Assembly: GCA_017848055.1 (NCBI GenBank)
Contig: JAGALZ010000046.1
Span: 1-64,000 of the forward strand
DNA: 64,000 nucleotides
Reading direction: 5' to 3'
DNA from: Oscillospiraceae bacterium
Lineage (GTDB): Bacteria > Bacillota > Clostridia > Oscillospirales > Ruminococcaceae
This document shows, in pieces, positions 1 through 64,000 of this stretch (position 1 is the first letter of the stretch; each line of letters starts with the position of its first letter). Position numbers and translations under genes: made by a program. The notes beneath the pieces are model-generated. The model was not told the DNA's origin. It worked only from the letters and a program-made list of their open reading frames with translations, and did not search any database.

Positions 1-570
1 CTTAATCGTCCGGAGGTTTTCCGAACACAGCTGAGGGCATTGTTCAGAGCATCGGTATTTGGCAACCTCGGCATCATGTTCCCGATGATTGCGAATGTAT
101 GGGAACTGGAAGAAATTCTTGCCCTTTGTGATGTGGTCAAAGCGGAGCTACGGAAGGACGGCATCGAATATTCGGAAGATACAGAGCTTGGTATTATGAT
201 CGAAACACCAGCGGCGGCACTCATCAGTGACCGACTCGCCCAGATGGTTGATTTCTTCAGCGTCGGCACAAACGATCTTACGCAGTACACACTCGCCTGT
301 GACCGACAGAACCCTGCAATTGATCGTTTCTGCGATGTCCATCATGAAGCTATTCTGCGCCTGATTGAAATGGCGGCGGAGAATGCACACAAGCACGGAA
401 AATGGATCGGCATCTGTGGTGAGCTTGCTGCGGATACAAGCCTGACGGAAACCTTCCTGCGTATGGGCATTGATGAACTTTCCGTATCTCCTGCTTTTGT
501 GCTGAAGGTCAGAGATGCGGTTAGAAACATTGACTTGAGTAGTGACGGTCGAGTGATTCAGAAAGTCTGA
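1..570 (+). CDS. ptsI: PTS enzyme I (phosphoenolpyruvate-protein phosphotransferase), C-terminal part
   Basis: Only the last 189 residues are in the window; the reading frame is open from base 1. This is the PEP-binding TIM-barrel domain of enzyme I, which moves phosphate from PEP to HPr to drive sugar uptake. Seen: the PEP-utiliser signature VDFFSVGTNDLTQY and the active-site loop GICGELAAD, whose Cys is the conserved acid/base residue of the family. The gene ends at a TGA followed 46 bases later by a strong terminator, so it is the last gene of its transcription unit. The C-terminus looks complete. Confidence 0.95.
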   Translation, partial: LNRPEVFRTQLRALFRASVFGNLGIMFPMIANVWELEEILALCDVVKAELRKDGIEYSEDTELGIMIETPAAALISDRLAQMVDFFSVGTNDLTQYTLACDRQNPAIDRFCDVHHEAILRLIEMAAENAHKHGKWIGICGELAADTSLTETFLRMGIDELSVSPAFVLKVRDAVRNIDLSSDGRVIQKV

Positions 571-616
571 TTATGACGGTGTGAATGTCGCTTTTGGAAA
601 AATCAAATACAGCGTT

Positions 617-664
617 AAACTGCCGTTTTACGTCCTTGTGGATGTGAAACGGCAGTTTTTATAG
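617..664 (+). terminator. Rho-independent terminator after ptsI
   Basis: A 12-bp perfect stem (617-628 with 647-658, AAACTGCCGTTT) with an 18-base loop, followed by T residues. Confidence 0.85.
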
Positions 665-814
665 TATGCATTCGGGCAGCTGATTTCATCAAACTGAGAA
701 ATGATTTCACTCGTAGCTGTAATCGCTCTACCCACATTTAGATATTAGAATCTGTGGCAGAAGTCAACCATAAGAGTTTATAACAGAGTAGCGGTATACC
801 TTGACTTCAACCAA

Positions 815-961
815 TCATGCTTCAATCAGTGCGTCAAGATGTTTCTGTACTGATTTATATTGTTGGCGTAGTCCTAAATGCACATAATATTTTATATTAC
901 TTTCGTTTTCGTGAATATCTTTCAATAAATTCTTAAATTCGGCAAAAAGTATTTGAAATTC
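815..961 (-). pseudogene. possible gene remnant, 48 codons without a start
   Basis: Within the 490-base gap between ptsI and the next gene, the minus strand holds 48 open codons ending in TGA at 815-817. The encoded string looks protein-like (charged helix containing LLKDIHENE and LRQQYKSVQKHLD) but has no ATG and no ribosome site; an in-frame TAA closes it at 962-964. I do not recognise the family. It may be a relic of a decayed gene or chance. Otherwise this gap holds only the ptsI terminator and the promoter of the next gene. Confidence 0.2.
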
Positions 962-981
962 TTATAAAGCTGTGTTATAAT
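953..981 (+). promoter_or_regulatory. sigma-A-type promoter for the SipW-like gene
   Basis: TTGAAA at 953-958 and TATAAT at 976-981 with a 17-base spacer. Confidence 0.75.
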
Positions 982-1062
982 GTAATTTGTAAAGCTGTAA
1001 TCATTATTTTCATCAAATAGAAAACAACAAAACGAAAACATAAAATGAAAGGAAAAATATTT

Positions 1063-2220
1063 ATGAGTGAAAGATATAAGGGTTCAGCCGCTAAAACTGT
1101 GCTGATAGTAATGCTTATTATAGAGCTTATAGTTGTGCTGTGTGTGTTTATGCTGACTATGGCATTCAAGGATTCCGAGTCGAAGCCTTCGCTGTTCGGA
1201 TATTCCTTCTATATCTCAGATGTCAAGGAAATGGATAGTGCCGTAAAGAAAGGCTCGCTCGTCGTTGCAAAAAACGGCACAGTGGACACAAGCCAAATCG
1301 GTTGTGTAATGCTCTGCGACGAAGTCGAGGGCTTTGATACATCAATCTTCAGACTTGTCGATGTAGAAGCAACCAATGAAACGCTGCTCTATAAAATGTG
1401 TATGGACGATGTCCCGAATTATACACTTACAGTATCCGCAGAGGCAGTTGTCGGAGAGTGTAAGTATTCGTATTACGGACTGGGAAGATTTATTTCGTTT
1501 GTTACATCAAAGGTCGGCGTGATAGTATGCGTGCTTGTTCCGTCGCTTATCCTTGCAATTATTGAGCTTGTCCTCGGTTTTGTAAAGGAAATGAAAAAGC
1601 GTGACCTTCAGAAGAAGCGTCAGAAGGTAAGGGAAGAGCAGGCAAAGGAGCACAGCACAAAGCACCGCAGAACCCACTCAACCAACGCAAAGGAATTTGT
1701 CGAGGAGGATAAGCGCCTCAAGAATATGCATAAGCGTAAGAAGGGCGAGCTTCCAAGTCTTTATCGTTCTGCATCTGAAAATAAGAAGACTGATGATAAA
1801 ACCCGTGTTATGAATAAGCCTTCCAAGAAGAGAACCGAGGAAAAGACCAAGGTTATCGATATCCCTCAGACAAATACCTCAGAGGAAAACCTCGATAATA
1901 ACGTTGTTAACGTCGGAGAGGAAAGCCAGCTCCGTGTAAGACTTGCAGCTGAAAAGAAGGAAAAGGAAAGACTTGCAAGACTCGAGAAAACTGGCGCAAT
2001 CGAAACCCAGGCAAGGGAAGAGATAAAAGCAGAGCTCGAGCAGGTTATCGAGCAGGCGGAACCGGTTAATGAGCCGATTCATACCGAGCCTGTGCATACA
2101 GCACCCGCACCAAAGCCCGTTTCGAGAAAGCCGATAGATACATCGTCATTTGATGACCTTCTCAAGATGATTGATTCCGAGCATGAAAAGCTCCGCAAGT
2201 CAACAAACGATAATAAGTAG
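1063..2220 (+). CDS. SipW/signal-peptidase-I-like membrane protein without catalytic serine, long charged tail
   Basis: 385 residues. The ATG at 1063 is chosen over the one at 1045 because AAAGGAA lies 8 bases before it. Order: membrane helix (about 12-34), extracytoplasmic domain (35-148), second helix (150-174), then about 210 hydrophilic residues rich in Lys/Glu, probably cytosolic. The middle follows the layout of SipW-like signal peptidases: KKGSLVVAKN (family GSLVVVKK), a FRLVDV strand where the family has HRIVEV, an equivalent of the KGD segment, VVGECKYSYYGLG (family VVGKV...P.LG) and the second helix. The catalytic SM dipeptide is absent (YSFYISDV there) and the KGD-type motif is lost. 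I infer a non-catalytic family member. The tail (KKRDLQKKRQKVREEQ and following) may be a coiled coil or a binding region. Function unknown. Confidence 0.6.
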   Translation: MSERYKGSAAKTVLIVMLIIELIVVLCVFMLTMAFKDSESKPSLFGYSFYISDVKEMDSAVKKGSLVVAKNGTVDTSQIGCVMLCDEVEGFDTSIFRLVDVEATNETLLYKMCMDDVPNYTLTVSAEAVVGECKYSYYGLGRFISFVTSKVGVIVCVLVPSLILAIIELVLGFVKEMKKRDLQKKRQKVREEQAKEHSTKHRRTHSTNAKEFVEEDKRLKNMHKRKKGELPSLYRSASENKKTDDKTRVMNKPSKKRTEEKTKVIDIPQTNTSEENLDNNVVNVGEESQLRVRLAAEKKEKERLARLEKTGAIETQAREEIKAELEQVIEQAEPVNEPIHTEPVHTAPAPKPVSRKPIDTSSFDDLLKMIDSEHEKLRKSTNDNK

Positions 2221-2341
2221 TATGAATAGGGATGTGCAGTAATGTGCATCCCTTAAATATTTGCTATTTGAAGTAATAGGAAGAAAAATGCTGGGAACTT
2301 TTGTGCATATTACCGAAGATGAAATAAATTCAAAAAATCTC

Positions 2342-2370
2342 TTGACAATCAGCGAAAAAGAGTATATAAT
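2342..2370 (+). promoter_or_regulatory. strong promoter of the tRNA cluster
   Basis: Consensus TTGACA (2342-2347) and TATAAT (2365-2370) with a 17-base spacer; tRNA-Val starts 22 bases after the -10 box. Confidence 0.9.
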
Positions 2371-2392
2371 ATATAACGTTGCAAATGGATAT

Positions 2393-2468
2393 GGGAGCAT
2401 AGCTCAGCTGGGAGAGCATCTGCCTTACAAGCAGAGGGTCATAGGTTCGAGCCCTATTGTTCCCACCA
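2393..2468 (+). tRNA. tRNA-Val (anticodon TAC)
   Basis: 76 bases with encoded CCA. The acceptor stem GGGAGCA pairs with TGTTCCC, the T-arm contains GGTTCGAGCC, and the anticodon loop CTTACAA carries TAC. First of four tRNAs. Confidence 0.95.
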
Positions 2469-2472
2469 TTGT

Positions 2473-2549
2473 GGCCTGGTAGTTCAGCTGGTTAGAACGC
2501 CGCCCTGTCACGGCGGAGGTCGTGGGTTCGAGTCCCATCCAGGTCGCCA
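2473..2549 (+). tRNA. tRNA-Asp (anticodon GTC)
   Basis: 77 bases with encoded CCA. The acceptor GGCCTGG pairs with CCAGGTC, and the anticodon loop CTGTCAC carries GTC. It begins 4 bases after tRNA-Val. Confidence 0.95.
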
Positions 2550-2573
2550 TTCATCACCTTGAGTGATGAATAT

Positions 2574-2649
2574 GCCTCTGTAGCTCAGTAGGTAGAGCAG
2601 GGGACTGAAAATCCCCGTGTCGGTGGTTCGATTCCGCCCGGAGGCACCA
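2574..2649 (+). tRNA. tRNA-Phe (anticodon GAA)
   Basis: 76 bases with encoded CCA. Anticodon stem GGGGA/TCCCC with loop CTGAAAA carrying GAA; the acceptor GCCTCTG pairs with CGGAGGC. Confidence 0.95.
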
Positions 2650-2654
2650 TATAT

Positions 2655-2730
2655 GCGGATTTAGCTCATCTGGTAGAGCGCCACCTTGCCAAGGTGGAGG
2701 TAGCGAGTTCGAGCCTCGTAATCCGCTCCA
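2655..2730 (+). tRNA. tRNA-Gly (anticodon GCC)
   Basis: 76 bases with encoded CCA. Anticodon stem CCACC/GGTGG with loop TTGCCAA carrying GCC; the acceptor GCGGATT pairs with AATCCGC. Last of the cluster, followed by a terminator. Confidence 0.95.
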
Positions 2731-2731
2731 T

Positions 2732-2760
2732 AAGGCTTCGCAATTAGCGAGGCCTTTTTT
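2732..2760 (+). terminator. terminator of the tRNA operon
   Basis: The inverted repeat AAGGCTTCGC / GCGAGGCCTT with a short AATTA loop runs into TTTTTT. Confidence 0.85.
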
Positions 2761-2776
2761 GTGCTTAAAATGCTAC

Positions 2777-2805
2777 TTGCAAAACAAATGCATTTGTAGT
2801 ATAAT
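2777..2805 (+). promoter_or_regulatory. promoter for rnhA
   Basis: TTGCAA (2777-2782) and TATAAT (2800-2805) with a 17-base spacer, 30 bases before the rnhA start. Confidence 0.75.
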
Positions 2806-2835
2806 AAAATAAATATATGCGTAAGGAATTTATCT

Positions 2836-3276
2836 ATGAAAACTGTCGAGATTTTTACAGACGGCGCCTGCTCAGGCAACCCGGGGCCCGGCGGCTGGGG
2901 AGCAATCCTCAGATTCGGGAAAATTACAAAGGAGCTGTCAGGCGGAGAAGCAAAGACTACCAATAACCGTATGGAGCTCTCAGCGGTAATTGCCGCACTT
3001 TCAGCGCTCAAAGAACCATGCAAGGTTATACTGACCAGTGACAGCAAATATATTATCGATGCCGTGACGCTCGGTTGGGCTAAAAAATGGCAGGCAAACG
3101 GCTGGATGAGAAATAGAAAGGAAAAAGCCCTCAATCCCGATTTGTGGGAGGAGCTTTTAAGACTGCTTTCGATTCACACTGTCGAATTTGTCTGGGTAAA
3201 AGGCCACGCAGGCCACCCCGAAAACGAAAGATGCGACGCTCTTGCAGTTATGGAATCAAAGAAGCATTCGGCTTAA
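2836..3276 (+). CDS. rnhA: ribonuclease HI
   Basis: 146 residues, the usual length of bacterial RNase HI, which cuts the RNA strand of RNA:DNA hybrids such as R-loops and primers. All four metal-binding carboxylates are visible: D9 ([14 protein letters not shown]), E47 (NNRMEL), D69 (TSDSKY) and D134 (ERCDALA); the catalytic His lies in [15 protein letters not shown] lies 7 bases before the ATG. It has its own promoter and is followed after 38 bases by the next gene, with which it probably shares a transcript. Confidence 0.96.
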
Positions 3277-3314
3277 GATGCCGTTTAAAAATAAAAGAAA
3301 CGAGGGACACTCTA

Positions 3315-3872
3315 ATGCTTGACAATTTCGTTCAATTTCTGAAAAAGACATTTACCTATGCCGAGGAAAGCAACGCTCAGACACCGCCTACCGTATCTTC
3401 AGCACAGCAGTCTGCTCCTAAGCCGGCTAAGGCACAGCCTCAGCGTCCGCAGCAGTCAGCACAGCCGTTTTTTGCGCCATATCCTGAGGTAACAGTAAGA
3501 AAAGCGAATGCTATCCAGGGCGAGTCTGACCCGCAGAAGGCAGCAAAGCAGCAGGCTGATAACTTCGCCGCACTGCGACCAAAGCCGGGCGATAACCCGT
3601 TCAGAATGACTGTCGATAAGGTGTTCTACGCAAAGGGAAGCGGTGTAGTTGTCACAGGTGTGATAGGCCAGGGAATCGCTAAGGCAGGTACCCGTGCTCT
3701 TATCGTCCACGCTGCAAATAAAACAACTATCCAGACAAGAGTCCTCGGAATTGAAAAGAACGGACAGCTTGTAAATTCTGCACCTGCAGGTTCTACAGTA
3801 GGACTGCTCCTTGACCAGGTTACAAGGAACGATGTCCACGCAAGAGATGTAATCGGAGAGATTCCTGAGTGA
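3315..3872 (+). CDS. lone EF-Tu-domain-2-like beta-barrel protein
   Basis: 185 residues; the ATG at 3315 follows GAGGGA by 7 bases. Residues 1-20 are a short helix (MLDNFVQFLKKTFTYAEE), then a low-complexity Pro/Gln/Ala stretch. From about residue 95 there is a domain resembling domain 2 of translation GTPases: FRMTVDKVFYAKGSGVVVTG, a strand ending GTRALIV, and VGLLLDQVTRNDVHARDVI, which matches the G-L-x-L-x-x-v-x-x-x-d-v-x-R-G-x-x-i pattern. No GTPase domain is present. The stop overlaps the mnmA start, so the two are probably translationally coupled. Function not known; a tRNA- or ribosome-linked role would fit the neighbour but is inference. Confidence 0.6.
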   Translation: MLDNFVQFLKKTFTYAEESNAQTPPTVSSAQQSAPKPAKAQPQRPQQSAQPFFAPYPEVTVRKANAIQGESDPQKAAKQQADNFAALRPKPGDNPFRMTVDKVFYAKGSGVVVTGVIGQGIAKAGTRALIVHAANKTTIQTRVLGIEKNGQLVNSAPAGSTVGLLLDQVTRNDVHARDVIGEIPE

Positions 3873-4909
3873 TAAATAAAGAAATGAAAATTTGTGTCGC
3901 AATGAGTGGCGGCGTCGATAGCTCGGTCGCCGCAAAAATCCTCTGCGATAATGGATATACCGTCGGCGGTGCAATTATGAAGCTTTTTGATAACGGCACC
4001 GATATCACAGACGCAAAAGCCGTTGCCGAACACCTCAGAATTGCATTTGATGAAATCGACTGCCGTGACAGCTTCAAGAGAAAGGTTATGGATAACTTCA
4101 TCAACTGCTATGTAAACGGCGGAACACCTAACCCGTGCGTTGTCTGTAACGAGTTTGTAAAGTTCGGAGCATTCCTCGACGGAGTGCTGTCACTTGGCTA
4201 TGATAAGGTCGCAACGGGACATTATGTTTCACTCGAGCAGGACGCAAACGGCAGAACACTCCTGAAAAAGGGTGCTGATGAAACCAAAGACCAGAGCTAT
4301 GTCCTCTATGGACTTAACCAGTACCAGCTATCGCACAGTATGTTCCCGCTCGGCAGTATGAGCAAAGCTCAGATAAGAGAGCTTGCAAATGAGTATTCAC
4401 TGCCGTGTGCGCACCGTCCCGAAAGCCAGGATATATGCTTTATCAAGGACGGCGATTATGCTTCGTATATCGAAAACACCCTCGGTAAAAAGCTCCCCGA
4501 AGGGGATATGTGCCTCACAAGCGGCGAGCTTATGGCAAAGCATAATGGCATAATACACTATACAATCGGCCAGCGTAAGGGCCTCGGCGTTTCGTATAAA
4601 GAGCCTCTTTTTGTTGTAAGAAAGGACGCTCAGACAAACATCATCATATTAGGCACCTCGCAGGAGCTTTTCGGTAAGACTCTTACCGCCAACAACCTAA
4701 ACTTTATCCCTTTTGATAAGCTCGAAGGAAAGCTCACCGTTACCGCCAGAACAAGATACCACCAGAAGGAAGCAAAGGCAACAATCTCAATGCTCGACGA
4801 AAACAGACTGCTTGCAGAATTTGATACTCCGCAACGAGCAATCTGCCCGGGTCAGTCGGTTGTATTCTACGACGGGGAATATGTTATCGGCGGCGGAATA
4901 ATAGAATAA
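3869..4909 (+). CDS. mnmA: tRNA-uridine 2-sulfurtransferase (2-thiouridylase)
   Basis: 346 residues. MnmA makes 2-thiouridine at wobble position 34 of tRNA-Lys, -Glu and -Gln. Seen: the PP-loop AMSGGVDSSVAA (residues 11-22), the first catalytic Cys in GTPNPCVVCN, the second in SQDICFI, and IIHYTIGQRKGLG. The start is taken as GTG 3869, which has GGAGAG 8 bases upstream and overlaps the preceding stop; ATG 3884 gives a protein five residues shorter but lacks a good ribosome site. A terminator follows directly. Confidence 0.95.
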   Translation: MINKEMKICVAMSGGVDSSVAAKILCDNGYTVGGAIMKLFDNGTDITDAKAVAEHLRIAFDEIDCRDSFKRKVMDNFINCYVNGGTPNPCVVCNEFVKFGAFLDGVLSLGYDKVATGHYVSLEQDANGRTLLKKGADETKDQSYVLYGLNQYQLSHSMFPLGSMSKAQIRELANEYSLPCAHRPESQDICFIKDGDYASYIENTLGKKLPEGDMCLTSGELMAKHNGIIHYTIGQRKGLGVSYKEPLFVVRKDAQTNIIILGTSQELFGKTLTANNLNFIPFDKLEGKLTVTARTRYHQKEAKATISMLDENRLLAEFDTPQRAICPGQSVVFYDGEYVIGGGIIE

Positions 4910-4917
4910 AATCTTCA

Positions 4918-4945
4918 GAACTGCCCTCGGGCGGTTCTTTTTTTG
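4918..4945 (+). terminator. terminator after mnmA
   Basis: The stem AGAACTGCC / GGCGGTTCT (one G-U pair) with loop CTCG is followed by seven T residues. Confidence 0.85.
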
Positions 4946-4954
4946 GACTCTTTG

Positions 4955-5016
4955 TAAACATTTGTTCTTGACAAATCCGCTCTAAGGAAGTATAATGTTA
5001 AAAGAACGTTTGTTTT
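4955..5016 (+). promoter_or_regulatory. promoter with two LexA-box-like sites
   Basis: TTGACA (4968-4973) and TATAAT (4991-4996) with a 17-base spacer. Two near matches to the Gram-positive SOS box (CGAAC-N4-GTTCG) flank it: TAAACATTTGTTCT at 4955-4968, abutting the -35, and AGAACGTTTGTTTT at 5003-5016, just past the -10. LexA control would suit the polymerase gene downstream. Neither box is perfect. Confidence 0.45.
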
Positions 5017-5031
5017 CAAGAGGCGATTATA

Positions 5032-5672
5032 ATGGAAAGAAAAATTCTGCACGTCGATATCAATAACTGCTATGCATCAATCGAGTGCAGTATAAATCCA
5101 AAGCTTAAGGGCAAGGCAGTAGCCGTCGGCGGTGACCCCGAACAAAGACACGGAATAATACTTGCTAAAAATCAGATTGCAAAGGAGATGGGCGTTAAAA
5201 CGGGTGAGGCACTCTGGGAAGCAAGGGATAAATGTCCCGACCTCATTGTACTAAGACCGAATTTCCCACTTTATCTTAAGTATTCAAAGCACGCAAGAAG
5301 TGTCTACGAAAGCTATGCCGATAGGGTAGAACCATTTGGGATATGCCGACAAACGATGCAGTCGATATCGCAAGGTGTGCGCTCTCGCTGTTTTTTGAAA
5401 ACCACCGTTTCGACAAGGGAGCAAAGCCTGTGAGGTCGGTTACCGTCTGCGGCTTTGATGTAATCCCTGAGGATGCACCAATCCAGCTGAATTTAGATGT
5501 GTCAGCAGAAAAGCTCCGAAAGACCGAGAGCCTCAACAAAAGTCTCGATGCAATACGAAAGCGTTACGGCTATACTACCATAAAACACGCCGTTATCCTG
5601 ACCGATAAAACCTTCTCCGAGTTTGATACAGCCCTACAGAATGAAATCCACCCAGTGGGTATCCACGCATAA
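5032..5672 (+). pseudogene. Y-family DNA polymerase (DinB/UmuC type), broken by internal deletion and frameshift
   Basis: The first part (5032 to about 5340) encodes a normal polymerase N-terminus: HVDINNCYASIECS with the first catalytic Asp, GGDPEQRHGIILAKN, YLKYSKHARSVYESYADRVEPFG. Right after VEPFG, where the family has the SxDE catalytic segment, the frame shifts; from about 5340 a second frame gives what looks like the C-terminal end (MPTNDAVDIARCALSLF, KPVRSVTVCGFDVIP, SLDAIRKRYGY). About half of the roughly 400-residue family length is gone, including palm and thumb, so the product cannot polymerise. Promoter, possible SOS boxes and start remain intact, suggesting recent loss. The sequence should be checked for assembly error. 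Confidence 0.8.
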
Positions 5673-5674
5673 AA

Positions 5675-5706
5675 AAGCCCCGAAAGGAAAGCTCCTTCGG
5701 GACTCT
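5675..5706 (-). terminator. terminator between convergent genes
   Basis: Imperfect stem AGCCCCGAAAGGA / TCCTTCGGGACT at 5675-5704. It reads out on the minus strand after the NimA-like gene into a T run (AAAAAA at 5670-5675 on plus). Confidence 0.65.
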
Positions 5707-5720
5707 TTGTATGTATTATC

Positions 5721-6212
5721 TTAACGCTTCGGCATAGGACGCTTCTTTGCGGTGTAGTCTGAAACGGTTATTTTTATGCCCGTAACACCCGTCACCATCT
5801 TGTCCGTGAATTCAAAATCCTTGCCGGTCTGTGTCTTCATAAGGTGAGTGAGGACCTGCTTCTTGCCCTCGATATCTTCAATAAGCTCCGCAACGCCCTC
5901 GCCCATAACGGAGGAGTAGCAGGTGCCGTGCTGACAAGCCGACGGCCCTTCAAACGGAACAACGTCCGTGTCAATTTCTATAAAGACATTCGGGTTTACC
6001 CTTATAATATCAAGCTTTCTGCCCACTGTCGCACCGTGAAGGTAAAGCGTAAGTCTTCCGTCTTCCATAGTGTAGCCGTAGTTCATGGGAACAACGTACG
6101 GCATATTTCCGTCAATCATACCGACGTGCACGATTTTTGCCCTGTCAAGAATGCCAATAATTTCGTTCATATCAGTAACTTCACGTTCACGTCTTGTAAT
6201 TCCACGCTTCAT
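5721..6212 (-). CDS. pyridoxamine-phosphate-oxidase-fold flavoprotein (NimA-like)
   Basis: 163 residues. A small split-barrel FMN protein of the group that includes NimA 5-nitroimidazole reductase and uncharacterised relatives. Seen: HVGMIDGNMPYVVPMNYGY, LYLHGATVGRKLDII, and the late strand YSSVMGEGVAEL, all typical of the family. GGAGG lies 7 bases before the ATG. It lies 16 bases downstream of the cupin gene, so the two form a small operon on the minus strand. Substrate unknown. Confidence 0.85.
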   Translation of the reverse strand: MKRGITRREREVTDMNEIIGILDRAKIVHVGMIDGNMPYVVPMNYGYTMEDGRLTLYLHGATVGRKLDIIRVNPNVFIEIDTDVVPFEGPSACQHGTCYSSVMGEGVAELIEDIEGKKQVLTHLMKTQTGKDFEFTDKMVTGVTGIKITVSDYTAKKRPMPKR

Positions 6213-6228
6213 AATTCAGCCTCCGTTT

Positions 6229-6594
6229 TTATTTCTTTTCTCCGTATGCATACCCGAAATGAATAGGCGGAGAGGTAACCGAGATGTATACAAACTCTGT
6301 GTCGCCGTCATTTTTAAGCCCGTGAATGTCACCGTCAGCAAATCTCACAACGTCGCCCTCAGAGAATTTAGTTTCCATATTGTCAGCAAGAAGCAAAAGC
6401 CCCTTTCCCTTTGTCGCATACCATATCTGCTCGGAGCTTTCGTGCAAGTGCCTCGGCTGACAAGCGCCTGGCTCAAGATGAACCTCTGTTATTGTAACTC
6501 TCGTGCTCTGAGAGTTGTCAGGATTGAGAAGCTGTCTTGATACAACTCCTGGGTTTGAAAGAGCTGTAATATCAGCAGAATTTATAAATTCCAT
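6229..6594 (-). CDS. small cupin-domain protein
   Basis: 121 residues from the ATG at 6594, which has AGGAGG 7 bases upstream. A single conserved cupin barrel: motif 1 CQPRHLHESSEQIWYATKGKG with metal ligands HxH...E, and motif 2 GDVVRFADGDIHGLKN with the last His. Such proteins bind a metal and act as isomerases, oxygenases or ligand sensors; nothing indicates which. First gene of the minus-strand pair with the NimA-like gene, with its own promoter. Confidence 0.8.
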   Translation of the reverse strand: MEFINSADITALSNPGVVSRQLLNPDNSQSTRVTITEVHLEPGACQPRHLHESSEQIWYATKGKGLLLLADNMETKFSEGDVVRFADGDIHGLKNDGDTEFVYISVTSPPIHFGYAYGEKK

Positions 6595-6622
6595 TAATAC
6601 GCCTCCTACTATCACTATAAAT

Positions 6623-6650
6623 ATTATACCAGCTTAAATATAAAAGTCAA
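6623..6650 (-). promoter_or_regulatory. promoter for the cupin/NimA-like pair
   Basis: On the minus strand TTGACT (6645-6650) and TATAAT (6623-6628) with a 16-base spacer. Confidence 0.6.
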
Positions 6651-6656
6651 TCGGAC

Positions 6657-6688
6657 AAATAAAAACTGCACCGTATTTCAGGTGCAGT
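6657..6688 (-). terminator. terminator after adhE
   Basis: 8-bp stem ACTGCACC / GGTGCAGT (plus 6665-6672 and 6681-6688), with a T run on the minus strand. Confidence 0.8.
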
Positions 6689-6700
6689 CTGGTGTTTTAA

Positions 6701-9337
6701 TTATGCCTTGTAATCAGCGCCGTAGAATGCTCTGAGGTACATATCCTTCATCTCAGCGATGAGTGGGTATCTCGGGTTAGCACCTGTGCACTGGTCGTCG
6801 AATGCCTGGAGCGACATATTGTCAAGCTCAGCGAGGAACTTTTCCTCTGTGGAGCAGCCTGTCATCTCGAACCACTCCTTGATAGTAGCAGGAATGCCGA
6901 CAGCAGCCTTCAGCTCGTCAATCTTCTTGAGAAGTCCCTCGAAGATTTCCATGTCGTCCTTGCCCTGAATGCCGACGAATCTACCAACCTCAGCATATCT
7001 CTCAAGAGCGTGCGGATAGCTGTACTGTGAGAAGGTACCCATCTTAGTAGGAGCCTCATCAATGTTGAACTTCATAACCTCGTTGAGGATGAGTGCGTTG
7101 GCAACACCGTGCGGAACGTGGTGGAAAGCACCAAGCTTGTGAGCGAGTGAGTGACATACACCGAGGAATGCGTTTGCAAATGCCATACCTGCAAGTGTGG
7201 AAGCGTTAGCCATTCTGTCACGTGCTACAACGTTTGTACCGTCGTTGTAAGCTGTTGGCAGATACTTGAATACAAGGTCGATAGCCTTGAGTGCAATGCC
7301 GTCTGTGTAGTCGGTTGCCATAATTGAAGCGTAAGCCTCAAGAGCGTGTGTCAGAACGTCAACACCTGATGCAGATGTGAGTCCCTTAGGAGCGCTCATC
7401 ATAAGGTCTGTGTCAACGATAGCGATGTTAGGCATAAGCTCGTAGTCAGCAAGAGGATACTTTGTACCTGACTGCTCGTCAGTGATAACAGCAAACGGTG
7501 TAACCTCAGAGCCTGTACCCGAGGATGTAGGAACAGCAATAAAGAGTGCCTTTTCACCCATCTTAGGGAAGGTGTAAACTCTCTTTCTGATGTCCATAAA
7601 TCTCATAGCCATATCCATAAAGTCTGCTTCAGGGTGCTCGTAAAGTACCCACATAATCTTAGCAGCGTCCATAGCCGAGCCACCGCCGAGAGCGATGATA
7701 GCGTCAGGCTGGAAGGATGTCATTATAGCCGCACCCTTCTGTGCAGAAGCAAGTGTAGGGTCCGGGTCAATGTCGCAGAATGTAGCGTGAGAAATGCCCA
7801 TCTCGTCGAGTCTTTCGGTGATGCACTTTGTCATACCAAGCTGGTTGAGAACTCTGTCTGTTACGATAAATACCTTCTTCTTGCCGTAAACCTGTGAAAG
7901 CTCACTAAGAGCAACAGGCAGACAGCCCTTCTTGAAGTAAACCTTATCAGGTGTTCTGAACCAAAGCATATTCTCTCTCCTCTCTGCAACAGTCTTGATG
8001 TTAAGAAGGTGCTTTACACCAACGTTCTCGGAAACCGAGTTGCCGCCCCATGAGCCACAGCCAAGTGTGAGGGAAGGAGCAAGGTCGAAGTTGTAAATGT
8101 CACCTATACCGCCGTGTGAGGACGGTGTGTTAACAAGGATTCGGCAGGTCTTCATTCTCTCTGAGAATACCTTTACCTTATCTCTGTCGGTTGCGATGTT
8201 CACATAGAGTGACGATGTGTGTCCGATACCGCCATCGTGAACGAGTCTGTCAGCCTTGTCAAGAGCGTCCTCAAAGGACTCAGCCTTGTACATTGCAAGT
8301 ACAGGGGAGAGCTTCTCGTGAGCGAACTCTTCTTCAAGTTCAACAGATTCAACTTCACCGATGAGTATCTTTGTTCTCTGCGGAACCTCTACGCCTGCAA
8401 GCTGTGCAATCTTGTAAGCTGACTGACCAACAATCTTAGCGTTAAGCGAGCCGTTGATGATGATTGTCTTTCTTACCTTTTCGCACTCATCTTCGTTGAG
8501 AACATAGCAGCCTCTGTATATAAACTCCTTCTTCACTTCATCGTAGATGTCCTTGTGAACGATAACAGATTGCTCGGAAGCACAAATCATACCGTTGTCA
8601 AAGGTCTTGGAGTGAATGATGGAGGAAACTGTCATAAGAATGTCAGCAGACTTGTCCACAACAGCAGGAGTGTTACCTGCGCCAACACCGATAGCCGGCT
8701 TGCCGCTTGAGTAAGCAGCCTTAACCATGCCCGGGCCGCCTGTTGCGAGGATTATATCAGCCTCTCTCATAACAGCGTTTGTAAGGTCAAGGGAAGGAAC
8801 GTCAATCCAGCTGATGATTCCTTCAGGAGCACCTGCCTTTACAGCAGCCTCAAGAACGATTCTTGCAGCCTCGATTGTGGACTTCTTAGCTCTTGGGTGA
8901 GGGGAGATGATAATAGCATTTCTTGTCTTGAGAGCTAACAGTGTCTTGAATATAGCAGTGGAAGTCGGGTTTGTTGTCGGGATAACAGCGGCTATAACAC
9001 CGATAGGCTCAGCAACTCTTGCAGTACCGAAGGCCTCATCTCTGTCGATAACACCGCAGGTCTTTGTGTCCTTGTAAGCATTGTAGATATACTCTGAAGC
9101 ATAGTTGTTCTTGATAACCTTGTCTTCAACAACGCCCATACCTGTTTCCTCAACAGCAAGCTGTGCAAGCGGAATTCTTGCCTTGTTTGCAGCGAGTGCA
9201 GCAGCCTTGAAAATAGCGTCAACCTGTTCCTGAGAGTAGGTAGCAAATCTTGCCTGAGCCTCTCTCATAACAGCGAGGCGGGACATAAGAGCGTCAACAT
9301 TGTCGATGATAGCAATAGTGTTTTCGTTCTGTGCCAT
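6701..9337 (-). CDS. adhE: bifunctional acetaldehyde-CoA/alcohol dehydrogenase
   Basis: 878 residues from the ATG at 9337 (GGAGG 9 bases upstream; an upstream in-frame ATG has no ribosome site). Converts acetyl-CoA to acetaldehyde and then ethanol, using two NADH. The N-terminal aldehyde dehydrogenase half shows FDNGMICASEQSVIV with the catalytic Cys. The C-terminal iron alcohol dehydrogenase half shows GGGSAMDAAKI, TSSGTGSEVTPFAVI and the iron ligands in HALEAY and GVCHSLAHKLGAFHHVPHG. Full family length with no lesions. It has its own promoter and terminator. Rex-type control is likely from family knowledge, since rex lies nearby, but no full Rex palindrome is seen. Confidence 0.97.
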   Translation of the reverse strand: MAQNENTIAIIDNVDALMSRLAVMREAQARFATYSQEQVDAIFKAAALAANKARIPLAQLAVEETGMGVVEDKVIKNNYASEYIYNAYKDTKTCGVIDRDEAFGTARVAEPIGVIAAVIPTTNPTSTAIFKTLLALKTRNAIIISPHPRAKKSTIEAARIVLEAAVKAGAPEGIISWIDVPSLDLTNAVMREADIILATGGPGMVKAAYSSGKPAIGVGAGNTPAVVDKSADILMTVSSIIHSKTFDNGMICASEQSVIVHKDIYDEVKKEFIYRGCYVLNEDECEKVRKTIIINGSLNAKIVGQSAYKIAQLAGVEVPQRTKILIGEVESVELEEEFAHEKLSPVLAMYKAESFEDALDKADRLVHDGGIGHTSSLYVNIATDRDKVKVFSERMKTCRILVNTPSSHGGIGDIYNFDLAPSLTLGCGSWGGNSVSENVGVKHLLNIKTVAERRENMLWFRTPDKVYFKKGCLPVALSELSQVYGKKKVFIVTDRVLNQLGMTKCITERLDEMGISHATFCDIDPDPTLASAQKGAAIMTSFQPDAIIALGGGSAMDAAKIMWVLYEHPEADFMDMAMRFMDIRKRVYTFPKMGEKALFIAVPTSSGTGSEVTPFAVITDEQSGTKYPLADYELMPNIAIVDTDLMMSAPKGLTSASGVDVLTHALEAYASIMATDYTDGIALKAIDLVFKYLPTAYNDGTNVVARDRMANASTLAGMAFANAFLGVCHSLAHKLGAFHHVPHGVANALILNEVMKFNIDEAPTKMGTFSQYSYPHALERYAEVGRFVGIQGKDDMEIFEGLLKKIDELKAAVGIPATIKEWFEMTGCSTEEKFLAELDNMSLQAFDDQCTGANPRYPLIAEMKDMYLRAFYGADYKA

Positions 9338-9399
9338 AGTTTTAACCTCCAAAATAATCCTATATAAATATAGAGTGTGCATTATCTTATGCTACTATT

Positions 9400-9429
9400 A
9401 TTATAACAAAGTCGTTATTTTTTTGTCAA
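9400..9429 (-). promoter_or_regulatory. adhE promoter with inverted repeat in the spacer
   Basis: On the minus strand TTGACA (9424-9429) and TATAAT (9400-9405) with an 18-base spacer. The inverted repeat ATAAC-N6-GTTAT (9403-9418) overlaps the -10 and fills much of the spacer, a plausible operator. Confidence 0.6.
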
Positions 9430-9688
9430 GCTTTTGAGCAACAATCTTTCGTGATTTTTACACCTTTGGCTTATAACATTTGCACAAAATCTACTTAAAC
9501 GTTTTAGATGATTTGAATAAAGGAATGTGCTATTTGCAGTAAAATGTAATCGTTATTTTGTGCATAAACGCAACTATTCGAAAGGAGATGTAATGATATT
9601 ATGTTTCCTAAGGGTAAATAAAATATGAATAAATAACATACAATTGTAAACTTTGTGCATAACGATAGACAAAAGACCATTTGTGTGG
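9430..9688. promoter_or_regulatory. adhE/kinase-like intergenic region with repeated TTTTGTGCA motifs
   Basis: No gene of normal size lies in 9338-9766. It holds both divergent promoters and three copies of a T-rich TTGTGCA motif: 9481-9489 (minus strand TTTTGTGCA), 9556-9570 (TTTTGTGCATAAACG) and 9651-9664 (CTTTGTGCATAACG). TTGTG is also the half-site of known Rex operators, but no full palindrome is present. A ribosome site (AAGGAG 9582-9587) precedes an 11-codon frame at 9593-9628 that may or may not be translated. Confidence 0.35.
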
Positions 9689-9694
9689 TACAAT
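9666..9694 (+). promoter_or_regulatory. promoter for the phosphotransferase-fold gene
   Basis: TAGACA (9666-9671) and TACAAT (9689-9694) with a 17-base spacer, immediately after a TTTGTGCATAACG motif. Confidence 0.6.
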
Positions 9695-9766
9695 ATATAC
9701 AATGACAACATTCAATATACATTTAGTTCATAGATTGTATATAATTCAATTGAAAGGAGCTTGAAC

Positions 9767-10525
9767 ATGGAACTTAAGAACCATATCACAACAAAACAGG
9801 AGTACAGCATCTACAAGGAGGGCAATATGGCAATCCGCGTATATAACGATGCTAAACTTAAGGAGAAGTGCCTCTATGCAGCGCTTACCCACGCAAGAGT
9901 TGAAACAACTCTCGTAAACTCTTTTGTAAATATCCCGACTCTCCACGAGGTTTCAGTAATCGACGGTAAGTGGTCAATTACAACTGACTGGGTAGAGGGT
10001 AAGACTCTGGGACAGCTTATGAAGGAGAATCCAGATAAGCTCGAAACCTATATAAATCAGTTTATCGATATCCAGACAGAGCTTCACGCTCAGTATATGC
10101 CGCTTCTCAGTAAGCTCAAGGATAAAATGGCAAGACAGATTAAATCCTTAGGTCAGATTGACGAAATCAAGAAGTATGAGCTTTTAACACGGCTTGACAG
10201 TATGCCAAAGCATATCAAGCTCTGCCACTACGACCTCTCACCTGACGATGTTATCATCAACGACGAGGGTACTTACGTCATCAACTGGGGCTCCGCAAGA
10301 CAGGGAAATGCTTCTGCAGACGTTGCAAAAACCTATATGCTTCTCTGCCTCAATTACCCGCAGGCTGCTGATATGTATCTCAATAAGTATTGCCTTAAGA
10401 CTGGTACTGCTAAGCAGTATGTACAGAAGTGGCTCCCAATCGTTGCCGCCGCTCAGCTTATTAAGAATATCCCTGAAGAAAAGGAACTCCTGATGCGCTG
10501 GATTGACGTAGTTGAATACGAATAA
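9767..10525 (+). CDS. aminoglycoside-phosphotransferase-fold protein with altered catalytic residues
   Basis: 252 residues; ATG 9767 has AAAGGAG 7 bases before it. The C-terminal half follows the APH/choline-kinase fold: CHYDLSPDDVIIN (152-164) is the HGDxxxxN catalytic loop and YVINWGSARQGNASADVAKTY (170-190) is the Asp-W-G metal loop plus the G-x-x-x-x-D helix. D156 (base) is kept. The loop Asn is Asp (D161) and the metal-binding Asp is Asn (N173), and the loop Gly is Tyr (Y155). The N-terminal lobe is short. It could be a pseudokinase or an enzyme with rearranged metal binding. It lies between adhE and rex; substrate unknown. Confidence 0.65.
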   Translation: MELKNHITTKQEYSIYKEGNMAIRVYNDAKLKEKCLYAALTHARVETTLVNSFVNIPTLHEVSVIDGKWSITTDWVEGKTLGQLMKENPDKLETYINQFIDIQTELHAQYMPLLSKLKDKMARQIKSLGQIDEIKKYELLTRLDSMPKHIKLCHYDLSPDDVIINDEGTYVINWGSARQGNASADVAKTYMLLCLNYPQAADMYLNKYCLKTGTAKQYVQKWLPIVAAAQLIKNIPEEKELLMRWIDVVEYE

Positions 10526-10539
10526 ACCTGGTAAGAATA

Positions 10540-10573
10540 ACAAAAAAGGCTCGCAAAATTAACTGCGGGCCTT
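10540..10573 (-). terminator. terminator after rex
   Basis: Stem AAGGCTCGCA / TGCGGGCCTT (one G-U pair). On the minus strand it runs into six T residues. It may also stop plus-strand transcripts. Confidence 0.8.
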
Positions 10574-10579
10574 AATTAT

Positions 10580-11212
10580 TTATAGATTATTAAGTCTGTA
10601 TGTCAGGGTAAGAAGGCTATCGCCGAGGTGGACATTTTCTACGACGATATTTTCGTGTTCGATGCTAAGGTCATAGTGGCTGTAATTCCAGAAGCCTTTT
10701 ATACCGAGGTTAACAAGCTTATCAGCGATTTCCTGAGTGCTTGTTTTTGGGATACAAAGGATAGCAAGCTGTGGCTTTTCCTTAGCGCAGAAGCTTTCGA
10801 GTTCGAGAGGTGAGCGGATAGCGATACCGCCGACAGAAGTTCCGACGAGCTTTTCATCGGCATCGAAAATACCTATAAGCTCGCAGCCTCTTGTACCGAA
10901 GTTGATATGGGTTGCAATTGCTTTGCCGAGGTTTCCTGCACCGATAAGTATTGCACCGACATTCTTGTCGACACCGAGAATTTTGCCGATTTCCTCGTGC
11001 AGGTCGCTGACGTTGTAGCCATAGCCCTGCTGACCGAAGCCGCCGAAGCAGTTTAAATCCTGTCTGATCTGCGAAGCAGTAAGCTTCATTCTCTTTGCAA
11101 GCTCCTGAGAGGATATTCTCACAACATCTTCCTTGAGAAGCTGACCTAAGAATCTGTAGTATCTTGGGAGTCTCTTTATAACAGATGATGAGATTGAATT
11201 TGACTTAGCCAT
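10580..11212 (-). CDS. rex: redox-sensing transcriptional repressor Rex
   Basis: 210 residues. Rex binds operators of fermentation genes and releases them when NADH/NAD+ rises. Seen: the winged-helix N-terminus IKRLPRYYRFLGQL and SSQELAKRMKLTASQIRQDLNCFGGFGQQGYGY; the Rossmann NAD(H) site AILIGAGNLGKAIA; and the C-terminal swapping helix. Complete. Third gene of an acn-icd-rex operon on the minus strand, 29 bases after icd, so its level is tied to the citrate-to-2-oxoglutarate branch. adhE, 1.2 kb away, is a likely target by family knowledge. Confidence 0.96.
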   Translation of the reverse strand: MAKSNSISSSVIKRLPRYYRFLGQLLKEDVVRISSQELAKRMKLTASQIRQDLNCFGGFGQQGYGYNVSDLHEEIGKILGVDKNVGAILIGAGNLGKAIATHINFGTRGCELIGIFDADEKLVGTSVGGIAIRSPLELESFCAKEKPQLAILCIPKTSTQEIADKLVNLGIKGFWNYSHYDLSIEHENIVVENVHLGDSLLTLTYRLNNL

Positions 11213-11241
11213 TTTAATAAGTACCTTCTTCGTTTTGTTTA

Positions 11242-12453
11242 TTACATAAGCTCCTTGAGTCTTAAGTTGATTTCTTCAAGGAATTCTCTTGAATTTACCT
11301 TCTTCTTGTTTTCAAGGTTAGAAAGCAGATAGAGGTCACCGGTCATAACGCCGTCTTCGATAGTAGCAATTGTAGCCTTTTCAAGCTTGTCAGCAAAAGC
11401 CATAAGCTCGTCGTTTCCGTCAAGCTCTCCACGCTTTCTGAGCGCACCTGACCATGCAAAAATTGTAGCAACAGAGTTTGTTGAGGTTTCTTCACCCTTG
11501 AGGTGCTTGTAGTAGTGACGCTGAACAGTTCCGTGTGCAGCCTCGTACTCGTAGATTCCGTCAGGAGAAACGAGTACGGAAGTCATCATAGCAAGGCTTC
11601 CGAAAGCAGTAGAAACCATGTCGCTCATTACGTCGCCGTCGTAGTTCTTGCAAGCCCAGATGTAGCCACCCTCAGAACGAACAACTCTAGCTACAGCGTC
11701 GTCGATGAGAGTGTAGAAGTATTCGATACCTGCCTGAGCAAACTTTTCCTTGTACTCAGCCTCGAAGATTTCATTAAAGATATCCTTGAAGCGGTGGTCG
11801 TACTTCTTGGAGATAGTGTCCTTTGTAGCAAACCATACATCCTGCTTTGTGGAAAGTGCGTAGTTGAAGCAGGAACGTGCAAAGCCGTCAATACTCTTGT
11901 CAAGGTTGTGAAGTCCCTGAATGATGCCGTCAGTGCCGTTGAAGGTGTGGATAAGCTCTCTTGTCTCGTTGCCGTCCTTGTCAGTCATAACAAGCTCAGC
12001 CTTTGAGCCTTCAGGAACAATCATCTCAACGTTCTTGTATACGTCGCCGTAAGCGTGACGTGCAATTGTGATAGGCTTTGTCCAGTTAGGAATGTAAGGG
12101 GTGATACCTTTTACGAGAATAGGAGCTCTGAAAACAGTACCGTCAAGATAAGCTCTGATAGTGCCGTTAGGTGACTTCCACATCTGTGAAAGGTTGTACT
12201 CAGGCATTCTAGCAGCGTTTGGAGTGATTGTAGCACACTTTACCGCAACGCCGTACTTCTTTGTAGCAGCCGCAGAATCGAGTGTTACCTGGTCCTTTGT
12301 CTTTTCACGCTCAGGAAGTCCGAGGTCGTAGTATTCCGTGTTCAGCTCAACATAAGGCTCTAAAAGTATTTCCTTAATCCACTTCCAGAGAATTCTGGTC
12401 ATCTCGTCGCCGTCCATCTCAACGAGCGGCGTAGTCATTCTTATTTTAGCCAT
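11242..12453 (-). CDS. icd: NADP-type isocitrate dehydrogenase (homodimeric, eukaryote-like subfamily)
   Basis: 403 residues. Oxidatively decarboxylates isocitrate to 2-oxoglutarate, the carbon skeleton for glutamate. The sequence is of the subfamily shared with eukaryotic cytosolic enzymes: [13 protein letters not shown] at the start, [50 protein letters not shown] and [23 protein letters not shown] lies 9 bases before the ATG. It sits 21 bases after acn in the same operon, giving the two consecutive steps from citrate; citrate synthase is not in the window. NADP preference is assumed from the subfamily. Confidence 0.94.
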
Positions 12454-12474
12454 GGTTTTTACCTCCGTTAAATC

Positions 12475-14412
12475 TTACTTCATAGACTCTCTTGTGTAGT
12501 CAAGAAGTCCGCCTGCAAGCATAATTTCCTTTGTTCTGCCTGTAAGCTCGCAGAGAACAGGGATATCAACGCCCTTTGATTTGTTTGTGAGAGTAAGCTC
12601 GCAAACGCCTCCCTCAACAGCCTTTCTTACACCCATAATTGCAATATCGTCGCCCTGACCAATCTTGTCGTAGTCAGCCTCGTTTGCAAATGTGAGTGGG
12701 AGAATACCTGCGTTAACAAGGTTTGCTCTGTGGATTCTTGCAAAGCTCTTAACAAGAACAGCCTTTACGCCAAGGTAAAGAGGAGCAAGTGCAGCGTGCT
12801 CTCTTGAAGAGCCCTGACCGTAGTTTGCACCGCCGACAATAATGCTCTTGCCGAGTGTGAGCGCTCTTGATGGGAAGTCCTCGTCGCAAACAGCAAAGCA
12901 GTGCTTTGAAATAGCAGGAATGTTTGAACGAAGCGGTAAAATCTTAGCGCCTGCCGGCATAATGTGGTCTGTTGTGATGTTGTCGCCAACCTTGAGAGAT
13001 ACCTTGCACTCGATGTTTTCAACGAGTGGAGCAGTGTCAGGGTAAGGCTTGATGATCGGGCCACGGAGAATTTCAACGCTGTCCATTTCTTCCTCAGAAG
13101 CAGGAAGTGCAATCATATTGTCATTGATTGTGAAATGCTCAGGCATTTCGAATGCAGGCATCTCGCCGAGTGTTCTTGGGTCTGTGAGGTAGCCTGTGAG
13201 TGCGGATACAGCAGCAGTTTCAGGGGATACAAGATAAATCTGTCCGTCCTTAGTTCCGCTTCTGCCTTCAAAGTTTCTGTTGAAGGTTCTTAAGGAAACA
13301 CCCTTTGAGTTAGGTGACTGTCCCATACCGATGCAAGGGCCGCAAGCTGATTCAAGAATTCTTGCACCTGCGTCAATCATGATTGAAAGTGCGCCGTTCT
13401 GAGCAAGCATGTTGAGAACCTGCTTTGAACCCGGAGCAATGCTGAGTGAAACGTCAGGGTGAACAGTCTTTCCCTTTAAGATGTGAGCAACCTTCATCAT
13501 ATCCATAAATGAGGAGTTTGTGCAGGAGCCGATACATACCTGGTCAATCTTCAGCTCGCCGATTTCCTCGAAGTTCTTAACATTGTCAGGTGAGTGAGGA
13601 CATGCAGCCTGAGGAACGAGAGTAGAAAGGTCAATCTTAACCTCTGCGTCGTAAACAGCATCCTCGTCAGCTGAAAGCTCCTGCCATACATCTGCTCTGT
13701 CCTGAGCCTTGAGGAACTGAAGAGTAACCTCGTCGGAAGGGAAGATGGATGTTGTAGCGCCAAGCTCAGCACCCATATTTGTGATAGTAGCTCTCTCAGG
13801 AACTGAAAGTGTCTTTACACCCTCGCCGCAGTATTCAATAACCTTGCCTACGCCGCCCTTAACAGAAAGACGACGAAGCACTTCAAGGATAACGTCCTTT
13901 GCAGCAACCCATGGAGAAAGCTTTCCTGTAAGCTCAACCTTTACGATTTCAGGGTAGGTGATGTAGTAAGCACCGCCGCCCATAGCAACAGCAACGTCAA
14001 GTCCGCCTGCACCGATAGCAATCATACCGATACCGCCGCCTGTTGGTGTGTGTGAGTCGGAACCGATAAGAGTCTTGCCCGGAACACCGAATCTTTCAAG
14101 ATGAACCTGGTGGCAGATACCGTTACCCGGTCTTGAGAAGTAAATGCCGTGCTTCTTTGCAACAGAACCGATGAAACGGTGGTCGTCAGCATTTTCAAAG
14201 CCCGACTGAAGTGTGTTATGGTCTATGTAAGCAACCGAACGCTCAGTCTTTACTCTCGGAACACCGATAGCCTCGAATTCAAGGTATGCCATAGTTCCTG
14301 TAGCGTCCTGAGTAAGTGTCTGGTCGATTTTAATTCCGATTTCGTTGCCCTTGACAAACTCGCCGTCAACGACATGAGCCTTCAGAATTTTTTCTGTGAG
14401 TGTAAGTCCCAT
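12475..14412 (-). CDS. acn: aconitate hydratase
   Basis: 645 residues from the ATG at 14412 (AAAGGAAATG upstream). Isomerises citrate to isocitrate with a [4Fe-4S] cluster. Cluster ligands are visible in CIGSCTNSSFMD and GPCIGMGQ, and substrate contacts in NRNFEGRSGTKDGQIYLVSPE and YGQGSSREHAALAPLYLG in the swivel domain. The length fits the shorter clostridial aconitases of about 640 residues. First gene of acn-icd-rex; these make glutamate precursors in an anaerobe with an incomplete TCA cycle. Confidence 0.95.
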   Translation of the reverse strand: MGLTLTEKILKAHVVDGEFVKGNEIGIKIDQTLTQDATGTMAYLEFEAIGVPRVKTERSVAYIDHNTLQSGFENADDHRFIGSVAKKHGIYFSRPGNGICHQVHLERFGVPGKTLIGSDSHTPTGGGIGMIAIGAGGLDVAVAMGGGAYYITYPEIVKVELTGKLSPWVAAKDVILEVLRRLSVKGGVGKVIEYCGEGVKTLSVPERATITNMGAELGATTSIFPSDEVTLQFLKAQDRADVWQELSADEDAVYDAEVKIDLSTLVPQAACPHSPDNVKNFEEIGELKIDQVCIGSCTNSSFMDMMKVAHILKGKTVHPDVSLSIAPGSKQVLNMLAQNGALSIMIDAGARILESACGPCIGMGQSPNSKGVSLRTFNRNFEGRSGTKDGQIYLVSPETAAVSALTGYLTDPRTLGEMPAFEMPEHFTINDNMIALPASEEEMDSVEILRGPIIKPYPDTAPLVENIECKVSLKVGDNITTDHIMPAGAKILPLRSNIPAISKHCFAVCDEDFPSRALTLGKSIIVGGANYGQGSSREHAALAPLYLGVKAVLVKSFARIHRANLVNAGILPLTFANEADYDKIGQGDDIAIMGVRKAVEGGVCELTLTNKSKGVDIPVLCELTGRTKEIMLAGGLLDYTRESMK

Positions 14413-14446
14413 TGTATCATTTCCTTTCAAAATCATATACACACTT

Positions 14447-14475
14447 ATTTTATAACAAAATACGATTTTTGTCAA
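14447..14475 (-). promoter_or_regulatory. promoter of acn-icd-rex
   Basis: On the minus strand TTGACA (14470-14475) and TAAAAT (14447-14452), 17-base spacer. The spacer contains TTTTGTTATAA, also present over the adhE -10 region. Confidence 0.6.
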
Positions 14476-14543
14476 CCATTTAACAAACATTATTACCCTC
14501 TCAGCATAAAATAAATGAAACTGAAAAAAGTCACAAAAAGCTC

Positions 14544-14572
14544 TTGACAAATTTTAACTGCGGTGTTACAAT
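14544..14572 (+). promoter_or_regulatory. promoter of the leader peptide/ABC exporter operon
   Basis: TTGACA (14544-14549) and TACAAT (14567-14572) with a 17-base spacer, about 60 bases before the leader peptide start. Confidence 0.75.
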
Positions 14573-14633
14573 GACAAAGTCAGATTGTATTTTAAGCGTA
14601 GAGAATACGCAAATTTATATGAGAGGAGCGGAC

Positions 14634-14717
14634 ATGATGACAAGAATAGCTAATACTTTGATGATAACCAATAAGCATATCCATGTCTCGGGTACCCGTG
14701 TCCGTCTTGTCAGATAA
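14634..14717 (+). CDS. 27-residue leader peptide, probable attenuator
   Basis: Starts ATG ATG after AGAGGAG (5-base spacing). The peptide begins MMTRIANTLMITNK and ends SGTRVRLVR. The basic end contains R-V-R, the Arg/Lys-x-Arg/Lys type on which macrolide-bound ribosomes are known to stall in erm leaders. Its stop codon lies 25 bases before a strong terminator, and the large exporter genes follow. The arrangement resembles the BmrB leader of the Bacillus subtilis bmrCD exporter, which controls transcription by ribosome-mediated attenuation. That this peptide works the same way is inference. Confidence 0.6.
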   Translation: MMTRIANTLMITNKHIHVSGTRVRLVR

Positions 14718-14742
14718 CAGTCGGATATTTAAAGCGTATTGC

Positions 14743-14775
14743 GCCCTCGGCAGGTTATGTGCCGAGGGCTTTTTT
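14743..14775 (+). terminator. attenuator terminator between leader peptide and ABC genes
   Basis: 10-bp perfect stem GCCCTCGGCA / TGCCGAGGGC (14743-14752, 14760-14769), loop GGTTATG, then six T residues. It lies between promoter and first structural gene, so read-through must be regulated or partial. A weaker hairpin (TCCG...CGGA, 14701-14725) spans the leader stop codon and would be disturbed by a stalled ribosome. Confidence 0.8.
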
Positions 14776-14808
14776 ATGCTCCGAAGAAAGAAAAAAGGAG
14801 GAAATGAT

Positions 14809-17079
14809 ATGAAATTTTTCGACGTAATGCAGCCGCAGATATCGCTCTCACTCGAAAAACGAGGCGTAAATCCCGACGAGCTTATGTACTGCGTTAAAGC
14901 TGACCTTGACGGCGAAGGCTGCTACTATGACGTGTATGTTACCTTCTCAAAGCAGTCGCTATACGTCATAAGCGGATACGAAATCTACGGCAGACCGAAA
15001 AGAAATGAAAAGCGTCGTCTCTTGCAGGATTTCGAGGTCAAGGACTATAGTGAAATCCCACTTGAAACCGTAAAGAGAATGTACGTTGACCGCTACCAGT
15101 ATTCAGCACGTCTTATGATTGAGGATAACGAAGGGAAGGAATACCCGATAGCAAGATTTTCTCTCGGATTCTCGGATAAATTCGAGAAGTTTTCCCAAAG
15201 AGTGAACGCAACAGTAAATAATGAGCCGATAGACGACAGACTGCTTGAATCTGTGAAAACCCACTGTGAAATATGCGGTGAAAAATTCCCCGACCCTAAC
15301 CGCCCCGTGTGTCCTTACTGCGTAGATAAGCACAGCATCGTAAAGCGAATGCTTACAATGTTCAAGGACTTCAAGCTTGAGGTTTTCCTTATCCTGCTTA
15401 CTCTTATTATCTCAATGGCGCTGAGCGTTATCGCACCGGTGTTCAGCTCGCAGATGTTCTATGACGACGTGCTTACTGAGGGCGGAAAGTATTACGGAAA
15501 GGTGCTTCAGATTGTCCTTGCAATCGTCGCAGTAAACGTACTTTCAATGATACTCAGAGTCGTGTCAGGTGTTATAACTTCAAGAATTGTACCTATGGTT
15601 ATACATAAGCTGAGAGTAAAGATATTCGCATCCCTGCAGAATCTCTCGCTCGACTTTTTCACAAGCAAGCAGACAGGCTCGCTCATGTCAAGAGTAGACC
15701 GTGACAGCCAGAATGTGTACTGGTTCTTTGTCGATATAGTCCCGTACGGAATTATGAATTTAGTCAGAATGCTCGGCATTGCGGTGATTATGACTGTAAT
15801 AAGTCCCGTGCTTGCAATAGGCGTTATCGTGACAATCGCCGTTATCCATATCGTCCAGCACAGATTTTATAAAAGCCAGCGAAAGCTCTACCGTAAGTTT
15901 GATATCGCAACAAGAAGTGCCAACTCCGTTCTTTCGGATGTTATGAACGGCCAGCGTGTCGTAAAGGCGTTTGCCCGTGAGGACGACGAGTCAAAGCGTT
16001 ATAATAAGCGAAATGAGGAAGCGTACAGTGTAAATCTTCGTATCAACGGCAGAATGGCAAGGACAGTACCATTCATCTGGTCTGTCTGCCGAATAGTCAA
16101 CCAGAGCGTTTTCTGCCTCGGTGCGTTTATGGTAATCAAGGGCTATATCGCATTCGGTGCCCTTACCGCACTCGTTTCCTATACGAATATGACCTATGAG
16201 CCGATTAACTTTTTTACCTGGATTGGCGACCGCTGGGCAAGATGTATGGACGCCGCTTCAAGAATGTTTGAGATTATGGACTCAGAGCCTACAGTCAAGC
16301 AGGCTGAAAACCCCGTAAGAAGAGAAAACCTCAAGGGTAATATCGAGCTTCGTAACGTAAGCTTTGAGTATGAAGCTGGAATACCGATAATAAAGAACGT
16401 TTCCTTCAAGGTTAAGGAAGGTCAGATGTTCGGAATCGTCGGAAAAACCGGTGCCGGCAAGTCAACAATCATAAACCTCATCGCAAGACTCTATGACGTA
16501 ACGGGCGGCGAGATTTTAATCGACGGTGTCCCGATAAGAGAGCTTGCATTTGAGGATTTGAGAAGAAATATCGGTATCGTTTCTCAGGAAACCTACCTCT
16601 TTATCGGAAGCATCGCTGACAACATCCGCTATGCAAACCCCGACGCTACAATGGAAGAGGTAATCGAAGCCGCTAAATCCGCACATGCCCACGAGTTTAT
16701 CACAAAGCTCCCCGAGGGCTATAATACAATGATAGGTGAGTCAAATATCTCGCTCTCAGGCGGCGAAAAGCAGAGAATTTCCATCGCCCGTGCCATCATC
16801 CAGAAGCCGAATATTCTCATTCTCGACGAGGCAACAGCTTCAATGGATACAAGAACCGAGCGGAAGATTCAGACAGCTATCGACGAGCTGAAAAAGGGAA
16901 GAACTATCATCTCAATCGCACATAGATTATCAACTCTCCGTGATGCAGATGTTCTCTGTGTTATCGAAAACGGAGAAATGAAGGAAATGGGTACCCATGA
17001 TGAGCTTATCAGAAACAAGGGCAAGTATTTTGACCTCTATAAGCTCCAGTCCCAGGCACTCAAATTCATCAATGACTAA
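14809..17079 (+). CDS. ABC exporter half-transporter with N-terminal zinc-ribbon domain
   Basis: 756 residues; ATG 14809 has AGGAGG 7 bases upstream. Order: soluble N-terminal domain (1-150), zinc ribbon C153-x2-C156 ... C168-x2-C171, six-helix exporter domain (about 185-480), nucleotide-binding domain (about 510-756) with Walker A GIVGKTGAGKSTI, signature NISLSGGEKQRISIARA, Walker B ILILDEATASMDT and H-loop SIAHRLSTL. All ATPase motifs look active. The N-terminal extension is unusual for exporters and recurs in divergent form in the partner gene at 17656. It probably forms a heterodimer with that partner; substrate unknown. Confidence 0.85.
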   Translation: MKFFDVMQPQISLSLEKRGVNPDELMYCVKADLDGEGCYYDVYVTFSKQSLYVISGYEIYGRPKRNEKRRLLQDFEVKDYSEIPLETVKRMYVDRYQYSARLMIEDNEGKEYPIARFSLGFSDKFEKFSQRVNATVNNEPIDDRLLESVKTHCEICGEKFPDPNRPVCPYCVDKHSIVKRMLTMFKDFKLEVFLILLTLIISMALSVIAPVFSSQMFYDDVLTEGGKYYGKVLQIVLAIVAVNVLSMILRVVSGVITSRIVPMVIHKLRVKIFASLQNLSLDFFTSKQTGSLMSRVDRDSQNVYWFFVDIVPYGIMNLVRMLGIAVIMTVISPVLAIGVIVTIAVIHIVQHRFYKSQRKLYRKFDIATRSANSVLSDVMNGQRVVKAFAREDDESKRYNKRNEEAYSVNLRINGRMARTVPFIWSVCRIVNQSVFCLGAFMVIKGYIAFGALTALVSYTNMTYEPINFFTWIGDRWARCMDAASRMFEIMDSEPTVKQAENPVRRENLKGNIELRNVSFEYEAGIPIIKNVSFKVKEGQMFGIVGKTGAGKSTIINLIARLYDVTGGEILIDGVPIRELAFEDLRRNIGIVSQETYLFIGSIADNIRYANPDATMEEVIEAAKSAHAHEFITKLPEGYNTMIGESNISLSGGEKQRISIARAIIQKPNILILDEATASMDTRTERKIQTAIDELKKGRTIISIAHRLSTLRDADVLCVIENGEMKEMGTHDELIRNKGKYFDLYKLQSQALKFIND

Positions 17080-17092
17080 GGAGTGAAAATAT

Positions 17093-17626
17093 ATGCAGGA
17101 TATCATAGAAAGCTACGAAGCAGATAAGCTCAGCATCCTCGATTGCGCCGAGCTTAAGTTTTCCAAAGAGGAAAGCGGATATATGACGCTCGAGTATAAG
17201 GGCAATACCTACCATAAGGTAAACCTTACACGCCTACAGCCGTTTTACGAAAAGAACCGCTTTATCAGCGTGCATATCGAAAACGAGGAAAGACAGTTCC
17301 GAGAGATAGGCGTTATCGAGGATATCGAAAGCCTGCCGAAGGAGCAGTTTGAGCTTGTCAATAATTTTCTTGAGTATAAGTACTATATGCCGCTTATCAC
17401 GAAAATCTATTCGGTCAAGGAAAATATGCGTGGCTCGCTGTTTGTAAAAGCTGATACCACGGCAGGCGAGAAAACGATATGTATCCGTGACTGGTACCGC
17501 AACTTCAAGCTCATAGGCGGTAAATATCTCTATGTCTGCGACGCTGACGGCAACAAGTATTACTGCGACGACGTAGAGAAAAGACTCGACAGCAAGAGCA
17601 TCTCCGCAATGGAAATGTTCACCTAA
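17093..17626 (+). CDS. DUF1854 family protein, exporter-associated
   Basis: 177 residues, starting 13 bases after the first ABC gene. It matches the DUF1854 layout: a strand pair near the start (LEYKGNTYHKVNLTRLQPF), FREIGVIEDIESLP, then L-E-Y-K-Y-Y-M-P-L-I-T-K-I, and the late motif IRDWYRNFKLIGGKYLYVCDADGNKY. No signal peptide or membrane helix, so cytosolic. In other bacteria DUF1854 genes neighbour ABC exporters, some annotated with cyanophycin metabolism; no cyanophycin gene is seen here. Likely an accessory subunit of the exporter. Confidence 0.75.
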   Translation: MQDIIESYEADKLSILDCAELKFSKEESGYMTLEYKGNTYHKVNLTRLQPFYEKNRFISVHIENEERQFREIGVIEDIESLPKEQFELVNNFLEYKYYMPLITKIYSVKENMRGSLFVKADTTAGEKTICIRDWYRNFKLIGGKYLYVCDADGNKYYCDDVEKRLDSKSISAMEMFT

Positions 17627-17655
17627 ACAAAACCCGAAAGGAAATATAAAGCCTT

Positions 17656-19830
17656 ATGAATTTAAAAACATCATTCCCGAAAGGAGTAACGGAAAGCAGT
17701 GTCCTGTTTTCTCTGCCGTATGACCTTACAACCGACAGCGAAAGAGTAAACGGACACCTGTGCGTCACCGACAGCGAGCTTGTGGTGTATCTTAATGATG
17801 AGATTATAAAACGCTTTTATATCGACGATTTTTCTGAGTTTAAATGCGAAAAGAATTACGGCTCATCATCGCTTATCGGCGAAAAGAAAAGCGGCGAAAG
17901 CATCTGCTTGTGCGTTTTCCGCCAGCAGGAGTTTCTGCGTTATGCAGAGCTTTCAAAGCTGCTTGATTATTACGCCCGTACAGGAAAGCTCATAACCGAA
18001 ACCGACGAGGACGAGCCTACCTGCGAAAAGTGCGGTATACCGCTCGACGGCGCATCCGAATGCCCCTTCTGTGCAAAGAAAAGCAAGCTCTTTCTGAAGC
18101 TTATCAAAAGAGTGAAGCCATATAGAAAATACTTTATCATAGCCGTTTTGTGCACAATCTTCGAGCAGTGCGTCTGGATAATCGTGCCGAATATTTCAAG
18201 GCTTATAATCGACGATTATGTAGTACCTAAGAATACCGACTGGTCAGGCCTTGCGTTCCTGTGTATAGCACTCATAGGACTCGTCGGATTTACTTGTATT
18301 CCTAACCACCTCAATATGAAGTGCAGCTTTAAAGTCGCTCTGAATATGGGTAAGGATTTGCGTGAAGAAGTCTTCGCAAAATCAGAATCGCTTTCAATGT
18401 CGTCTGTGACAAAGAAAACAGCAGGTGAGCTTATACGACGTGTATCAGGTGACGCCGCAAAGCTCGAGGACTTCGTTACCACAAACGGTAAGGACTTGAT
18501 AGTCGATATCATTTCGCTTGTCGTGCTTGTAGTAATTATCTGTTGTATGAATTTCAAACTCGCTATGCTCGTGCTCCTGCCGATACCGTTTGTGTTTCTG
18601 CTTGTCGATAAGCTCTTTCACATTATGGCAAAGCGCTATACAAGAGTATGGCGAAATATGACCGAGCACGACTCCACTCTACATGATATCCTAAACGGTA
18701 TCAGAGTCGTAAAATCCTACGGCACCGAGGTGCAGGAAATTCAGCGTTATACAGGCTGCTCACTCAAAGCCGCAAAAGCGTCCGTAAGAGCCGAAATTGT
18801 CTGGTATCTCACAATCCCGATTTCAGAGCTTATTATGACAGTCGGAAACTTCCTCGTTCTGTATTTCGGCGGAAATCTCATAATCGACGGCGGACTCAGA
18901 CTCGGAGAGCTTGTGCAGTTTACAACCTATGTTTCAATGCTCTATGACCCGATAAGAAGATTCATACATATTCCGAAACAGCTTGCGGATGCCGCAGTTT
19001 CGGCAAGCAAGGTGTTCGAGGTTCTAGAGGATAAGAACGGAATCGAGGAAATCGAAAACCCCGTCGAGCTTGATATCAAAGGCGATATCGAGTTTAAGAA
19101 CGTATTCTTCGGATACCGTGAGTATGACCCCGTCCTGAAGGATATTTCGCTTAAAATCAATAAGGGCGAAATGGTCGGAATTGTCGGCCACTCAGGTGTC
19201 GGAAAGTCCACTATGATAAACCTCATTCTAAGACTTTACGACGTGACAGGCGGCGAAATCTTAATCGACGGCACCGATATCAGAAAGCTCTCGCAGAAGA
19301 GCCTGCGAAGCCAGATAGGCGTAGTTTTGCAGGAAACCTTCCTGTTCGACGGCTCTGTGCTTGAAAATATCTGCTATGCAAAGCCGGGTGCTACATTCGA
19401 GGAGGTTATCAAGGCAGCGAAAATCGCCAATGCCCACGACTTTATCACAAAGCTCCCCGACGGCTATAATACAAGGGTAGGTAATAAGGGCTTCCAGCTT
19501 TCAGGCGGTGAAAGACAAAGAGTCGCAATCGCCAGGGCTATTCTCCATGACCCTAAGATTATCATTCTCGACGAAGCAACCGCCTCTCTTGATACCGAAA
19601 CCGAAAAGCAGATTCAGGAGGCTCTCGGCAGACTTACAAAGGGCAGAACAACAATCGCCATTGCCCACAGACTCTCAACTCTCTCTGAAGCCGACAGACT
19701 CATCGTGCTCGATAAGGGTAAGCTCGCAGAGTTTGATACCCACGAAAACCTCATGCGTAACAAGGGTGTTTACTATAAGCTCGTTATGGCACAAAGACAA
19801 ACAACAAAGATGAAAAAAGCAAATGCATAA
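17656..19830 (+). CDS. ABC exporter half-transporter with N-terminal zinc-ribbon domain (partner)
   Basis: 724 residues, 29 bases after the DUF1854 gene. Same plan as the first ABC protein: soluble domain (1-115), zinc ribbon C123-x2-C126 ... C136-x2-C139, exporter membrane domain, and ATPase domain with Walker A GIVGHSGVGKSTM, signature FQLSGGERQRVAIARA, Walker B IIILDEATASLDT and AIAHRLSTL. Both half-transporters carry full ATPase motifs, so a heterodimer with two active sites is likely. The operon closes with a terminator shared with the convergent genes. Confidence 0.85.
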   Translation: MNLKTSFPKGVTESSVLFSLPYDLTTDSERVNGHLCVTDSELVVYLNDEIIKRFYIDDFSEFKCEKNYGSSSLIGEKKSGESICLCVFRQQEFLRYAELSKLLDYYARTGKLITETDEDEPTCEKCGIPLDGASECPFCAKKSKLFLKLIKRVKPYRKYFIIAVLCTIFEQCVWIIVPNISRLIIDDYVVPKNTDWSGLAFLCIALIGLVGFTCIPNHLNMKCSFKVALNMGKDLREEVFAKSESLSMSSVTKKTAGELIRRVSGDAAKLEDFVTTNGKDLIVDIISLVVLVVIICCMNFKLAMLVLLPIPFVFLLVDKLFHIMAKRYTRVWRNMTEHDSTLHDILNGIRVVKSYGTEVQEIQRYTGCSLKAAKASVRAEIVWYLTIPISELIMTVGNFLVLYFGGNLIIDGGLRLGELVQFTTYVSMLYDPIRRFIHIPKQLADAAVSASKVFEVLEDKNGIEEIENPVELDIKGDIEFKNVFFGYREYDPVLKDISLKINKGEMVGIVGHSGVGKSTMINLILRLYDVTGGEILIDGTDIRKLSQKSLRSQIGVVLQETFLFDGSVLENICYAKPGATFEEVIKAAKIANAHDFITKLPDGYNTRVGNKGFQLSGGERQRVAIARAILHDPKIIILDEATASLDTETEKQIQEALGRLTKGRTTIAIAHRLSTLSEADRLIVLDKGKLAEFDTHENLMRNKGVYYKLVMAQRQTTKMKKANA

Positions 19831-19835
19831 AGCAA

Positions 19836-19867
19836 AAGGCTGGCAGAGTTAATTCTCTGTCAGCCTT
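19836..19867. terminator. bidirectional terminator
   Basis: 13-bp stem AAGGCTGGCAGAG / CTCTGTCAGCCTT (G-U pair) between convergent genes, with A and T runs on both sides. Confidence 0.75.
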
Positions 19868-19869
19868 GA

Positions 19870-20754
19870 TTATTTTTCATTGTAAAACGTCGGAATAAAA
19901 TCCTTCGTCGCAGATGCCTTGCCCTGAATGTACCATCTGAAGCCGTATTTTTCAGCAAAGTCAAGCACCTTTTCATATTCAAACGTCGTAACCCTGCGGT
20001 TTATCTCAGGAAACTCACAGCTCCTGAATATGGGCGTGTACTGGCTCATGATGCTGAGCAGTATCTCGTCGCTCTTGTAGGTTCTGCCCAGGTACTCCAT
20101 TACCGCAATCGAGTCAGCCCTGTGAGAGGGGAGAACAAGATGCCTCACTATTACACCCCGCACAAGTCCCTCGCCCTGAAACTTCGGCTTTCCGACCTGC
20201 CGCACCATCTCCGCAATAGCCTTTGTAGCTACCTCGAAATAATCAGTCGCCCTCGAGTATTTCCCCGAAAGCTCTGATGAAAAGTATTTGAGGTCGGGCA
20301 GATAAATGTCAACATACTCGTCAAGTGAGCGTATCGTGTCAACCGTTTCATATCCGCCGCAGTTGAAAACAACGGGTATCTCAAGCTTATCCCTTATAAG
20401 GTCAATAGCTTCTTTCACCATCGGAATAAACGGTGTCGCACTTACTAAATTTATGTTGCAGGCACCCTTTTCTTGTAAGGAAAGCATAATATCCGCAAGC
20501 TCTGAAACCGAAATTTCGTACCCTACATCGCCCTGAGAAATCTCAAAGTTCTGGCAAAAACAGCACCCCAGCGTGCAACCGCAGAAGAAAATCGCTCCGC
20601 TTCCGTTTTTTGTGCAGATGGGTGGCTCTTCCCATAAATGAAGGTCAGCCCTCGCAATTTTGATTTTATCGCCCTGCCTGCAATATCCACGGCTTTTGTG
20701 TCTGTCAACACCGCAGTTTCTCGGGCAAAGCCTGCATTCTCTGAGTATATCCAT
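19870..20754 (-). CDS. radical SAM protein, PflX/COG1313-like (PFL-activase relative)
   Basis: 294 residues. The radical SAM motif CTLGCCFCQN (C-x3-C-x2-C) holds the [4Fe-4S] cluster. A second Cys set near the N-terminus (CRLCPRNCGVDR, GYCRQGD) is typical of this PflA-related group. Further conserved: VVFNCGGYE, DIYLPDLKYF and VRHLVLPSH. The target is unknown; relatives may activate glycyl-radical or other proteins, but no partner is nearby. Its start lies 1 base after the ispE stop; it is the last gene of the lrp-aminotransferase-ispE operon. Confidence 0.85.
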   Translation of the reverse strand: MDILRECRLCPRNCGVDRHKSRGYCRQGDKIKIARADLHLWEEPPICTKNGSGAIFFCGCTLGCCFCQNFEISQGDVGYEISVSELADIMLSLQEKGACNINLVSATPFIPMVKEAIDLIRDKLEIPVVFNCGGYETVDTIRSLDEYVDIYLPDLKYFSSELSGKYSRATDYFEVATKAIAEMVRQVGKPKFQGEGLVRGVIVRHLVLPSHRADSIAVMEYLGRTYKSDEILLSIMSQYTPIFRSCEFPEINRRVTTFEYEKVLDFAEKYGFRWYIQGKASATKDFIPTFYNEK

Positions 20755-20755
20755 A

Positions 20756-21625
20756 TTACAAAATCACGCATCCGAAGTCTGTCGGCTCGCAGACAGCGGC
20801 AAAAGAATAATCCTTCGAAAGCTCTCCGCAGCACTTTTCAGCCACCGCTTTATCCTTGAATATACCGTAAACAGCCGAGCCGCTTCCCGTCATTATCGAA
20901 GCCGAAGCACCAAAGGAGATAAGTCTTTCTTTGATGCTTTCAATTTCTTCGCAGGAGCTTGCGTACTCGAGTGCGTTGAAAAGTCTATGGCAGATTCCGT
21001 CCAAATCGGATTTTTCAAAAGCCTCAGTAATGCCCCTAAAATCGCTCATTTTCGGATTTTCGATAGAGTCATAAGCCGCAAATGCCTTGGGTGTGCTGAT
21101 TGAAAGGTCAGGCTTTACCGCAACAATATAGCAGTGCGGCATACCGCCAAGCTTTGTCAGTTTTTCGCCGATGCCCTCGCAAATCTGAGTGCCGCCCGCA
21201 AGACAGAAGGGAACATCCGCACCCAGCATCTGACCGATTTCTATAAGCTCAGAAAGCGTCATCTCAGTGCCGTACATTTTGTCGAGCCCTATGAGCGTCG
21301 CCGCACAATCTGAGCTTCCGCCCGCCATTCCAGCCATTGAGGGAATTTTCTTTTCAAGCTCAAACAACAGACCGTCTGTAATGCCGTGTTTTTCGCAAAA
21401 AGCTTTTGCCGCTTTGATTACAAGATTTCTCTCATCGCAAGGGACTGAAGGCTCGGAGCATGTCATCTCAAAACCGTCCCTGCCTGTTTTGGTAATGGTC
21501 AGTCTGTCGTATACCGAAACCGACTGCATTATGCTCCTCAGCTCATGATAGCCGTCAGAGCGTCTGCCTAAGATGTCAAGAGTTATGTTGATTTTAGCAG
21601 GTGCTGAAACAGAAATTCTATCCAT
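20756..21625 (-). CDS. ispE: 4-diphosphocytidyl-2-C-methyl-D-erythritol kinase
   Basis: 289 residues, ATG 21625 after AAGGAAAAGG. Phosphorylates CDP-methylerythritol in the MEP isoprenoid pathway; another pathway gene, ispH, is in this window. GHMP-kinase signs: SAPAKINITLDILGRRSDGYHEL at the start, ATP loop MAGMAGGSSDCAAT, LGADVPFCLAGG and the late MTGSGSAVYGIF. The start overlaps the aminotransferase stop by 8 bases, so translation is coupled. Confidence 0.95.
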   Translation of the reverse strand: MDRISVSAPAKINITLDILGRRSDGYHELRSIMQSVSVYDRLTITKTGRDGFEMTCSEPSVPCDERNLVIKAAKAFCEKHGITDGLLFELEKKIPSMAGMAGGSSDCAATLIGLDKMYGTEMTLSELIEIGQMLGADVPFCLAGGTQICEGIGEKLTKLGGMPHCYIVAVKPDLSISTPKAFAAYDSIENPKMSDFRGITEAFEKSDLDGICHRLFNALEYASSCEEIESIKERLISFGASASIMTGSGSAVYGIFKDKAVAEKCCGELSKDYSFAAVCEPTDFGCVIL

Positions 21626-22811
21626 TTTCCTTTTCCTTTTCAAGGTCTTGTAAAAACAGCTCAATTCTCGCAATAGCTTCCTTTAAGTGCTTGAGAGAAT
21701 AAGCGTAGGAAATTCTTATGTAGCCCTCGCCGCTTAAACCGAATGCAGAACCCGGAACAGCCGCAACCTTTCTCTCGTAAAGAAGTCTTTCACAGAACTG
21801 TTCGCTTGTAAGACCTGTCGACTTAATGCAAGGGAATACATAGAATGCACCCTCGGGATTAAAGCAGGTAAGACCTAAACGGTTGAATTCGCTTACAAGA
21901 TAACGCCTTCTCTTGTCGTATTCGCTTGTCATCTTCTTAACCTCGTTGTCGCAGGAGGTGAGTGCCTCAATTGCAGCGTTCTGGCTGACAAACGGCGAAC
22001 ACATAATAGCGTACTGGTGAATCTTTACAATCTGAGAAACTATAGGAGCAGGAGCCGCAACGTAGCCGAGTCGCCAGCCGGTCATAGCGTAAGCCTTAGA
22101 GAAGCCGTTTACTAAAATTGTCCTCTCCTGCATGCCATCAAGCTGTGTAATCGAGCAGTGCTTCTTGCCGTATGTAAGCTCAGAATATATCTCGTCTGAG
22201 AGCACCATAATATCGGTACCTCTTAAAAACTGTGCAATCGGCTCCAAATCCTCTCTCGTCATAATCGCACCCGTAGGATTGTTCGGGAACGGGAGAATAA
22301 GAAGCTTTGTCCTGTCGGTAATCTTACCCTCAAGGTCAGAAACTGTCAGCTTGAAGTTGTTTTCGATTTTTGTCGGAACAGGCACTGCAACACCGCCGAT
22401 AAGCTCAACAAGCGGTGAGTAGCATACGAAGCACGGCTCTACAACCAGCACCTCATCACCGGGGTCAACGAGGCTTCTCAGCGCAATGTCAATAGCCTCA
22501 GAACCGCCGACAGTTACAACGATTTCCTTATCAGCAGAGTAGGAAAGTCCCTGCTTTCTCTGCAGATAGTCAGCTATGCAGCCTCTTAATCTGTCAAGTC
22601 CACGGTTAGGGCCGTATACAATCTGTCTGCGTTCAAGCGTTTCAATAGCAGCCTTTCTTATTGGCCACGGTGTCGAAAAGTCAGGCTCGCCGACACCAAG
22701 ACTTATAACGTCCTTCATCTTGCCGGCAATGTCAAAGAACTTTCTTATGCCAGAGGGTTTCATTTCCTTGACCTTTGACGACAATATCTTTTCGTAATCT
22801 ATCACGGACAA
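21618..22811 (-). CDS. PLP-dependent class I/II aminotransferase (aspartate aminotransferase-like)
   Basis: 397 residues. Fold type I aminotransferase: GVGEPDFSTPWPI, YGPNRGLDRLR, FPNNPTGAIM, DEIYSELTYG, the PLP lysine in NGFSKAYAMTGWRLGY, and the C-terminal Arg region GEGYIRISYA. Substrate not decidable; relatives include PatA/AspC-like enzymes. The start is taken as TTG 22811 (AAAGGGG 6 bases upstream); a GTG at 22805 overlapping the lrp stop is an alternative. It directly follows an lrp-type regulator, a common pairing that suggests amino-acid-responsive control. Confidence 0.88.
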   Translation of the reverse strand: MSVIDYEKILSSKVKEMKPSGIRKFFDIAGKMKDVISLGVGEPDFSTPWPIRKAAIETLERRQIVYGPNRGLDRLRGCIADYLQRKQGLSYSADKEIVVTVGGSEAIDIALRSLVDPGDEVLVVEPCFVCYSPLVELIGGVAVPVPTKIENNFKLTVSDLEGKITDRTKLLILPFPNNPTGAIMTREDLEPIAQFLRGTDIMVLSDEIYSELTYGKKHCSITQLDGMQERTILVNGFSKAYAMTGWRLGYVAAPAPIVSQIVKIHQYAIMCSPFVSQNAAIEALTSCDNEVKKMTSEYDKRRRYLVSEFNRLGLTCFNPEGAFYVFPCIKSTGLTSEQFCERLLYERKVAAVPGSAFGLSGEGYIRISYAYSLKHLKEAIARIELFLQDLEKEKENG

Positions 22812-23281
22812 ACCAGACCCCTTTCGTCGCTCTCGTCATCACACATAGAAAGTCCGTTGTCCTTGTAGGTCTTGAGAACAAAGTGAGTTGCAGTGGATAC
22901 AACACCGTCAATTGTAGCTAAGTGCTTTGAAACAAAGCTTGAAATAACCATAAGGTTTTCACCGATGATGGTAATTCCGATGTCAAAAGCTCCCGACATA
23001 AGTGTTACACCCTTGACCTCGTCAAACTGAGAGATGAACCTTGCAATATCATCAAAGCCGGTTCTTGCCTGAGGAGTAACCTTCAGCTCAATGTAAGCAG
23101 TAACAAGATTAGGATTTATTGCTGTGTAATCTATAAGTGTGGAGTATCCCTTGATTACTCCGTCGTTTTCAAGCCTTGCAATCTCGTCGGCGACCTCCTG
23201 CTCGGTCTTTCCAAGCATAACCGCAAGCTCTGCGTTGCTTGTGCGTGCGTTCTTTTCAAGAAGTTCGAGTAGTTCGTTCAT
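22802..23281 (-). CDS. Lrp/AsnC family transcriptional regulator
   Basis: 159 residues. N-terminal helix-turn-helix (about 10-55; RTSNAELAVMLGKTEQEVADEIARLENDGVIKGY pattern) and C-terminal RAM effector domain (AYIELKV, VKGVTLMSGAFDIGITI, THFVLKTYKD). Such regulators bind an amino acid and form octamers. First gene of a four-gene minus-strand operon, overlapping the aminotransferase start, which it probably controls along with itself. Confidence 0.9.
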   Translation of the reverse strand: MNELLELLEKNARTSNAELAVMLGKTEQEVADEIARLENDGVIKGYSTLIDYTAINPNLVTAYIELKVTPQARTGFDDIARFISQFDEVKGVTLMSGAFDIGITIIGENLMVISSFVSKHLATIDGVVSTATHFVLKTYKDNGLSMCDDESDERGLVCP

Positions 23282-23330
23282 AGTATTAGCCTCCGTAAAT
23301 CAAATTTGCAAATATATTGCTTATCATAAT

Positions 23331-23359
23331 ATTATACAGCTATCGGGCACTAAAGTCAA
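23331..23359 (-). promoter_or_regulatory. promoter of the lrp operon
   Basis: Minus strand TTGACT (23354-23359) and TATAAT (23331-23336), 17-base spacer. Confidence 0.75.
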
Positions 23360-23391
23360 TAAAAATAACTGTACAGTATGAAAAAATGCCC

Positions 23392-23420
23392 TTGCAAAAT
23401 GCAGTGATATTGTGTATAAT
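23392..23420 (+). promoter_or_regulatory. promoter for the lipoprotein gene
   Basis: TTGCAA (23392-23397) and TATAAT (23415-23420), 17-base spacer. Confidence 0.75.
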
Positions 23421-23461
23421 AATAGCGATAAGCCAATCTTTTGAAAGGAAGTGTAAAATAT

Positions 23462-24553
23462 ATGCTCAGAAAGCTTCTTGCAATGTCGCTTTGTCTGTCT
23501 GTTGTCCTTGCAACATTCACAGCCTGCGACAGTAAGGATTCGTCCGGCAGCAGCTCGACAACCACCACAACAAGCTCTGTCGACGGAATCGAGCCTGTGG
23601 TAGAGCCTGAATATGATTATTCTTTCCCGGAATTTCTTGAGGATAAGGATTCAATTTCGCTTTTCAGTAACCTCATATACACAAGCTTTGATTCAAGAAC
23701 TGCAAGTGTCGCCGTAACCGAGCAGCCGTTTGAAAACGCAACCTGCGAGCAGGCGTTTCTGGAAAACTCCTATTACAGCTATGTCAGCGGAAATAAAAAG
23801 GGACTGCTTGACGCAGAGGGCAATGTAGTCCTTGCGGCAAACTATACGGAAATAGCTATCATAAGACCCGATGCTTTTCTCCTTACAAATGAGCAGGGAG
23901 AGGAAAAGTACGCATATATCAGCGAAAACGGAATACTGACCTCTGAGCAGGACGGCAAGAACGGCTGGTTTACTTCACCCGAACCGCTTAAAATCAACCA
24001 GGCAACCGACAGCGAAACAAATATCGTTTCGTATTACCTCGAGGCGGCAAACGGTAAGGTTGTCTACGATAAGTATTGGGACTATATCGAGCCGACGTTG
24101 CTTGATACTGCGGCAAGTGCATCGTTCAGTGCATATATCGGCGACGCATATTATTTTATAATTTTTGATAAGTATTACAATTACAAAATCTATGAAGGCT
24201 CCTACGCAACCGTCGAGGTTTATGCAAAGGGACAGTTTGGCTCCTGCTTTGTACTGAGTATCGATGACTTCAACGAGATAAGCAGTATGATTGACAGCTT
24301 CGGTATCTCACCGGATAAAAGAGTATCTCCGACAAGCCCTCAGACTGATTATGTAAAGTTTACCTTCGGTAATACCGCAAGTAACAAAAAGCTTGTAACA
24401 ATTTCTGCCGACGGGTTCGTGTATACAGAGTCAATGAACCCCGAGGACGGAACATCGTATAAGTATTTTTCACTCGTCGATAAGATATGCTTTGTGGATA
24501 TAATGGACTGGATATCCGACGAGCTTTCCCACGAATATGTAAGAACAAGATAA
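23462..24553 (+). CDS. lipoprotein with WG-like repeats
   Basis: 363 residues; ATG 23462 with AAAGGAAG 11 bases upstream. Lipoprotein signal MLRKLLAMSLCLSVVLATFTAC with the lipid Cys at residue 22, then a Ser/Thr linker (SSGSSSTTTTTSS). The body has segments resembling WG/KWG beta-propeller repeats (NKKGLLDAEGNVVLAANY, EKYAYISENG). The rest is acidic and Tyr-rich. Predicted outer-surface membrane-anchored protein of unknown function. Single-gene unit with promoter and terminator. Confidence 0.75.
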   Translation: MLRKLLAMSLCLSVVLATFTACDSKDSSGSSSTTTTTSSVDGIEPVVEPEYDYSFPEFLEDKDSISLFSNLIYTSFDSRTASVAVTEQPFENATCEQAFLENSYYSYVSGNKKGLLDAEGNVVLAANYTEIAIIRPDAFLLTNEQGEEKYAYISENGILTSEQDGKNGWFTSPEPLKINQATDSETNIVSYYLEAANGKVVYDKYWDYIEPTLLDTAASASFSAYIGDAYYFIIFDKYYNYKIYEGSYATVEVYAKGQFGSCFVLSIDDFNEISSMIDSFGISPDKRVSPTSPQTDYVKFTFGNTASNKKLVTISADGFVYTESMNPEDGTSYKYFSLVDKICFVDIMDWISDELSHEYVRTR

Positions 24554-24559
24554 TACAAA

Positions 24560-24597
24560 AGGCACTGCATCAGAGTATGCGGTGCCTTGCTTTTTTG
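24560..24597 (+). terminator. terminator after the lipoprotein gene
   Basis: 11-bp stem AGGCACTGCAT / ATGCGGTGCCT, loop CAGAGT, then T6. Confidence 0.85.
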
Positions 24598-24620
24598 TAG
24601 CGGAAAATCGGGCTTTTTGC

Positions 24621-24649
24621 TTGACTTTTGACTTAAATATTGATATAAT
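24621..24649 (+). promoter_or_regulatory. promoter of the tepA-ylzJ-uppP-ftsK group
   Basis: TTGACT (24621-24626) and TATAAT (24644-24649) with a 17-base spacer. Confidence 0.75.
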
Positions 24650-24737
24650 ATAATATGTGTAACTTTGCGTACTTTTCGGTATATGAAGACCCCGCTTTGT
24701 CAATAATATTCTGACAGAAAGGCGGTCTGAAAATCTT

Positions 24738-25430
24738 ATGTGTAACGAAAATGAAAAAGAAATAACGAGAGAGGAATCACTTGAAAGAATCCTCCAGGTC
24801 GGTGAGGTAGTAAGCCATAACGCAAAGCACCTGATACATTGCCTTAGCATCATAGGTCAGGTCGAAGGGCACTATATCCTGCCGGCACAGAACAAAACAA
24901 CAAAATATGAGCATATTATCCCCGCACTGGTGGCAATAGAGCAGGACAGGTCAATTGAAGGGCTCGTCATTATCCTCAATACGGTGGGCGGAGATGTCGA
25001 AGCAGGCCTTGCTATAGCAGAGCTTGTGGCAGGTATGAAAACACCGACCGTGTCACTAGTCGTCGGCGGCGGTCACTCAATCGGAGTGCCTCTGGCTGTC
25101 TGCGCAAAGCATTCGTTTATCGTCCCTACCGCAACAATGACAATCCATCCCGTAAGAATGAACGGCACGGTGCTCGGTATTCCACAGACGCTGTCATACT
25201 TTGACAAAATGCAGGAGCGAATTGTGCGGTTTGTAACTGAAAACTCCCGTATAACCGATAAACGTTTCCGAGAGCTTATGATGAAGTCGGGAGAGCTTGT
25301 TATGGATGTGGGCACAGTGCTTGACGGAAAGGATGCCGTGGAAGAGGGGATAATCGATGAGCTCGGAGGACTTTCCGATGCAATCGAGTATCTCTATGAG
25401 CTTATAGAAAAAGCCCCGAAGGAGTATTGA
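24738..25430 (+). CDS. tepA: ClpP-family serine protease, TepA-like
   Basis: 230 residues. A ClpP-fold protein of the TepA (YmfB) type, implicated in Bacillus in protein export and spore processes. Seen: IILNTVGGDVEAGLAIAEL (oxyanion region), catalytic Ser in VGGGHSIGVPLAV, and His in TMTIHPVRMNG. No signal peptide, so cytosolic. Followed after 2 bases by a ylzJ homologue, the same order as ymfB-ylzJ in Bacillus, upstream of ftsK/spoIIIE. Confidence 0.9.
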   Translation: MCNENEKEITREESLERILQVGEVVSHNAKHLIHCLSIIGQVEGHYILPAQNKTTKYEHIIPALVAIEQDRSIEGLVIILNTVGGDVEAGLAIAELVAGMKTPTVSLVVGGGHSIGVPLAVCAKHSFIVPTATMTIHPVRMNGTVLGIPQTLSYFDKMQERIVRFVTENSRITDKRFRELMMKSGELVMDVGTVLDGKDAVEEGIIDELGGLSDAIEYLYELIEKAPKEY

Positions 25431-25432
25431 TT

Positions 25433-25552
25433 ATGCTCTATACCGTTGTTTCACTCGAGGATATTTTTTCACCTCAGAATAATATAATTATTGAGAAGCC
25501 GAAGGAATGCTTTTTCTCAACAAATCCCTTTGACTATCTTACAAAAATATGA
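25433..25552 (+). CDS. ylzJ: YlzJ-like small protein
   Basis: 39 residues starting 2 bases after tepA, with AAGGAG overlapping the tepA end as its ribosome site. The string MLYTVVSLEDIFS and the late NPFDYLTKI match the short YlzJ family, found next to tepA in Firmicutes. Complete. Function unknown; conserved synteny argues for a link to TepA or to sporulation. Confidence 0.8.
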   Translation: MLYTVVSLEDIFSPQNNIIIEKPKECFFSTNPFDYLTKI

Positions 25553-25591
25553 GAGGAGGACTGTCCGCTTTGTTCGGACAGATACATAATG
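25552..25591 (+). promoter_or_regulatory. ribosome site separated from the uppP start by a hairpin
   Basis: AGAGGAGGA (25552-25560) is a strong Shine-Dalgarno but lies 28 bases before the only in-frame start (ATG 25589). The gap holds a 7-bp hairpin CTGTCCG / CGGACAG (25561-25567, 25575-25581). Folding would bring the two to about 7 bases apart, so initiation may depend on the hairpin. Confidence 0.55.
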
Positions 25592-26452
25592 GACATTATC
25601 GGTACTATAATCCAGGCAATCATCCAGGGAGTAACAGAGTTTCTCCCCGTTTCAAGCTCGGGACACCTTTCGCTGTTCCAGCATTTCACAGGCTCGGGCG
25701 GTGAAGCAGGTCTGCTTCTTTCGGTATACCTTCATCTGGGAACTCTGCTTGCCGTGTTTATCGCATTCCGTGAAACAATCTGGGCGCTCATCAAGGAGTG
25801 CGGCTTCCTCATTAAGGATATCTTCAAGGGCAAGTTCAAGTGGAGCGAGATGAATGGTGAGAGAAGAATGATATTTATGCTCATCTTCTCAACCGCAATG
25901 CTTATTCCGTTTTTTGTTTTCAAGGACTTCTTTGCCGGAATCAGCGAGGATAACAGCATACTCGTCGAGGGCTTCTGCTTCCTCTATACATCGATTATTC
26001 TGTTTCTGTCAGATAAGTTTTCAAAGGGCACAAAGGGCTATAGGGATATAACCGTCAAGGATTCGGTTACAGTAGGTATTTTCCAGGGCGTAGCACTCCT
26101 GCCGGGTGTGTCACGTTCAGGTTCTACAATTTCATCGGGACTTCTCTGCGGATTTACAAGAGATACCGCAGTAAGATATGCGTTCATCTTGGGAATCCCA
26201 GCGATTTTAGGCGGAAGCGTAACGCAGGCTTATGACGCAATGCAGAGCGAGGTTTCTGTACATGCTGTCGAGCTTATCGTGGGCTTTGTAGTCGCTATGC
26301 TCGTAGGACTTGCCGCAATCAAGATGGTTTCGTGGCTCTTAAAGAGTGATAAATTCAAGGTATTTTCAATCTATACATTCATACTCGGCATACTCGTTAT
26401 AGGTGTCGGCGTGTATGAGCTTGCAACAGGAAACGTTGTCTGCATAAAGTAA
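25589..26452 (+). CDS. uppP: undecaprenyl-diphosphatase (BacA/UppP)
   Basis: 287 residues, polytopic. Dephosphorylates undecaprenyl pyrophosphate to recycle the lipid carrier of peptidoglycan and gives background bacitracin resistance. Seen: the first motif GVTEFLPVSSSGHLSL (residues 14-29), the second LLPGVSRSGSTIS, and about eight hydrophobic helices. Full length. The only possible start is ATG 25589, because an in-frame TGA ends ylzJ at 25552. Confidence 0.95.
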   Translation: MDIIGTIIQAIIQGVTEFLPVSSSGHLSLFQHFTGSGGEAGLLLSVYLHLGTLLAVFIAFRETIWALIKECGFLIKDIFKGKFKWSEMNGERRMIFMLIFSTAMLIPFFVFKDFFAGISEDNSILVEGFCFLYTSIILFLSDKFSKGTKGYRDITVKDSVTVGIFQGVALLPGVSRSGSTISSGLLCGFTRDTAVRYAFILGIPAILGGSVTQAYDAMQSEVSVHAVELIVGFVVAMLVGLAAIKMVSWLLKSDKFKVFSIYTFILGILVIGVGVYELATGNVVCIK

Positions 26453-26488
26453 AATTTCAGGAACAAAAAAGAAAGGACGGCAGAGTAT

Positions 26489-29095
26489 ATGGCACAGCAG
26501 AAAAAAAGCACTGCACCAAAAAAGAATACAGCCTCGTCGTCAAGACAGAGAAAACAAACTACCGGACAAACAAAAACCGCAGTAAAATCAAGTGCAGAAG
26601 CAAGACGTACTTTTTCGATAATTCTGTTTTTCTATGGCATATTCATGCTGTTTGTAACCTTTATTGAAGGTGCAGGCTTCTGGAAAACACTCTATGAATT
26701 CCATAGAGGCTTGTTCGGCTTGTCAGCGTTTTTATATGCACCGCTTGTAATTTACATATCGCTTATGATAGCAGGGGATAAATCCCAGAACGCAGTCATT
26801 ACAAAGCTGTTCCAGGGACTTCTGCTTATACTGCTTTTCTGTGGACTCTCACAGATTCTTATTGCCGGTGATGTCGAGGGTAAAACCTTTGCAATGAAGA
26901 TAAAGGGACTTTACATAAACGGCAAGGAGCTTAAAGGCGGTGGACTTTTAAGTGCAATCTTCGGCTGGTCATTGCTTGCTGTGTTCAAGAAGGTCGGCGC
27001 AACAATAATTATTATTCTTCTGACAATTATTTTCTTTATGCTTCTTTCAAACCTCACACTCGTGCAGGTGTTTGGCTTTATCACAAAGCCGTTCAGAAAA
27101 GCCGGCGGTGCACTCAAGGGTGCCATCGAGGAAGAGCGAAACGAAAGAAACGAAAGACTTGCCCAGCAGGAGCAGGAATCTGAAAAGAAGGAAAAGAAGA
27201 AGGAAAAAAGAGTCGATATCGCAAAGTATTATATCGACGAGGAAGAGGAAAATGATGGCTACGAGAGCTTTGCATCAATCGATGAGCTTGAGCATAGCGA
27301 GGAGCTTGATATAATCCTTCCACCAAGACCTTTCGGCCCGAAGCCTAAGAAGAAATCCTACTTTGATGAAATGGATAAGTTCACAGAGGACGAAAAGCCA
27401 AAGGAGAAAAAGCCTCTTGATAAACCGATAAGACCTGTCGAAGCGGCAGTAACCGAGGAGCCTATTCCTCTGTCACAGAGCGTTATTGAAGCACAGCAGA
27501 TGCAGGAGCTTATCGACCGTTCAACCGATGACTTTGATGTAGCAGAGCTTATCGAGGACGAAGAGGAAGAAATCTTTGTCGAAACAGACGGTCAGTCATC
27601 ACTGCTTGATAAAGAAAAAATCAAGAAGGAGAAAAAGCTCCCGCCTGTTACCCTGCTTACTCCGTCAAGCAATAAGTCAACCTCTAAAGCAGGTGAAACC
27701 GAAAGCAAGCAGAAGTCTGTTACACTCGTCGAAACTCTCAAGAGCTTCGGTGTGCAGACAAGAGTAATCGGTATCCACAGAGGCCCGTCTGTTACAAGAT
27801 TTGAGCTCCAGCCGGCTGCCGGTGTAAAGGTAAGTAAAATTACGGGACTTGCAGATGATATCGCACTCAATCTTGCCGCACAGGGTGTAAGAATCGAAGC
27901 ACCTATCCCGGGTAAGGCTGCGGTAGGTATCGAGCTTGCAAACTCGAACAGAGATAAGGTCTCAATCAGAGAGCTTATCGACAGCGACGAGTTCAGAGAT
28001 GCAAAGGGCAAGCTTAACTTTGCGGTAGGTAAGGATATCGAGGGCGGAATCGTGATAGGCGATATTTCAAAGATGCCGCACGTCCTTATCGCAGGTACTA
28101 CCGGCTCAGGTAAGTCTGTATTCACAAACTCAATCATTATGAATATTCTCTACCGTGCAACCTCTGACGAGGTAAAGCTTCTGCTTATCGACCCTAAGCA
28201 GGTAGAGTTCCCGATTTATAACGGAATACCTCACCTTATCTCGCCTGTAATTACAGAGCCGAGAAAGGCGGCAGGTGCTCTCGGCTGGGCAGTAACCGAA
28301 ATGCTCAGAAGATATAAGCTGTTTGCCGATAATTCCGTAAGAGATTTAATCGACTATAACGAGCAGGCGCAGGAGCAGGGCTACGACAAGCTCGCTCAGA
28401 TTGTTATCGTAATCGACGAGCTTGCCGACCTTATGATGGCAGCTTCAAAGGAAGTCGAAGATTCAATCTGCCGACTTGCACAGCTTGCCCGTGCAGCAGG
28501 TATGCACCTTATCATAGCTACTCAGTCACCGAGAGTTGACGTCGTAACGGGTCTTATCAAGGCAAACTTCCCGTCAAGAGTAGCTCTCAAGGTTTCCAAT
28601 AATACCGACTCGAGAATTATCCTCGACGAAGGCGGAGCCGAAAAGCTTTTAGGAAACGGTGACCTCCTCTATAAACCGGTAGGTCTCGGAAAGCCTATGC
28701 GTATCCAGGGAAGCTATGTCTCAACTGCCGAAATAAGAGCAGTCGTGAAGTTTTTGAAGGATAACGAAACGGCAGAGTATGACGAAGAGGTGCTCGACGG
28801 AATCGAAAAGAATATTCCTGTACCTAAGGGCGAAAAGCCACAGAGTGCGGAAATTGATACCGGTGCACCGAAGTCTGACGATATGTTTGAGGAAGCTATG
28901 CGTATCGTCGTAGAAACAAAAACCGCTTCAACCTCATTCCTCCAGAGAAAGCTCAGCCTCGGCTATGCAAGAGCCGCCAGAATTATGGACGACCTCGAAG
29001 CCGCAGGAGTAGTAGGCCCGGCAGTCGGCGCAAAACCAAGAGCCGTGCTTATGACAAGAGAGCAGTGGATGGAAAGAGAAGCAACCAGAGAATAA
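26489..29095 (+). CDS. ftsK: DNA translocase FtsK/SpoIIIE
   Basis: 868 residues. Pumps chromosomal DNA through the division or sporulation septum. Order: basic N-terminus, membrane helices (about 40-200), a long acidic/lysine linker (about 215-410), and the RecA-like motor with Walker A AGTTGSGKSVFTNSI and Walker B IVIVIDELADLMM. The C-terminal gamma winged helix (TSFLQRKLSLGYARAARIMDDLE) recognises polar DNA motifs. Follows uppP by 36 bases; cannot be assigned to FtsK or SpoIIIE from sequence alone. Confidence 0.95.
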   Translation: MAQQKKSTAPKKNTASSSRQRKQTTGQTKTAVKSSAEARRTFSIILFFYGIFMLFVTFIEGAGFWKTLYEFHRGLFGLSAFLYAPLVIYISLMIAGDKSQNAVITKLFQGLLLILLFCGLSQILIAGDVEGKTFAMKIKGLYINGKELKGGGLLSAIFGWSLLAVFKKVGATIIIILLTIIFFMLLSNLTLVQVFGFITKPFRKAGGALKGAIEEERNERNERLAQQEQESEKKEKKKEKRVDIAKYYIDEEEENDGYESFASIDELEHSEELDIILPPRPFGPKPKKKSYFDEMDKFTEDEKPKEKKPLDKPIRPVEAAVTEEPIPLSQSVIEAQQMQELIDRSTDDFDVAELIEDEEEEIFVETDGQSSLLDKEKIKKEKKLPPVTLLTPSSNKSTSKAGETESKQKSVTLVETLKSFGVQTRVIGIHRGPSVTRFELQPAAGVKVSKITGLADDIALNLAAQGVRIEAPIPGKAAVGIELANSNRDKVSIRELIDSDEFRDAKGKLNFAVGKDIEGGIVIGDISKMPHVLIAGTTGSGKSVFTNSIIMNILYRATSDEVKLLLIDPKQVEFPIYNGIPHLISPVITEPRKAAGALGWAVTEMLRRYKLFADNSVRDLIDYNEQAQEQGYDKLAQIVIVIDELADLMMAASKEVEDSICRLAQLARAAGMHLIIATQSPRVDVVTGLIKANFPSRVALKVSNNTDSRIILDEGGAEKLLGNGDLLYKPVGLGKPMRIQGSYVSTAEIRAVVKFLKDNETAEYDEEVLDGIEKNIPVPKGEKPQSAEIDTGAPKSDDMFEEAMRIVVETKTASTSFLQRKLSLGYARAARIMDDLEAAGVVGPAVGAKPRAVLMTREQWMEREATRE

Positions 29096-29107
29096 CGGAG
29101 TTTTTAT

Positions 29108-30148
29108 ATGGCACTGAGAAACTTTAATAAAAGCCAAGGCTATAATACAGCAACACCAAGAAATGAGTACCAGAAGGCTGCAAAGCAGATATCAAAGGTC
29201 GCAAAGAAGCTCTCCCCGAGCCAGAAGAAAACAGCAGGCATAGTTATCGCCGTGCTTGTTGCGATAGTGCTTCTGTTTGGTATCCTTATGGCTACAGGAG
29301 TCATCGATGAGCAAAAGCTCAAAGTAAAGCTCGGACTCGCAGATAAGCCTGCAACCGATTCTTCTACAAGCGTACATTTCGTCGATGTCGGACAAGGCGA
29401 CTGTTCGCTTATCATATCTGACGGCGAAGCCGTGCTTATTGACGCAGGTGAGCTGGAGTATGGCGATGATGTCGTAAAGTATCTCAAAGCCCAGAATGTA
29501 AAGAAGCTTAAGTATGTTATCGTGTCCCACCAGCATACAGACCACATGGGCGGTATGCCAGCGGTTATCGAGAATTTCGAGATAGGTGAGCTTATAATGC
29601 CGCCTATCCCCGACGAGCTTTTCCCGACTAACTCTACATATGATAAGTTCCTCGATACCCTCGAAGAGTATGATACAGTCGTTACCGAAGCCGAAAATAA
29701 ATCTACCCTTAAGGTCGGAAGCGTTGACCTTGTGATGTATGTCCAGGACGTAAACGCTGGTTATGAGGATTTGAATAACTTCTCAATCGCAGTAAAGGCA
29801 ACCCATGGCGATAACTCGTTTATCTTCGCAGGCGATGCCGAGTTTGACGAGGAGGACAGGCTCTCGAAGAGCGGCTATGACCTTTCAGCAAAGGTTATGA
29901 AGGTAAACCACCACGGCTCAGGCGGCTCCTCGGGATATAATTTCCTGGGTGCAGTAAAGCCTAAGCATGCAGTTATTTCCGTCGGTGCCAATAACGACTA
30001 CGGCCACCCAAAGCAGGCGGCAATTACTAGAATACAGAAGTATTGCGGCGATAATATCTACCGTACCGACGAATGCGGCAGCATCGTCTTTGAGTCGGAC
30101 GGAGAAGGCCTCAATATACTGTTTGAAAAGAAAGCAGGTAGTAACTGA
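29108..30148 (+). CDS. membrane-anchored metallo-beta-lactamase-fold hydrolase (ComEC C-terminal type)
   Basis: 346 residues. A positively charged N-terminus, one membrane helix (about 44-64), then a domain like the extracytoplasmic C-terminal part of ComEC: VHFVDVGQGDCSLII, the metal motif SHQHTDHMGG, FIFAGDAEFDEE and VNHHGSGGSSGY. The ComEC pore domain is absent. Relatives are proposed DNases or phosphodiesterases; the substrate is not known. The start lies 12 bases after ftsK, and the stop overlaps the next gene by one base. Confidence 0.85.
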   Translation: MALRNFNKSQGYNTATPRNEYQKAAKQISKVAKKLSPSQKKTAGIVIAVLVAIVLLFGILMATGVIDEQKLKVKLGLADKPATDSSTSVHFVDVGQGDCSLIISDGEAVLIDAGELEYGDDVVKYLKAQNVKKLKYVIVSHQHTDHMGGMPAVIENFEIGELIMPPIPDELFPTNSTYDKFLDTLEEYDTVVTEAENKSTLKVGSVDLVMYVQDVNAGYEDLNNFSIAVKATHGDNSFIFAGDAEFDEEDRLSKSGYDLSAKVMKVNHHGSGGSSGYNFLGAVKPKHAVISVGANNDYGHPKQAAITRIQKYCGDNIYRTDECGSIVFESDGEGLNILFEKKAGSN

Positions 30149-30384
30149 TGAAGACATATTCGGTTATGGAAATTTCCTGCGGTCTGGTGACTTGCGTCGC
30201 TGAGGATAATAGCCGTGTTGTGCTTCCTGCCGTGTCGCTTCCCAAGAATATCAGGGAAGGCGATATCTTAAGATTTGAGGACAACGAGGTTACAAACGAT
30301 AAAGCCGCTGCCGAAAAAAAGCGTCAGCAGATGCTCCAGAGGCAGAAGGCTCTTATGAGAAAAAAGAAATCAACAAGGCGATAA
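30148..30384 (+). CDS. DUF3006 family small protein
   Basis: 78 residues. A small beta-barrel (MEISCGLVTCVAEDNSRVVLPAVSLP, REGDILRFED) followed by a basic helical tail ending KKKSTRR. Fits DUF3006, which is frequently encoded next to ComEC-like hydrolases. ATG overlaps the preceding TGA by one base (TGATG), so the two are translationally coupled. Function unknown. Confidence 0.7.
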   Translation: MKTYSVMEISCGLVTCVAEDNSRVVLPAVSLPKNIREGDILRFEDNEVTNDKAAAEKKRQQMLQRQKALMRKKKSTRR

Positions 30385-30410
30385 AAGCCTTGTCTGCGGA
30401 GATGATAAGA

Positions 30411-31286
30411 ATGAACAATGACCTTATCGGACTGATAGATAAAAGCTATCCTAAAATGTCAAAAGGACATAAAAAAATTGCAACATTTATCAAGGAGCAT
30501 TACGATAAAGCCGCTTTTATGACAGCCCTCAAGTTCGGACAAACTGTCGGCGTCAGCGAATCTACTGTCGTAAGATTTGCCTCAGAGCTTGGCTTTGACG
30601 GATATCCTGCGCTCCAGTCAGCACTCCAGGATTTGATGCGTAAAAAGCTCACAACTGTACAGCGTATCGAGGTCAGTACCGATAAAATCGGCGATGAGGA
30701 TATCCTCAATAAAATGCTCTCTCTCGATATTGAAAAGATACGCAGAACTATGGAAGAAACCTCGCATGAGGACTTTAACCGTGCCGTCGATAAAATAGCT
30801 TCCTGCCATACCATCTATATCATAGGTGCAAGAAGTTCAGCTTCACTCGCACAGTTTCTGTGGTATTACTTCAACCTCATTTTCCCGCAGGTAAAGCTCG
30901 TCCACGCTTCAACAAGAAGTGAGCTCTTCGAGCAGATTATGAGAATTGATGAGAATGACGTGCTTATCGGTATGTCTTTCCCAAGATATTCAAGACAAAC
31001 CGTCCTCGCTTTGCAGTATGCACAGTCAAGAGGAGCAAATGTAGTCGCTATCACTGACTGCGAATCCTCACCGCTTACTCAGTATTCCGATTGTAATCTT
31101 TTTGCAAAAAGCGATATGGCATCGTTCGTCGATTCGCTCGTAGCACCGCTGAGCCTTATCAACGCACTCATTGTCGCAGTGTCTGTCAGAAACAAGGATA
31201 TCGTGACAAAGAACTTTGAGCGTCTTGAGGAAATCTGGCGAGAGTACGAGGTCTACGAGGAAGCAAAGCCCGATAATAAAGAGTAA
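30411..31286 (+). CDS. MurR/RpiR family transcriptional regulator
   Basis: 291 residues from ATG 30411 (GGAG 9 bases before; ATG 30402 is adjacent to the ribosome site and less likely). N-terminal HTH_6 domain (KGHKKIATFIKEHYDKAAFMTA, VGVSESTVVRFASELGFDGYP) and C-terminal SIS phosphosugar-binding domain (YIIGARSSASLAQFLWYY, IGMSFPRYSRQTVLALQYA). Such regulators sense amino-sugar phosphates. No sugar genes are adjacent, so targets are unknown; it is cotranscribed with the flavoprotein that follows after 19 bases. Confidence 0.9.
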   Translation: MNNDLIGLIDKSYPKMSKGHKKIATFIKEHYDKAAFMTALKFGQTVGVSESTVVRFASELGFDGYPALQSALQDLMRKKLTTVQRIEVSTDKIGDEDILNKMLSLDIEKIRRTMEETSHEDFNRAVDKIASCHTIYIIGARSSASLAQFLWYYFNLIFPQVKLVHASTRSELFEQIMRIDENDVLIGMSFPRYSRQTVLALQYAQSRGANVVAITDCESSPLTQYSDCNLFAKSDMASFVDSLVAPLSLINALIVAVSVRNKDIVTKNFERLEEIWREYEVYEEAKPDNKE

Positions 31287-31305
31287 TCCCGAAAGGAAAT
31301 TTCCG

Positions 31306-32556
31306 ATGAATAAAAGCGATGTAATCATCGTAGGAGGCGGAGCAGCAGGGCTGTTCTCCGCTGTAATGCTAGCAAGAAACGGGGTAAAATGCCTCGTTTT
31401 AGAGCAGAATAAAATATTGGGAAAGAAGCTTCTGATAACCGGTAAGGGTAGATGCAATGTAACAAATAATTGCGATACCCAGACCGTTATGAAGAATATC
31501 CCACGCAATCCAAGATTTATGTACAGCCCCCTGTCGCAGTTCGCACCAGAGGATACAATGCGTTTTTTCGAGGAACTTGGTGTAAAGCTTAAAACCGAAA
31601 GAGGCAACAGAGTGTTCCCCGAAAGCGATAAATCGCAGAGCATCGTGAATGCACTTGTCGATGAAGCAAAACGCCTCGGCGTTAGATTTGCAAAGGAACG
31701 TGTTACCGAAATCAAGGAGCAAAACGGCAGAATTTCGCAGGTCGTTACTGATAAAACAAGCTACCTTGCAGAGTATGTGATACTCGCAACCGGCGGAAAA
31801 TCCTATCCGTCTACTGGCTCTAAAGGCGACGGATATACCTTTTCTCAAAAGCTCGGTCATACCGTAACGGAGCTTAAAGGCTCGCTCGTACCGCTTGTTA
31901 CCGAGGAAAGCGAAGCATGCGAGATGATGGGTCTGTCACTAAAAAATGTAACACTTGCGCTTATCGATAACCAAAAGAATAAAAAGCTCTATTCAGAAAT
32001 GGGTGAAATGCTCTTTACACACTTCGGTGTGTCAGGTCCGCTCGTGCTTTCAGCAAGTGCCCATATCGATAAAGTCGAAAAGGGAAGATATACACTTTCA
32101 ATTGACTTAAAACCCGCACTCAGCGAAAAACAGCTCGACGAAAGAATACTGCGTGACTTCTCTGAGGAGAAAAACCGTGATTTTGCAAATTCGCTTGGCA
32201 GACTCCTGCCAAGTACTATGATTCCGATTATAGTTTCAAGAAGCAAAATCCCGCCCGACTTGAAGGTCAACAGTATAACCCGTGAGCAAAGATTGTCGCT
32301 CGTGTCGCTTATAAAGAACTATACCCTTACAGTAAGGGACTTCCGCCCGATTGATGAAGCAATCATCACAAGCGGCGGTGTAAGTATCAAGGAGATATCA
32401 CCGAAAACAATGGAGTCAAAGCTCGTTGAGGGACTCTACTTTGCTGGTGAAATAATAGATGTCGATGCCTATACAGGCGGCTTTAATCTCCAGATTGCTT
32501 TCTCAACTGCGTATGCAGCAGCCTCAGCAATTACAGAAAAGCTAATGTATCAATAA
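31306..32556 (+). CDS. HI0933/BaiN-like flavoprotein (NAD(P)/FAD-dependent oxidoreductase)
   Basis: 416 residues; GAAAGGA 8 bases before ATG 31306. FAD site IIVGGGAAGLFSAVMLA, the family hallmark KKLLITGKGRCNVTNNC, YVILATGGKSYPSTGSKGDGY and the C-terminal LYFAGEIIDVDAYTGGFNLQIAFSTAYAA. The family is annotated as BaiN or aminoacetone oxidase-like; a bile-acid role cannot be assumed here. Lies just before fused cmk-plsC, an order common in Clostridia. Confidence 0.9.
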   Translation: MNKSDVIIVGGGAAGLFSAVMLARNGVKCLVLEQNKILGKKLLITGKGRCNVTNNCDTQTVMKNIPRNPRFMYSPLSQFAPEDTMRFFEELGVKLKTERGNRVFPESDKSQSIVNALVDEAKRLGVRFAKERVTEIKEQNGRISQVVTDKTSYLAEYVILATGGKSYPSTGSKGDGYTFSQKLGHTVTELKGSLVPLVTEESEACEMMGLSLKNVTLALIDNQKNKKLYSEMGEMLFTHFGVSGPLVLSASAHIDKVEKGRYTLSIDLKPALSEKQLDERILRDFSEEKNRDFANSLGRLLPSTMIPIIVSRSKIPPDLKVNSITREQRLSLVSLIKNYTLTVRDFRPIDEAIITSGGVSIKEISPKTMESKLVEGLYFAGEIIDVDAYTGGFNLQIAFSTAYAAASAITEKLMYQ

Positions 32557-32574
32557 TCCGAAAGGAAGAATTTT

Positions 32575-33960
32575 ATGTCAATAAATATCGCACTCGACGG
32601 CCCATCAGGCGCAGGAAAATCTACAATCGCAAAAATGCTCGCCAAGAAAATGGAGTATGTATATGTCGATACAGGTGCACTCTATCGTTCGATTGCACTC
32701 TATATGCTCAGAAATAACGTCGATATAAATTCCGACGAAGCTGTAGAGGCAAAGCTCCCTGAGGTGGACGTTAAGCTTGCGTACGATAACGGCTCACAGC
32801 ATGTTATGCTCTGCGGAGAGGATGTCTCCAATATGATAAGAACTCCCGAGGTGTCAATGGGTGCTTCAAGAGTTTCCGCAATCCCCGCAGTAAGACAGTT
32901 TCTGTTTGATTTGCAGAAAACAATCGCCAAGGAAAACAATATCATTATGGACGGCAGAGATATCGGAACAGTCGTGCTCCCGAATGCCGATGTAAAGATT
33001 TTCCTCACAGCTTCAGCCGAGGAAAGAGCAAAAAGACGTTTCAAGGAGCTTTCCGAAAAGGGCGATACCTCAACATACGAAGAGGTTCTTGCCGATATCA
33101 ATCAGCGTGACTATAACGATACCCACAGAGAGGTAGCTCCGCTTAAAAAAGCCGACGACGCTATCGAGGTCGATACCACCACGCTTACTCTCGAAGAGTC
33201 TGCCGATGCTATCTATAACGTCATTATGGAAAAGCTCGACGGAAAAAAGAATGACACAGATAAGCCTGCACGTTCCTCAAGAAGGGAAGCGCTCGATTTC
33301 AGCAGCGTAAAGCCTGTCTTAAATCCTAAGAAATACAGCAAGCTGAAGCTTTTCGGCTATGCAATCCTCAGAGTTATCGTTACCTTCTGCTTCAGAATTG
33401 CGTTCAACCTTAAAATCCGTGGCAAGGAAAATGCCCCTAAAACAGGCTCGAATATCTTTGCCTCAAACCATAGAAGCTACCTTGACCCTATCCTCATTGC
33501 AACAAAAGCAAAGGTGCCCAATTGCTATATGGCAAAGGATGAGCTTTTCCACGGAAACAAGTTTTTCGTATGGCTTATAAAATATATGGGCGCATTCCCG
33601 GTTGTAAGAGGAAGCGGCGACTCAAGCGTAATCACTACCTCGATAGATAAGCTCGAGGAGGGAAGAAACCTTGTTATCTTCCCGGAGGGAACCCGTTCCA
33701 AGGATGGTACTCTTGGCAGAGGCAAAACCGGTGTCGCTCTTATCGCAGCCCTCGCTCAGGTTCCCGTAATTCCCGTTGCAATTTCTTTCAAGGGCGAAAA
33801 GCTTAAGTTCCGCTCAAAGGTAATTGTAAGATATGGTAAGGTTATCAGCCCCGAGGAACTCAGAATCGACACCTCACAGCCAAGAGAAATGAAGCGTGTC
33901 AGACAGAAAATCATGGAAAGCATCGCTGAACTGGTAGAAGAAAATGTTAAGGAATTGTAA
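32575..33960 (+). CDS. cmk-plsC: fused cytidylate kinase and 1-acylglycerol-3-phosphate acyltransferase
   Basis: 461 residues. Residues 1-220: CMP kinase (ALDGPSGAGKSTIAKMLA P-loop, VDTGALYRSIAL, DGRDIGTVVLP, RDYNDTHREVAPL). After a short linker (about 222-250), residues 255-461: PlsC acyltransferase (motif I ASNHRSYLDP, FPVVRG, motif III FPEGTRSKDG, VPVIPVAI). So one chain joins nucleotide and phospholipid synthesis. Each half has its full motif set; no frameshift. The stop overlaps the ispH-S1 start by 17 bases. Confidence 0.92.
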   Translation: MSINIALDGPSGAGKSTIAKMLAKKMEYVYVDTGALYRSIALYMLRNNVDINSDEAVEAKLPEVDVKLAYDNGSQHVMLCGEDVSNMIRTPEVSMGASRVSAIPAVRQFLFDLQKTIAKENNIIMDGRDIGTVVLPNADVKIFLTASAEERAKRRFKELSEKGDTSTYEEVLADINQRDYNDTHREVAPLKKADDAIEVDTTTLTLEESADAIYNVIMEKLDGKKNDTDKPARSSRREALDFSSVKPVLNPKKYSKLKLFGYAILRVIVTFCFRIAFNLKIRGKENAPKTGSNIFASNHRSYLDPILIATKAKVPNCYMAKDELFHGNKFFVWLIKYMGAFPVVRGSGDSSVITTSIDKLEEGRNLVIFPEGTRSKDGTLGRGKTGVALIAALAQVPVIPVAISFKGEKLKFRSKVIVRYGKVISPEELRIDTSQPREMKRVRQKIMESIAELVEENVKEL

Positions 33961-35914
33961 ATTTTTTACCGCAAAGACCGCTGGCTTTTGTTTTGGGGTG
34001 GACAGAGCCGTAAAAATAGTGTATAATATGTTAGATAGTCGGAATAAGGTTGTTACATTAGGCCCGATTATCCATAATAAGAATGTTGTCGGCGATTTGG
34101 AGCAAAAAGGCGTGTACGCAATCAGCGGTACAAATGAGGCAACAAGCGATATGACTGTCGTAATCCGTTCCCACGGAGTAGGACAGAATGTGTATGACGA
34201 GCTCTCTGAAATCGGTGCAGATGTCGTTGATGCAACCTGCCCGTTTGTCTCGAGAATACATAAAATTGCAAAGGATAGGTCGCAGCAGGGCGATGTGATT
34301 CTTATAGCAGGTGATAAAACCCATCCGGAAGTGGTCGGAATTTCTGGTCATTGTGTGTCAGAACCTTTTGTCTTTTCTGATGAAACCGAGCTTGAGAGAA
34401 TCATCGTAGATAACGGCCTTTCGGATAAAGCGGTTGCCGTTATTTCGCAAACTACATTCAATACCCAGATATGGCAGCGATGCATTGAAACTCTTGCGGA
34501 TAAGTTACCGAATGCCAGAGTGTTCGATACAATATGTAACGCTACCAGTGAAAGACAGCGTGAGGCGCAGCTTCTCGCAAAGGACTCCGATATCATGATA
34601 ATAGTCGGAGGCAAGCATAGCTCAAATACCCATAAGCTGGCAGCAGTGTGTGAAAAATACTGTCCGACACATCTTATTGAAACGGCAGATGAGCTGCATG
34701 GCATTGATTTTGGCAGTGCCGAAAAAATCGGGATTTCAGCCGGTGCATCTACCCCGGCTTATATAATCAAGGAGGTACAACAAACCATGAGTGAAATTAT
34801 GAACACAATGGAAGAATTCAACCTGGAGGCAATCGATCAGAGCTTTCAAAAAATATATACGGGGAAAAAGGTAACTGGTATCATTACTTCGGTAAACAAC
34901 AGCGAAGCAATGGTTGATATCGGAACAAAGCATACCGGTATCATTCCTTCATCTGAGCTCTCTTATGATTCTTCCGCAAAGGCAAGCGATATCGTAAAGA
35001 AGGGTGACGAGGTAGAGCTCATCGTACTCAAGATTTCCGATAAGGACGGTATCGTAACACTTTCCAAGAAGCAGGTAGACGCTGTAAAGGGCCTCGAAGC
35101 AGTTGAAAAGGCTCTCGAAGACGGAACAGTTCTTAAGGGAACAGTTACAAACGTTGTAAAGGGCGGCGTAATCCTTAACGCAAACGGTGTAAGAGTATTC
35201 GTACCTGCATCTCAGGCAACAGCAAGACGTGACGACAAGCTTGAAGAGCTCCTCAAGAAGGAAGTAGAGTTCAAGGTTCTCGAGGTTGTAGCTGCAAAGC
35301 AGAGAGTAGTAGGCTCCATCAGAGCTGTAGCTAAGGAAGCAAGAGCAGCAGCAAGAACTAAGTTCTTTGAAACAGCACAGGCTGGCGACGCAGTAAAGGG
35401 TACAGTTAAGTCTATCACAGATTACGGCGTATTCGTAGACCTCGGCGGAATCGACGGTCTTATCAGAAAGCCTGACCTTAGCTGGAACAGAATCAAGCAT
35501 CCTTCCGATGTAGTTGCAGTTGGCGACGAAATCGAAGTAATCATCAAGGAAATCGATGCTGAAAACGGTAAGATTGCCCTTACATACAAGAAGGACAACG
35601 AGAACCCATGGAACATCTTCGTAGAGAACTACGCAGTTGACCAGGTAATCGACGCTACAATCGTTTCTATCACATCCTTCGGTGCATTCGCTCAGATTAT
35701 CAACGGAGTAGACGGCCTTATCCACATCTCTCAGATTGCAAACACAAGAGTAGGCAACGTAGCTGAGCTTCTTGAAGTTGGCCAGAAGGTACAGGTTAAG
35801 ATTACTGAAATTGATACAGAAAAGAACAGAATCAGCCTCTCCATGAGAGCACTTCTCCCAGAAGAGGAAGCTGAGGAAGCAGCTGAAGAAGCTCCTGTAG
35901 CTGAAGAGGAATAA
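33944..35914 (+). CDS. ispH-rpsA: fused HMBPP reductase (IspH) and S1 RNA-binding protein
   Basis: 656 residues. Residues 1-282: IspH, the last MEP-pathway step, with the three cluster cysteines in AGFCFGVDRA, DATCPFVSR and DTICNATSERQ, and SAGASTPAYII at the end. Residues about 305-640: four S1 domains (GIITSVNNSEAMVDIG; GTVTNVVKGGVIL; GTVKSITDYGVFVDLGG; ATIVSITSFGAFAQI), then an acidic tail. The fusion is known in Clostridia. A strong internal ribosome site precedes an in-frame ATG at 34787, where the S1 part begins. The S1 half has more biased, repetitive codons (gta, aag, gaa), as for a highly expressed protein. Confidence 0.93.
   Translation: MLRNCKFFTAKTAGFCFGVDRAVKIVYNMLDSRNKVVTLGPIIHNKNVVGDLEQKGVYAISGTNEATSDMTVVIRSHGVGQNVYDELSEIGADVVDATCPFVSRIHKIAKDRSQQGDVILIAGDKTHPEVVGISGHCVSEPFVFSDETELERIIVDNGLSDKAVAVISQTTFNTQIWQRCIETLADKLPNARVFDTICNATSERQREAQLLAKDSDIMIIVGGKHSSNTHKLAAVCEKYCPTHLIETADELHGIDFGSAEKIGISAGASTPAYIIKEVQQTMSEIMNTMEEFNLEAIDQSFQKIYTGKKVTGIITSVNNSEAMVDIGTKHTGIIPSSELSYDSSAKASDIVKKGDEVELIVLKISDKDGIVTLSKKQVDAVKGLEAVEKALEDGTVLKGTVTNVVKGGVILNANGVRVFVPASQATARRDDKLEELLKKEVEFKVLEVVAAKQRVVGSIRAVAKEARAAARTKFFETAQAGDAVKGTVKSITDYGVFVDLGGIDGLIRKPDLSWNRIKHPSDVVAVGDEIEVIIKEIDAENGKIALTYKKDNENPWNIFVENYAVDQVIDATIVSITSFGAFAQIINGVDGLIHISQIANTRVGNVAELLEVGQKVQVKITEIDTEKNRISLSMRALLPEEEAEEAAEEAPVAEEE
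34769..34789 (+). promoter_or_regulatory. internal ribosome site and in-frame start before the S1 part
   Basis: AAGGAGG (34769-34775) lies 11 bases before ATG 34787, in frame with the fusion. Use would give a free 375-residue S1 protein. AAGGAGG also encodes Lys-Glu-Val of IspH, so it may be fortuitous. Confidence 0.4.
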
Positions 35915-36061
35915 TCTGATTGTAATAAGGGGGCGTGATATCGTCCACTTTTTCGTTTTAGAAAATATTTCAAGATGCAAATAAATGTTTTTCAGCATTA
36001 GCACGAAAGATTAGCAGAATAATATAGAAAGAGCAAATTTTGAAAGGCAAAAGTTTGAATT

Positions 36062-38338
36062 ATGGAAAATAAGAAAACTTCAGCAACAAAGAAAAAGGTT
36101 ATTAGGACAATCAAAAAGGTGATGGGTGTCCTCGGTACACTTCTTTGCTCACTGGTGCTCGTAGTTATAATTACAGGTTCAGTGTTCGTTACTGCAATTA
36201 CTGTGTACGTTATGAATTTTGCCGAGGCAACAGATGACTACGTTTCTCTGGAAGAAATCGAGCTTACCTATACCTCGCAGATTCTTGCACCTAACCCCGA
36301 CTACGACGGCACAAACGAGCAGTGGCAGGTCTACTATACAATGTCATCAGCCGGTGACAAAATGGTCTGGACAGAGTTTGACGAAATCTCAAGATATGTA
36401 ATCGACGCGTTCGTCTGCCCAGAGGACGAAAGATTCTATGACCACGACGGCGTTGACTTCAAGCGTACCTTCGGTGCCTTTGTAAATATCTTTATCCCAA
36501 TCTATGATAATATGCAGGGTGGTTCAACTATTACCCAGCAGACTATTAAGGTAATCACAGGCGACGATGCAAGAGACGGCGTTGAAGGTGTTTCGAGAAA
36601 GATAAGAGAAATCCTGCGTTCTATCAATACCGAGAATACCTACGGTAAGGACGATATCCTCGAAGCGTACCTCAACGTTATCTACCTCGGAAGAGCAGAG
36701 GGCTGTAACTATTACGGCGTGCAGTCTGCAAGTAACTTCTACTTCGGCAAGGACGTTAATGACCTTACGCTTGCCGAGGCAGCTACAATCGCCGCAATCA
36801 ATAAGGACCCGACATATTATAACCCTTACAGAAACCCCGAAAACAATAAGGGCAGAGCAACATATATCCTCGATAAGATGTACGAAAACGGAGCCGTTTC
36901 TTCCGACGAGTATTACCAGGCACTCGCTGACCTTGAAACAATCCAGATTGTCGGTGATACAAAGTATTCATCGGACGGAGAACAGCTTGCGTCGCAGTCA
37001 GCAGTTTCTTCATACTATGTAGACGCTACCATCAACCAGGCTATAGAAGAGCTTATGCAGATTTACGGTATCGACTATGAGTCAGCATCCTCAAGACTCT
37101 ATAGCGGTGGATATAAGATTTATACAAACGTAGACCTAGATATGCAGTCAAGGCTTGAGCAGGAGTACCTCGATGACTCGAACTTCCAGTCGTATGAGTT
37201 TAAAGACGACGAACTTTTAAGCTCGTTTATATGTATGGACTACGACGGCAGAGTTCTTGCTGTTATAGGTAACCGTGGCGAAAAGACATCTTCAAGAGTG
37301 TGGAATAACGCTACTATGGCAACCCGTTCTCCCGGCTCTACAATCAAGCCGCTTTCAGTGTTTGCACCTGCTATCGAGCAGGATATGGTAACATGGTCAA
37401 CTCTCCTCAAGGACGAGCCAATTGACCTTGCCGCAGCAGGCAGCACAGAGCCAAACCTCTTCCCGAATAACTATTCTGAGTATGGCGATGATGACCCTCA
37501 CTGGACACATAAGTATATGACTGTAGAAAAGATGCTCGAAACATCTACAAATACCGGTGCAGCACAGATTGTAAGAATGCTTACACCAACCTATTGCTTT
37601 AACTTCCTGCAGGGCAACCTGGGCTTTACAAGCCTCGTCCAGAGAGATGACGGCGGCAGGTCGGACGTTGCTTATTCACCAATGACTGTAGGCTCTCTTA
37701 CAAAGGGTATGTACCTCTCAGAGCTTGTTTCCGCATACCAGATTTTCGGTAACGGCGGTACATTCCACGGCCATTCGTTCATCAGTAAGATTGCAGATAA
37801 GGACGATAAGATTGTATATGAGTTTGACCCGTATGCAGTAAAAGCAATCGGCTCAGATACAGCTTACGTTATGAACAGAATGATGCTCCAGGTTGTTGAG
37901 GGCAAGGACGGAACCGGTAAGGCAGCAAATCTCGATACAGTCGAGGTTATCGCAAAGACCGGAACCTCTGAAAACTGGGAAAACCTCACATTTGTAGCCT
38001 GCACACCTGAGTATGTCAGCGGTATCTGGGTAGGCTATGAGAACCCTGAAGCTATCGATACCTCAAAGTATCAGAGCATCCCGAAGATATGGAAGAATGT
38101 TTTCGGTGAAATCGCTGATGAAGGACAGGTTAAAACCTTTAAGGGCGACTCTAATGTTTCACATCTCAAGTATTGTACAAAGACAGGATGCATCGCAACG
38201 GCTGACTGTAAGTCAACTGCAATGGGATACTTTAAGAACAGCAATACTCCTGATACATGTAAGGAGTGCCTTGTTATCGATGATGACGCAGTGCAGCAGC
38301 CTGGCGTTGAAGATAACTCAGATATCTACGGAAACTAA
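36062..38338 (+). CDS. class A penicillin-binding protein (PBP1-type)
   Basis: 758 residues. Builds peptidoglycan strands and crosslinks them. Cytosolic N-terminus, one membrane helix (about 20-52), GT51 glycosyltransferase domain (PEDERFYDHDGVDFKR with catalytic Glu, QGGSTITQQTIK, IYLGRAEGCNYYGVQSAS), and transpeptidase domain with SxxK in SPGSTIKPLS, SxN-type STNTG and KTGTS in VIAKTGTSENWE. The C-terminus has Cys-rich and acidic stretches. A 147-base gap precedes it; no convincing promoter found there. Confidence 0.94.
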   Translation: MENKKTSATKKKVIRTIKKVMGVLGTLLCSLVLVVIITGSVFVTAITVYVMNFAEATDDYVSLEEIELTYTSQILAPNPDYDGTNEQWQVYYTMSSAGDKMVWTEFDEISRYVIDAFVCPEDERFYDHDGVDFKRTFGAFVNIFIPIYDNMQGGSTITQQTIKVITGDDARDGVEGVSRKIREILRSINTENTYGKDDILEAYLNVIYLGRAEGCNYYGVQSASNFYFGKDVNDLTLAEAATIAAINKDPTYYNPYRNPENNKGRATYILDKMYENGAVSSDEYYQALADLETIQIVGDTKYSSDGEQLASQSAVSSYYVDATINQAIEELMQIYGIDYESASSRLYSGGYKIYTNVDLDMQSRLEQEYLDDSNFQSYEFKDDELLSSFICMDYDGRVLAVIGNRGEKTSSRVWNNATMATRSPGSTIKPLSVFAPAIEQDMVTWSTLLKDEPIDLAAAGSTEPNLFPNNYSEYGDDDPHWTHKYMTVEKMLETSTNTGAAQIVRMLTPTYCFNFLQGNLGFTSLVQRDDGGRSDVAYSPMTVGSLTKGMYLSELVSAYQIFGNGGTFHGHSFISKIADKDDKIVYEFDPYAVKAIGSDTAYVMNRMMLQVVEGKDGTGKAANLDTVEVIAKTGTSENWENLTFVACTPEYVSGIWVGYENPEAIDTSKYQSIPKIWKNVFGEIADEGQVKTFKGDSNVSHLKYCTKTGCIATADCKSTAMGYFKNSNTPDTCKECLVIDDDAVQQPGVEDNSDIYGN

Positions 38339-38343
38339 ATATT

Positions 38344-38382
38344 GTAACAATGCCTTTGCTGATTACGGTAAAGGCATTTGTT
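38344..38382 (+). terminator. possible terminator after the PBP gene
   Basis: TAACAATGCCTTT / AAAGGCATTTGTTA forms a long stem with one bulge, but no clean T run follows. Confidence 0.4.
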
Positions 38383-38408
38383 AAGTCATAATGTAACGGA
38401 GAAATACT

Positions 38409-39527
38409 ATGGAAAAACTAAGACTATGTGCACCATGCCATTTCGGACTTGAAAGCGTCGTTAATTTTGAGGCTAAGAGAATCGGCGGTGAAAATATAAC
38501 AGTAACCGACGGAAAGGTTTCATTTGACGGCGACCTCTCTGTGCTCGTAAAAGCAAACCTTACAATGTCTGTGGCAGAAAGAATTCTTATCGAACTGGCA
38601 TGCTTTAAGGCTGAAACCTTCGAGGATTTGTTCCAGGGAGTAAAAGCAATCGAGTGGGAAAGCTTTGTCGGAAAGACCGACGCATTCCCCGTGAAAACAG
38701 GCTATTCGCTCCACTCAAAGCTGACAAGTATTCCCGACTGCCAGTCTATTATCAAAAAAGCCGCAGTCGAAAGACTTAAGAGTAAGTACGGTATCTCGTG
38801 GTTTGATGAAACGGGAGCAACCGTTCCGATTCAGTTTTCTATTTTCAAGGATACTGCAACAATCTATATCGATACAAGCGGGGAAGGACTGCATAAAAGA
38901 GGCTACCGCCGTAAGTCCAACGACGCTCCTATCAAGGAAACTCTCGCAGCAGGTATCATCGACCTTGCAAGAGTAAGAAGCGATAGCATTGTCCAGGACC
39001 CTATGTGCGGTTCAGGTACTTTCCTTATCGAATCAGCTTATAAAGCACTCAGCATTGCCCCCGGTATCAGAAGAAGCTTCATCTCAGAGGGATGGGGATT
39101 TATTCCTAAGGACATCTGGAGCAGTTGCCGAGATGAAGCGCTTTCCAATATCAATAAGCAGGGTAAGTTCCATGCCTATGGCTCGGATATCGATGTAAAG
39201 TGCGCCGACCTCTCACTTATGAATGCAAAGAAAGCAGGAGTCGGCTCAAAGGTGTCCGTTGACCACCTCGACGTTAAGAACTTCAAGCCAAGAAACGGCG
39301 CAATTACTATCTGTAACCCACCGTACGGCGAAAGACTTCTGGAAATAAAGCAGGCTGAGGAGTTGTACAAGGTTCTTGGGCAGAAGCTCTGTCCGTCAAA
39401 GGAGAACCCCTGCTATATCATTTCACCACATGAGGACTTCGAAAAGTTCTTCGGAAAGAAAGCCGATAAACGCAGAAAGCTCTATAACGGTATGATAAAG
39501 TGCCAGCTGTTTATGTACTATCTCTAA
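38409..39527 (+). CDS. THUMP-domain rRNA (guanine-N2)-methyltransferase, RlmL/YpsC-like
   Basis: 372 residues. N-terminal ferredoxin-like/THUMP region (about 1-160), then a Rossmann methyltransferase with SAM motif QDPMCGSGTFLIESAY and catalytic NPPY (TICNPPYGERL). Relatives make m2G in 23S rRNA (RlmL, YpsC). FIDTSGEGLHKRGYR-type segment (YIDTSGEGLHKRGYR) is conserved in the group. ATAACGGAG precedes the start. Single gene between the PBP and glnN units. Confidence 0.88.
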   Translation: MEKLRLCAPCHFGLESVVNFEAKRIGGENITVTDGKVSFDGDLSVLVKANLTMSVAERILIELACFKAETFEDLFQGVKAIEWESFVGKTDAFPVKTGYSLHSKLTSIPDCQSIIKKAAVERLKSKYGISWFDETGATVPIQFSIFKDTATIYIDTSGEGLHKRGYRRKSNDAPIKETLAAGIIDLARVRSDSIVQDPMCGSGTFLIESAYKALSIAPGIRRSFISEGWGFIPKDIWSSCRDEALSNINKQGKFHAYGSDIDVKCADLSLMNAKKAGVGSKVSVDHLDVKNFKPRNGAITICNPPYGERLLEIKQAEELYKVLGQKLCPSKENPCYIISPHEDFEKFFGKKADKRRKLYNGMIKCQLFMYYL

Positions 39528-39616
39528 GGCAAAAGTCAGATTTTATAAAAACATCTTCCACAAGGATTTCTTTTTGTTCAAGGCTATAAAAGCGAGTAAA
39601 AAGGCATGTTATTTTC

Positions 39617-39646
39617 TTGACAAATAAGCCCCTGTGAATGTATACT
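39617..39646 (+). promoter_or_regulatory. promoter for glnN
   Basis: TTGACA (39617-39622) and TATACT (39641-39646) with an 18-base spacer. Confidence 0.75.
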
Positions 39647-39664
39647 TTAAGGTGATAAATTGTT

Positions 39665-39683
39665 TGCGAAAAGCTTTTTCGCA
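39665..39683 (+). promoter_or_regulatory. leader hairpin before glnN
   Basis: TGCGAAAA / TTTTCGCA with a 3-base loop, in the untranslated leader, ending 6 bases before the GGAGG ribosome site. May affect translation or RNA stability. Confidence 0.4.
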
Positions 39684-39701
39684 GTATCGGAGGTTACATA
39701 T

Positions 39702-41783
39702 ATGTCAATTCCTGAAATATTCGGCTGCGACGTTTTTAACGAGTCGGTAATGGAGCACAGACTCCCGAAGGATGTCTATAAATCACTCAAGAAAACTATC
39801 GAGGAGGGTAAGCACCTCGACCTTTCGCTTGCAAACGCTATTGCAACCGAAATGAAGAACTGGGCAGTTGAAAAGGGTGCAACCCACTATACCCACTGGT
39901 TCCAGCCAATGACAGGTATCACTGCCGAAAAGCACGACGGCTTTATCTCCCCATCAGGTGACGGCCACGTAATTATGGAGTTCTCGGGTAAGGAGCTTAT
40001 CAAGGGCGAAACCGACGCTTCATCATTCCCGTCTGGCGGACTGCGTGCAACCTTCGAAGCAAGAGGCTATACAGCATGGGACCCTACTTCTTATGCATTT
40101 ATCAAGAATAATATACTCTGTATCCCAACAGCCTTCTGTTCTTACAGCGGCGAGGCACTCGATAAGAGAACACCTCTCTTGCGTTCAATGGAAGCAATCA
40201 ATAAATCAGCCCTCAGAGTTTTAAAGATTCTCGGCAGCGACGCTACACACGTTACACCGAATATCGGTGCCGAGCAGGAGTATTTCCTCATCGACCGTCA
40301 TATGTATTCCCAGAGAAAGGACCTTATCTATACCTCACGTTCTCTCTTTGGTGCAAAGCCACCGAAAACACAGGAGCTTGACGACCACTACTTTGGTACA
40401 ATCAAAACAAGAGTAGCCGCGTATATGGAAGACCTCGACCGGCAGCTCTGGAAGCTGGGTGTGCTTGCAAAGACAAAGCATAACGAGGTAGCACCATGTC
40501 AGCATGAGCTTGCACCTATCTACTCAGTTGCAAACGTAGCGACAGACCATAACCAGCTCACTATGGAGCTTATGAAGAGAACCGCAAGACGTCACGGCTT
40601 CAAGTGCCTGCTCACAGAAAAGCCTTTTGCACACGTGAACGGCTCAGGTAAGCATATCAACTGGTCGCTCTCTACAAACACAGGCGTGAACTTGCTCAAT
40701 CCGGGTAAGACACCTGCCGAAAATGCACAGTTCCTGCTCTTCCTTGCCGCAGTAATCAAGGGTGTAAACAAGTATCAGGATTTGCTCAGAGTCTGTGTCG
40801 CTTCTGCAAATAACGACCATAGACTTGGCGCATCCGAAGCTCCACCGTCAATTATTTCTATATTCCTCGGCGATGAGCTTACAGCAATCCTCGATTCAAT
40901 CGTAAAGGGCGAGGAGTACCACGCTCATGGTAAGCAGACTATGGAGGTAGGAGTAGATATACTTCCTAACTTCGCAAAGGATACAACCGACAGAAACAGA
41001 ACTTCGCCTTTTGCCTTTACAGGTAATAAGTTCGAGTTCCGTTCACCCGGCTCCAAGCTCTCAGTAGCAGGCCCTACAACCTTTATCAATACAATCGTTG
41101 CTGACGTTCTCGATGAGTTTGCAGACGAGCTTGAAGGCGCGGAGGATTTGAAGTCTGCACTCAATAAGCTTATCAAGAAAACCATCGAGGAGAATAGCCG
41201 AATTATCTTCAACGGCGACGGTTATAGTCCCGAATGGGTAGAAGAAGCTAAGAGAAGGGGTCTTGCGAACTATCCGTCAACTCCCGATGCACTTCCTCAC
41301 TTCGCAGATGAGAAGAATGTCGAGCTGTTCGCAAGACATAACGTGTACAGCGAAACAGAAATCCGTTCAAGAATCGAAATTCTTTTCGATGAGTATATCA
41401 AGACAATCAAAATCGAAGCAAGAACAATGCTCGATATGGCTAACAAGGATATCTTCCCGGCTGTGTCATCTTATGTAAGAGATCTGGCAACTACCGCAAA
41501 GGTCGCAGGGGAGTGCGGCGTTGTAGCAGAGTATGAGCTTGAAACAGTGAAGAAACTCAATTCCCTTACCACACAGATGTATAAGGCATACCAGCAGCTT
41601 TGCGATATCGTAAAGCCTCTCGAAGCTCCGATTACAGGCTGTGAAAGTACAGCAAGATATTGCCGTGATTCTGTAATTCCTGCAATGAAAGCACTGCGTG
41701 CACCTGCAGATGAAATTGAAACACTCGTAGGCAGAAAGTACTGGCCATATCCAACATACGGCGAACTTCTTTTCTATGTTTAA
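39702..41783 (+). CDS. glnN: glutamine synthetase type III
   Basis: 693 residues from ATG 39702 (GGAGG upstream). Ligates ammonium to glutamate with ATP; the large type III form is common in Ruminococcus and Bacteroides. Signs: [84 protein letters not shown] and [19 protein letters not shown]. Full length. It uses 2-oxoglutarate-derived glutamate, which acn and icd in this window help make. Confidence 0.97.
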
Positions 41784-41792
41784 TACCAAAAG

Positions 41793-41816
41793 CCCTCGGT
41801 TGCCGAGGGTTTTTTT
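41793..41816 (+). terminator. terminator after glnN
   Basis: CCCTCGG / CCGAGGG with loop TTG, then T7. Confidence 0.88.
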
Positions 41817-41817
41817 G

Positions 41818-41846
41818 TTGACAATATTTTTTGAAAATGTTATAAT
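41818..41846 (+). promoter_or_regulatory. promoter for the two-helix membrane protein
   Basis: Consensus TTGACA (41818-41823) and TATAAT (41841-41846), 17-base spacer, starting 1 base after the glnN terminator. Confidence 0.85.
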
Positions 41847-41880
41847 AAATTCGTGTTACAAATAATTGGAGGATAAGATA

Positions 41881-42414
41881 ATGGGGAACAGATACTCAGG
41901 TCTTGCTGACAGTATCGAAGCAAGAAGACAAGCGAAGCTTCAGACGGAGAAAACAGCCTTCGCAAACTGCAAGGAGGATATGTCCGACGTAAGCTTTGAA
42001 GTAAAGGGAAGTGCCGACTCAGTAAAAGCTATGCTCCCTCTCATCGGATCCTTTCTGCTCTTTGTCGCATACTTTATTATCAAGTATTCCCGTGGCGATT
42101 CAGAAGAAATGGCGAGCGGATTTACATTTGTGTTCGGAGTGCTCGCAATTACATTTATAATAGTTTCCATTGCAATGTTTGTAACAGGCAAAAAGCCACC
42201 GGTTATCGTCCGTGGGAAAACTCTTTCAGTTGGAGATTTGAGCCTCACAAGTGATATGATTTCGCACGTCGAGTGTACCGCACTGAATCAGATAAAAGTA
42301 CATTCAAAAGGCAAGAAAGTCTGTGTGTTCAGCTGGAACGAAGATAACGGCGAGCTGTTTATGGCTTGGGCAAGAAAGTGCAAAATAGTAATCCTTGATA
42401 AAAGAGGATTATAA
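41881..42414 (+). CDS. unrecognised two-helix membrane protein
   Basis: 177 residues; ATG 41881 with TTGGAGGA about 8 bases upstream. Soluble N-terminus (1-50), two hydrophobic helices (51-68 and 80-102), then a soluble C-terminal domain (105-177) with a strand pattern (VIVRGKTLSVGDLSL, IKVHSKGKKVCVFSW) that could be PH-like. No signal peptide. I do not recognise the family. Single-gene unit with a consensus promoter. Confidence 0.65.
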   Translation: MGNRYSGLADSIEARRQAKLQTEKTAFANCKEDMSDVSFEVKGSADSVKAMLPLIGSFLLFVAYFIIKYSRGDSEEMASGFTFVFGVLAITFIIVSIAMFVTGKKPPVIVRGKTLSVGDLSLTSDMISHVECTALNQIKVHSKGKKVCVFSWNEDNGELFMAWARKCKIVILDKRGL

Positions 42415-42425
42415 TAGAATAAGCA

Positions 42426-42460
42426 AAGTCCGCAGAGTTATTCCCTGCGGACTTATTTTA
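42426..42460. terminator. bidirectional terminator between convergent genes
   Basis: AAGTCCGCAG / CTGCGGACTT, 9-base loop, with T-rich flanks on both strands. Confidence 0.8.
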
Positions 42461-42465
42461 TTTCA

Positions 42466-42822
42466 TTATTCAGAAGTCTTTGGCAGATTTTTGCTAAGAC
42501 CGTAAAGATACGCTTTGAGCAGTTCCTTGTCACTTACCTTAAGATTGCGATAGATGGAAATAACCTCACGTTCATCAGTGTCGAGTATGTCAGAAAGCTG
42601 TAATGCCGACGTACCTTCGTCAAAAAAATCCTTAAGGGTAATCTGAAGTCCGTCGCATATTCTTTCAAGAGTAACAATGCTCGGTATGGTGTTACGCACG
42701 AATATGTTGTTTAGTGAGGAGTATGCCAAATCTGATTCTTTCGCAAGTCTGTAAATTGTCCAGTTTCGCTCGTCGAGAAATTGCTGTATTCTCGTGAGGA
42801 TAAAGTTCTTCTCTTGTTTCAT
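42466..42822 (-). CDS. XRE-family transcriptional regulator
   Basis: 118 residues. HTH_3 domain at the N-terminus (ILTRIQQFLDERNWTIYRLAKESDLAYSSLNNIF, IVTLERICDGLQITLKDFF), then a helical C-terminal part (REVISIYRNLKVSDKELLKAYLYGL) that may dimerise. GAGAGGAG precedes the ATG. Divergent from the BspA-like lipoprotein gene across a 143-base region with three evenly spaced half-sites, so it probably controls that gene and itself. Confidence 0.85.
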   Translation of the reverse strand: MKQEKNFILTRIQQFLDERNWTIYRLAKESDLAYSSLNNIFVRNTIPSIVTLERICDGLQITLKDFFDEGTSALQLSDILDTDEREVISIYRNLKVSDKELLKAYLYGLSKNLPKTSE

Positions 42823-42890
42823 AATGTACTCCTCTCATATTTATATTTTCATTGTACTTTATTTTATATTCTTTTGATAGATGAATAAAT

Positions 42891-42940
42891 GAGTATTAAT
42901 TGCTTGACAAGCATACTCGGTTGAGCTATAATCTGAGTAT
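42891..42940. promoter_or_regulatory. three GAGTAT/ATACTC half-sites at exact 22-base spacing
   Basis: GAGTAT 42891-42896, ATACTC 42913-42918, GAGTAT 42935-42940: alternating orientation, each start 22 bases from the next (about two helical turns). They flank the -35 and -10 of the lipoprotein promoter. Confidence 0.55.
42904..42932 (+). promoter_or_regulatory. promoter for the BspA-like lipoprotein
   Basis: TTGACA (42904-42909) and TATAAT (42927-42932), 17-base spacer, within the GAGTAT/ATACTC array. Confidence 0.85.
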
Positions 42941-42965
42941 AAATATTATATGAGAGGCATTGATT

Positions 42966-44177
42966 ATGAAAAGAATTATATCAGCAATGACAGCGCTTCT
43001 GCTTACCGCATCGCTGCTTGCATCATGCGGAAGTGACAATAACAGCAGCAGTAAAGTGACATCACAACCTGACAGCAGTGTTACTGATTCTTCCATATCC
43101 GATACTGCAGACTCATCAGCACCTGATTCCAGTGTTCCCGGCAACGACGAAATCACGCCAAACGCCGAGAGCGATTTCAAGTATTATGAAATATCTGCAG
43201 AGGATAATAAAGAACTTGCAGGTGGCGTGTGTATCAGTAAATATGTCGGTACTTCTAATAATGTCGTGATTCCTCAGACCATCGGCGGCAAGCAGGTAGT
43301 CGCTATCGACCAGCTGGCATTTTGTCCGTACACGGAAGAGGAAATTATCAATATTCAGGGCGGAACAGAAGGACCTGACGGCGACGATATCGGTCTTTCG
43401 TTGTCATTGGCACTCAATAAGCTTTCAGATATGGAAATCGGTAGATATTACGCTACAGTAAACGGTTCTGAATCTATTGAGGAAATCTATACTAATCTTG
43501 ATAAATATAAGCAGGCACTTTCCACAATATCAAGTATCAGCAGTATTGAGAGTATCAGAATGCCTGCGTCATTAGAGTTTATAGGCTACGGAGCTTTTGC
43601 TTTATGTGTAAACCTTAAATCCGTTGAGGTGTATGAAAAAACAGCGAAGCCTGCCGTGATTGAATGCAAGAACCATATATTCTTTGGATGTGGTAATCTC
43701 GAAAGTATAAATTTTTATGTTAACGATAGTAGGAGCGGCGGTACGGATGACCAGCTTTATGGCTGTATAAACCTTAAGACTGCATACTTGTATCCCGACG
43801 ATGACGGCGAAGTCAATATGTTCTTTACGCTATGTGGATGCAGAAATGTAAAGGAAATTTATATTGCTGATGGCACAACTTATCTTGCAGGTAATTCAGG
43901 TGTAGGAGGAATGGGAGGTGACCTCGTTTCATATGATACAGAATTTATCCTTTATGAATATGGTATTGAAAAGATTCATCTGCCGTTTACTTTAAAAGAA
44001 ATGAAGGAACATACTTTCTGTACAGACACAAACGAAACTCTGGACAGCTTTATTCTCGGCGAAGAAGAACCACCGTGCAATGGTATTATGAATGAGAATA
44101 TCACCATAATCACCCCCGCAGGCTCTTATGCCGAGCAGTTTGCAAAGGATAACGGAATAAAGTACGAAAACGAATAG
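42966..44177 (+). CDS. lipoprotein with BspA-like leucine-rich repeats
   Basis: 403 residues. Lipoprotein signal MKRIISAMTALLLTASLLASC (lipid Cys at 21), a Ser/Asp-rich linker (about 22-70), then LRR_5/BspA-type repeats: VVIPQTIGGKQVVAIDQLAF, SIRMPASLEFIGYGAFALC, LKSVEVYEK, VKEIYIADGTTYLAG, IEKIHLPFTLKEMKEHTF, and the common end ITPAGSYAEQFAKDNGI. Such proteins are surface-exposed and often bind host or substrate surfaces. Probably controlled by the divergent XRE regulator. Confidence 0.85.
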   Translation: MKRIISAMTALLLTASLLASCGSDNNSSSKVTSQPDSSVTDSSISDTADSSAPDSSVPGNDEITPNAESDFKYYEISAEDNKELAGGVCISKYVGTSNNVVIPQTIGGKQVVAIDQLAFCPYTEEEIINIQGGTEGPDGDDIGLSLSLALNKLSDMEIGRYYATVNGSESIEEIYTNLDKYKQALSTISSISSIESIRMPASLEFIGYGAFALCVNLKSVEVYEKTAKPAVIECKNHIFFGCGNLESINFYVNDSRSGGTDDQLYGCINLKTAYLYPDDDGEVNMFFTLCGCRNVKEIYIADGTTYLAGNSGVGGMGGDLVSYDTEFILYEYGIEKIHLPFTLKEMKEHTFCTDTNETLDSFILGEEEPPCNGIMNENITIITPAGSYAEQFAKDNGIKYENE

Positions 44178-44183
44178 ATATAA

Positions 44184-44216
44184 AAATGCCCCGTGTTTTT
44201 CACAGGGCATTTCTGT
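44184..44216. terminator. terminator between lipoprotein and cotJC
   Basis: AAATGCCCCGTG / CACAGGGCATTT with one mismatch and loop TTTTT; T-rich on both strands. Confidence 0.7.
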
Positions 44217-44220
44217 TTTG

Positions 44221-44817
44221 CTATTTGTCAAAGCTTGGATTTATTGCATAGAAGTTCTTGGAATCAAGCATATCCTGAACAAGCCTGAGTCCCTCGCCGA
44301 AACGCTGGAAGTGAACAACTTCACGTTCTCTGAGGAACTTGATAGGGTCACGTACATCCGGGTCATCAATCAGCCTTAGAAGATTATCATAAGTCTTTCT
44401 TGCCTTCTGCTCTGCTGCCAGGTCTTCAGACATATCAGCAATCGCATCGCCTGTAGACTGAATGTAAGCCGCAGTAAACGGAACGCCGGTAGCCGCAGCA
44501 GGATAAATGCCCGTGGTGTGGTCAACGAAGTATGCGTCAAAGCCACCCTTTCTGATTTCCTTTTCGGTGAGATTTCTTGTCAGCTGGAAAATGATAGCCG
44601 ATATCATTTCCATATGACCCAATTCCTCAGTGCCGATGTCGGTTAAAATTCCCTGAATCTGACGGCAAGGAGCAGAGTAACGCTGGTTGAGATATCTCAT
44701 TGAAGCACCCAGTTCGCCATCAGGACCGCCAAGCTGGCTCATGATAAGCTTTGCAAGTGCAGGGTCAGGATTTTTGATGTTTACCGGATACTGAAGCATT
44801 TTCTTGTATTGCCACAT
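44221..44817 (-). CDS. cotJC: spore coat protein CotJC (manganese-catalase family)
   Basis: 198 residues. A ferritin-like four-helix protein of the manganese-catalase family, found in the inner spore coat. Seen: YPVNIKNPDPALAKLIMSQLGG, LTDIGTEELGHMEMI (E and E..H metal ligands), GDAIADMSEDLAAEQKARKTYDNLL and LREREVVHFQRFGE. Its ATG overlaps the cotJB stop by one base (TGATG). Last gene of cotJABC. Confidence 0.93.
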   Translation of the reverse strand: MWQYKKMLQYPVNIKNPDPALAKLIMSQLGGPDGELGASMRYLNQRYSAPCRQIQGILTDIGTEELGHMEMISAIIFQLTRNLTEKEIRKGGFDAYFVDHTTGIYPAAATGVPFTAAYIQSTGDAIADMSEDLAAEQKARKTYDNLLRLIDDPDVRDPIKFLREREVVHFQRFGEGLRLVQDMLDSKNFYAINPSFDK

Positions 44818-45077
44818 CAGCTTTCACCCCTTTCCCATGGAAATGCGCAGGTTGCCCATGTCCATCTGTCGTCACTGATAACACCCTCAGCCGTTAAAGG
44901 GCCATAGGTCTTTTCAAATTGCTCAACAAGCTTTTCTTTGAGTGCCTTGTGCTTGTTGAAGTAGTCGAGCGCCTCTTTGCAGTCAGCGTGGCTGTCAAGA
45001 TAAAGCATTACGTCAACCATAGCAAATGCCTCGTCCTGAATTTTTCTCATAAGCTTCTGCTTATCAGAAAGAGCCAT
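44817..45077 (-). CDS. cotJB: spore coat protein CotJB
   Basis: 86 residues from ATG 45077, with AGGAGG 9 bases upstream. Seen: LMRKIQDEAFAMVDVMLYLDSHADCKEALDYF and a C-terminus rich in Trp (WTWATCAFPWERG), as in CotJB. The start lies inside the cotJA end (14-base overlap), showing coupling. Confidence 0.9.
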   Translation of the reverse strand: MALSDKQKLMRKIQDEAFAMVDVMLYLDSHADCKEALDYFNKHKALKEKLVEQFEKTYGPLTAEGVISDDRWTWATCAFPWERGES

Positions 45078-45315
45078 ACCTGTCAGCCTCCTTTCCGATA
45101 AAAGGAAGGTCAAGGCTTGGGAAAATAGTTCCTCTTGAATGCGCAAGCTCAGTATCGTAAGGCTCCTCCCATTTCTGGTAAGGAACGTACATCATACCTA
45201 TAGGCGTATCCTTTGGAAATCTTCCCTTAACCTCCTTGCACTCACAAACCTTAGCAGGACTGTCTTCATCTGCACCAATAAGCTTGTGAACAAGTTCGTT
45301 AGCTAAGTTTTCCAC
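45064..45315 (-). CDS. cotJA: spore coat-associated protein CotJA
   Basis: 83 residues. Matches the CotJA pattern: GMMYVPYQKWEEPYDTELAHSRGTIFPSLDLPF. GGAG precedes the start. First gene of the cotJABC operon; in Bacillus this operon is read by sigma-E in the mother cell. I could not find a convincing sigma-E promoter upstream; an inverted repeat AGGCTT-C-AAGCCT is present in the leader. Confidence 0.88.
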   Translation of the reverse strand: MENLANELVHKLIGADEDSPAKVCECKEVKGRFPKDTPIGMMYVPYQKWEEPYDTELAHSRGTIFPSLDLPFIGKEADRYGSF

Positions 45316-45428
45316 AATGTATTCTCCTTTGTTATTGTAGTGTAAGGCTTCAAGCCTCTGTATATCCTATTCGAAGTCAAAGCAGAATGTGACATATTTC
45401 GCTAAGAAGAAGTTTTTTGAAAAAGTAC

Positions 45429-45457
45429 TTGCAATTTTTATTTCCATGTGGTATAAT
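45429..45457 (+). promoter_or_regulatory. promoter for secG-rnr
   Basis: TTGCAA (45429-45434) and TATAAT (45452-45457), 17-base spacer. Confidence 0.75.
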
Positions 45458-45499
45458 TCAATAGTATGTTAGTAGAAAATACTATGGAGGTATATTATA

Positions 45500-45757
45500 A
45501 TGTCAGCAATTGAAGGAATCTTAGGTTGCGTGCTTTTGGTAGCATGCCTTATTATCATTTTAATAGTTCTTATTCAGGAAGGTAAGGACCAGGGACTTAC
45601 TTCTGCTGTCGGCGGTGGTTCAACAGATACATTCTTTGGTAAGAATGAAAGCCGTACAAAGGAAGCAAAGCTTAACAGATGGACAAAGTTTGCAGCATTT
45701 CTTTTCTTCGTTATTACACTTGTTGTAAACATCGTTGTTCCTTTTGTAACAAAGTAA
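45500..45757 (+). CDS. secG: protein-export membrane protein SecG
   Basis: 85 residues with two membrane helices (about 5-25 and 60-82) around the conserved SecG loop (LIQEGKDQGLTSAVGGGSTDTFFGKN). Part of the SecYEG translocon. GGAGG lies 10 bases before the ATG. Upstream of rnr, the usual order in Firmicutes, with a terminator in between. Confidence 0.94.
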   Translation: MSAIEGILGCVLLVACLIIILIVLIQEGKDQGLTSAVGGGSTDTFFGKNESRTKEAKLNRWTKFAAFLFFVITLVVNIVVPFVTK

Positions 45758-45764
45758 AAGGCAG

Positions 45765-45792
45765 TCCTCCCGCTTTTCGGGAGGATTTTTTT
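45765..45792 (+). terminator. terminator between secG and rnr
   Basis: TCCTCCCG / CGGGAGGA, 5-base loop, T7. rnr starts 25 bases later, so it relies on read-through or an unseen promoter. Confidence 0.85.
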
Positions 45793-45816
45793 ATAGAAAA
45801 ATTTATAGGAGAAAAA

Positions 45817-47958
45817 ATGAAGAAAACAGACTATCAGAAAATTATAATCGAAAAGCTCAAAAAAATGCAGAAGAAAACAATCAAGTTCAAACACCTTCTT
45901 GCGGATATGAAAAAATCCGTCCGTAAGTTTGACTTTGATGCATTCACTGCAGCACTCGAAAAGCTCAAGAAAATAGGCGAAGTAGGGGAAAATGAAAAGG
46001 GAATTTTCCTTATTGATAAGAAGAAGCTCTTGAAGTGTGAAGTCGTAAGAGTCAGCAAAAGCTTCGGCTTTGTAAAGAATCTTGCCGACGGTGAAGAATA
46101 CTTCGTCCCGGGCAAGCTCCTCAAGGGCGCACTGCCTACAGATATCGTGCTCTGTATGCCAATCAAAAGCTACGGCCAGTCACCTGAAGCCGAGGTGGTT
46201 GTCGTTGCAGCAGAAAACTGTAACCGCTTTACGGGCGATATCGTCTCAGAGTTCGGTAAGCTCAGAATTATGCCAGATAACCTATCAAAGCACGCTATGG
46301 ATTTTGAAAATCCCGATAAGCTCCCGCTTAGTGAAGGCGATAAGGTTATGGCACAGATTATCAGAAGAGGAAGCTCGCATTCCGAGCATCTGTGTAAGGT
46401 CGTGTCCTCTTTCGGAAGCTCGCTCAAAGCATCAGTGTGTGCTCTCTCAGTGCTTGATGTTAACGGAGTAACACCTGTTTTCCCACCCGAGGTTATCGCA
46501 AATGCAAGAGAGGTCAGCGACTACCGTGAGATTTCACGTCAGACAGCAAACAGACTCGACCTGCGAGAGCAGCCGATTTTCACAATCGATAGCGCAGATA
46601 CTAAAGATATCGACGACGCAATTTCTGTAGAAAAAACCGAAAACGGTTATAAGCTCGGTGTCCATATAGCGGACGTTTCTCATTATGTTACACCGAAATC
46701 ACCCCTTGATGACGAAGCTTTAAGACGTGGAACAAGTGTGTATTATGCAAACAGAGTAGTACCGATGCTTCCGAAAGAGCTGTCAAACGGAATCTGTTCG
46801 CTCAACCCGAATGAGGACAGACTGGCATTTTCCTGCCTTATGGAACTTGACAGCGAGGGCGTAGTTAAGGCTTTCGAGTTTAAAAAGACAGTAATATGCT
46901 CTAAGGTCAAGGGTGTCTACAGCGAGATAAACAAAATCCTTGCAGGAGAAAAGACTGACGAGCTCTGCGAAAAATATGCTTGCGTAACAGATAGCTTTGA
47001 TGCTATGTATGAGCTTTCGCAAAAGCTTGCCAAGAGAAAAGTATCAAGAGGTGCTCCGTCACTCGAAAGTGTCGAGAGTAAGCTTGTTATAAGCGATGAA
47101 GATATCTGCGTGGGCGTTGTTCCGAGAAGCAGAGGAGTCAGCGAAGAAATTATCGAGGACTTTATGCTCCTTGCAAATGAGAGTGCCGCACGCTTTGCAA
47201 GAGAAAATAAACTCCCGTTTGTATACCGTGTTCACGAAGACCCAAGCGCTGAAAAGCTCGCAACCCTCAAGGGATATCTGACACTTCTGAACGTGCCGTT
47301 CCCGAATAATAAAATGCAGTTTTCGCCTAAGGATTTTTCTGATATACTGGAGAGAACAAAGGGAGAAAGCTGTCAGCTTGCAGTGAATAATATGGTGCTT
47401 CGTTCAATGGCAAAGGCAAAGTATTCGGTTGACCCTATCGGACATTTCGGTTTAGTACTTTCCGACTATGCACACTTCACTTCGCCGATAAGACGTTACC
47501 CCGATCTTGCAATCCACCGCATAATGTCGCAGTTCCTTTCGGGAACATCAGCCGAGGAATGCCGACAAAAGTTCTCAGCCTTTGCCGATTTCGCAGCCGA
47601 TAATTCGACAAATACAGAAATCCGTGCAATGACAATAGAGCGTGAGTGTGAAGAGAAATATAAGGCAGAGTATATGAAGCAGAAAATAGGTCAGCAGCTT
47701 GAAGGCGTGATTTCATCTGTTACAAGCTTCGGTGTGTTCGTAACCCTGCCCGATACCTGCGAGGGCCTCGTCCATATCGATACACTCCCCGAAGGCGAGT
47801 ACTACTTCGATGGAGCCGTGTCACTGAAGAATATGAATACCGGCGATAAATTCACCGTAGGTGACCCGATGTTAATCGAGGTTATCAATGTAAATGTCAG
47901 CGCAGGTAAGGTCGATTTTGCACCCGTCTATGACGATGACTATTTTGATGAATACTAA
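45817..47958 (+). CDS. rnr: ribonuclease R
   Basis: 713 residues; ATG 45817 with TAGGAG upstream (the frame opens earlier but there is no good start). A 3'-5' exoribonuclease for structured RNA and quality control. Order: N-terminal helical/winged domain, cold-shock domains (about 70-230), RNB catalytic domain with metal carboxylates in TIDSADTKDIDDAISVE, HFTSPIRRYPDLAIHR, and the C-terminal S1 domain (GVISSVTSFGVFVTL). smpB and ssrA, often next to rnr, are not seen downstream. Confidence 0.95.
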   Translation: MKKTDYQKIIIEKLKKMQKKTIKFKHLLADMKKSVRKFDFDAFTAALEKLKKIGEVGENEKGIFLIDKKKLLKCEVVRVSKSFGFVKNLADGEEYFVPGKLLKGALPTDIVLCMPIKSYGQSPEAEVVVVAAENCNRFTGDIVSEFGKLRIMPDNLSKHAMDFENPDKLPLSEGDKVMAQIIRRGSSHSEHLCKVVSSFGSSLKASVCALSVLDVNGVTPVFPPEVIANAREVSDYREISRQTANRLDLREQPIFTIDSADTKDIDDAISVEKTENGYKLGVHIADVSHYVTPKSPLDDEALRRGTSVYYANRVVPMLPKELSNGICSLNPNEDRLAFSCLMELDSEGVVKAFEFKKTVICSKVKGVYSEINKILAGEKTDELCEKYACVTDSFDAMYELSQKLAKRKVSRGAPSLESVESKLVISDEDICVGVVPRSRGVSEEIIEDFMLLANESAARFARENKLPFVYRVHEDPSAEKLATLKGYLTLLNVPFPNNKMQFSPKDFSDILERTKGESCQLAVNNMVLRSMAKAKYSVDPIGHFGLVLSDYAHFTSPIRRYPDLAIHRIMSQFLSGTSAEECRQKFSAFADFAADNSTNTEIRAMTIERECEEKYKAEYMKQKIGQQLEGVISSVTSFGVFVTLPDTCEGLVHIDTLPEGEYYFDGAVSLKNMNTGDKFTVGDPMLIEVINVNVSAGKVDFAPVYDDDYFDEY

Positions 47959-47988
47959 ACAGCGACAAATGCTAATGACTGTAAGTAA

Positions 47989-48030
47989 AAAATCCAGGGA
48001 AGATTTGATTTCTTCTCTGGATTTTGTTTG
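47989..48030 (+). terminator. terminator after rnr
   Basis: 15-bp stem AAAATCCAGGGAAGA / TCTTCTCTGGATTTT with a 7-base loop. Confidence 0.8.
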
Positions 48031-48035
48031 TGTGA

Positions 48036-48155
48036 TTATTCTTGATAAATGAGGTGTTGTACGCCACCGTCAATGTGCTCTATAAGCGTTGCAGTGTTTG
48101 TCGGATAAACTTCTATATTTTTCAGTTCGTTTAAAGGAATCCAGTGAAATTCCAT
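48036..48155 (-). pseudogene. C-terminal remnant of a NUDIX hydrolase
   Basis: 39 codons on the minus strand. The string EFHWIPLNELKNIEVYPTNT is typical of the C-terminal end of NUDIX hydrolases (hxWhxxxELxxhxhxPxxh). The NUDIX box itself is missing and the frame upstream runs into TAG within eight codons. The rest of the 47959-48304 gap holds the rnr terminator and a promoter. Confidence 0.55.
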
Positions 48156-48227
48156 AAAACATAATCTGAAGCTTAACTAATTATAACAAGTCAGATTATA
48201 AGTGTCAACCGGATAAGGAGCCTACCA

Positions 48228-48256
48228 TTGACTATACCGATGCGCTTTGTTATAAT
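48228..48256 (+). promoter_or_regulatory. promoter for the unknown gene at 48305
   Basis: TTGACT (48228-48233) and TATAAT (48251-48256), 17-base spacer. Confidence 0.7.
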
Positions 48257-48304
48257 AAATATAGTAGGGACAACACTTTAATGTCAGGACAGGAGATGGA
48301 AAAA

Positions 48305-48832
48305 ATGTATTCAGATATCGTATACCGAGCAGGAGATGAGAAAGCTCTGTTATCGGAATTTCTCATGCAGACAGATAACGATTCGCTGAAGTTTGAAGTT
48401 TCAACATTTCAAGCACATATGCTTGAGGAAGAAAATGTTCTGGCGTTGCATTATGCCGACGGCGGAGCGCAGGGTGAACCCGGCCTCGTGGCTATCTTGT
48501 ACCGTACGCAGCAAGGTGTTCAGATTCTCGTTGAGAATTACATTTACGGTCATCTGAATTTAGATATACTTATTCAGATGTTTCCAATGCTCAAAAATTT
48601 CGATAACCGCCATCGACTGATTCCGCGTAGCTTGTCAGAAGAAAACTTCGAGCTTCCGGAGGATTGGCGATATCTGTATATGGGAGCAATGAACCACCTG
48701 TTTTTGAGAAAAGAGCTTTTCGCTAAAGCGCATTCGTTTATTGATGCCTATTTGAAAAACGGCGGATATTCATGGAGAATGTTTTCTGCTGTAGCATGGC
48801 TTTGTCAGGCAAAAGAAACCGACTCAGACTAA
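48305..48832 (+). CDS. unrecognised soluble protein
   Basis: 175 residues from ATG 48305 (AGGAG 9 bases upstream); two upstream in-frame ATGs (48281, 48296) would add up to 8 residues but have poorer sites. Mixed alpha/beta composition, no signal peptide and no membrane helix. Visible elements: LALHYADGG, GLVAILYRTQQGVQILVENYIYG, LPEDWRYLYMGAMNHLFLRKELF and the tail WRMFSAVAWLCQ. No family recognised. Isolated gene with promoter and terminator, next to a NUDIX remnant. Confidence 0.65.
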   Translation: MYSDIVYRAGDEKALLSEFLMQTDNDSLKFEVSTFQAHMLEEENVLALHYADGGAQGEPGLVAILYRTQQGVQILVENYIYGHLNLDILIQMFPMLKNFDNRHRLIPRSLSEENFELPEDWRYLYMGAMNHLFLRKELFAKAHSFIDAYLKNGGYSWRMFSAVAWLCQAKETDSD

Positions 48833-48840
48833 AGTAATTA

Positions 48841-48874
48841 ACCCGTGAAGATAATTCTTCACGGGTCTTGTTTT
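48841..48874 (+). terminator. terminator after the unknown gene
   Basis: ACCCGTGAAG / CTTCACGGGT, loop ATAATT, then a T-rich stretch. Confidence 0.85.
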
Positions 48875-48909
48875 AATTGTTCGCTAAAAAATAAAATGCT
48901 TTTATTCTA

Positions 48910-49743
48910 TTATAACAGCCTCGAGATATCATCGGGAATCGGTGCCTCAACGATTATATCTTCACCGCTGATAGGATGAATAATTATGAGCTTCGAGCAG
49001 TGAAGAGCCTGCCGACCGATGTCCTTGCAGTCGCCGCCGTACATATCATCACCCGCCAAAGGGAAACCGATGTGTGCCATGTGAACTCGTATCTGATGAG
49101 TGCGTCCCGTTTCAAGATTAATCTCAAGAAGGGTATAACCGTTCTTTATAGCAATCGGTTTGTAGTGTGTGACAGCCCTCTGACCGTCCGACCTTACGCA
49201 CCGCAGAATAATGCTTTCCTTCTCCCTGGCAATCGGAGCATCAACAGTACCACATTGGGTTATCTCTCCGCACACAACCGCCATATATGTTTTTTCAATC
49301 GAGTGCTGAAGCTTTTTGGCACTGTAAGCGTCCTTTGCAATACAGCAAAGCCCCGATGTGTCCCTGTCTAGTCTGTTTACAGGGCGGAAAGTAAGAGTAG
49401 GGTGCATTGCCGAAAAGAAATTTCCCAGCGTGTCACCCTGGTGCTTTATCGACGGATGAACCGGCATAAACGGCGGTTTGTCGTATACAACAAAAAATTC
49501 GTCCTCGTATGCACTGTTCACAAATAGTCCGCTTGCACCCTCAAGAGAGCGTTCGTCCTCTTTGAATATAGAGATTGTGTCGCCGCTTTGCACTATATCA
49601 ATTGTGCGGGCCGCAAGACCGTTTTTGCAGATTCCGTTTTCTACTCTTTTGAGCTTTGTAATAAGTCTTCTTGAAACTCCGTTCTCCCTCAGAATTTCCT
49701 CAACCGACGCACCGCTTCTCTCGCAGATAAAAACTATCTTCAA
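48910..49743 (-). CDS. RluA-family pseudouridine synthase
   Basis: 277 residues. Isomerises uridine in rRNA or tRNA. N-terminal S4-like region (SVEEILRENGVSRRLITKLKR), catalytic motif RPVNRLDRDTSGLCC with its Asp, TYMAVVCGE, and the late LLEINLETGRTHQIRVHMAHIGFPLAGDDMYGG. RluD/YlyB-like; the target is not decidable. The start overlaps the membrane protein stop by 4 bases (ATGA). Confidence 0.9.
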   Translation of the reverse strand: MKIVFICERSGASVEEILRENGVSRRLITKLKRVENGICKNGLAARTIDIVQSGDTISIFKEDERSLEGASGLFVNSAYEDEFFVVYDKPPFMPVHPSIKHQGDTLGNFFSAMHPTLTFRPVNRLDRDTSGLCCIAKDAYSAKKLQHSIEKTYMAVVCGEITQCGTVDAPIAREKESIILRCVRSDGQRAVTHYKPIAIKNGYTLLEINLETGRTHQIRVHMAHIGFPLAGDDMYGGDCKDIGRQALHCSKLIIIHPISGEDIIVEAPIPDDISRLL

Positions 49744-50555
49744 GCCTTCTGCTCCTTCTGAGAGATGTATTCATTGAGCTTTTCTTCGGTTACAAGGCTC
49801 TGACAGAAGATAGTGATACTCATATTGTAATAGGGGAGAATAACAATAATCGGAATTATCAAAAGGCATAAGAGAAGGTATTTGGCAAATGAAAGCAAAA
49901 AGAGAATATACCTCAGAGTATTTCCTTTCATAAGCTTTACCGAAAGTGCAAAAGCGTGAGTAATCTTAATGTCCTTCCTTGCCGCAAGAATAAAAGGAAT
50001 AAGCCTCAGCTTGATTTTCATAAATATAAATAGGAATAGCAGAATTATCGCAATCAGAAGGCTAAGCATAAACATCATAAGATTTGTCGTGTTCATTTGT
50101 GCCTTCGCCTGTTCAATGTAGTAGTATACAGCCATTACCGCAAGAAGAAGCGGTATGAATAAAACAGCCTGATAAATCAGCGATATTGTCTGAATACATA
50201 TTGTCTTAACGTAGTATCCGAAGCCCTGGTGCCTCATTGCCCATCGAGCTCCGATAAAGTTGACGCCATTGGAAAGAGAAGCGTAAATACTCCTCATATA
50301 TCCTATTTCCGGAACGAACATAAGATAGTAAGCGATGACTCTTGCCAGAAGCAAACCACCACCCAAAGGTGTCGCAAGATAATCCAAATAGTTCATGTCA
50401 AAAGGCTCTATCATCGTGTACGAGTGATAAATAAGAACCTCACCTAAAATAACCAGAAGCCCCATCGAAAGCATGGTAACACCAAGAGCAATGCAGTTAC
50501 CCCAGTTACCGCCAAGACGTATCGTCGCAAGCTTCTTTATCTGGTCATTGTTCAC
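49740..50555 (-). CDS. DUF975-like integral membrane protein
   Basis: 271 residues with about six hydrophobic segments. Layout resembles the DUF975 family: a short soluble start (IKKLATIRLGGNWGNCI), a loop with GARWAMRHQGFGYYVKTI, and a late segment KIKLRLIPFILAARKDIKITHAFALSVKLMKGN. Function unknown. Middle gene of a three-gene minus-strand group; it overlaps the pseudouridine synthase start. Confidence 0.6.
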   Translation of the reverse strand: MNNDQIKKLATIRLGGNWGNCIALGVTMLSMGLLVILGEVLIYHSYTMIEPFDMNYLDYLATPLGGGLLLARVIAYYLMFVPEIGYMRSIYASLSNGVNFIGARWAMRHQGFGYYVKTICIQTISLIYQAVLFIPLLLAVMAVYYYIEQAKAQMNTTNLMMFMLSLLIAIILLFLFIFMKIKLRLIPFILAARKDIKITHAFALSVKLMKGNTLRYILFLLSFAKYLLLCLLIIPIIVILPYYNMSITIFCQSLVTEEKLNEYISQKEQKA

Positions 50556-50591
50556 AGCGTACCACCTCCCGTTAAATGTTTTCAGTTCTGT

Positions 50592-51224
50592 CTATTCGTT
50601 TTCGCCCGACAAAAGGTAAGGGAACTTGCCCAGGATTTCAAAAGCGTTTGAACGCTGCCACATATCAGCAGTAACAAGCACCTCGTAGCCCTCGCCGAAA
50701 TCACAAGGAAGCTCCATAGGAGAAAGCTTAGGCAGACCAAAACAGCTCAGCATATTCATTATTATACCGCCGTGAGTGATTACCGCAGTGCTCGTTATAC
50801 CAAGCTTCATCATATCAGTAATGATAAAGTCAGCTGCCCAGTAGCATCTTTCCACAAGGTCTCTCATAGATTCGCCGCCGGGAGCAGGATTGTCAAGGCC
50901 GCCCTTGAGGAAGTTCTTGTAGTCCTCACGTTCCATAAGGTCGATGGCTCTCTTGTTTTCGAATTCGCCGAAATTCATTTCACGAAGCTCCGGTACAAGC
51001 CGCATAGTGCAGTTTGTGTAAATAAGCTCAGCAGTTTCTCTGCATCTCTTGAGAGGAGAAACATATATCTTCTCAGCGTGAGGATAATTGTATTTTTCGA
51101 TTTTTTCTTTGATTTCGTCAATGCCCTTCTGGCAGAGTCCTTCGTCGGTAAGTCCTATGTATTTACCGTCAAGATTTCCCTGTGTCATGCCATGTCGGAT
51201 AAACTGTATTCTGTAAGCCTTCAT
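50592..51224 (-). CDS. histidine phosphatase family protein (phosphoglycerate-mutase-like)
   Basis: 210 residues. Phosphohistidine motif IQFIRHGMTQGNLDGKY, PLKRCRETAELI, acid residue in MNFGEFENKRAIDL and the second His in AVITHGGIIM. A phosphatase on small phosphorylated compounds or a cobC/gpmB-type enzyme; substrate unknown. AAAGGAAG precedes the start. First gene of the minus-strand group, 36 bases before the membrane protein gene. Confidence 0.88.
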   Translation of the reverse strand: MKAYRIQFIRHGMTQGNLDGKYIGLTDEGLCQKGIDEIKEKIEKYNYPHAEKIYVSPLKRCRETAELIYTNCTMRLVPELREMNFGEFENKRAIDLMEREDYKNFLKGGLDNPAPGGESMRDLVERCYWAADFIITDMMKLGITSTAVITHGGIIMNMLSCFGLPKLSPMELPCDFGEGYEVLVTADMWQRSNAFEILGKFPYLLSGENE

Positions 51225-51272
51225 ATTTCTGCTTCCTTTCTTATATTTTTGTTAAATTCCACAAAAAAACTC

Positions 51273-51301
51273 TTTACAAACTTTCAATTATCGTATATAA
51301 T
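51273..51301 (+). promoter_or_regulatory. promoter of apbE-rnf
   Basis: TTTACA (51273-51278) and TATAAT (51296-51301), 17-base spacer. Confidence 0.7.
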
Positions 51302-51402
51302 AAACTTTATAAGTATGCGTAAATATTAAACGCCATTTTACATAAGCATATTGTATCACATATTTGAAAGAAATTCAACCGTCCGATGAAAGGACTGAAA
51401 AA

Positions 51403-52392
51403 GTGAAATCATCATTGAAAGCATTTGCCGTTATAGCGGTACTTCTTGTTCTCCTTGTTGCAGCGGCAGTAGCATATAGATTAAAAAGACCGCAGTTTGA
51501 AACACAAAGCTTTATCGCAATGGATACTCCCGTGACGATAAAGGTGCTGGACTGTGATGCCGATAAGATTCGTGATATTGTCGAAGAACTCGATGATGCT
51601 CTCGATGCATATTCGTCCGATAGCGAGCTTTACTCCATAAACCGTAGCGGAGAGGGAAAAAGCGAGATTGCTTCAGATGTTCTTCTTAAGCTTGAGAAAA
51701 TCACTGCAAAGCATACTCTTCCAACAGCAGGACGAGTAATCGAGCTTTGGGCAATAACATCCGATAATGCAAAAGTGCCAAGCGATTCAGAGCTTTTGTC
51801 AGCTCTTCAAACGGTGAAAGCGGACAATCTTTCTTTGAATGATAACATTATTACTCTGAAAAACGGCAGTTATCTGAATTTCGGCTATTGTGCAAAGGGC
51901 TATGCCTGCGATGAAATAAAAGAGTATCTTGAATCGAATGACGTAAAATGTGCAGTCGTGTCGCTTGGCTCTTCTTCGCTTTTGTTCGGAGAAAAGCCCG
52001 ACGGAAAACCATTCAAGACAGCTGTCACAAATCCTTTTTCGCCATCTCAGAATATGCTCTATGTGCAAACAGATGCCTGCGCAATTTCGACTTCCGGCGG
52101 TTATGAAAGATATTCGGATATTGACGGAAAACGCTATGGACATATCTTTGACCTTGAAACGGGTTATCCTGCCGAAACTGACTTAGCATCAGTAACAGTT
52201 ATTTGTCAAAGCGCAATTGCGTCTGATGTGCTTGCGACAGAAATCTATATCGGCGGAACCGAAGAGCTGTCAGCACATCTTGCAAGTGAAGAGTACCAGA
52301 TAATCGCCGTAGATATGAATAAGAATGTCTATGTTTCGCAATCATTGAAAGACAGCGTAACAATTACAGATTCGCAATTTAAACTTAAGTAA
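51403..52392 (+). CDS. apbE: FAD:protein FMN transferase
   Basis: 329 residues from GTG 51403, which has AAAGGA 9 bases upstream; no in-frame ATG exists near the start. A membrane/signal helix (about 6-26) then the ApbE domain: FIAMDTPVTIKV, LDAYSSDSELYSINRSG, LNFGYCAKGYACDEI, ISTSGGYERYSDIDGKRYGHIFDLETGYPA. ApbE attaches FMN to Thr of extracytoplasmic flavoproteins; its position directly before rnfC points to RnfG and RnfD as substrates. Confidence 0.94.
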   Translation: MKSSLKAFAVIAVLLVLLVAAAVAYRLKRPQFETQSFIAMDTPVTIKVLDCDADKIRDIVEELDDALDAYSSDSELYSINRSGEGKSEIASDVLLKLEKITAKHTLPTAGRVIELWAITSDNAKVPSDSELLSALQTVKADNLSLNDNIITLKNGSYLNFGYCAKGYACDEIKEYLESNDVKCAVVSLGSSSLLFGEKPDGKPFKTAVTNPFSPSQNMLYVQTDACAISTSGGYERYSDIDGKRYGHIFDLETGYPAETDLASVTVICQSAIASDVLATEIYIGGTEELSAHLASEEYQIIAVDMNKNVYVSQSLKDSVTITDSQFKLK

Positions 52393-52419
52393 CAAACCGT
52401 AAGAAACGGAGGAATATAT

Positions 52420-53706
52420 ATGCCATTTTGGGGAATAAAGCTAGACCACCACAAAACAACAGCTGATTCGCAAACTGTGCCGATTCCATTGCCAAAGACA
52501 GTAAAGATTCTTATGTCACAGCATATGGGTGCACCATGCGACCTGCTTGTGAATGTCGGTGATGAGGTTAAGGTAGGACAGAAGATAGGCGACAGCGCCG
52601 CATTTATGTCTACTCCTATACATTCCTCGGTTTCAGGAACCGTTAAAACCGTAGAAGACTATCTTCTCGCAAGCGGAAAGGTGTGTAAGGCAGTCGTTAT
52701 AGAAACGGACGGAAACCAGACTGTCTGCGAAACCGTGCAGCCACCGCAAGTCAGTGACCTTGCCTCGTTTGTGAAGGCAGTAAAGGAAAGCGGCTGCTGC
52801 GGACTCGGCGGAGCAGGTTTTCCTACACATATAAAGCTTAATGTCGATATAAAGGATAAGCCTATCGATTCTCTTGTAATAAATGCCGCAGAATGCGAGC
52901 CATACATAACAAGTGACTGCCGTGAGCTTATCGAGCGTCCCGATGACGTAATCGACGGAGTAGAGAAGGTTATGAAGTATCTCGAAATCGAGAATGCCTA
53001 TATCTGTATCGAAAAGAATAAGCCCCAGGCAATAAAAATAATGAAGCAGAAAACCGCCGATAAGAAAAATATCACCGTGGTTTCGCTCCGTTCGTCATAC
53101 CCGCAGGGTGCCGAAAAGGTCGTAGCATATTCTGCAACAGGCAGAATAATCGGGGAAGGTGAGCTGCCATCAGCCAAGGGAATTATAGTTCTTAATGTTT
53201 CTACAGCAGGATTTATTTCAAGATATCTGAAAACCGGAATGCCGCTTGTTGAAAAGCGACTTACCCTCGACGGTGACGCATTCAGAACACCATGCAATGT
53301 TATGGTGCCGGTAGGAACAGCAGTAAGTGAGCTTGTGACGTTTGCAGACGGTGCCCAGAGCGGTATCGCAAAGCTTCTCGCAGGTGGCCCTATGATGGGT
53401 ATGTGTCTGTATGATTTCTCAGCTCCGATTACTAAAACAAATAACGCAATTTTAGCGTTTACCGAAAAGCTTGCAAAGAATAAAGAACCAAAAACCGCTT
53501 GTATCCATTGCGGAAGATGTGTAGCAGCCTGTCCTATGAAGCTTATGCCGACAGAGCTTGAAAAAGCGTATGAGGCAAAGGATGCAGATATGCTCAGAAA
53601 GTTAAAGCTCAATCTTTGTATGAACTGTGGAAGCTGTACTTATGTTTGCCCCGCAAAGCATAATCTGGCAGAAGTAAACCAGCTTGCAAAAGCACTTATC
53701 AGATAG
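52420..53706 (+). CDS. rnfC: Rnf complex subunit C
   Basis: 428 residues. Peripheral Fe-S/flavin subunit that exchanges electrons with NAD. Seen: a biotinyl-lipoyl-like region (NVGDEVKVGQKIGD, STPIHSSVSGTVK), the Gly-rich nucleotide site SGCCGLGGAGFPTHIK, ECEPYITSD, and two [4Fe-4S] sets in CIHCGRCVAACP and CMNCGSCTYVCP. GGAGG 8 bases before ATG. First of six rnf genes; a C-D-G-E-A-B order is usual in Clostridia. Confidence 0.96.
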   Translation: MPFWGIKLDHHKTTADSQTVPIPLPKTVKILMSQHMGAPCDLLVNVGDEVKVGQKIGDSAAFMSTPIHSSVSGTVKTVEDYLLASGKVCKAVVIETDGNQTVCETVQPPQVSDLASFVKAVKESGCCGLGGAGFPTHIKLNVDIKDKPIDSLVINAAECEPYITSDCRELIERPDDVIDGVEKVMKYLEIENAYICIEKNKPQAIKIMKQKTADKKNITVVSLRSSYPQGAEKVVAYSATGRIIGEGELPSAKGIIVLNVSTAGFISRYLKTGMPLVEKRLTLDGDAFRTPCNVMVPVGTAVSELVTFADGAQSGIAKLLAGGPMMGMCLYDFSAPITKTNNAILAFTEKLAKNKEPKTACIHCGRCVAACPMKLMPTELEKAYEAKDADMLRKLKLNLCMNCGSCTYVCPAKHNLAEVNQLAKALIR

Positions 53707-53723
53707 GAAAGGAGTAGTGCATC

Positions 53724-54653
53724 ATGGATAAAATGATTGTATCCCCATCGCCGCACGTTCGAAGTGGTACAACAACCGCAAAGCTTATGGGACATGTCCT
53801 TCTGGCACTTTTCCCTGCGATAGTTGCCGCAACAATAATCTTCGGCGGCAGAGCGCTTATGCTCGTAGGCTTTTGTACAGCAATAGCAGTTGTGCTTGAA
53901 AGAATATGCGGAATAATTATGAAGCGTCCCGATACAACCGGCGACCTTTCAGCCGCAGTAACAGGTGTTATCTTTGCACTCAACCTTCCGCCGACGCTTC
54001 CTTTCTGGGTTGCTTTTATCGGTCTGTTTTTTGCAATTGTCGTAACAAAACAGCTTTTCGGCGGTCTCGGACATAACTTTGCAAACCCCGCAATCGTCGG
54101 TAGAATTGTTATAACACTGTCTTTCCCGGCAGCAATGACAACATGGACAGAGCCGTTTACGGCAGACGTAACTACTCTTGCAACCCCGCTTGCATCAAAG
54201 TCTGCAAATATGCTCGATATGTTTTTGGGTATGACAAGCGGCTGTATAGGTGAAACATGTTCTGTCGCACTTATCTTCGGATTTGTCTATCTGTGTGTAA
54301 TGAAGATAATAACCCCGACAACACCGATTGCGTTTGTCGGAACAGTTGCACTGTTTTCCTTTATCGCAGGCGAAGACCCACTCTACCAGGTGCTTTCTGG
54401 CGGACTTTTACTCGGTGCAATATTTATGGCAACCGACTATGTAACAACTCCGGTAACTCAACTCGGTAAGTTTATTTTCGGTATCGGCTGCGGTATAATT
54501 ACCTGCGTTATCAGATTCTACGGCTCATACCCCGAGGGCGTTTCCTTCTCGATACTGCTTATGAATATCGTTTCACCATATATTGATATGCTTTGCAAAA
54601 CAAGACCTGTAGGAGCAAAGAAGCCTTCAAAGAAAGTAAAGGAGGCGAACTGA
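53724..54653 (+). CDS. rnfD: Rnf complex subunit D
   Basis: 309 residues with about nine membrane helices. Begins MIVSPSPHVRSGTTTAKLM. The FMN-bearing loop is probably around MATDYVTTPVTQLGK, which aligns with the Rnf/Nqr flavinylation region. Conserved: GGLGHNFANPAIVGRI and GEDPLYQVLSGGLLLGA. Starts 17 bases after rnfC. Moves ions with the other membrane subunits. Confidence 0.95.
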   Translation: MDKMIVSPSPHVRSGTTTAKLMGHVLLALFPAIVAATIIFGGRALMLVGFCTAIAVVLERICGIIMKRPDTTGDLSAAVTGVIFALNLPPTLPFWVAFIGLFFAIVVTKQLFGGLGHNFANPAIVGRIVITLSFPAAMTTWTEPFTADVTTLATPLASKSANMLDMFLGMTSGCIGETCSVALIFGFVYLCVMKIITPTTPIAFVGTVALFSFIAGEDPLYQVLSGGLLLGAIFMATDYVTTPVTQLGKFIFGIGCGIITCVIRFYGSYPEGVSFSILLMNIVSPYIDMLCKTRPVGAKKPSKKVKEAN

Positions 54654-54654
54654 T

Positions 54655-55200
54655 ATGAAAGCTAAAATTCTTCCGTCAGTTGTCCTCTGCCTTATATGTG
54701 CAATCGTCTGCGGCCTGCTTGTCGGAGCATACGAGCTTACGTACGTCGATAATACAGGCGTTATGACCGACGAGCTTATAAAGGGCTGTAATAGTATCAA
54801 TAAGGATTCAGAGTATGAAATTCTCAAGGATGAAAACGGAAACGTCGTTGAGCTTGAAGGAATAGTCGCAACAATGGTTCCTACCTCGGACAGTAAAACC
54901 GTAATCTTCGAGATTAAAGAGAAAGGCTACAGTAAGGACGGTATCCACATACTTGTCGGAGTAAATGAAGACCTCACAGTTGCAGGAATTTACTATATTT
55001 CCTGCGGCGAAACAGCCGGTGTCGGCACAAAAACTCAGGACGACGATTACCTGGCAAAATATGACGGAGTAAATTCCGATGGAATTGATGACATCGATAA
55101 TATTACCGGCGCTACATATTCTTCTAAGGGATTCAAGAGAGCCGTAAAGCGTGCTATCAGTGCCTACGAGCAGAACAAGGAGGCGATTTTCAGTGAGTGA
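54655..55200 (+). CDS. rnfG: Rnf complex subunit G
   Basis: 181 residues: an N-terminal membrane helix (about 5-28) and an extracytoplasmic FMN-binding domain. The flavinylation motif ITGATYSSKG is present; T154 is the expected FMN-linked Thr. CGETAGVGTKTQDDDYLAKY is family-typical. Starts 1 base after the rnfD stop. Natural substrate of ApbE. Confidence 0.95.
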   Translation: MKAKILPSVVLCLICAIVCGLLVGAYELTYVDNTGVMTDELIKGCNSINKDSEYEILKDENGNVVELEGIVATMVPTSDSKTVIFEIKEKGYSKDGIHILVGVNEDLTVAGIYYISCGETAGVGTKTQDDDYLAKYDGVNSDGIDDIDNITGATYSSKGFKRAVKRAISAYEQNKEAIFSE

Positions 55201-55888
55201 TAAGGCAAAGAAAGGCTCTCTCTATGAGCTTACAAAAGGAATAATCAAGGAAAATCCCGTTCTTGTCGGACTTCTCGGAATGTGTCCTACACTCGCAGTT
55301 ACCAATCAGGCAATCAACGGACTCGGAATGGGAATCGCAACTACATTTGTTCTCGTCTGTTCGAATATCGTTATCTCGCTTCTCAAGAAGGTTATACCTT
55401 CAACAGTTAGACTTCCAAGCTTTATCGTAATTATCGCAGGCTTCGTAACTCTCATCGAGTTTCTTATGAAGGGGTACCTGCCCGCAATTTATTCGGCACT
55501 CGGAATATTCCTTCCACTCATTACTGTAAACTGTATAATTTTAGGCAGAGCAGAAGCATTTGCATCTAAGAACTCCGTCTTAGCTTCCGCACTCGACGGC
55601 CTTGGAATGGGCATAGGCTTCACACTTGCACTTTTTGTAATGGCAAGTATCCGTGAAGTGCTGGGTTCAGGAACATTTATGGGACTGAAGATTCCCGTGC
55701 TCTGCGATAACTCAATGCTTATGTTTATAATGCCGGCAGGCGGATTCTTTGTGCTTGGTGTTATAATCGCCGTAGTAAACAAGATTGCAAATAAAAAGCC
55801 ACCGCAGACTCTCGGCTGTGCAGGCTGTCCTCATGCAGCAACCTGCCAAAACATGGGTGCCTGCGAAGGCGAAGAAAAAGCAGAATAG
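55193..55888 (+). CDS. rnfE: Rnf complex subunit E
   Basis: 231 residues from GTG 55193 (AAGGAGG 9 bases upstream), overlapping the rnfG stop by 8 bases. Six membrane helices: ENPVLVGLLGMCPTLAVTN, LGMGIATTFVLVCSNI, PAIYSALGIFLPLITVNCIILGRAEAFAS, LDGLGMGIGFTLALF. The Cys-rich end (CAGCPHAATCQNMGAC) is unusual for RnfE and could bind a metal. Confidence 0.95.
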   Translation: MSDKAKKGSLYELTKGIIKENPVLVGLLGMCPTLAVTNQAINGLGMGIATTFVLVCSNIVISLLKKVIPSTVRLPSFIVIIAGFVTLIEFLMKGYLPAIYSALGIFLPLITVNCIILGRAEAFASKNSVLASALDGLGMGIGFTLALFVMASIREVLGSGTFMGLKIPVLCDNSMLMFIMPAGGFFVLGVIIAVVNKIANKKPPQTLGCAGCPHAATCQNMGACEGEEKAE

Positions 55889-55900
55889 GGGGCATGAAAT

Positions 55901-56473
55901 ATGGAATATATTCTGATACTCGTCGGAACTGTCCTTGTGAACAATATCGTGCTCTCGCAGTTTATGGGAATATGTGCATTCCTCGGAGTTTCAAAGCAGA
56001 TGAAAAACTCACTCGGAATGGGTGCAGCAGTAATTTTTGTAATGGTCTGCGCAACACTTTGTACATATCCGATTTATATCCTGCTCGATAAGTTTGAAAT
56101 CACGTATCTCAAGACAGTCGCATTCATTCTTGTTATCGCACTTTTCGTGCAGATGGTGGAAATGATACTCAAAAAGGTTATGCCGCCGCTTTATAAAGCA
56201 CTCGGTATCTACCTTCCGCTTATTACAACCAACTGCGCAGTTCTTGGCGTTACAATCACAAACGTTGATGAAAGCTACAATCTCGCACAGTCGGTTATCA
56301 ACGCTCTCGGCACAGGACTTGGCTTCACACTTGCACTCTTGCTGTTTTCGGGAGTCCGTTCCAAAATCGACGACTCAAAAATTCCCGAAACCTTCAGAGG
56401 TGTCCCTGCAACACTTATCGCCGCATCAATTGTTTCCTTAAGCTTTATGGGCTTTTCGGGACTTATCGGCTAG
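55901..56473 (+). CDS. rnfA: Rnf complex subunit A
   Basis: 190 residues with six membrane helices, related to RnfE. Seen: NNIVLSQFMGICAFLGVSKQ, PLYKALGIYLPLITTNCAVLGV and INALGTGLGFTLALLLFSGVRSK. GGGG/GGCAT precedes the start, 12 bases after rnfE. RnfA and RnfE share an Fe centre in the membrane in known structures. Confidence 0.95.
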   Translation: MEYILILVGTVLVNNIVLSQFMGICAFLGVSKQMKNSLGMGAAVIFVMVCATLCTYPIYILLDKFEITYLKTVAFILVIALFVQMVEMILKKVMPPLYKALGIYLPLITTNCAVLGVTITNVDESYNLAQSVINALGTGLGFTLALLLFSGVRSKIDDSKIPETFRGVPATLIAASIVSLSFMGFSGLIG

Positions 56474-56491
56474 AAGAGGAGGCAATAAATT

Positions 56492-57286
56492 ATGGAATAC
56501 ATTATACCGATTCTGATATTTGCCGCCCTTGGTGTAGCCGCAGGTGTCCTGCTTACAATAGTGTCTAAAGTCTTTGCAGTAAAGACAGATGAAAGACTTG
56601 AGGCTCTCCAGAATGCACTTCCACAGATTAACTGCGGCTCGTGCGGATACTCGGGCTGTAACGGATATGCAGAAGCCGTGCTCGAGGGCAGGGCAGAACC
56701 AAACCTCTGTAAGCCGGGCGGAAATGAATCCGCAGGTAAGATTGCTGAAATCTTAGGTATTACAGTAGGCGAGGTCGAACAGCAAACCGCCTTCGTCCGC
56801 TGTTCGGGAAACTGCAACGTTACAACTCATAAGTATACCTACGACGGAACGCTCAGTTGCCGCTCTTCCAATAACTATTACAACGGAAGCAAGGTCTGCA
56901 CAAGCGGATGCCTCGGTTATGGCGACTGCGTAGCAGTCTGCCCTAATAACGCAATCAGCATAAAGGATGGTGTCGCCGTAGTAGATGCACGTATCTGTAC
57001 CGGATGCGGACTCTGTGCTAAGGCTTGTCCTAACGCACTTATTACAATCAGAAGCCGCAAGCAGATTTATGAGGTATGCTGCCGCTCAACTGCAATAGGC
57101 AAGGTTACAAGAAGCGTCTGCAAAACGGGCTGCATCGGCTGTAAGCTCTGTGAAAAGAAGTGTCCGACAGGCGCAATCACCGTAACCGATAACTTTGCAA
57201 AGATTGACTATTCAAAGTGTATAAACTGCGGAGCATGTGCAGAAGCCTGCAAGGTCGGCGCAATCAAAAACATACTCTGCTCATAA
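56492..57286 (+). CDS. rnfB: Rnf complex subunit B
   Basis: 264 residues. Membrane helix (about 3-25), the four-Cys cluster region (INCGSCGYSGCNGYAEAV, PNLCKPGG), then several ferredoxin sets (CLGYGDCVAVCP, CTGCGLCAKACP, CIGCKLCEKKCP, CINCGACAEAC). Takes electrons from reduced ferredoxin. Last rnf gene; the operon ends in a terminator shared with the convergent dockerin gene. Confidence 0.96.
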   Translation: MEYIIPILIFAALGVAAGVLLTIVSKVFAVKTDERLEALQNALPQINCGSCGYSGCNGYAEAVLEGRAEPNLCKPGGNESAGKIAEILGITVGEVEQQTAFVRCSGNCNVTTHKYTYDGTLSCRSSNNYYNGSKVCTSGCLGYGDCVAVCPNNAISIKDGVAVVDARICTGCGLCAKACPNALITIRSRKQIYEVCCRSTAIGKVTRSVCKTGCIGCKLCEKKCPTGAITVTDNFAKIDYSKCINCGACAEACKVGAIKNILCS

Positions 57287-57298
57287 GGGCAAAAAATC

Positions 57299-57329
57299 AA
57301 CCGCATCGGGTTTACCGATGCGGTTTTCA
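57299..57329. terminator. bidirectional terminator between rnfB and the dockerin gene
   Basis: 11-bp stem AACCGCATCGG / CCGATGCGGTT, loop GTTTA. Confidence 0.85.
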
Positions 57330-57336
57330 TTTTAAG

Positions 57337-59148
57337 TTATACAAATTTGTCCAGCGTTCCTGCATTGTATTGCAGAATCATAAGTGCGTCAACTACGTCA
57401 GCGCAGCCGTCTCCGTTTACGTCAGCCGCCATAAGCTGAACAGGGGTGAGCTCTGCGTTTCCTGCCGTGTATTGCATTATCAGAAGCGTGTCAATTGTGT
57501 CAATAAAGCCGTCATCATTGACATCGCCATAGGTGTAATGCATCGTGTCGCCCTCACGTTCGATTACGAGCGTGTAATCTCTTGTCGCTCCCGACGGAGC
57601 GGTTACCGTAATTGTAAAGGTGTTGCTTCCCGTCTTAAGCTCAACTGCACCGGTGCCGGTCATAAGCGAGCCGGGAATATCCTTGGTCGCATTGATTACA
57701 ACAGAGCGAACGTTCGCGGGGACAGTTACCTTGTAGCTGAGAGTGTATCTGTTGAAAGAAGGTGACACATCATAGCCGTTTACTCCGATTGAAGAAAGGA
57801 AGTTGTTGTTTGTTCCTGTCGAGGTAGGCTTTTCGCAAGCGGTTTCAGGCATATTATCATAAATCGGAATTGTGAAAACCAGCGCCGACGAAAGAATTTT
57901 TTCGTTGTAAGCCTTCTTCATGTGCGAAGCTTCCGAAGCCGCCGCCTGAATGTTTGTCATATACTGATGGCTGAAGTAGCCGTTGCCACCGTCAACCATA
58001 TCAAATTTCTGTAAGTAAAGTGTGTCCTGACCACGGTTTATGTAGCTCTTACCGATAAAGGTCGAACCGCCGATGATGGATTTACGCTGATTTGTCCAGG
58101 GCAGACAGTAGTTTGCATTCTTGGTCGAAGCGTACTTTGCACCCATCTGCTGTGCAGTCATTGTCGAAGTAGCATATGCCTGGATGTTGAAGAAATTGAA
58201 GTAACCTTCGTATCCGGGTACTGTTCCGTGACCGAGAGGGGAGCCGTTCACACCCATTTCCTGCCTTGCTCTTGAAGCCAGGTGATAGGGGCTGACACCC
58301 GTTTCTTTTGCCGCATCTATAAATGTCTGAGCGTAGCTGTAGGTTTCATTTGTGTCAGGAGTTGTGAAGCTGTCACCCATAAATGTTCCCGAAAGAATAG
58401 CCTGCACACCTTCAAGCGTGTGAACACTCTCATCGTAAGAAAGCTGTTCAAACATAAATATCGAGGTGTCATCAAGGAAATTTCTCGGGTCCATATAGTA
58501 AGCAACCAGCTGCTCAGATGCCGCAACCCAGCTCGCACCATCAAGTCCGTACCAGCTGTTTGTGTTCCAGTTGTAAGCACCTTTCTCCATTGACTTCCAA
58601 GAAGCAATCGAGTTTTTGGATACCAGGCTTGTTCCAACCTGCGATTCAGCTTTCAGAGCTTCGTTCCAGTCGATGTCAAGCTCCTGAGCCTTGAACACCC
58701 AGTTCGGATGAAGAGCGTGAATCTCTCTGAGCGAATCCTTGTAGCTTTCAGGGAAGCCCTGGTCGTCAAGGTACTGTTCAAAGTCCATGTCCTCAGTGTA
58801 TGTAGGCTTCTGAACTTCCGGTTCGGTAATCTCAGTGACTTCAACGTAGGATGAAGAAATAAATCCCGTCGTACCGCCATAGCTTATCTTGTACCATATC
58901 TTGCCGTCAGGAGCAGTAGCCTCGCCGAGAATTGTAACCTGACTGCCATCGTAAAGATAACCAAGCGTAGAGTAGGTTGTACCAGCACCGCTTCTTACCC
59001 TTAGAGAGGAGGCGTTGACAGTACCGATAGATATAGAAACAGCAGATACCTCATTATTCTGAGCAACAAAACCGGCGCCATATGTAAAACACATAACGGC
59101 GCTTGCGGCTAATGCAGTTATTTTCATAAGTTTCTTAGAAAAAAGCAT
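57337..59148 (-). CDS. secreted glucosaminidase with SH3 and type I dockerin domains
   Basis: 603 residues. Signal peptide (1-36, cut after NNEVSA). SH3b domain (about 37-105: NASSLRVRSGAGTTYSTLGYL). Glucosaminidase/LytB-like domain (about 130-400) with catalytic-type Glu in SRARQEMGVNGSPLG and FNFFNIQAYA. Cadherin-like beta-sandwich (about 440-530: FLSSIGVNGYDVSP, TPSGATRDYTL-type end TAPSGATRDYTLVIE). C-terminal dockerin (about 538-600) with two Ca-binding repeats, GDVNDDGFIDTIDTLLIMQY and ADVNGDGCADVVDALMILQY. It should bind a cohesin at the surface and cut peptidoglycan. Divergent from a cohesin-bearing gene. Confidence 0.92.
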   Translation of the reverse strand: MLFSKKLMKITALAASAVMCFTYGAGFVAQNNEVSAVSISIGTVNASSLRVRSGAGTTYSTLGYLYDGSQVTILGEATAPDGKIWYKISYGGTTGFISSSYVEVTEITEPEVQKPTYTEDMDFEQYLDDQGFPESYKDSLREIHALHPNWVFKAQELDIDWNEALKAESQVGTSLVSKNSIASWKSMEKGAYNWNTNSWYGLDGASWVAASEQLVAYYMDPRNFLDDTSIFMFEQLSYDESVHTLEGVQAILSGTFMGDSFTTPDTNETYSYAQTFIDAAKETGVSPYHLASRARQEMGVNGSPLGHGTVPGYEGYFNFFNIQAYATSTMTAQQMGAKYASTKNANYCLPWTNQRKSIIGGSTFIGKSYINRGQDTLYLQKFDMVDGGNGYFSHQYMTNIQAAASEASHMKKAYNEKILSSALVFTIPIYDNMPETACEKPTSTGTNNNFLSSIGVNGYDVSPSFNRYTLSYKVTVPANVRSVVINATKDIPGSLMTGTGAVELKTGSNTFTITVTAPSGATRDYTLVIEREGDTMHYTYGDVNDDGFIDTIDTLLIMQYTAGNAELTPVQLMAADVNGDGCADVVDALMILQYNAGTLDKFV

Positions 59149-59222
59149 TTCGTTGTCCTCTTTGATATCTGCGGTTTTGTAACACTTTTGTAACGTATAA
59201 TCGGCATAATACCTTAGTTTAT

Positions 59223-59252
59223 ATTATACTAGCATAAAAATGAAATTGTCAA
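59223..59252 (-). promoter_or_regulatory. promoter for the dockerin gene
   Basis: Minus strand TTGACA (59247-59252) and TATAAT (59223-59228), 18-base spacer. Confidence 0.75.
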
Positions 59253-59464
59253 GTGGGAAACATCGGAAAATCGCCGCTTTTTCAGTTAACGAAAAGTTTA
59301 CATTTGCTCTGTTTATGAAAATGTAAACGTTATTTTGTGGTGAGGTTATAAAATGCATCTATATGTTGTACTCTAAGTGTAAAAACAGCCGTTTTTCGGG
59401 CGTTTTAGAGGCTCTTTTAGCGAGTTTGTAGAAAAAAAGCCCGTATTTTATAGCAAAATGTCTA

Positions 59465-59494
59465 TTGACATCTAAAAAAGTAATATGTTATACT
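59465..59494 (+). promoter_or_regulatory. promoter for the cohesin gene
   Basis: TTGACA (59465-59470) and TATACT (59489-59494), 18-base spacer; leader of about 110 bases. The divergent gap 59149-59612 holds this, the dockerin-gene promoter and no gene. Confidence 0.75.
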
Positions 59495-59612
59495 ATTTCT
59501 ACAAAACGATTTTTATATAATAGAGAGAAATATATAACGAAATATACAGAAGCAGAAGGTTTCAACATGGCGCGGGCTTTTTTCGTGCTGTGACAGAAAT
59601 AAGGAGGCAAAA

Positions 59613-61286
59613 ATGAATATTGGATTTAAGAAGGCTGTTATCTCAATCGGAACAGCCGTTGTAATGCTGACCTCAGTATTTGCAGGCTCAGTAGTCGCTT
59701 CATCAACTAACGAAATTACAGTTAAACCGACAACCTCTACCGTTAAGCCGGGAGAGAGCTTTGACGTGTCTGTCGGATATGAAGCAGGTAGCAACGGTGC
59801 ATCGGGATTTCAGCTGTTTTTGCGTTATGACGATGACCTGCTCGACCTCTATGTACCAACAACCGCAGAGCTTAATGGAAAGTACAATGTCGGAAGCAGA
59901 TTTTCTGTAATTACAAACTATACATTCGGTGAGGGAACTGTTAAGATTGTAGGTGCAAATATGAGTGCCAACAACATAACGGTTGATACATTGCTCTCAC
60001 TTCTCACATTTACAGCTGAGGATGACGCAGCAGGTACTGCAAAGATTTGGATTGAAGTTGAAAAGCTTGTCGAGAATAAGGACGGCAGCATGGTAAGCAC
60101 ACCGTATTCTGCACCAACTGCTTCCAACCCTATCAAGATTAAGATAGCTGCTCCGACAACAACTACAACCACTACAACAACCACTACTACAACAACTACA
60201 ACAACTACTACAACTACAACAACCACTACAACCACTACAACACCTACCACCACAACTCCTACTACTACACAATCTACAACAACTCCAAGTACAACAACAC
60301 CTACTACAACATCATCTACAACACCTACCACTACTACAACTACAACATCAGCAACTACTACACCTACTACTACAACAACTACAACATCAGCAACTACTAC
60401 ACCTACCACTACTACAACTACAACACCAGCAACAACCACACCAACAACTACTACAACTACAACACCTGCGACTACAACACCAACGACCACAACAACTACA
60501 ACTTCGCAGACAACAACTACTACTCCGATTACAACAACTGAGGCTTCTGTAACTGAGCCTTCCGCTTCAGAAACTACAACCTCAGAAACAGCTCCTTCCG
60601 AAACTACTACTACGACTACAACAACTTCATCACAGACTGAAGAAACTCCTTCCGAGCCATCCGAAGATGCCGTGATTATTGTTGATGATAATCCGCTTTA
60701 TGAAGTTTCCCAGGGCGCTGAAGAGTATGACGAAACAAAGGTTGACCCATATTGCTTCGACCTCAAGGACTATGTTTCTGATTTTGACAAGAGCTATAAC
60801 GTAAAGGTTTCAATTTCATCTGACGGCTACGCAAGCGGTTCAATCAGTATGAATGACGTTGACGGTAACTGGACAAAGTATTATCAGAACACAGATACCC
60901 AGGTTTGGGAAGCTGAAAACATCACACTTGATAAGAACGACGCACTTGTATTCGTTCAGCTTTTCTACCTCAAGGAAAACTCAACCTTTACTATCGAGCA
61001 GATTGAAATCACACCGTATAACGCCCAGAGCAATGACCAGCCTGCAGAAGACGACGTAAACGATACAAACGTCGAGATTCCAAAGGAGGACGCAGAGGAA
61101 GGCGTTACAGAGGATGATATCCAGAACGCAGTTGACCAGATGCCTGAGAACGACAATAACCCACAGACATCTGATTCTTCAAGAAGTGTAATGGCAGTAG
61201 GCCTCGTCCTTTTAGAGGTTGCCGCAATGGCAGCAGTTCTCTTCGTTTTCGGAAAGAAAAAGGATATCGAAGAGCCCCAGGAATAA
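59613..61286 (+). CDS. sortase-anchored single-cohesin surface protein (scaffoldin-like)
   Basis: 557 residues; AAGGAGG 6 bases before ATG. Order: signal peptide (1-30); cohesin (33-180; EITVKPTTSTVKPGESFDVSV, GASGFQLFLRYDDDLLDLY, LLSLLTFTAEDDAAGTAKI); Thr/Pro linker (181-350); a C-terminal beta domain (351-480; YCFDLKDYVSDFDKSYNVKVSIS, WEAENITLDKNDALVFVQLFYL) perhaps a carbohydrate-binding module; then a wall-sorting signal NPQTS (516-520), hydrophobic helix and KKKD tail. NPQTS is of the sortase B/NPQTN type. It should hold dockerin proteins on the cell wall. Only one cohesin, no dockerin. Confidence 0.9.
   Translation: MNIGFKKAVISIGTAVVMLTSVFAGSVVASSTNEITVKPTTSTVKPGESFDVSVGYEAGSNGASGFQLFLRYDDDLLDLYVPTTAELNGKYNVGSRFSVITNYTFGEGTVKIVGANMSANNITVDTLLSLLTFTAEDDAAGTAKIWIEVEKLVENKDGSMVSTPYSAPTASNPIKIKIAAPTTTTTTTTTTTTTTTTTTTTTTTTTTTTTPTTTTPTTTQSTTTPSTTTPTTTSSTTPTTTTTTTSATTTPTTTTTTTSATTTPTTTTTTTPATTTPTTTTTTTPATTTPTTTTTTTSQTTTTTPITTTEASVTEPSASETTTSETAPSETTTTTTTTSSQTEETPSEPSEDAVIIVDDNPLYEVSQGAEEYDETKVDPYCFDLKDYVSDFDKSYNVKVSISSDGYASGSISMNDVDGNWTKYYQNTDTQVWEAENITLDKNDALVFVQLFYLKENSTFTIEQIEITPYNAQSNDQPAEDDVNDTNVEIPKEDAEEGVTEDDIQNAVDQMPENDNNPQTSDSSRSVMAVGLVLLEVAAMAAVLFVFGKKKDIEEPQE
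60153..60540 (+). repeat. Thr/Pro-coding tandem repeat (linker)
   Basis: Nearly pure ACA/ACT/ACC codons with about 36-39-base units encoding TTTTTTSATTTP or TTTTTTPATTTP. A likely O-glycosylated spacer; prone to slippage. Confidence 0.9.
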
Positions 61287-61296
61287 TTAAAATCAA

Positions 61297-61325
61297 CAGC
61301 CCGCAGATTTAAGCGGGCTGTTTTG
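61297..61325 (+). terminator. terminator after the cohesin gene
   Basis: CAGCCCGC / GCGGGCTG, 8-base loop, T4. Confidence 0.85.
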
Positions 61326-61337
61326 ATAGGTGAGAAT

Positions 61338-61982
61338 ATGCAAGCTATTGAAAAGCGTAATTTTCAGTGTGAGCTGGAAGATATTATAAAATCACTTAAA
61401 AGCAAGCCAAAGCTTATGCTCCACGCCTGCTGTGCACCATGCTCGTCGTATGTGCTGGAGTATCTGAGTAAGTATTTTGAAATAACAATGCTGTACTATA
61501 ATCCGAATATTACACCCGAAAGCGAGTATAAGAAAAGACTTTGCGAGCTTCAGAGATTGCTGGGTGAGGCTGATTTTGCACAGGGCGTAAAGCTCTTGCC
61601 GTGCGATTATGACCCCGAGCGTTTCTTTGAAATCGCAAAAGGCCTCGAGCATCTTCCCGAAGGTGAGGAAAGATGCTTTAAGTGCTATGAGTTAAGACTC
61701 AGAGAAACTGTAAAAGCCGCTATAGAGAATAGAAGCGATTACTTTACTTCAACGCTCTCTATCTCGCCGTATAAGAATTCTAAGAAGCTTGCCGAAGTTT
61801 CTTTAGCACTCGAAAGCGAGTACGGAATCAAGTGGCTCCCAAGCGACTTTAAAAAGAAAAACGGCTATAAGCGTTCAATCGAGCTTTCAAAAGAATACAA
61901 TCTGTACAGACAAAACTACTGCGGCTGTATCTTTTCCAAAATGCAGTCAGAAGGGAAACTCCAAAATGATACGTCTGATTAG
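61338..61982 (+). CDS. queH: epoxyqueuosine reductase QueH
   Basis: 214 residues from ATG 61338 (AGGTGAG upstream). Last step of queuosine formation in tRNA (DUF208 family, replacing QueG). Cys pairs HACCAPCSSYVLEYL and EERCFKCYELRL, plus NYCGCIFSK at the end; these hold Fe-S and metal centres. STLSISPYKNSKKL is family-typical. Overlaps the next gene by 17 bases. Confidence 0.93.
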   Translation: MQAIEKRNFQCELEDIIKSLKSKPKLMLHACCAPCSSYVLEYLSKYFEITMLYYNPNITPESEYKKRLCELQRLLGEADFAQGVKLLPCDYDPERFFEIAKGLEHLPEGEERCFKCYELRLRETVKAAIENRSDYFTSTLSISPYKNSKKLAEVSLALESEYGIKWLPSDFKKKNGYKRSIELSKEYNLYRQNYCGCIFSKMQSEGKLQNDTSD

Positions 61983-62400
61983 AGATGATGAGCTGGAGAA
62001 GCTGCTGGGACTCTATACCCACCTCCACGACAACGCTGTGCCTGCCGTCGATGACCGTATAAAGTCTGTGTGGGAAAGCATTGTGAACGACAAAAACCAC
62101 AATATCATTGTTGCCGAGGAGCAGGGCGAAATCGTGTCCTCTTGCGTCTGCGTGATTGTAAGAAATCTTACACATGGGCAAAGACCGTATGCACTCATCG
62201 AAAACGTCGTGACAAATCCTCACTATAGGAATAAAGGCCTCGCAACTGCCTGCCTCAGCTTTGCAAAAGAGCTTGCCGTTACTGAGAACTGCTATAAGAT
62301 TATGCTGATGACCGGTTCAAAGAGTAGTGCAACACTCGATTTTTACCGTAAAGCAGGGTACAATTCCAATGACAAAACAGCCTTTATAATGTGGCTGTGA
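61966..62400 (+). CDS. GNAT family N-acetyltransferase
   Basis: 144 residues. Acetyl-CoA site VVTNPHYRNKGLATACLSFAKE (R/Q-x-x-G-x-A type) and C-terminal ATLDFYRKAGYNSNDKTAF. The substrate is unknown. Starts inside the 3' end of queH (17-base overlap), so coupled in one operon with the cyclase-like gene 11 bases after. Confidence 0.88.
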   Translation: MIRLIRDDELEKLLGLYTHLHDNAVPAVDDRIKSVWESIVNDKNHNIIVAEEQGEIVSSCVCVIVRNLTHGQRPYALIENVVTNPHYRNKGLATACLSFAKELAVTENCYKIMLMTGSKSSATLDFYRKAGYNSNDKTAFIMWL

Positions 62401-62411
62401 AAGGATAGCGT

Positions 62412-63011
62412 ATGAAGATTTATGATATTTCGCAGGAGGTTTTTGCCTGCACCGTTTTCCCGGGTGACCCTTCGCCGAAGCGCAACCTGATGATGCAGAT
62501 TAAAAACGGCGATGTCTGTAACCTTACCTCAATCGAAATGTGTGCCCACAACGGTACCCACGTCGATGCACCATATCATTTTATAGATGATGGTAAGGCA
62601 ATAGGCGAAGTTCCCCTTGACCACTATGTCGGATATGCAAGCGTCTTCCACCACGACGGCGATGTTACAAAAGCCGACGCAAGTGCTATCCTCAGCTTTG
62701 CAAAAACTCTGGGAAGCGATTGCGCCGAAAGAATTTTAATCGGCGGTAAAGCAACTGTTACAGAAGAAGCGGCAAGCGTATTTGCAGATGCAGGCGTGAA
62801 GCTCGTAGGAAACGAATCACAGACCGTAGGCCCCGAAAACGCACCGAAGAATGTCCATATGATATTGCTTGGTGCAGGAGTTACGCTTCTGGAAGGAATA
62901 AGATTACCAGAAGTTCCGAACGGAAAATATCTCCTGAACTGTGCACCTCTCAATCTCGGCGGTGCTGATGGCGCACCCTGCCGTGCAATCCTGATATCCG
63001 AGGAGGAATAG
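62412..63011 (+). CDS. cyclase-family protein (kynurenine formamidase-like)
   Basis: 199 residues. Metal-binding motif HNGTHVDAPYHF, DISQEVFACTVFPGDP at the start, VKLVGNESQTVGPE and LLNCAPLNLGGADGAPCRA at the end, as in the cyclase/KynB superfamily of Zn hydrolases. No tryptophan-degradation genes are near, so the true substrate is unknown. One-base gap to the phosphatase gene. Confidence 0.88.
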   Translation: MKIYDISQEVFACTVFPGDPSPKRNLMMQIKNGDVCNLTSIEMCAHNGTHVDAPYHFIDDGKAIGEVPLDHYVGYASVFHHDGDVTKADASAILSFAKTLGSDCAERILIGGKATVTEEAASVFADAGVKLVGNESQTVGPENAPKNVHMILLGAGVTLLEGIRLPEVPNGKYLLNCAPLNLGGADGAPCRAILISEEE

Positions 63012-63012
63012 C

Positions 63013-63483
63013 ATGCATAGAATCATGTTCGTCTGCCACGGCAACATCTGCCGTTCACCTATGGCGGAGTTTGTGCTTAAAGATATTACGCAGAAGCTAG
63101 GGATTGAGAATGAGTTTCAGATAGCATCAAGTGCTACAAGCACTGAGGAGATTTTCTGCGGAAGAGGCAACCCCGTCTATCCACCCGCTAAGCAGGAACT
63201 TGCAAAGCATGGCATTTCCTGCGAGGGCAAAAGAGCCGTGCAGCTCAAAGCGTCGGATTATGATAAGTATGATTTGTTCATCGGAATGGATAGTGCAAAT
63301 ATCCGCAATATGACACGGATGCTCGGCGGCGATAAGCTAGGTAAAATCCGAAAGCTGCTCGACTATGCCTACGGCGGCGATGTCGCAGACCCATGGTACA
63401 GCGGAGATTTTGAAGCTACATACCGTGACGTTACAAACGGCTGCAGAGGACTTCTCAGAAGTCTAGGATATACCGTAGAATAA
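63013..63483 (+). CDS. low-molecular-weight protein-tyrosine phosphatase
   Basis: 156 residues. Catalytic P-loop FVCHGNICRSPMAEF (Cys-x5-Arg) near the start and the general-acid Asp in VADPWYSGDF. Such enzymes act on phosphotyrosine or phosphoarginine; no kinase partner is adjacent. Last gene of the queH group, with a terminator after it. Confidence 0.94.
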   Translation: MHRIMFVCHGNICRSPMAEFVLKDITQKLGIENEFQIASSATSTEEIFCGRGNPVYPPAKQELAKHGISCEGKRAVQLKASDYDKYDLFIGMDSANIRNMTRMLGGDKLGKIRKLLDYAYGGDVADPWYSGDFEATYRDVTNGCRGLLRSLGYTVE

Positions 63484-63485
63484 AT

Positions 63486-63516
63486 AAAAGCACGTCTTTA
63501 AAGGCGTGCTTTTTGT
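63486..63516 (+). terminator. terminator after the LMW phosphatase gene
   Basis: AAAAGCACGTCTT / AAGGCGTGCTTTT stem followed by T residues. Confidence 0.85.
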
Positions 63517-63541
63517 TTCTCTAAATCGGGAATAATACTCA

Positions 63542-63570
63542 TTGACATTATAAGAATTTAGTTGTATAAT
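63542..63570 (+). promoter_or_regulatory. promoter for the last gene
   Basis: TTGACA (63542-63547) and TATAAT (63565-63570), 17-base spacer. Confidence 0.85.
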
Positions 63571-63609
63571 ATGAGAAAATATTTGCGGCATCGCTTACGG
63601 AGGTGCAGT

Positions 63610-64000
63610 ATGGACGAAAATAAGAAGAATGATATTACCGACGATTCAGCAAAGGAATCCCGAACAGCTTCTGAGAATAATTCAGATGACAGTGAAAACG
63701 GTTCGACTCTGAAAATAATACTTTTAGTGCTTTCTCTGCTACTGTGGGGATATGCTATTTTTATAGGTCTGCGAAACGGTATCAGTACCAGTATCCGTAG
63801 AGAAGTGCTGGATTTATACAGCTTCGTTCACCCCATAGGCGACATTTGGTTTGATGCAATAGGTAGGAATGTATTACTGGCTTTTCTGCTTATAGTTTTT
63901 GCAGCTTATCCGATATATTATTTTATAGATAAGCGCAGTAAAAAGAAAGCGGCAAAAGAAAAACTGAAAAGTGAGACTAAGGAAACGGATAATCCTTTGA
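63610..64000 (+). CDS. membrane protein, 5' part
   Basis: 130 codons from ATG 63610 (GGAGG 8 bases upstream) to the window edge without a stop. Acidic, Asn/Asp/Ser-rich start (1-34), a membrane helix (about 36-56), a loop (YSFVHPIGDIWFDAIGR-like, LYSFVHPIGDIWFD), a second helix (about 88-108) and a basic, Lys-rich tail continuing past the window. No family recognised. Confidence 0.7.
   Translation, partial: MDENKKNDITDDSAKESRTASENNSDDSENGSTLKIILLVLSLLLWGYAIFIGLRNGISTSIRREVLDLYSFVHPIGDIWFDAIGRNVLLAFLLIVFAAYPIYYFIDKRSKKKAAKEKLKSETKETDNPL

Follow-up and report, generated by a model that had tools for sequence, protein, structure and literature searches.

The ABC1-DUF1854-ABC2 locus

We analysed a 64,000-nucleotide stretch of an Oscillospiraceae genome (contig JAGALZ010000046.1; the whole stretch is referred to as the window), in which a promoter, a short leader open reading frame (ORF) and an intrinsic terminator precede a three-gene exporter operon. 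The features, with the basis of each assignment in brackets where it needs one, are as follows:

14544-14572, + strand: sigma-70-type promoter, TTGACA-17-TACAAT (11/12 matches)
14624-14628, + strand: Shine-Dalgarno sequence (SD) of the leader, AGGAG, five nt upstream of the ATG (sequence)
14634-14717, + strand: leader ORF of 27 codons, MMTRIANTLMITNKHIHVSGTRVRLVR then stop (translation)
14628-14636, + strand: 5′ strand of the pairing P1, GCGGACATG, spanning the final SD base to the end of the start codon (pairs with 14697-14705)
14697-14705, + strand: 3′ strand of P1, the anti-SD segment, CGTGTCCGT, 9 nt upstream of the stop codon (pairing versus shuffles)
14681-14693, + strand: predicted 5′ strand of the antiterminator (minimum free energy fold of the RNA lacking the SD end)
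14698-14728, + strand: candidate hairpin P2, an alternative to P1 with the leader stop codon inside it (minimum free energy fold of the SD-blocked RNA)
14743-14775, + strand: intrinsic terminator, a 10-bp stem (14743-14769) followed by T6 (sequence and fold)
14743-14754, + strand: 5′ arm of the terminator, also the predicted 3′ strand of the antiterminator (minimum free energy fold, SD end removed)
14809-17079, + strand: ABC1 half-exporter with a predicted PH-like N-terminal domain, a four-cysteine zinc ribbon, and ABC membrane and ATPase domains (Pfam, alignment, fold search)
17093-17626, + strand: DUF1854 protein (PF08909, 99.2 bits against a Pfam gathering cut-off of 26.8)
17656-19830, + strand: ABC2 half-exporter with two CxxC motifs (Pfam)
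19836-19867, + strand: terminator-like site of 13 pairs closing the operon (sequence scan; as a class such sites are not in excess in the scanned stretch, 7 versus 9.9 in shuffles)

The elements listed by an earlier note on this DNA are all present: its good promoter is the joint best of 25 promoter-like sites in 12000-22000 (versus 14.0 in shuffles), tied with a minus-strand site at 14475-14447; its 27-codon leader has a strong ribosome site (SD duplex of -10.7 kcal/mol, reckoned from the second ATG) and R-V-R near its end; its 10-bp terminator is followed by six T; and its two zinc-ribbon ABC half-exporters and DUF1854 gene are borne out by Pfam matches and by CxxC motifs, two per ABC protein, N-terminal to the membrane domain (at 153 and 168 in ABC1, and at 123 and 136 in ABC2). 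The DUF1854 gene lies downstream of ABC1 at 77 of 80 relatives' loci (best 80 of 200 relatives). A fold search with the DUF1854 protein gave nothing significant (best E 0.011), and in the literature searched we found no described function for this exporter family and no match to the term DUF1854. The suggestion of an exporter of a new type seems fair as far as the predicted domain set goes (PH-like domain, zinc ribbon, DUF1854 partner). A link to cyanophycin was rejected: matches to the cyanophycin-associated ABC/DUF1854 families (NF052233, NF052234) reached 514.9 and 539.2 against a cut-off of 880, and 40.9 against 150, and the best synthetase match in the genome scored 126 bits against a cut-off of 850. 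Translational coupling of the leader to ABC1 is not favoured either, since in the window 91 nt, with the terminator among them, separate the leader stop codon from ABC1.

Distribution of the leader among relatives

Loci of relatives were collected by a search of genome contigs. Among the 81 loci (best 80 of 200 relatives), 48 have the full set of promoter, leader and terminator upstream of ABC1. As controls we took 145 other genes preceded by an intergenic space of 120 nt or more, and 2 of these have the set; both control matches represent one place in two near-identical genomes. The detection rule was framed after such loci had been viewed. The promoters preceding the leader at these 48 loci have 11/12 or 12/12 matches. 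When the promoter was not required, leader ORF and terminator were found at 60 of 81 loci (best 80 of 200 relatives) versus 10 of 145 controls. The 12 loci that have leader and terminator but no 11/12 promoter were left out of the pairing tests below; ten of them lie outside the leader-bearing clade and look like false positives (for example, the end of a neighbouring gene). Each of 10 genomes of the genus carries a leader with this start; a second match to the leader-start pattern, in genome G006, was rejected, being inside a 227-residue open frame with no terminator nearby.

On the protein tree the leader is confined to one clade, which includes Ruminococcus albus and R. bicirculans: 49 of 53 rows inside the clade have it versus 0 of 25 outside, where L110, L125, and L114 were scored as leader-positive on visual inspection or although the contig was cut, L133 and L139 were excluded (cut contigs), and L145 was dropped by the program. 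The leader state requires 4 changes on this tree, versus 23.8 when shuffled. The clade rows without an accepted leader are L120, L141, L146, and L165; in L146 and L165 the leader is absent and a promoter now lies directly upstream of ABC1. The predicted promoter-leader-terminator arrangement is lineage-wide in Ruminococcus and close relatives. Some outgroup loci carry other 5′ UTRs, which are apparently structured.

Pairing within the leader RNA

We compared 44 representatives, that is, the 48 full-set loci minus 4 near-copies (at least 50% shared 8-mers). The leader SD can form a duplex with a stretch towards the end of its own ORF, and this duplex ranks within the best 5% of 200 shuffles in 31 of the 44 (Fisher 3e-26), and ensemble pairing gives the same direction (0.71 versus 0.51 in shuffles; 17 of 44 at 5%, Fisher 1e-14); given the relatedness of the loci, the Fisher values here and below make the evidence look stronger than it is. 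The window P1 ranks 1 of 200 shuffles in one test and 2 of 200 in another. The pairing is specific to each leader: own SD with own ORF averages -16.9 kcal/mol, versus -12.5 kcal/mol with the SDs of other leaders (permutation p <= 5e-5), and 9 or 17 of the 44 leaders show this preference singly at 5%, by two ways of ranking. The anti-SD segment ends 10-30 nt upstream of the stop codon in 30 of 44 leaders versus 11.3 expected, a band that was picked after the distances were seen and that the window (9 nt; median 20 nt) falls just outside; with a band of 5-35 nt the count is 36 of 44 versus 16.4, and other bands agree. Leaders of the PIPVK type have weak SD pairing (ranks 76, 29, 87, and 14 of 200 in L104, L105, L108, and L109). 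An earlier set of 25 loci, the window included, gave a like picture (Fisher 1e-12 for SD pairing and 0.002 for the antiterminator).

The terminator lies mostly downstream of the leader stop codon (median gap 18 nt), and no promoter with at least 10/12 matches lies between it and ABC1 in any of the 44 representatives. Taken as a simple duplex, the antiterminator comes out weak, with 4 of 44 leaders at 5% (Fisher 0.005) and p 0.049 for local score; its position is supported over the set of loci (p 6e-4). Ensemble pairing, a second measure taken after these duplexes came out weak, gave capture of the terminator arm with the SD end removed at 0.65 versus 0.47 in shuffles (Fisher 1e-8; 11 of 44 leaders singly at 5%). 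In the fold model, capture is 0.45 in the free RNA and 0.15 when the RNA through the stop codon is removed; with the arm already captured to this extent in free RNA, the model does not give sharp termination when translation is absent. The window antiterminator by itself is no better than shuffles (ranks 119 and 121 of 200; ensemble p 0.33). A predicted competing antiterminator is supported collectively over the 44 leaders, not by the window alone. The earlier proposal of a bmrB-type leader attenuator finds support in RNA pairings that are conserved and co-vary between relatives. Candidate stop-codon hairpins like P2 are present in several relatives.

The leader peptides tell a different story from the RNA. 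Leader sequences share little among relatives, and a search of 100 genomes with the 27-residue peptide returned only itself and one weak match (E 0.37), because the peptide is too divergent. The earlier note had named, as one outcome that would refute it, a lack of conservation of the leader peptide in relatives, and taken literally the outcome went against it: no conserved peptide was found. We regard this as the wrong test, because it is the RNA architecture and not the peptide that is conserved. What is conserved is RNA pairing that co-varies between relatives; the peptide is not conserved. pN/pS of the leader ORF is 0.59 over 11 overlapping pairs (range 0.2 to 1.56, with two of the 11 above 1), which suggests that the ORF is translated.

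Proposed attenuator and alternative explanations

We think it fairly probable that the leader is a bmrB-like transcription attenuator of the ABC1-DUF1854-ABC2 operon that depends on the position of the ribosome and not on the peptide, and that slowed translation of the leader induces the exporter. Strand 1 would be the ribosome-binding site and start codon of the leader, pairing with strand 2 late in the ORF, and strand 3 would be the 5′ arm of the terminator, which competing upstream RNA could capture. With no initiating ribosome, strands 1 and 2 would pair, the terminator would fold, and the operon would be off; with a ribosome running freely to the stop codon, strand 2 would be covered and the terminator would again fold. 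Only a ribosome held on the early leader would cover strand 1 and leave strand 2 to refold with downstream RNA, so that the terminator arm would be captured and polymerase would read through. The signal would therefore be slowed translation per se, not a particular peptide or amino acid; its simplest source would be a ribosome-targeting antibiotic, and we infer that the exporter relieves translation stress.

Two alternatives give the peptide a role. In erm-type stalling, a macrolide- or lincosamide-bound ribosome would arrest at the R-V-R codons, as the earlier note had argued from the R/K-x-R/K motif; the window peptide does end in GTRVRLVR, and 11 of the 44 leaders contain R-x-R, where shuffled peptides give 6.3 (p 0.027). 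However, 8 of these 11 belong to one set of similar peptides, which accounts for the excess; the ends of the nearest relatives' leaders are EAIK, TSLS, and DGRV, R/K-x-R/K is no commoner than in shuffled peptides (18 of 44 leaders versus 17.0), and arginine is at its null frequency (0.080 versus 0.082). With the peptide not conserved, the stalling argument falls away, and we consider it very improbable. Amino-acid attenuation, in which the ribosome stalls at codons of one scarce amino acid, would fit the classical layout of the strands and the excess of glycine (0.045 versus 0.033 in the composition null, z 3.2) and asparagine (0.072 versus 0.056, z 2.7); but this excess is small, no other residue exceeds z 1.5, runs of at least three of one residue occur in just 4 of 44 peptides, and the operon encodes an exporter, neither biosynthesis nor uptake. 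No residue pattern in the 44 leaders points to such attenuation, and it too seems very unlikely.

The other two alternatives leave the ORF without a regulatory role. A riboswitch or protein-bound RNA, in which a ligand would choose between P1 with terminator and antiterminator and the ORF would be incidental, could explain why pairing is kept while the peptide diverges, and the apparently structured 5′ UTRs at some outgroup loci could be counted in its favour. We judge it improbable: complementarity alone is kept, with no aptamer-type conserved sequence core seen; no Rfam family was matched at threshold at the leader of the window or in 24 loci, only some of them leader-bearing (the one sub-threshold match in the window, to anti-hemB, 18.3 against 49.5 bits, E 0.92, looks like chance); and a pN/pS value under 1, the strong SDs, and the spacing of the anti-SD segment from the stop codon all suggest a translated ORF. 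A fixed partial terminator that sets the basal exporter level, behind a translated, non-regulatory leader, would suit the strong terminators and weak antiterminator at several loci, the window included, and the leaderless L146 and L165; it gives no role, however, to the co-varying pairing of SD and ORF or to its placement before the stop codon, and is unlikely.

The wider form of the ribosome-position reading is more tentative. It is possible, though we would not count on it, that a lineage-wide attenuator with an information-free leader peptide, which senses through the leader's ribosome-binding site and so reads the traffic of ribosomes itself (initiation, slow-down, and arrival at the stop codon), runs an undescribed exporter (an ABC half-transporter pair with PH-like and zinc-ribbon domains, and DUF1854) as a general translation-stress response in gut and rumen Ruminococcus. 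Gut and rumen commonly harbour Ruminococcus species, and to our knowledge little is known of antibiotic sensing by such bacteria. The attenuator would offer a testable handle on an exporter family for which no described function was found, and the 48 natural variants, diverged in sequence with base-pairing kept, are a useful set from which to work out the parts that a ribosome-sensing switch depends on.

Among known systems, bmrB-bmrCD of Bacillus subtilis shares with the Ruminococcus operon a leader ORF, alternative stem-loops, an intrinsic terminator, and two downstream ABC exporter genes; according to the available text, its induction by lincomycin needs leader translation, and loss of the bmrB start codon lowers expression and abolishes induction (PMC4191407). 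Compared with bmrB as that text describes it, the terminator lies downstream of the stop codon at most loci and not within the ORF (of 53 residues in bmrB), the leader's own SD and start codon would form a switch strand, and the exporter is set apart by its predicted PH-like domain, zinc ribbon, and DUF1854 partner (PMC4191407). In patAB of Streptococcus pneumoniae, a Rho-independent leader terminator likewise restrains an ABC exporter operon; the evidence there is terminator mutations, and the abstract gives no leader peptide or ribosome sensing (PMC4319486). The vmlR gene of B. subtilis is an antibiotic-response gene under transcription attenuation, whose target, in the available account, is a cytosolic ABC-F factor and no exporter (PMC9226507). 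The toiL uORF of topAI-yjhQ in Escherichia coli works on translation and Rho-dependent termination, and its target is a toxin-antitoxin pair; like the proposed leader, as far as the available text goes, it would need no single peptide motif, since several classes of translation inhibitor are sensed through stalls at differing positions (PMC12121999).

Conservation of the leader-operon architecture

We found all the parts listed by the earlier note in the window: a promoter, a 27-codon leader, a 10-bp terminator with a T run, and two ABC half-exporter genes (ABC1 and ABC2) with a DUF1854 gene (PF08909):

14544-14572, promoter
14634-14717, leader ORF of 27 codons
14743-14775, terminator, 10-bp stem followed by six T
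14809-17079, ABC1
17093-17626, DUF1854
17656-19830, ABC2

DUF1854 is present in all 10 genomes of the genus, in 53 of 396 genomes of the family, and in 31 of a 100-genome sample of relatives, counting the genome of the window. Named genomes were scanned by protein alignment for relatives of ABC1; among the best 80 of 200, DUF1854 follows ABC1 in 77 loci, and in the remaining three (L133, L155, and L172) the contig stops before the position of DUF1854. These 80 loci include Ruminococcus bicirculans 80/3 (L107), R. albus KH2T6 (L121), R. albus AR67 (L132), and Ruminococcus sp. Marseille-P6503 (L111). Extra genes lie between ABC1 and DUF1854 in L111 (5769-7141, by eye what we take to be an RtcB-like protein) and in L106, from a related MAG (5769-6360, by eye presumably a GNAT-like acetyltransferase). 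A fluoride riboswitch (RF01734, 45.4 bits) is located near the operon in R. bicirculans (L107, 8593-8664).

Leaders were called by one automatic rule in 81 ABC1 loci (the window and the 80). The expectation that peptide and terminator are both conserved held for the architecture, a leader ORF plus terminator being found in 60 of the 81 loci (48 when a promoter matching at least 11/12 positions is included), and failed for the peptides, which differ. The corresponding counts are 10 and two for 145 control genes in the same loci, all preceded by 120 nt or more of free DNA; both full-set control hits precede another gene and come from near-identical genomes, at matching positions on the minus strand (near base 828 of the L152 and L153 loci). 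All 10 genomes of the genus have one leader start matching ...GGRCATGATGACA, in peptides of differing sequence; one genome (G006) has a further match, within an open frame of 227 residues with no terminator.

In a FastTree phylogeny of 78 ABC1 proteins (midpoint root, local support only, and a program warning of long branches outside the leader clade), the leader is confined to one clade, where 49 of 53 rows have it (0 of 25 elsewhere); its distribution requires four changes, vs. 23.8 with shuffled labels. This is most simply read as a single gain with three subsequent losses (L120; L141; and L146 with L165); in L146 and L165 a promoter is now immediately upstream of ABC1. Six leaderless outgroup loci (L076, L079, L085, L093, L094, and L098) have a different, apparently structured 5′ UTR in the 150 nt upstream of ABC1, with two hairpins in the fold of the six-sequence alignment and no Rfam family at the gathering threshold. 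L046 and L050 have long, apparently structured 5′ UTRs of another kind upstream of ABC1, with no Rfam match at threshold. In L160, L162, L163, and L166, from a leaderless group, the operon lies downstream of another gene and its terminator; by its C-terminus, we take this gene to be similar to tryptophanyl-tRNA synthetase.

Shine-Dalgarno pairing, and the leader peptide

We compared the region from 14 nt before the ORF to 6 nt inside it with the later ORF in 44 representatives (the 48 full-set loci minus four near-copies), using shuffled ORFs as the null. Pairing was in the top 5% in 31 of them (Fisher 3e-26; shared ancestry of the loci makes this and the other combined p-values too small, to an unknown extent). 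The effect was smaller in the fold ensemble, where the Shine-Dalgarno (SD) and start codon were paired at 0.71 vs. 0.51 (17/44 at 5%; Fisher 1e-14). For the window, the two paired strands are GCGGACATG (14628-14636) and CGTGTCCGT (14697-14705), rank 1 of 200. On average, each ORF fits its own SD better (mean -16.9 kcal/mol, vs. -12.5 with other leaders' SDs; permutation p ≤ 5e-5; single leaders at 5%: nine of 44 against other SDs, 17 against other ORFs), the pattern that joint change of the two strands would give. Such change is directly visible among close relatives: the paired strands differ between L122 (GGAGCGGC/GCCGTTCC) and L123 (GGAGCAGC/GCTGTTTC); in another close pair, L117 has GGAGGGCT and L118 GGAGAGCT, each against an identical GGCTCTCC.

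The late-ORF (anti-SD) segment lies at a median of 71% of the ORF. For 30 of the 44 leaders (11.3 expected), its end is 10-30 nt ahead of the stop codon, a band that was picked after the distances had been seen and with which other bands agree (5-35 nt, 36 vs. 16.4 expected; 0-40 nt, 38 vs. 21.9); that of the window, at 9 nt, falls outside it. A ribosome positioned at the stop codon would, given the size of its footprint, hide much of this segment.

The proposal that an R-V-R motif stalls the ribosome was not borne out: R/K-x-R/K occurs in 18 of the 44 representatives, vs. 17.0 in shuffled peptides, and R-x-R in 11, vs. 6.3 (p 0.027), with eight of these 11 coming from one similar set (L126, L128, L131, L133, L135, L138, L150, and L173). 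With dinucleotide-shuffled ORFs as the null, Gly (z 3.2) and Asn (z 2.7) are the sole residues above z 1.5, and Gln, Trp, Pro, and His are below expectation; the leader peptide thus seems to carry no signal that we can find. An overall pN/pS of 0.59 (range 0.2 to 1.56; eleven close leader pairs, some loci in two pairs) suggests that translation of the leader is itself retained, and RNA constraints may contribute to part of this ratio. Five of the pairs are gapped, with the peptide recognisable by eye on either side of every gap; the gaps are on codon boundaries by construction, because the alignment was built on protein. In these comparisons it is the RNA pairing, not the peptide, that carries the conserved signal.

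Antiterminator and proposed switch

As a plain duplex, pairing of upstream RNA with the terminator 5′ arm is weak (4/44 at 5%; Fisher 0.005), and the local strength of the best antiterminator helix barely exceeds that of shuffles (p 0.049). In 24 of 44 leaders (13.3 expected, p 6e-4), this helix contacts or lies next to the anti-SD segment. The arm fits its own upstream RNA better than that of other leaders (-12.1 vs. -10.4; permutation p ≤ 5e-5), which could be partly due to shared base composition. The predicted antiterminator of the window (14681-14693 with 14743-14754, around a hairpin at 14698-14728) is no better than its shuffles (p 0.33). When the SD end was removed from the fold ensemble, mimicking a ribosome seated there, the arm was paired upstream at 0.65, vs. 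0.47 for shuffled leaders (Fisher 1e-8; 11/44 at 5%). The value is 0.45 for free RNA and 0.15 with all RNA up to the stop codon removed, the latter being partly trivial because little upstream RNA is left.

We infer the classical four-strand layout, in which strand 1 would be the SD and start codon, strand 2 the late ORF, and strands 3 and 4 the 5′ and 3′ arms of the terminator. In our model, strands 1 and 2 would pair in the absence of a ribosome, and the terminator would form; a ribosome that has reached the stop codon would mask strand 2, again leading to termination; and a ribosome held early would mask strand 1 and leave strand 2 and the adjoining RNA free, so that the arm would be captured and transcription would read through. 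In Bacillus subtilis, bmrB is expressed less when its start codon is lost and is then no longer induced by lincomycin; codon optimisation reduces read-through and leaves fold-induction unchanged (PMC4191407). This is the behaviour expected of a switch that reads translation rate and has no peptide motif. In E. coli, the toiL uORF responds to several drug classes through stalls at different positions (PMC12121999).

This kind of mechanism is already known. The system was not described in any of the titles and abstract openings screened, with few subscription journals covered, on DUF1854, Ruminococcus leader attenuators, ribosome-mediated attenuation and ABC transporters, or PH-domain or cyanophycin-linked ABC exporters. 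The new points are the lineage, the lack of a peptide signal, the transporter type, and probably the recruitment of the leader's own SD into the switch as one of its strands.

Exporter proteins

The structure model of DUF1854 is good (pLDDT 88), with no significant match in a search against solved folds. A cyanophycin link for the operon was considered and is not supported here, because the window proteins score under the cut-offs of the NCBIfam cyanophycin-associated ABC and DUF1854 models and the window's genome has no cyanophycin synthetase above cut-off.

The N-terminal part of ABC1 (14809-15243) is predicted to form a PH-like domain, which would be an unusual attachment for an ABC exporter (AlphaFold2 model from 18 sequences, pLDDT 84.5). 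The 50 Foldseek matches listed are mostly proteins with PH or PH-like domains, at probability near 1, with a best E of 0.0019 (none ≤0.001) and query TM-scores between 0.31 and 0.41; some of the matches are classed so by title and others by their presumed domain content. ABC1 and ABC2 each have two CxxC motifs N-terminal to the membrane domain, and the four cysteines of ABC1 show no variation across 12 aligned proteins.

Follow-up and report, generated by a model that had tools for sequence, protein, structure and literature searches.

To our knowledge, cohesin-dockerin pairs are known almost entirely from complexes that degrade plant fibre, starch or mucin. The cellulosome of R. champanellensis includes dockerin-bearing lysozymes and cell-wall hydrolases, for which the idea of a "lyticome" exists (PMC6403190). 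The locus described here likewise encodes a peptidoglycan-active enzyme with a dockerin; however, the R. champanellensis dockerin joins a multi-enzyme scaffoldin, whereas here a private cohesin gene adjoins that of the enzyme, and the genomes contain a single dockerin or a few. The anchoring scaffoldin Sca5 of the R. bromii amylosome, which has two cohesins and serves amylases (PMC5814915), resembles our surface protein in carrying cohesin and, at its C terminus, a sortase signal by which dockerin proteins can be held on the cell; ours differs in its single cohesin, its CBM-like domain and its neighbour, a peptidoglycan hydrolase. Clostridium perfringens has non-cellulosomal single cohesins (2jh2, 2vo8), whose fold our cohesin matches at Z ~13; they belong to secreted family 84 and 33 glycoside hydrolases, in contrast to the apparently envelope-fixed protein without an enzyme domain found here.

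The SagB-SpdC pair of S. aureus is a peptidoglycan release complex in which SpdC orients SagB (PMC10581084). Its likeness to our locus lies in the working principle and not in partner homology: an envelope protein would keep a SagB-type glucosaminidase in place and set its orientation, although the contact proposed here is between cohesin and dockerin, and the partner is single-pass or sortase-anchored. Membership of SagB-SpdC was rejected, since the partner here consists of a cohesin, a CBM-like domain and one C-terminal helix and is no CAAX-protease homologue. Within the open-licence literature, our searches yielded no paper describing a cohesin dedicated to an autolysin, which is weak evidence of novelty.

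The divergent gene pair and its domains

The window (the whole stretch of DNA that was analysed, 64,000 nucleotides) comes from a gut bacterium of the Oscillospiraceae. Its relevant features are as follows.

57337..59148, minus strand: dockerin-bearing glucosaminidase gene (603 aa; signal peptide, SH3_3, SagB/AtlE-type glucosaminidase, cadherin-like domain, dockerin)
57367..57531, minus strand: dockerin type I with two calcium-loop repeats, residues 540-594 (PF00404 and motifs)
57553..57798, minus strand: cadherin-like beta-sandwich domain, residues 451-532 (PF12733, E 1.8e-8)
57895..58824, minus strand: glucosaminidase catalytic region (conserved Glu297 at 58258-58260)
58840..59010, minus strand: SH3_3, residues 47-103 (PF08239, E 1.7e-13), candidate direct wall-binding domain
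59223..59252, minus strand: promoter-like site of the glucosaminidase gene (TTGACA-18-TATAAT, 12/12, sigma-70-like)
59465..59494, plus strand: promoter-like site of the cohesin gene (TTGACA-18-TATACT, 11/12, sigma-70-like)
59613..61286, plus strand: surface cohesin protein gene (557 aa; ORF and alignment)
59700..60158, plus strand: cohesin domain, residues 30-182 (PF00963; profile against PDB cohesins; AF2 and fold search)
60159..60659, plus strand: threonine-rich linker (low confidence in AF2)
60660..61046, plus strand: CBM-like jelly-roll domain (kept in the genus; nearest fold 4d3l)
61158..61172, plus strand: NPQTS sortase-type motif (sequence, alignment)
61194..61250, plus strand: C-terminal hydrophobic helix, then KKK and a short acidic tail

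The ORF calls bear out the original prediction of two back-to-back genes on opposite strands with 464 bp between them, and the separate promoters that it claimed correspond to the two sigma-70-like sites in this gap, both kept among relatives. A riboswitch in the intergenic region was rejected, as Rfam gave no match above chance.

The glucosaminidase was also recognized correctly in the original prediction. Its dockerin scores 44.9 bits against PF00404 (cut-off 22.9), with calcium-loop motifs DVNDDGFIDTID and DVNGDGCADVVD, and is of type I. The catalytic domain matches the NCBIfam SagB model NF052642 (E 1.4e-15, 57.3 bits) and the AtlE/bifunctional autolysin entries of the PDB (AtlE structure, E 2.4e-10). 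SagB itself was rejected, the curated cut-off of this exception-type model being 425 bits; by sequence, the enzyme is best described as a relative of SagB and not SagB proper. E297, invariant in the homologue alignment, is the candidate catalytic glutamate from alignment to AtlE and established knowledge of the AtlE family, so that both the homology and the glutamate of a SagB/AtlE-type glucosaminidase are present. The SH3 and cadherin-like domains of the enzyme were absent from the original prediction.

In the surface protein, a signal peptide is followed by one cohesin, the threonine-rich linker, the CBM-like jelly roll, NPQTS and a transmembrane helix. A Pfam search with the whole protein gave no cohesin match, apparently because of the poly-Thr linker; the excised domain matches PF00963 with 33.9 bits (cut-off 24.1, E 4.4e-8). 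Its AF2 model, with pLDDT mostly >90 over the cohesin part, aligns with 6kgd_A at Z 14.3 (rmsd 2.5, 135 residues), solved cohesins occupy the top rows of the fold search, and the jelly-roll fold of a cohesin is thus confirmed at the level of the predicted model, as is the single cohesin claimed for this protein. The CBM-like domain, previously overlooked and so far seen in the window's genus only, gave no Pfam or credible PDB match by sequence; its nearest fold is the CBM of R. flavefaciens Cel9A (4d3l, Z 9.7). A jelly roll in common with a CBM is no proof of carbohydrate binding.

The same protein had been described as NPQTS-anchored. The motif, the hydrophobic helix, KKK and a sortase in the same genome (one, 40 bits) together are what is expected of a sortase-anchored protein of the NPQT type, and NP[QN]T[SD] is kept in the alignment of full-length relatives of the window's genus, in which the cohesin protein is probably linked by the single genome sortase at NPQTS. 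Such an anchor would apply to the window's genus; the cohesin partners of most relatives span the membrane instead, and their cytosolic tails are often acidic. The C-terminal tail of the window protein also ends in acidic residues, which is unusual for a sortase-anchored protein.

Conservation and joint change of the two modules

To analyse the pairing, we took the window and 80 named loci and set truncated ones aside; 60 of the homologues bear a dockerin. A cohesin gene adjoins 56 of them, in tandem in 44 (usually with ~10-20 bp between the genes) and divergently in 12. When genomes were sampled evenly over the class, a cohesin lay within ~2 kb in at least 17 of the 40 that have the glucosaminidase. 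Chance adjacency was rejected, given that the pairing persists across numerous families, in tandem as well as in divergent order; it occurs in many Clostridia without a cellulosome, and the glucosaminidase, usually present in one copy per genome, is broadly conserved, isolates included. The four dockerin-bearing exceptions belong to genomes with 41, 19, 27 and 50 dockerins; in such genomes a shared scaffoldin might receive the dockerin. At the other extreme, Pfam finds just a single dockerin and a single cohesin in 12 of 50 sampled genomes, adjoining each other at the glucosaminidase pair, among them the isolates Clostridium sp. HBUAS56010 and Pseudoflavonifractor sp. An44.

Across 54 pairs, the distances between dockerins follow those between the neighbouring cohesins (partial Spearman 0.69, glucosaminidase distance held fixed), whereas the control domains do not (SH3 0.04, cadherin-like 0.07). 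Among tandem loci alone the partial correlation is 0.19, weak and no better than the controls. The special signal is gone after dropping the divergent clade, for which reason the mirror-tree was rejected as independent proof over many lineages; the value of 0.69 appears to stem mainly from one event, in which both modules changed in that clade. As judged from these comparisons, in the window's clade the dockerin and the cohesin changed together and the rest of the enzyme did not.

Lineages whose enzyme lacks the dockerin differ in their SH3 content: four to five such domains are present in 15 of 16 dockerin-minus homologues, as opposed to a single one in 57 of 60 dockerin-plus homologues. The swap is merely suggestive, because it comprises two independent changes only, and it was rejected as statistical proof. 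The cohesins beside dockerin-minus homologues are mostly strongly diverged, the majority lying on a separate long branch of the tree, and five of eight sampled genomes of this type lack both Pfam dockerins and Pfam cohesins. These lineages nevertheless keep a cohesin-like neighbour, and therefore the cohesin-like domain may also do something else.

Function of the pair and competing explanations

Very probably, the dockerin and the cohesin of this locus are dedicated to each other one to one and serve as a tether for positioning an autolysin. Comparative evidence strongly supports a partnership in which the dockerin would place the peptidoglycan hydrolase at the surface: the pairing originally proposed for the two proteins draws support from adjacency over families, from one-dockerin/one-cohesin genomes and from the joint change of the modules, although its anchor details had to be corrected. 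Both proteins would be secreted, and the cohesin protein would be kept at the cell surface, by sortase and NPQTS in the window's genus and by a transmembrane helix in most relatives. We infer that the single cohesin of this protein physically binds the SagB-like glucosaminidase through its C-terminal dockerin in the calcium-loaded state. Docking and SH3 would then hold and orient the enzyme in the cell's own envelope, where it would trim glycan strands at a chosen place. Placement on the wall by cohesin-dockerin contact "instead of" a direct anchor, as first proposed, is too simple, since the SH3 domain of the enzyme is itself a candidate wall binder.

The genome of the window (96% complete) has two Pfam dockerins, in reply to the genome-wide list suggested with the original prediction, and three Pfam cohesins, each on a different protein. 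The dockerin outside our pair is on a terpenoid-cyclase-toroid-like protein with its own neighbouring cohesin (C36), and none was found on an amylase or cellulase in this genome. That the cohesin serves amylase or cellulase dockerins exclusively, named beforehand as evidence against the pairing, is therefore unlikely here. Cellulosome or amylosome membership was rejected, there being no multi-cohesin scaffoldin and no further dockerin enzymes fitting such a complex. The two further cohesins, C36 and the orphan C55, are a complication for a dedicated pair. With three cohesins for two dockerins, the glucosaminidase might dock on one of these, its adjacency to the 59613 gene reflecting co-regulation only, and C55 does group in the tree with tandem-type cohesins of other lineages. 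We consider this very improbable: C36 has its own dockerin neighbour, the C55 orthologue persists in a genome (G009) without the glucosaminidase pair, the neighbour is the sole Pfam cohesin in about a dozen genomes, and dockerin and neighbouring cohesin changed together in the window's clade. Display of the enzyme outwards, to lyse other bacteria or feed on their peptidoglycan, is also improbable. In its favour, cellulosome producers do have cell-wall hydrolases with dockerins, and the idea of a "lyticome" has been put forward for them (PMC6403190); the CBM-like domain of the surface protein could also help to hold target cells or glycans. However, that domain has so far been seen in the window's genus only, and a housekeeping role is indicated by the usual single copy, by the breadth over families including isolates and by anchoring close to the membrane in most relatives.

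It is less improbable, but still unlikely, that the partner acts as an activator or scaffold through other contacts, as SpdC does for SagB. In that case the dockerin would be an accessory or structural calcium module, and the main link would not run through its binding to the cohesin. In its catalytic domain the enzyme resembles SagB, which its partner SpdC orients (PMC10581084), most partners span the membrane, many with acidic cytosolic tails, and dockerin-minus lineages retain both gene pair and partner. Yet the cohesins retained there are mostly strongly diverged and accompanied by extra SH3 domains, as expected if dockerin-cohesin contact was the tether, and SpdC is a membrane-embedded CAAX-protease homologue, while the partners here appear single-pass.

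In concept, the membrane-spanning receptor of most relatives has more in common with S. aureus SagB-SpdC than with a scaffoldin. Tentatively, and with some doubt, the dedicated tether could be a non-cellulosomal module for wall growth that is widespread in Clostridia: a cohesin receptor that spans the membrane and has an acidic tail in the cytosol would bring in the SagB-like glucosaminidase of the same cell through the dockerin and link wall cutting to signals from the cytoplasm. The form in the window, with its sortase link, would be a local derivative with receptor and dockerin exchanged together. If genomes with a single dockerin and a single cohesin do position an autolysin in this way, cohesin-dockerin contact takes on a housekeeping function in Clostridia that lack cellulosomes, in a natural single-pair system that is easily tested, and a SagB-type glucosaminidase has a positioning device unlike SpdC. 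Lone dockerin and cohesin genes in gut genomes, otherwise mistakable for fibre-degradation remnants, would then be read anew. A second pair of this type, which also speaks for the tether, is present in other species of the window's genus, where a GH25 lysozyme-dockerin gene lies beside a cohesin-TM gene.

Organization of the divergent gene pair

The locus consists of two divergently transcribed genes separated by a gap of 464 bp:

57337-59148, minus strand: glucosaminidase-dockerin gene, 603 aa
59613-61286, plus strand: surface cohesin gene, 557 aa
60660-61046, plus strand: further globular domain of the cohesin protein, a jelly roll by model

The original prediction that a dockerin-bearing glucosaminidase faces a single-cohesin NPQTS protein was borne out by the open reading frames, domains, and folds. 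The 603-aa protein carries a signal peptide (by inspection), an SH3_3 domain (residues 47-103), a SagB/AtlE-type glucosaminidase (residues 205-416, the span in the SagB model), a cadherin-like domain (residues 451-532), and a dockerin (residues 540-594). The 557-aa protein comprises a signal peptide (by inspection), one cohesin, a Thr-rich linker, the further globular domain, NPQTS, and a C-terminal hydrophobic helix. A Pfam search with the whole protein missed the cohesin, apparently because of the Thr-rich linker; the excised domain scored 33.9 bits against a cut-off of 24.1. In the PDB, the profile of this cohesin family matched almost exclusively cohesins, and the AF2 model resembled solved cohesins with Z up to 14.3. 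The globular domain has no Pfam match; its model (pLDDT 87.5) is a jelly roll whose nearest fold is the carbohydrate-binding module of Ruminococcus flavefaciens Cel9A (4d3l, Z 9.7). As anticipated, the gap holds separate promoters, two good sigma-70-like ones, one for each gene and both kept in relatives. An Rnf-type electron-transport operon (about 51364-57286) lies directly upstream of the pair and also adjoins it in two close relatives (L069, L071); none was seen beside the pair in the rabbit-gut species, where contigs are short.

Secretion signals (by inspection), domains, folds, and gene pairing are thus established for the pair. In the mechanism we propose, the cohesin would capture the dockerin in a calcium-dependent manner, the cohesin protein would be fixed to the envelope, and the glucosaminidase would thereby be held where it can cleave the glycan strands of its own cell's wall, with its SH3 domain probably aiding wall placement. 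The suggestion that the hydrolase is held by cohesin-dockerin contact instead of a direct anchor remains likely as to the tether, which is predicted from the conserved pairing, but not simply as to "instead", since an SH3 domain, a candidate direct wall binder, is present.

Conservation of the pair and anchoring of the cohesin protein

Both genes occur together, in divergent orientation, in 9 of 10 genomes of the genus, and the pair is absent from the tenth; outside the genus, in other families, it is in tandem on one strand. Our species scan (one genome per species) covered the best 80 named loci of 519 relatives and is a lower bound; these came from Oscillospiraceae, Ruminococcus-like organisms, and many Lachnospiraceae, and included the isolates Clostridium sp. 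HBUAS56010, Pseudoflavonifractor spp., and Mobilisporobacter senegalensis. The locus counts omit five loci that were truncated or odd. With the window included, 60 enzymes bear the dockerin, and a cohesin gene adjoins 56 of them (44 tandem, 12 divergent). The remaining four belong to genomes with 41, 19, 27, and 50 dockerins, in which a general scaffoldin could serve the dockerin enzymes. Since similarity to the window's protein had guided the choice of the 80 loci, 243 genomes sampled evenly across the class were examined as well; the glucosaminidase is present in 40, with a cohesin within about 2 kb in at least 17. The arrangement reaches far more widely than one would suppose from the window by itself. 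In one family of the class sample (G318 C17, G284 C13, and G233 C60), a cohesin gene flanks the glucosaminidase gene on each side.

NP[QN]T[SD] precedes the C-terminal helix in all eight full-length aligned proteins of the genus, a conservation that speaks for sortase anchoring there; another divergent locus carries LSDTG instead. Across almost all remaining lineages, the neighbouring cohesin protein ends in a transmembrane helix and shows no recognised sorting motif, so that a membrane-held cohesin receptor is the usual form of the system and the sortase form is local. The predicted sortase anchor is thus supported for the window's genus but not as the common form. Many of these helices lead into an acidic cytosolic tail, which can reach several hundred residues and has a recurring end, such as DDFEFLDLDD, that hints at a binding partner in the cytoplasm. 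Very acidic tails, frequently ending in this way, are found at L157:11341-13119, L169:2814-4613, L153:11471-13435, and other loci.

Dockerin and cohesin content of the genomes

A genome-wide list of dockerins, proposed earlier as a check, held only two by Pfam in the window's own genome (1.94 Mb, 96% complete), along with three Pfam cohesins and one sortase. The second dockerin, on a terpenoid-cyclase-toroid-like protein, has its own adjoining cohesin gene, and the third cohesin is an orphan; there is therefore no cellulosome or amylosome in this genome for the glucosaminidase to join. On contig C36 (L078:4847-9434), the toroid-like protein lies beside a cohesin protein with a membrane anchor and a protein predicted to be secreted. 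The orphan, on contig C55 (L079:3555-4445), has a Thr-rich linker, a helix, and an Arg/Ser-rich tail, adjoins a gene resembling a homocitrate/isopropylmalate-synthase-type enzyme, is present in further genomes of the genus, and clusters with cohesins of the tandem type. The single sortase gene, also on C55 (about 68 kb; L094:31-2160), adjoins a gene for a Hydrolase_2 (SleB-like) cell-wall hydrolase with a poly-Thr linker.

Exactly one Pfam dockerin and one Pfam cohesin, at the pair, were found in 12 of 50 genomes searched whole (among the matches listed, both positions were seen for 10 of the 12), many of them MAGs, any single one of which may have a missed second copy. Short of a binding assay, these genomes provide the strongest argument that the two proteins would be intended partners.

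Sixteen intact homologues lack the dockerin, and 15 of these have four or five SH3 domains; a single SH3 domain is present in 57 of the 60 dockerin-bearing homologues. The neighbours of the dockerin-minus enzymes retain a cohesin-like domain, most on a separate long branch; among eight genomes sampled from this group, five have neither Pfam dockerin nor Pfam cohesin. A swap of the dockerin for extra SH3 domains is only suggestive, since the tree contains just two independent changes. Across 54 pairs, with glucosaminidase distance held fixed, dockerin distance tracks cohesin distance (partial Spearman 0.69; controls: SH3 0.04, cadherin-like 0.07); once the 12 divergent loci are removed, only a weak correlation is left, no stronger than the controls. 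The result is best read as a single joint change within the clade of the window, which left dockerin and cohesin both very different and the remainder of the enzyme not. The original interpretation is largely right, with corrections for the SH3 domain and the commoner membrane-held form, and the pair probably represents modules already known, combined one-to-one outside any cellulosome around a peptidoglycan hydrolase.

Known systems and pairs of like layout

The nearest functional parallel is SagB of S. aureus, which is scaffolded and oriented by its membrane partner SpdC (PMC10581084), although SpdC is unrelated to the cohesin protein. The R. champanellensis cellulosome includes dockerin-bearing wall hydrolases, for which a "lyticome" was proposed (PMC6403190), and R. 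bromii Sca5 is a known sortase-anchored cohesin protein (PMC5814915). Among the open-licence papers searched, none was found to describe a cohesin dedicated to an autolysin.

Other species of the genus have a second dedicated pair (L081:1050-4905, L083:2352-6179, G008 C12), in which a GH25 lysozyme with Big2, SH3, and dockerin domains lies beside a gene for a cohesin-Big2 protein ending in a transmembrane helix; this lysozyme pair, built on the same principle, broadens the theme. The dockerin loop residues are DLYD/DLFD in the lysozyme versus DTID/DVVD in the glucosaminidase. A third pair of such layout (L084:265-5285, on G008 C15) places a leucine-rich-repeat dockerin protein beside a cohesin-like/Big2 protein ending in NPTTG and a helix.
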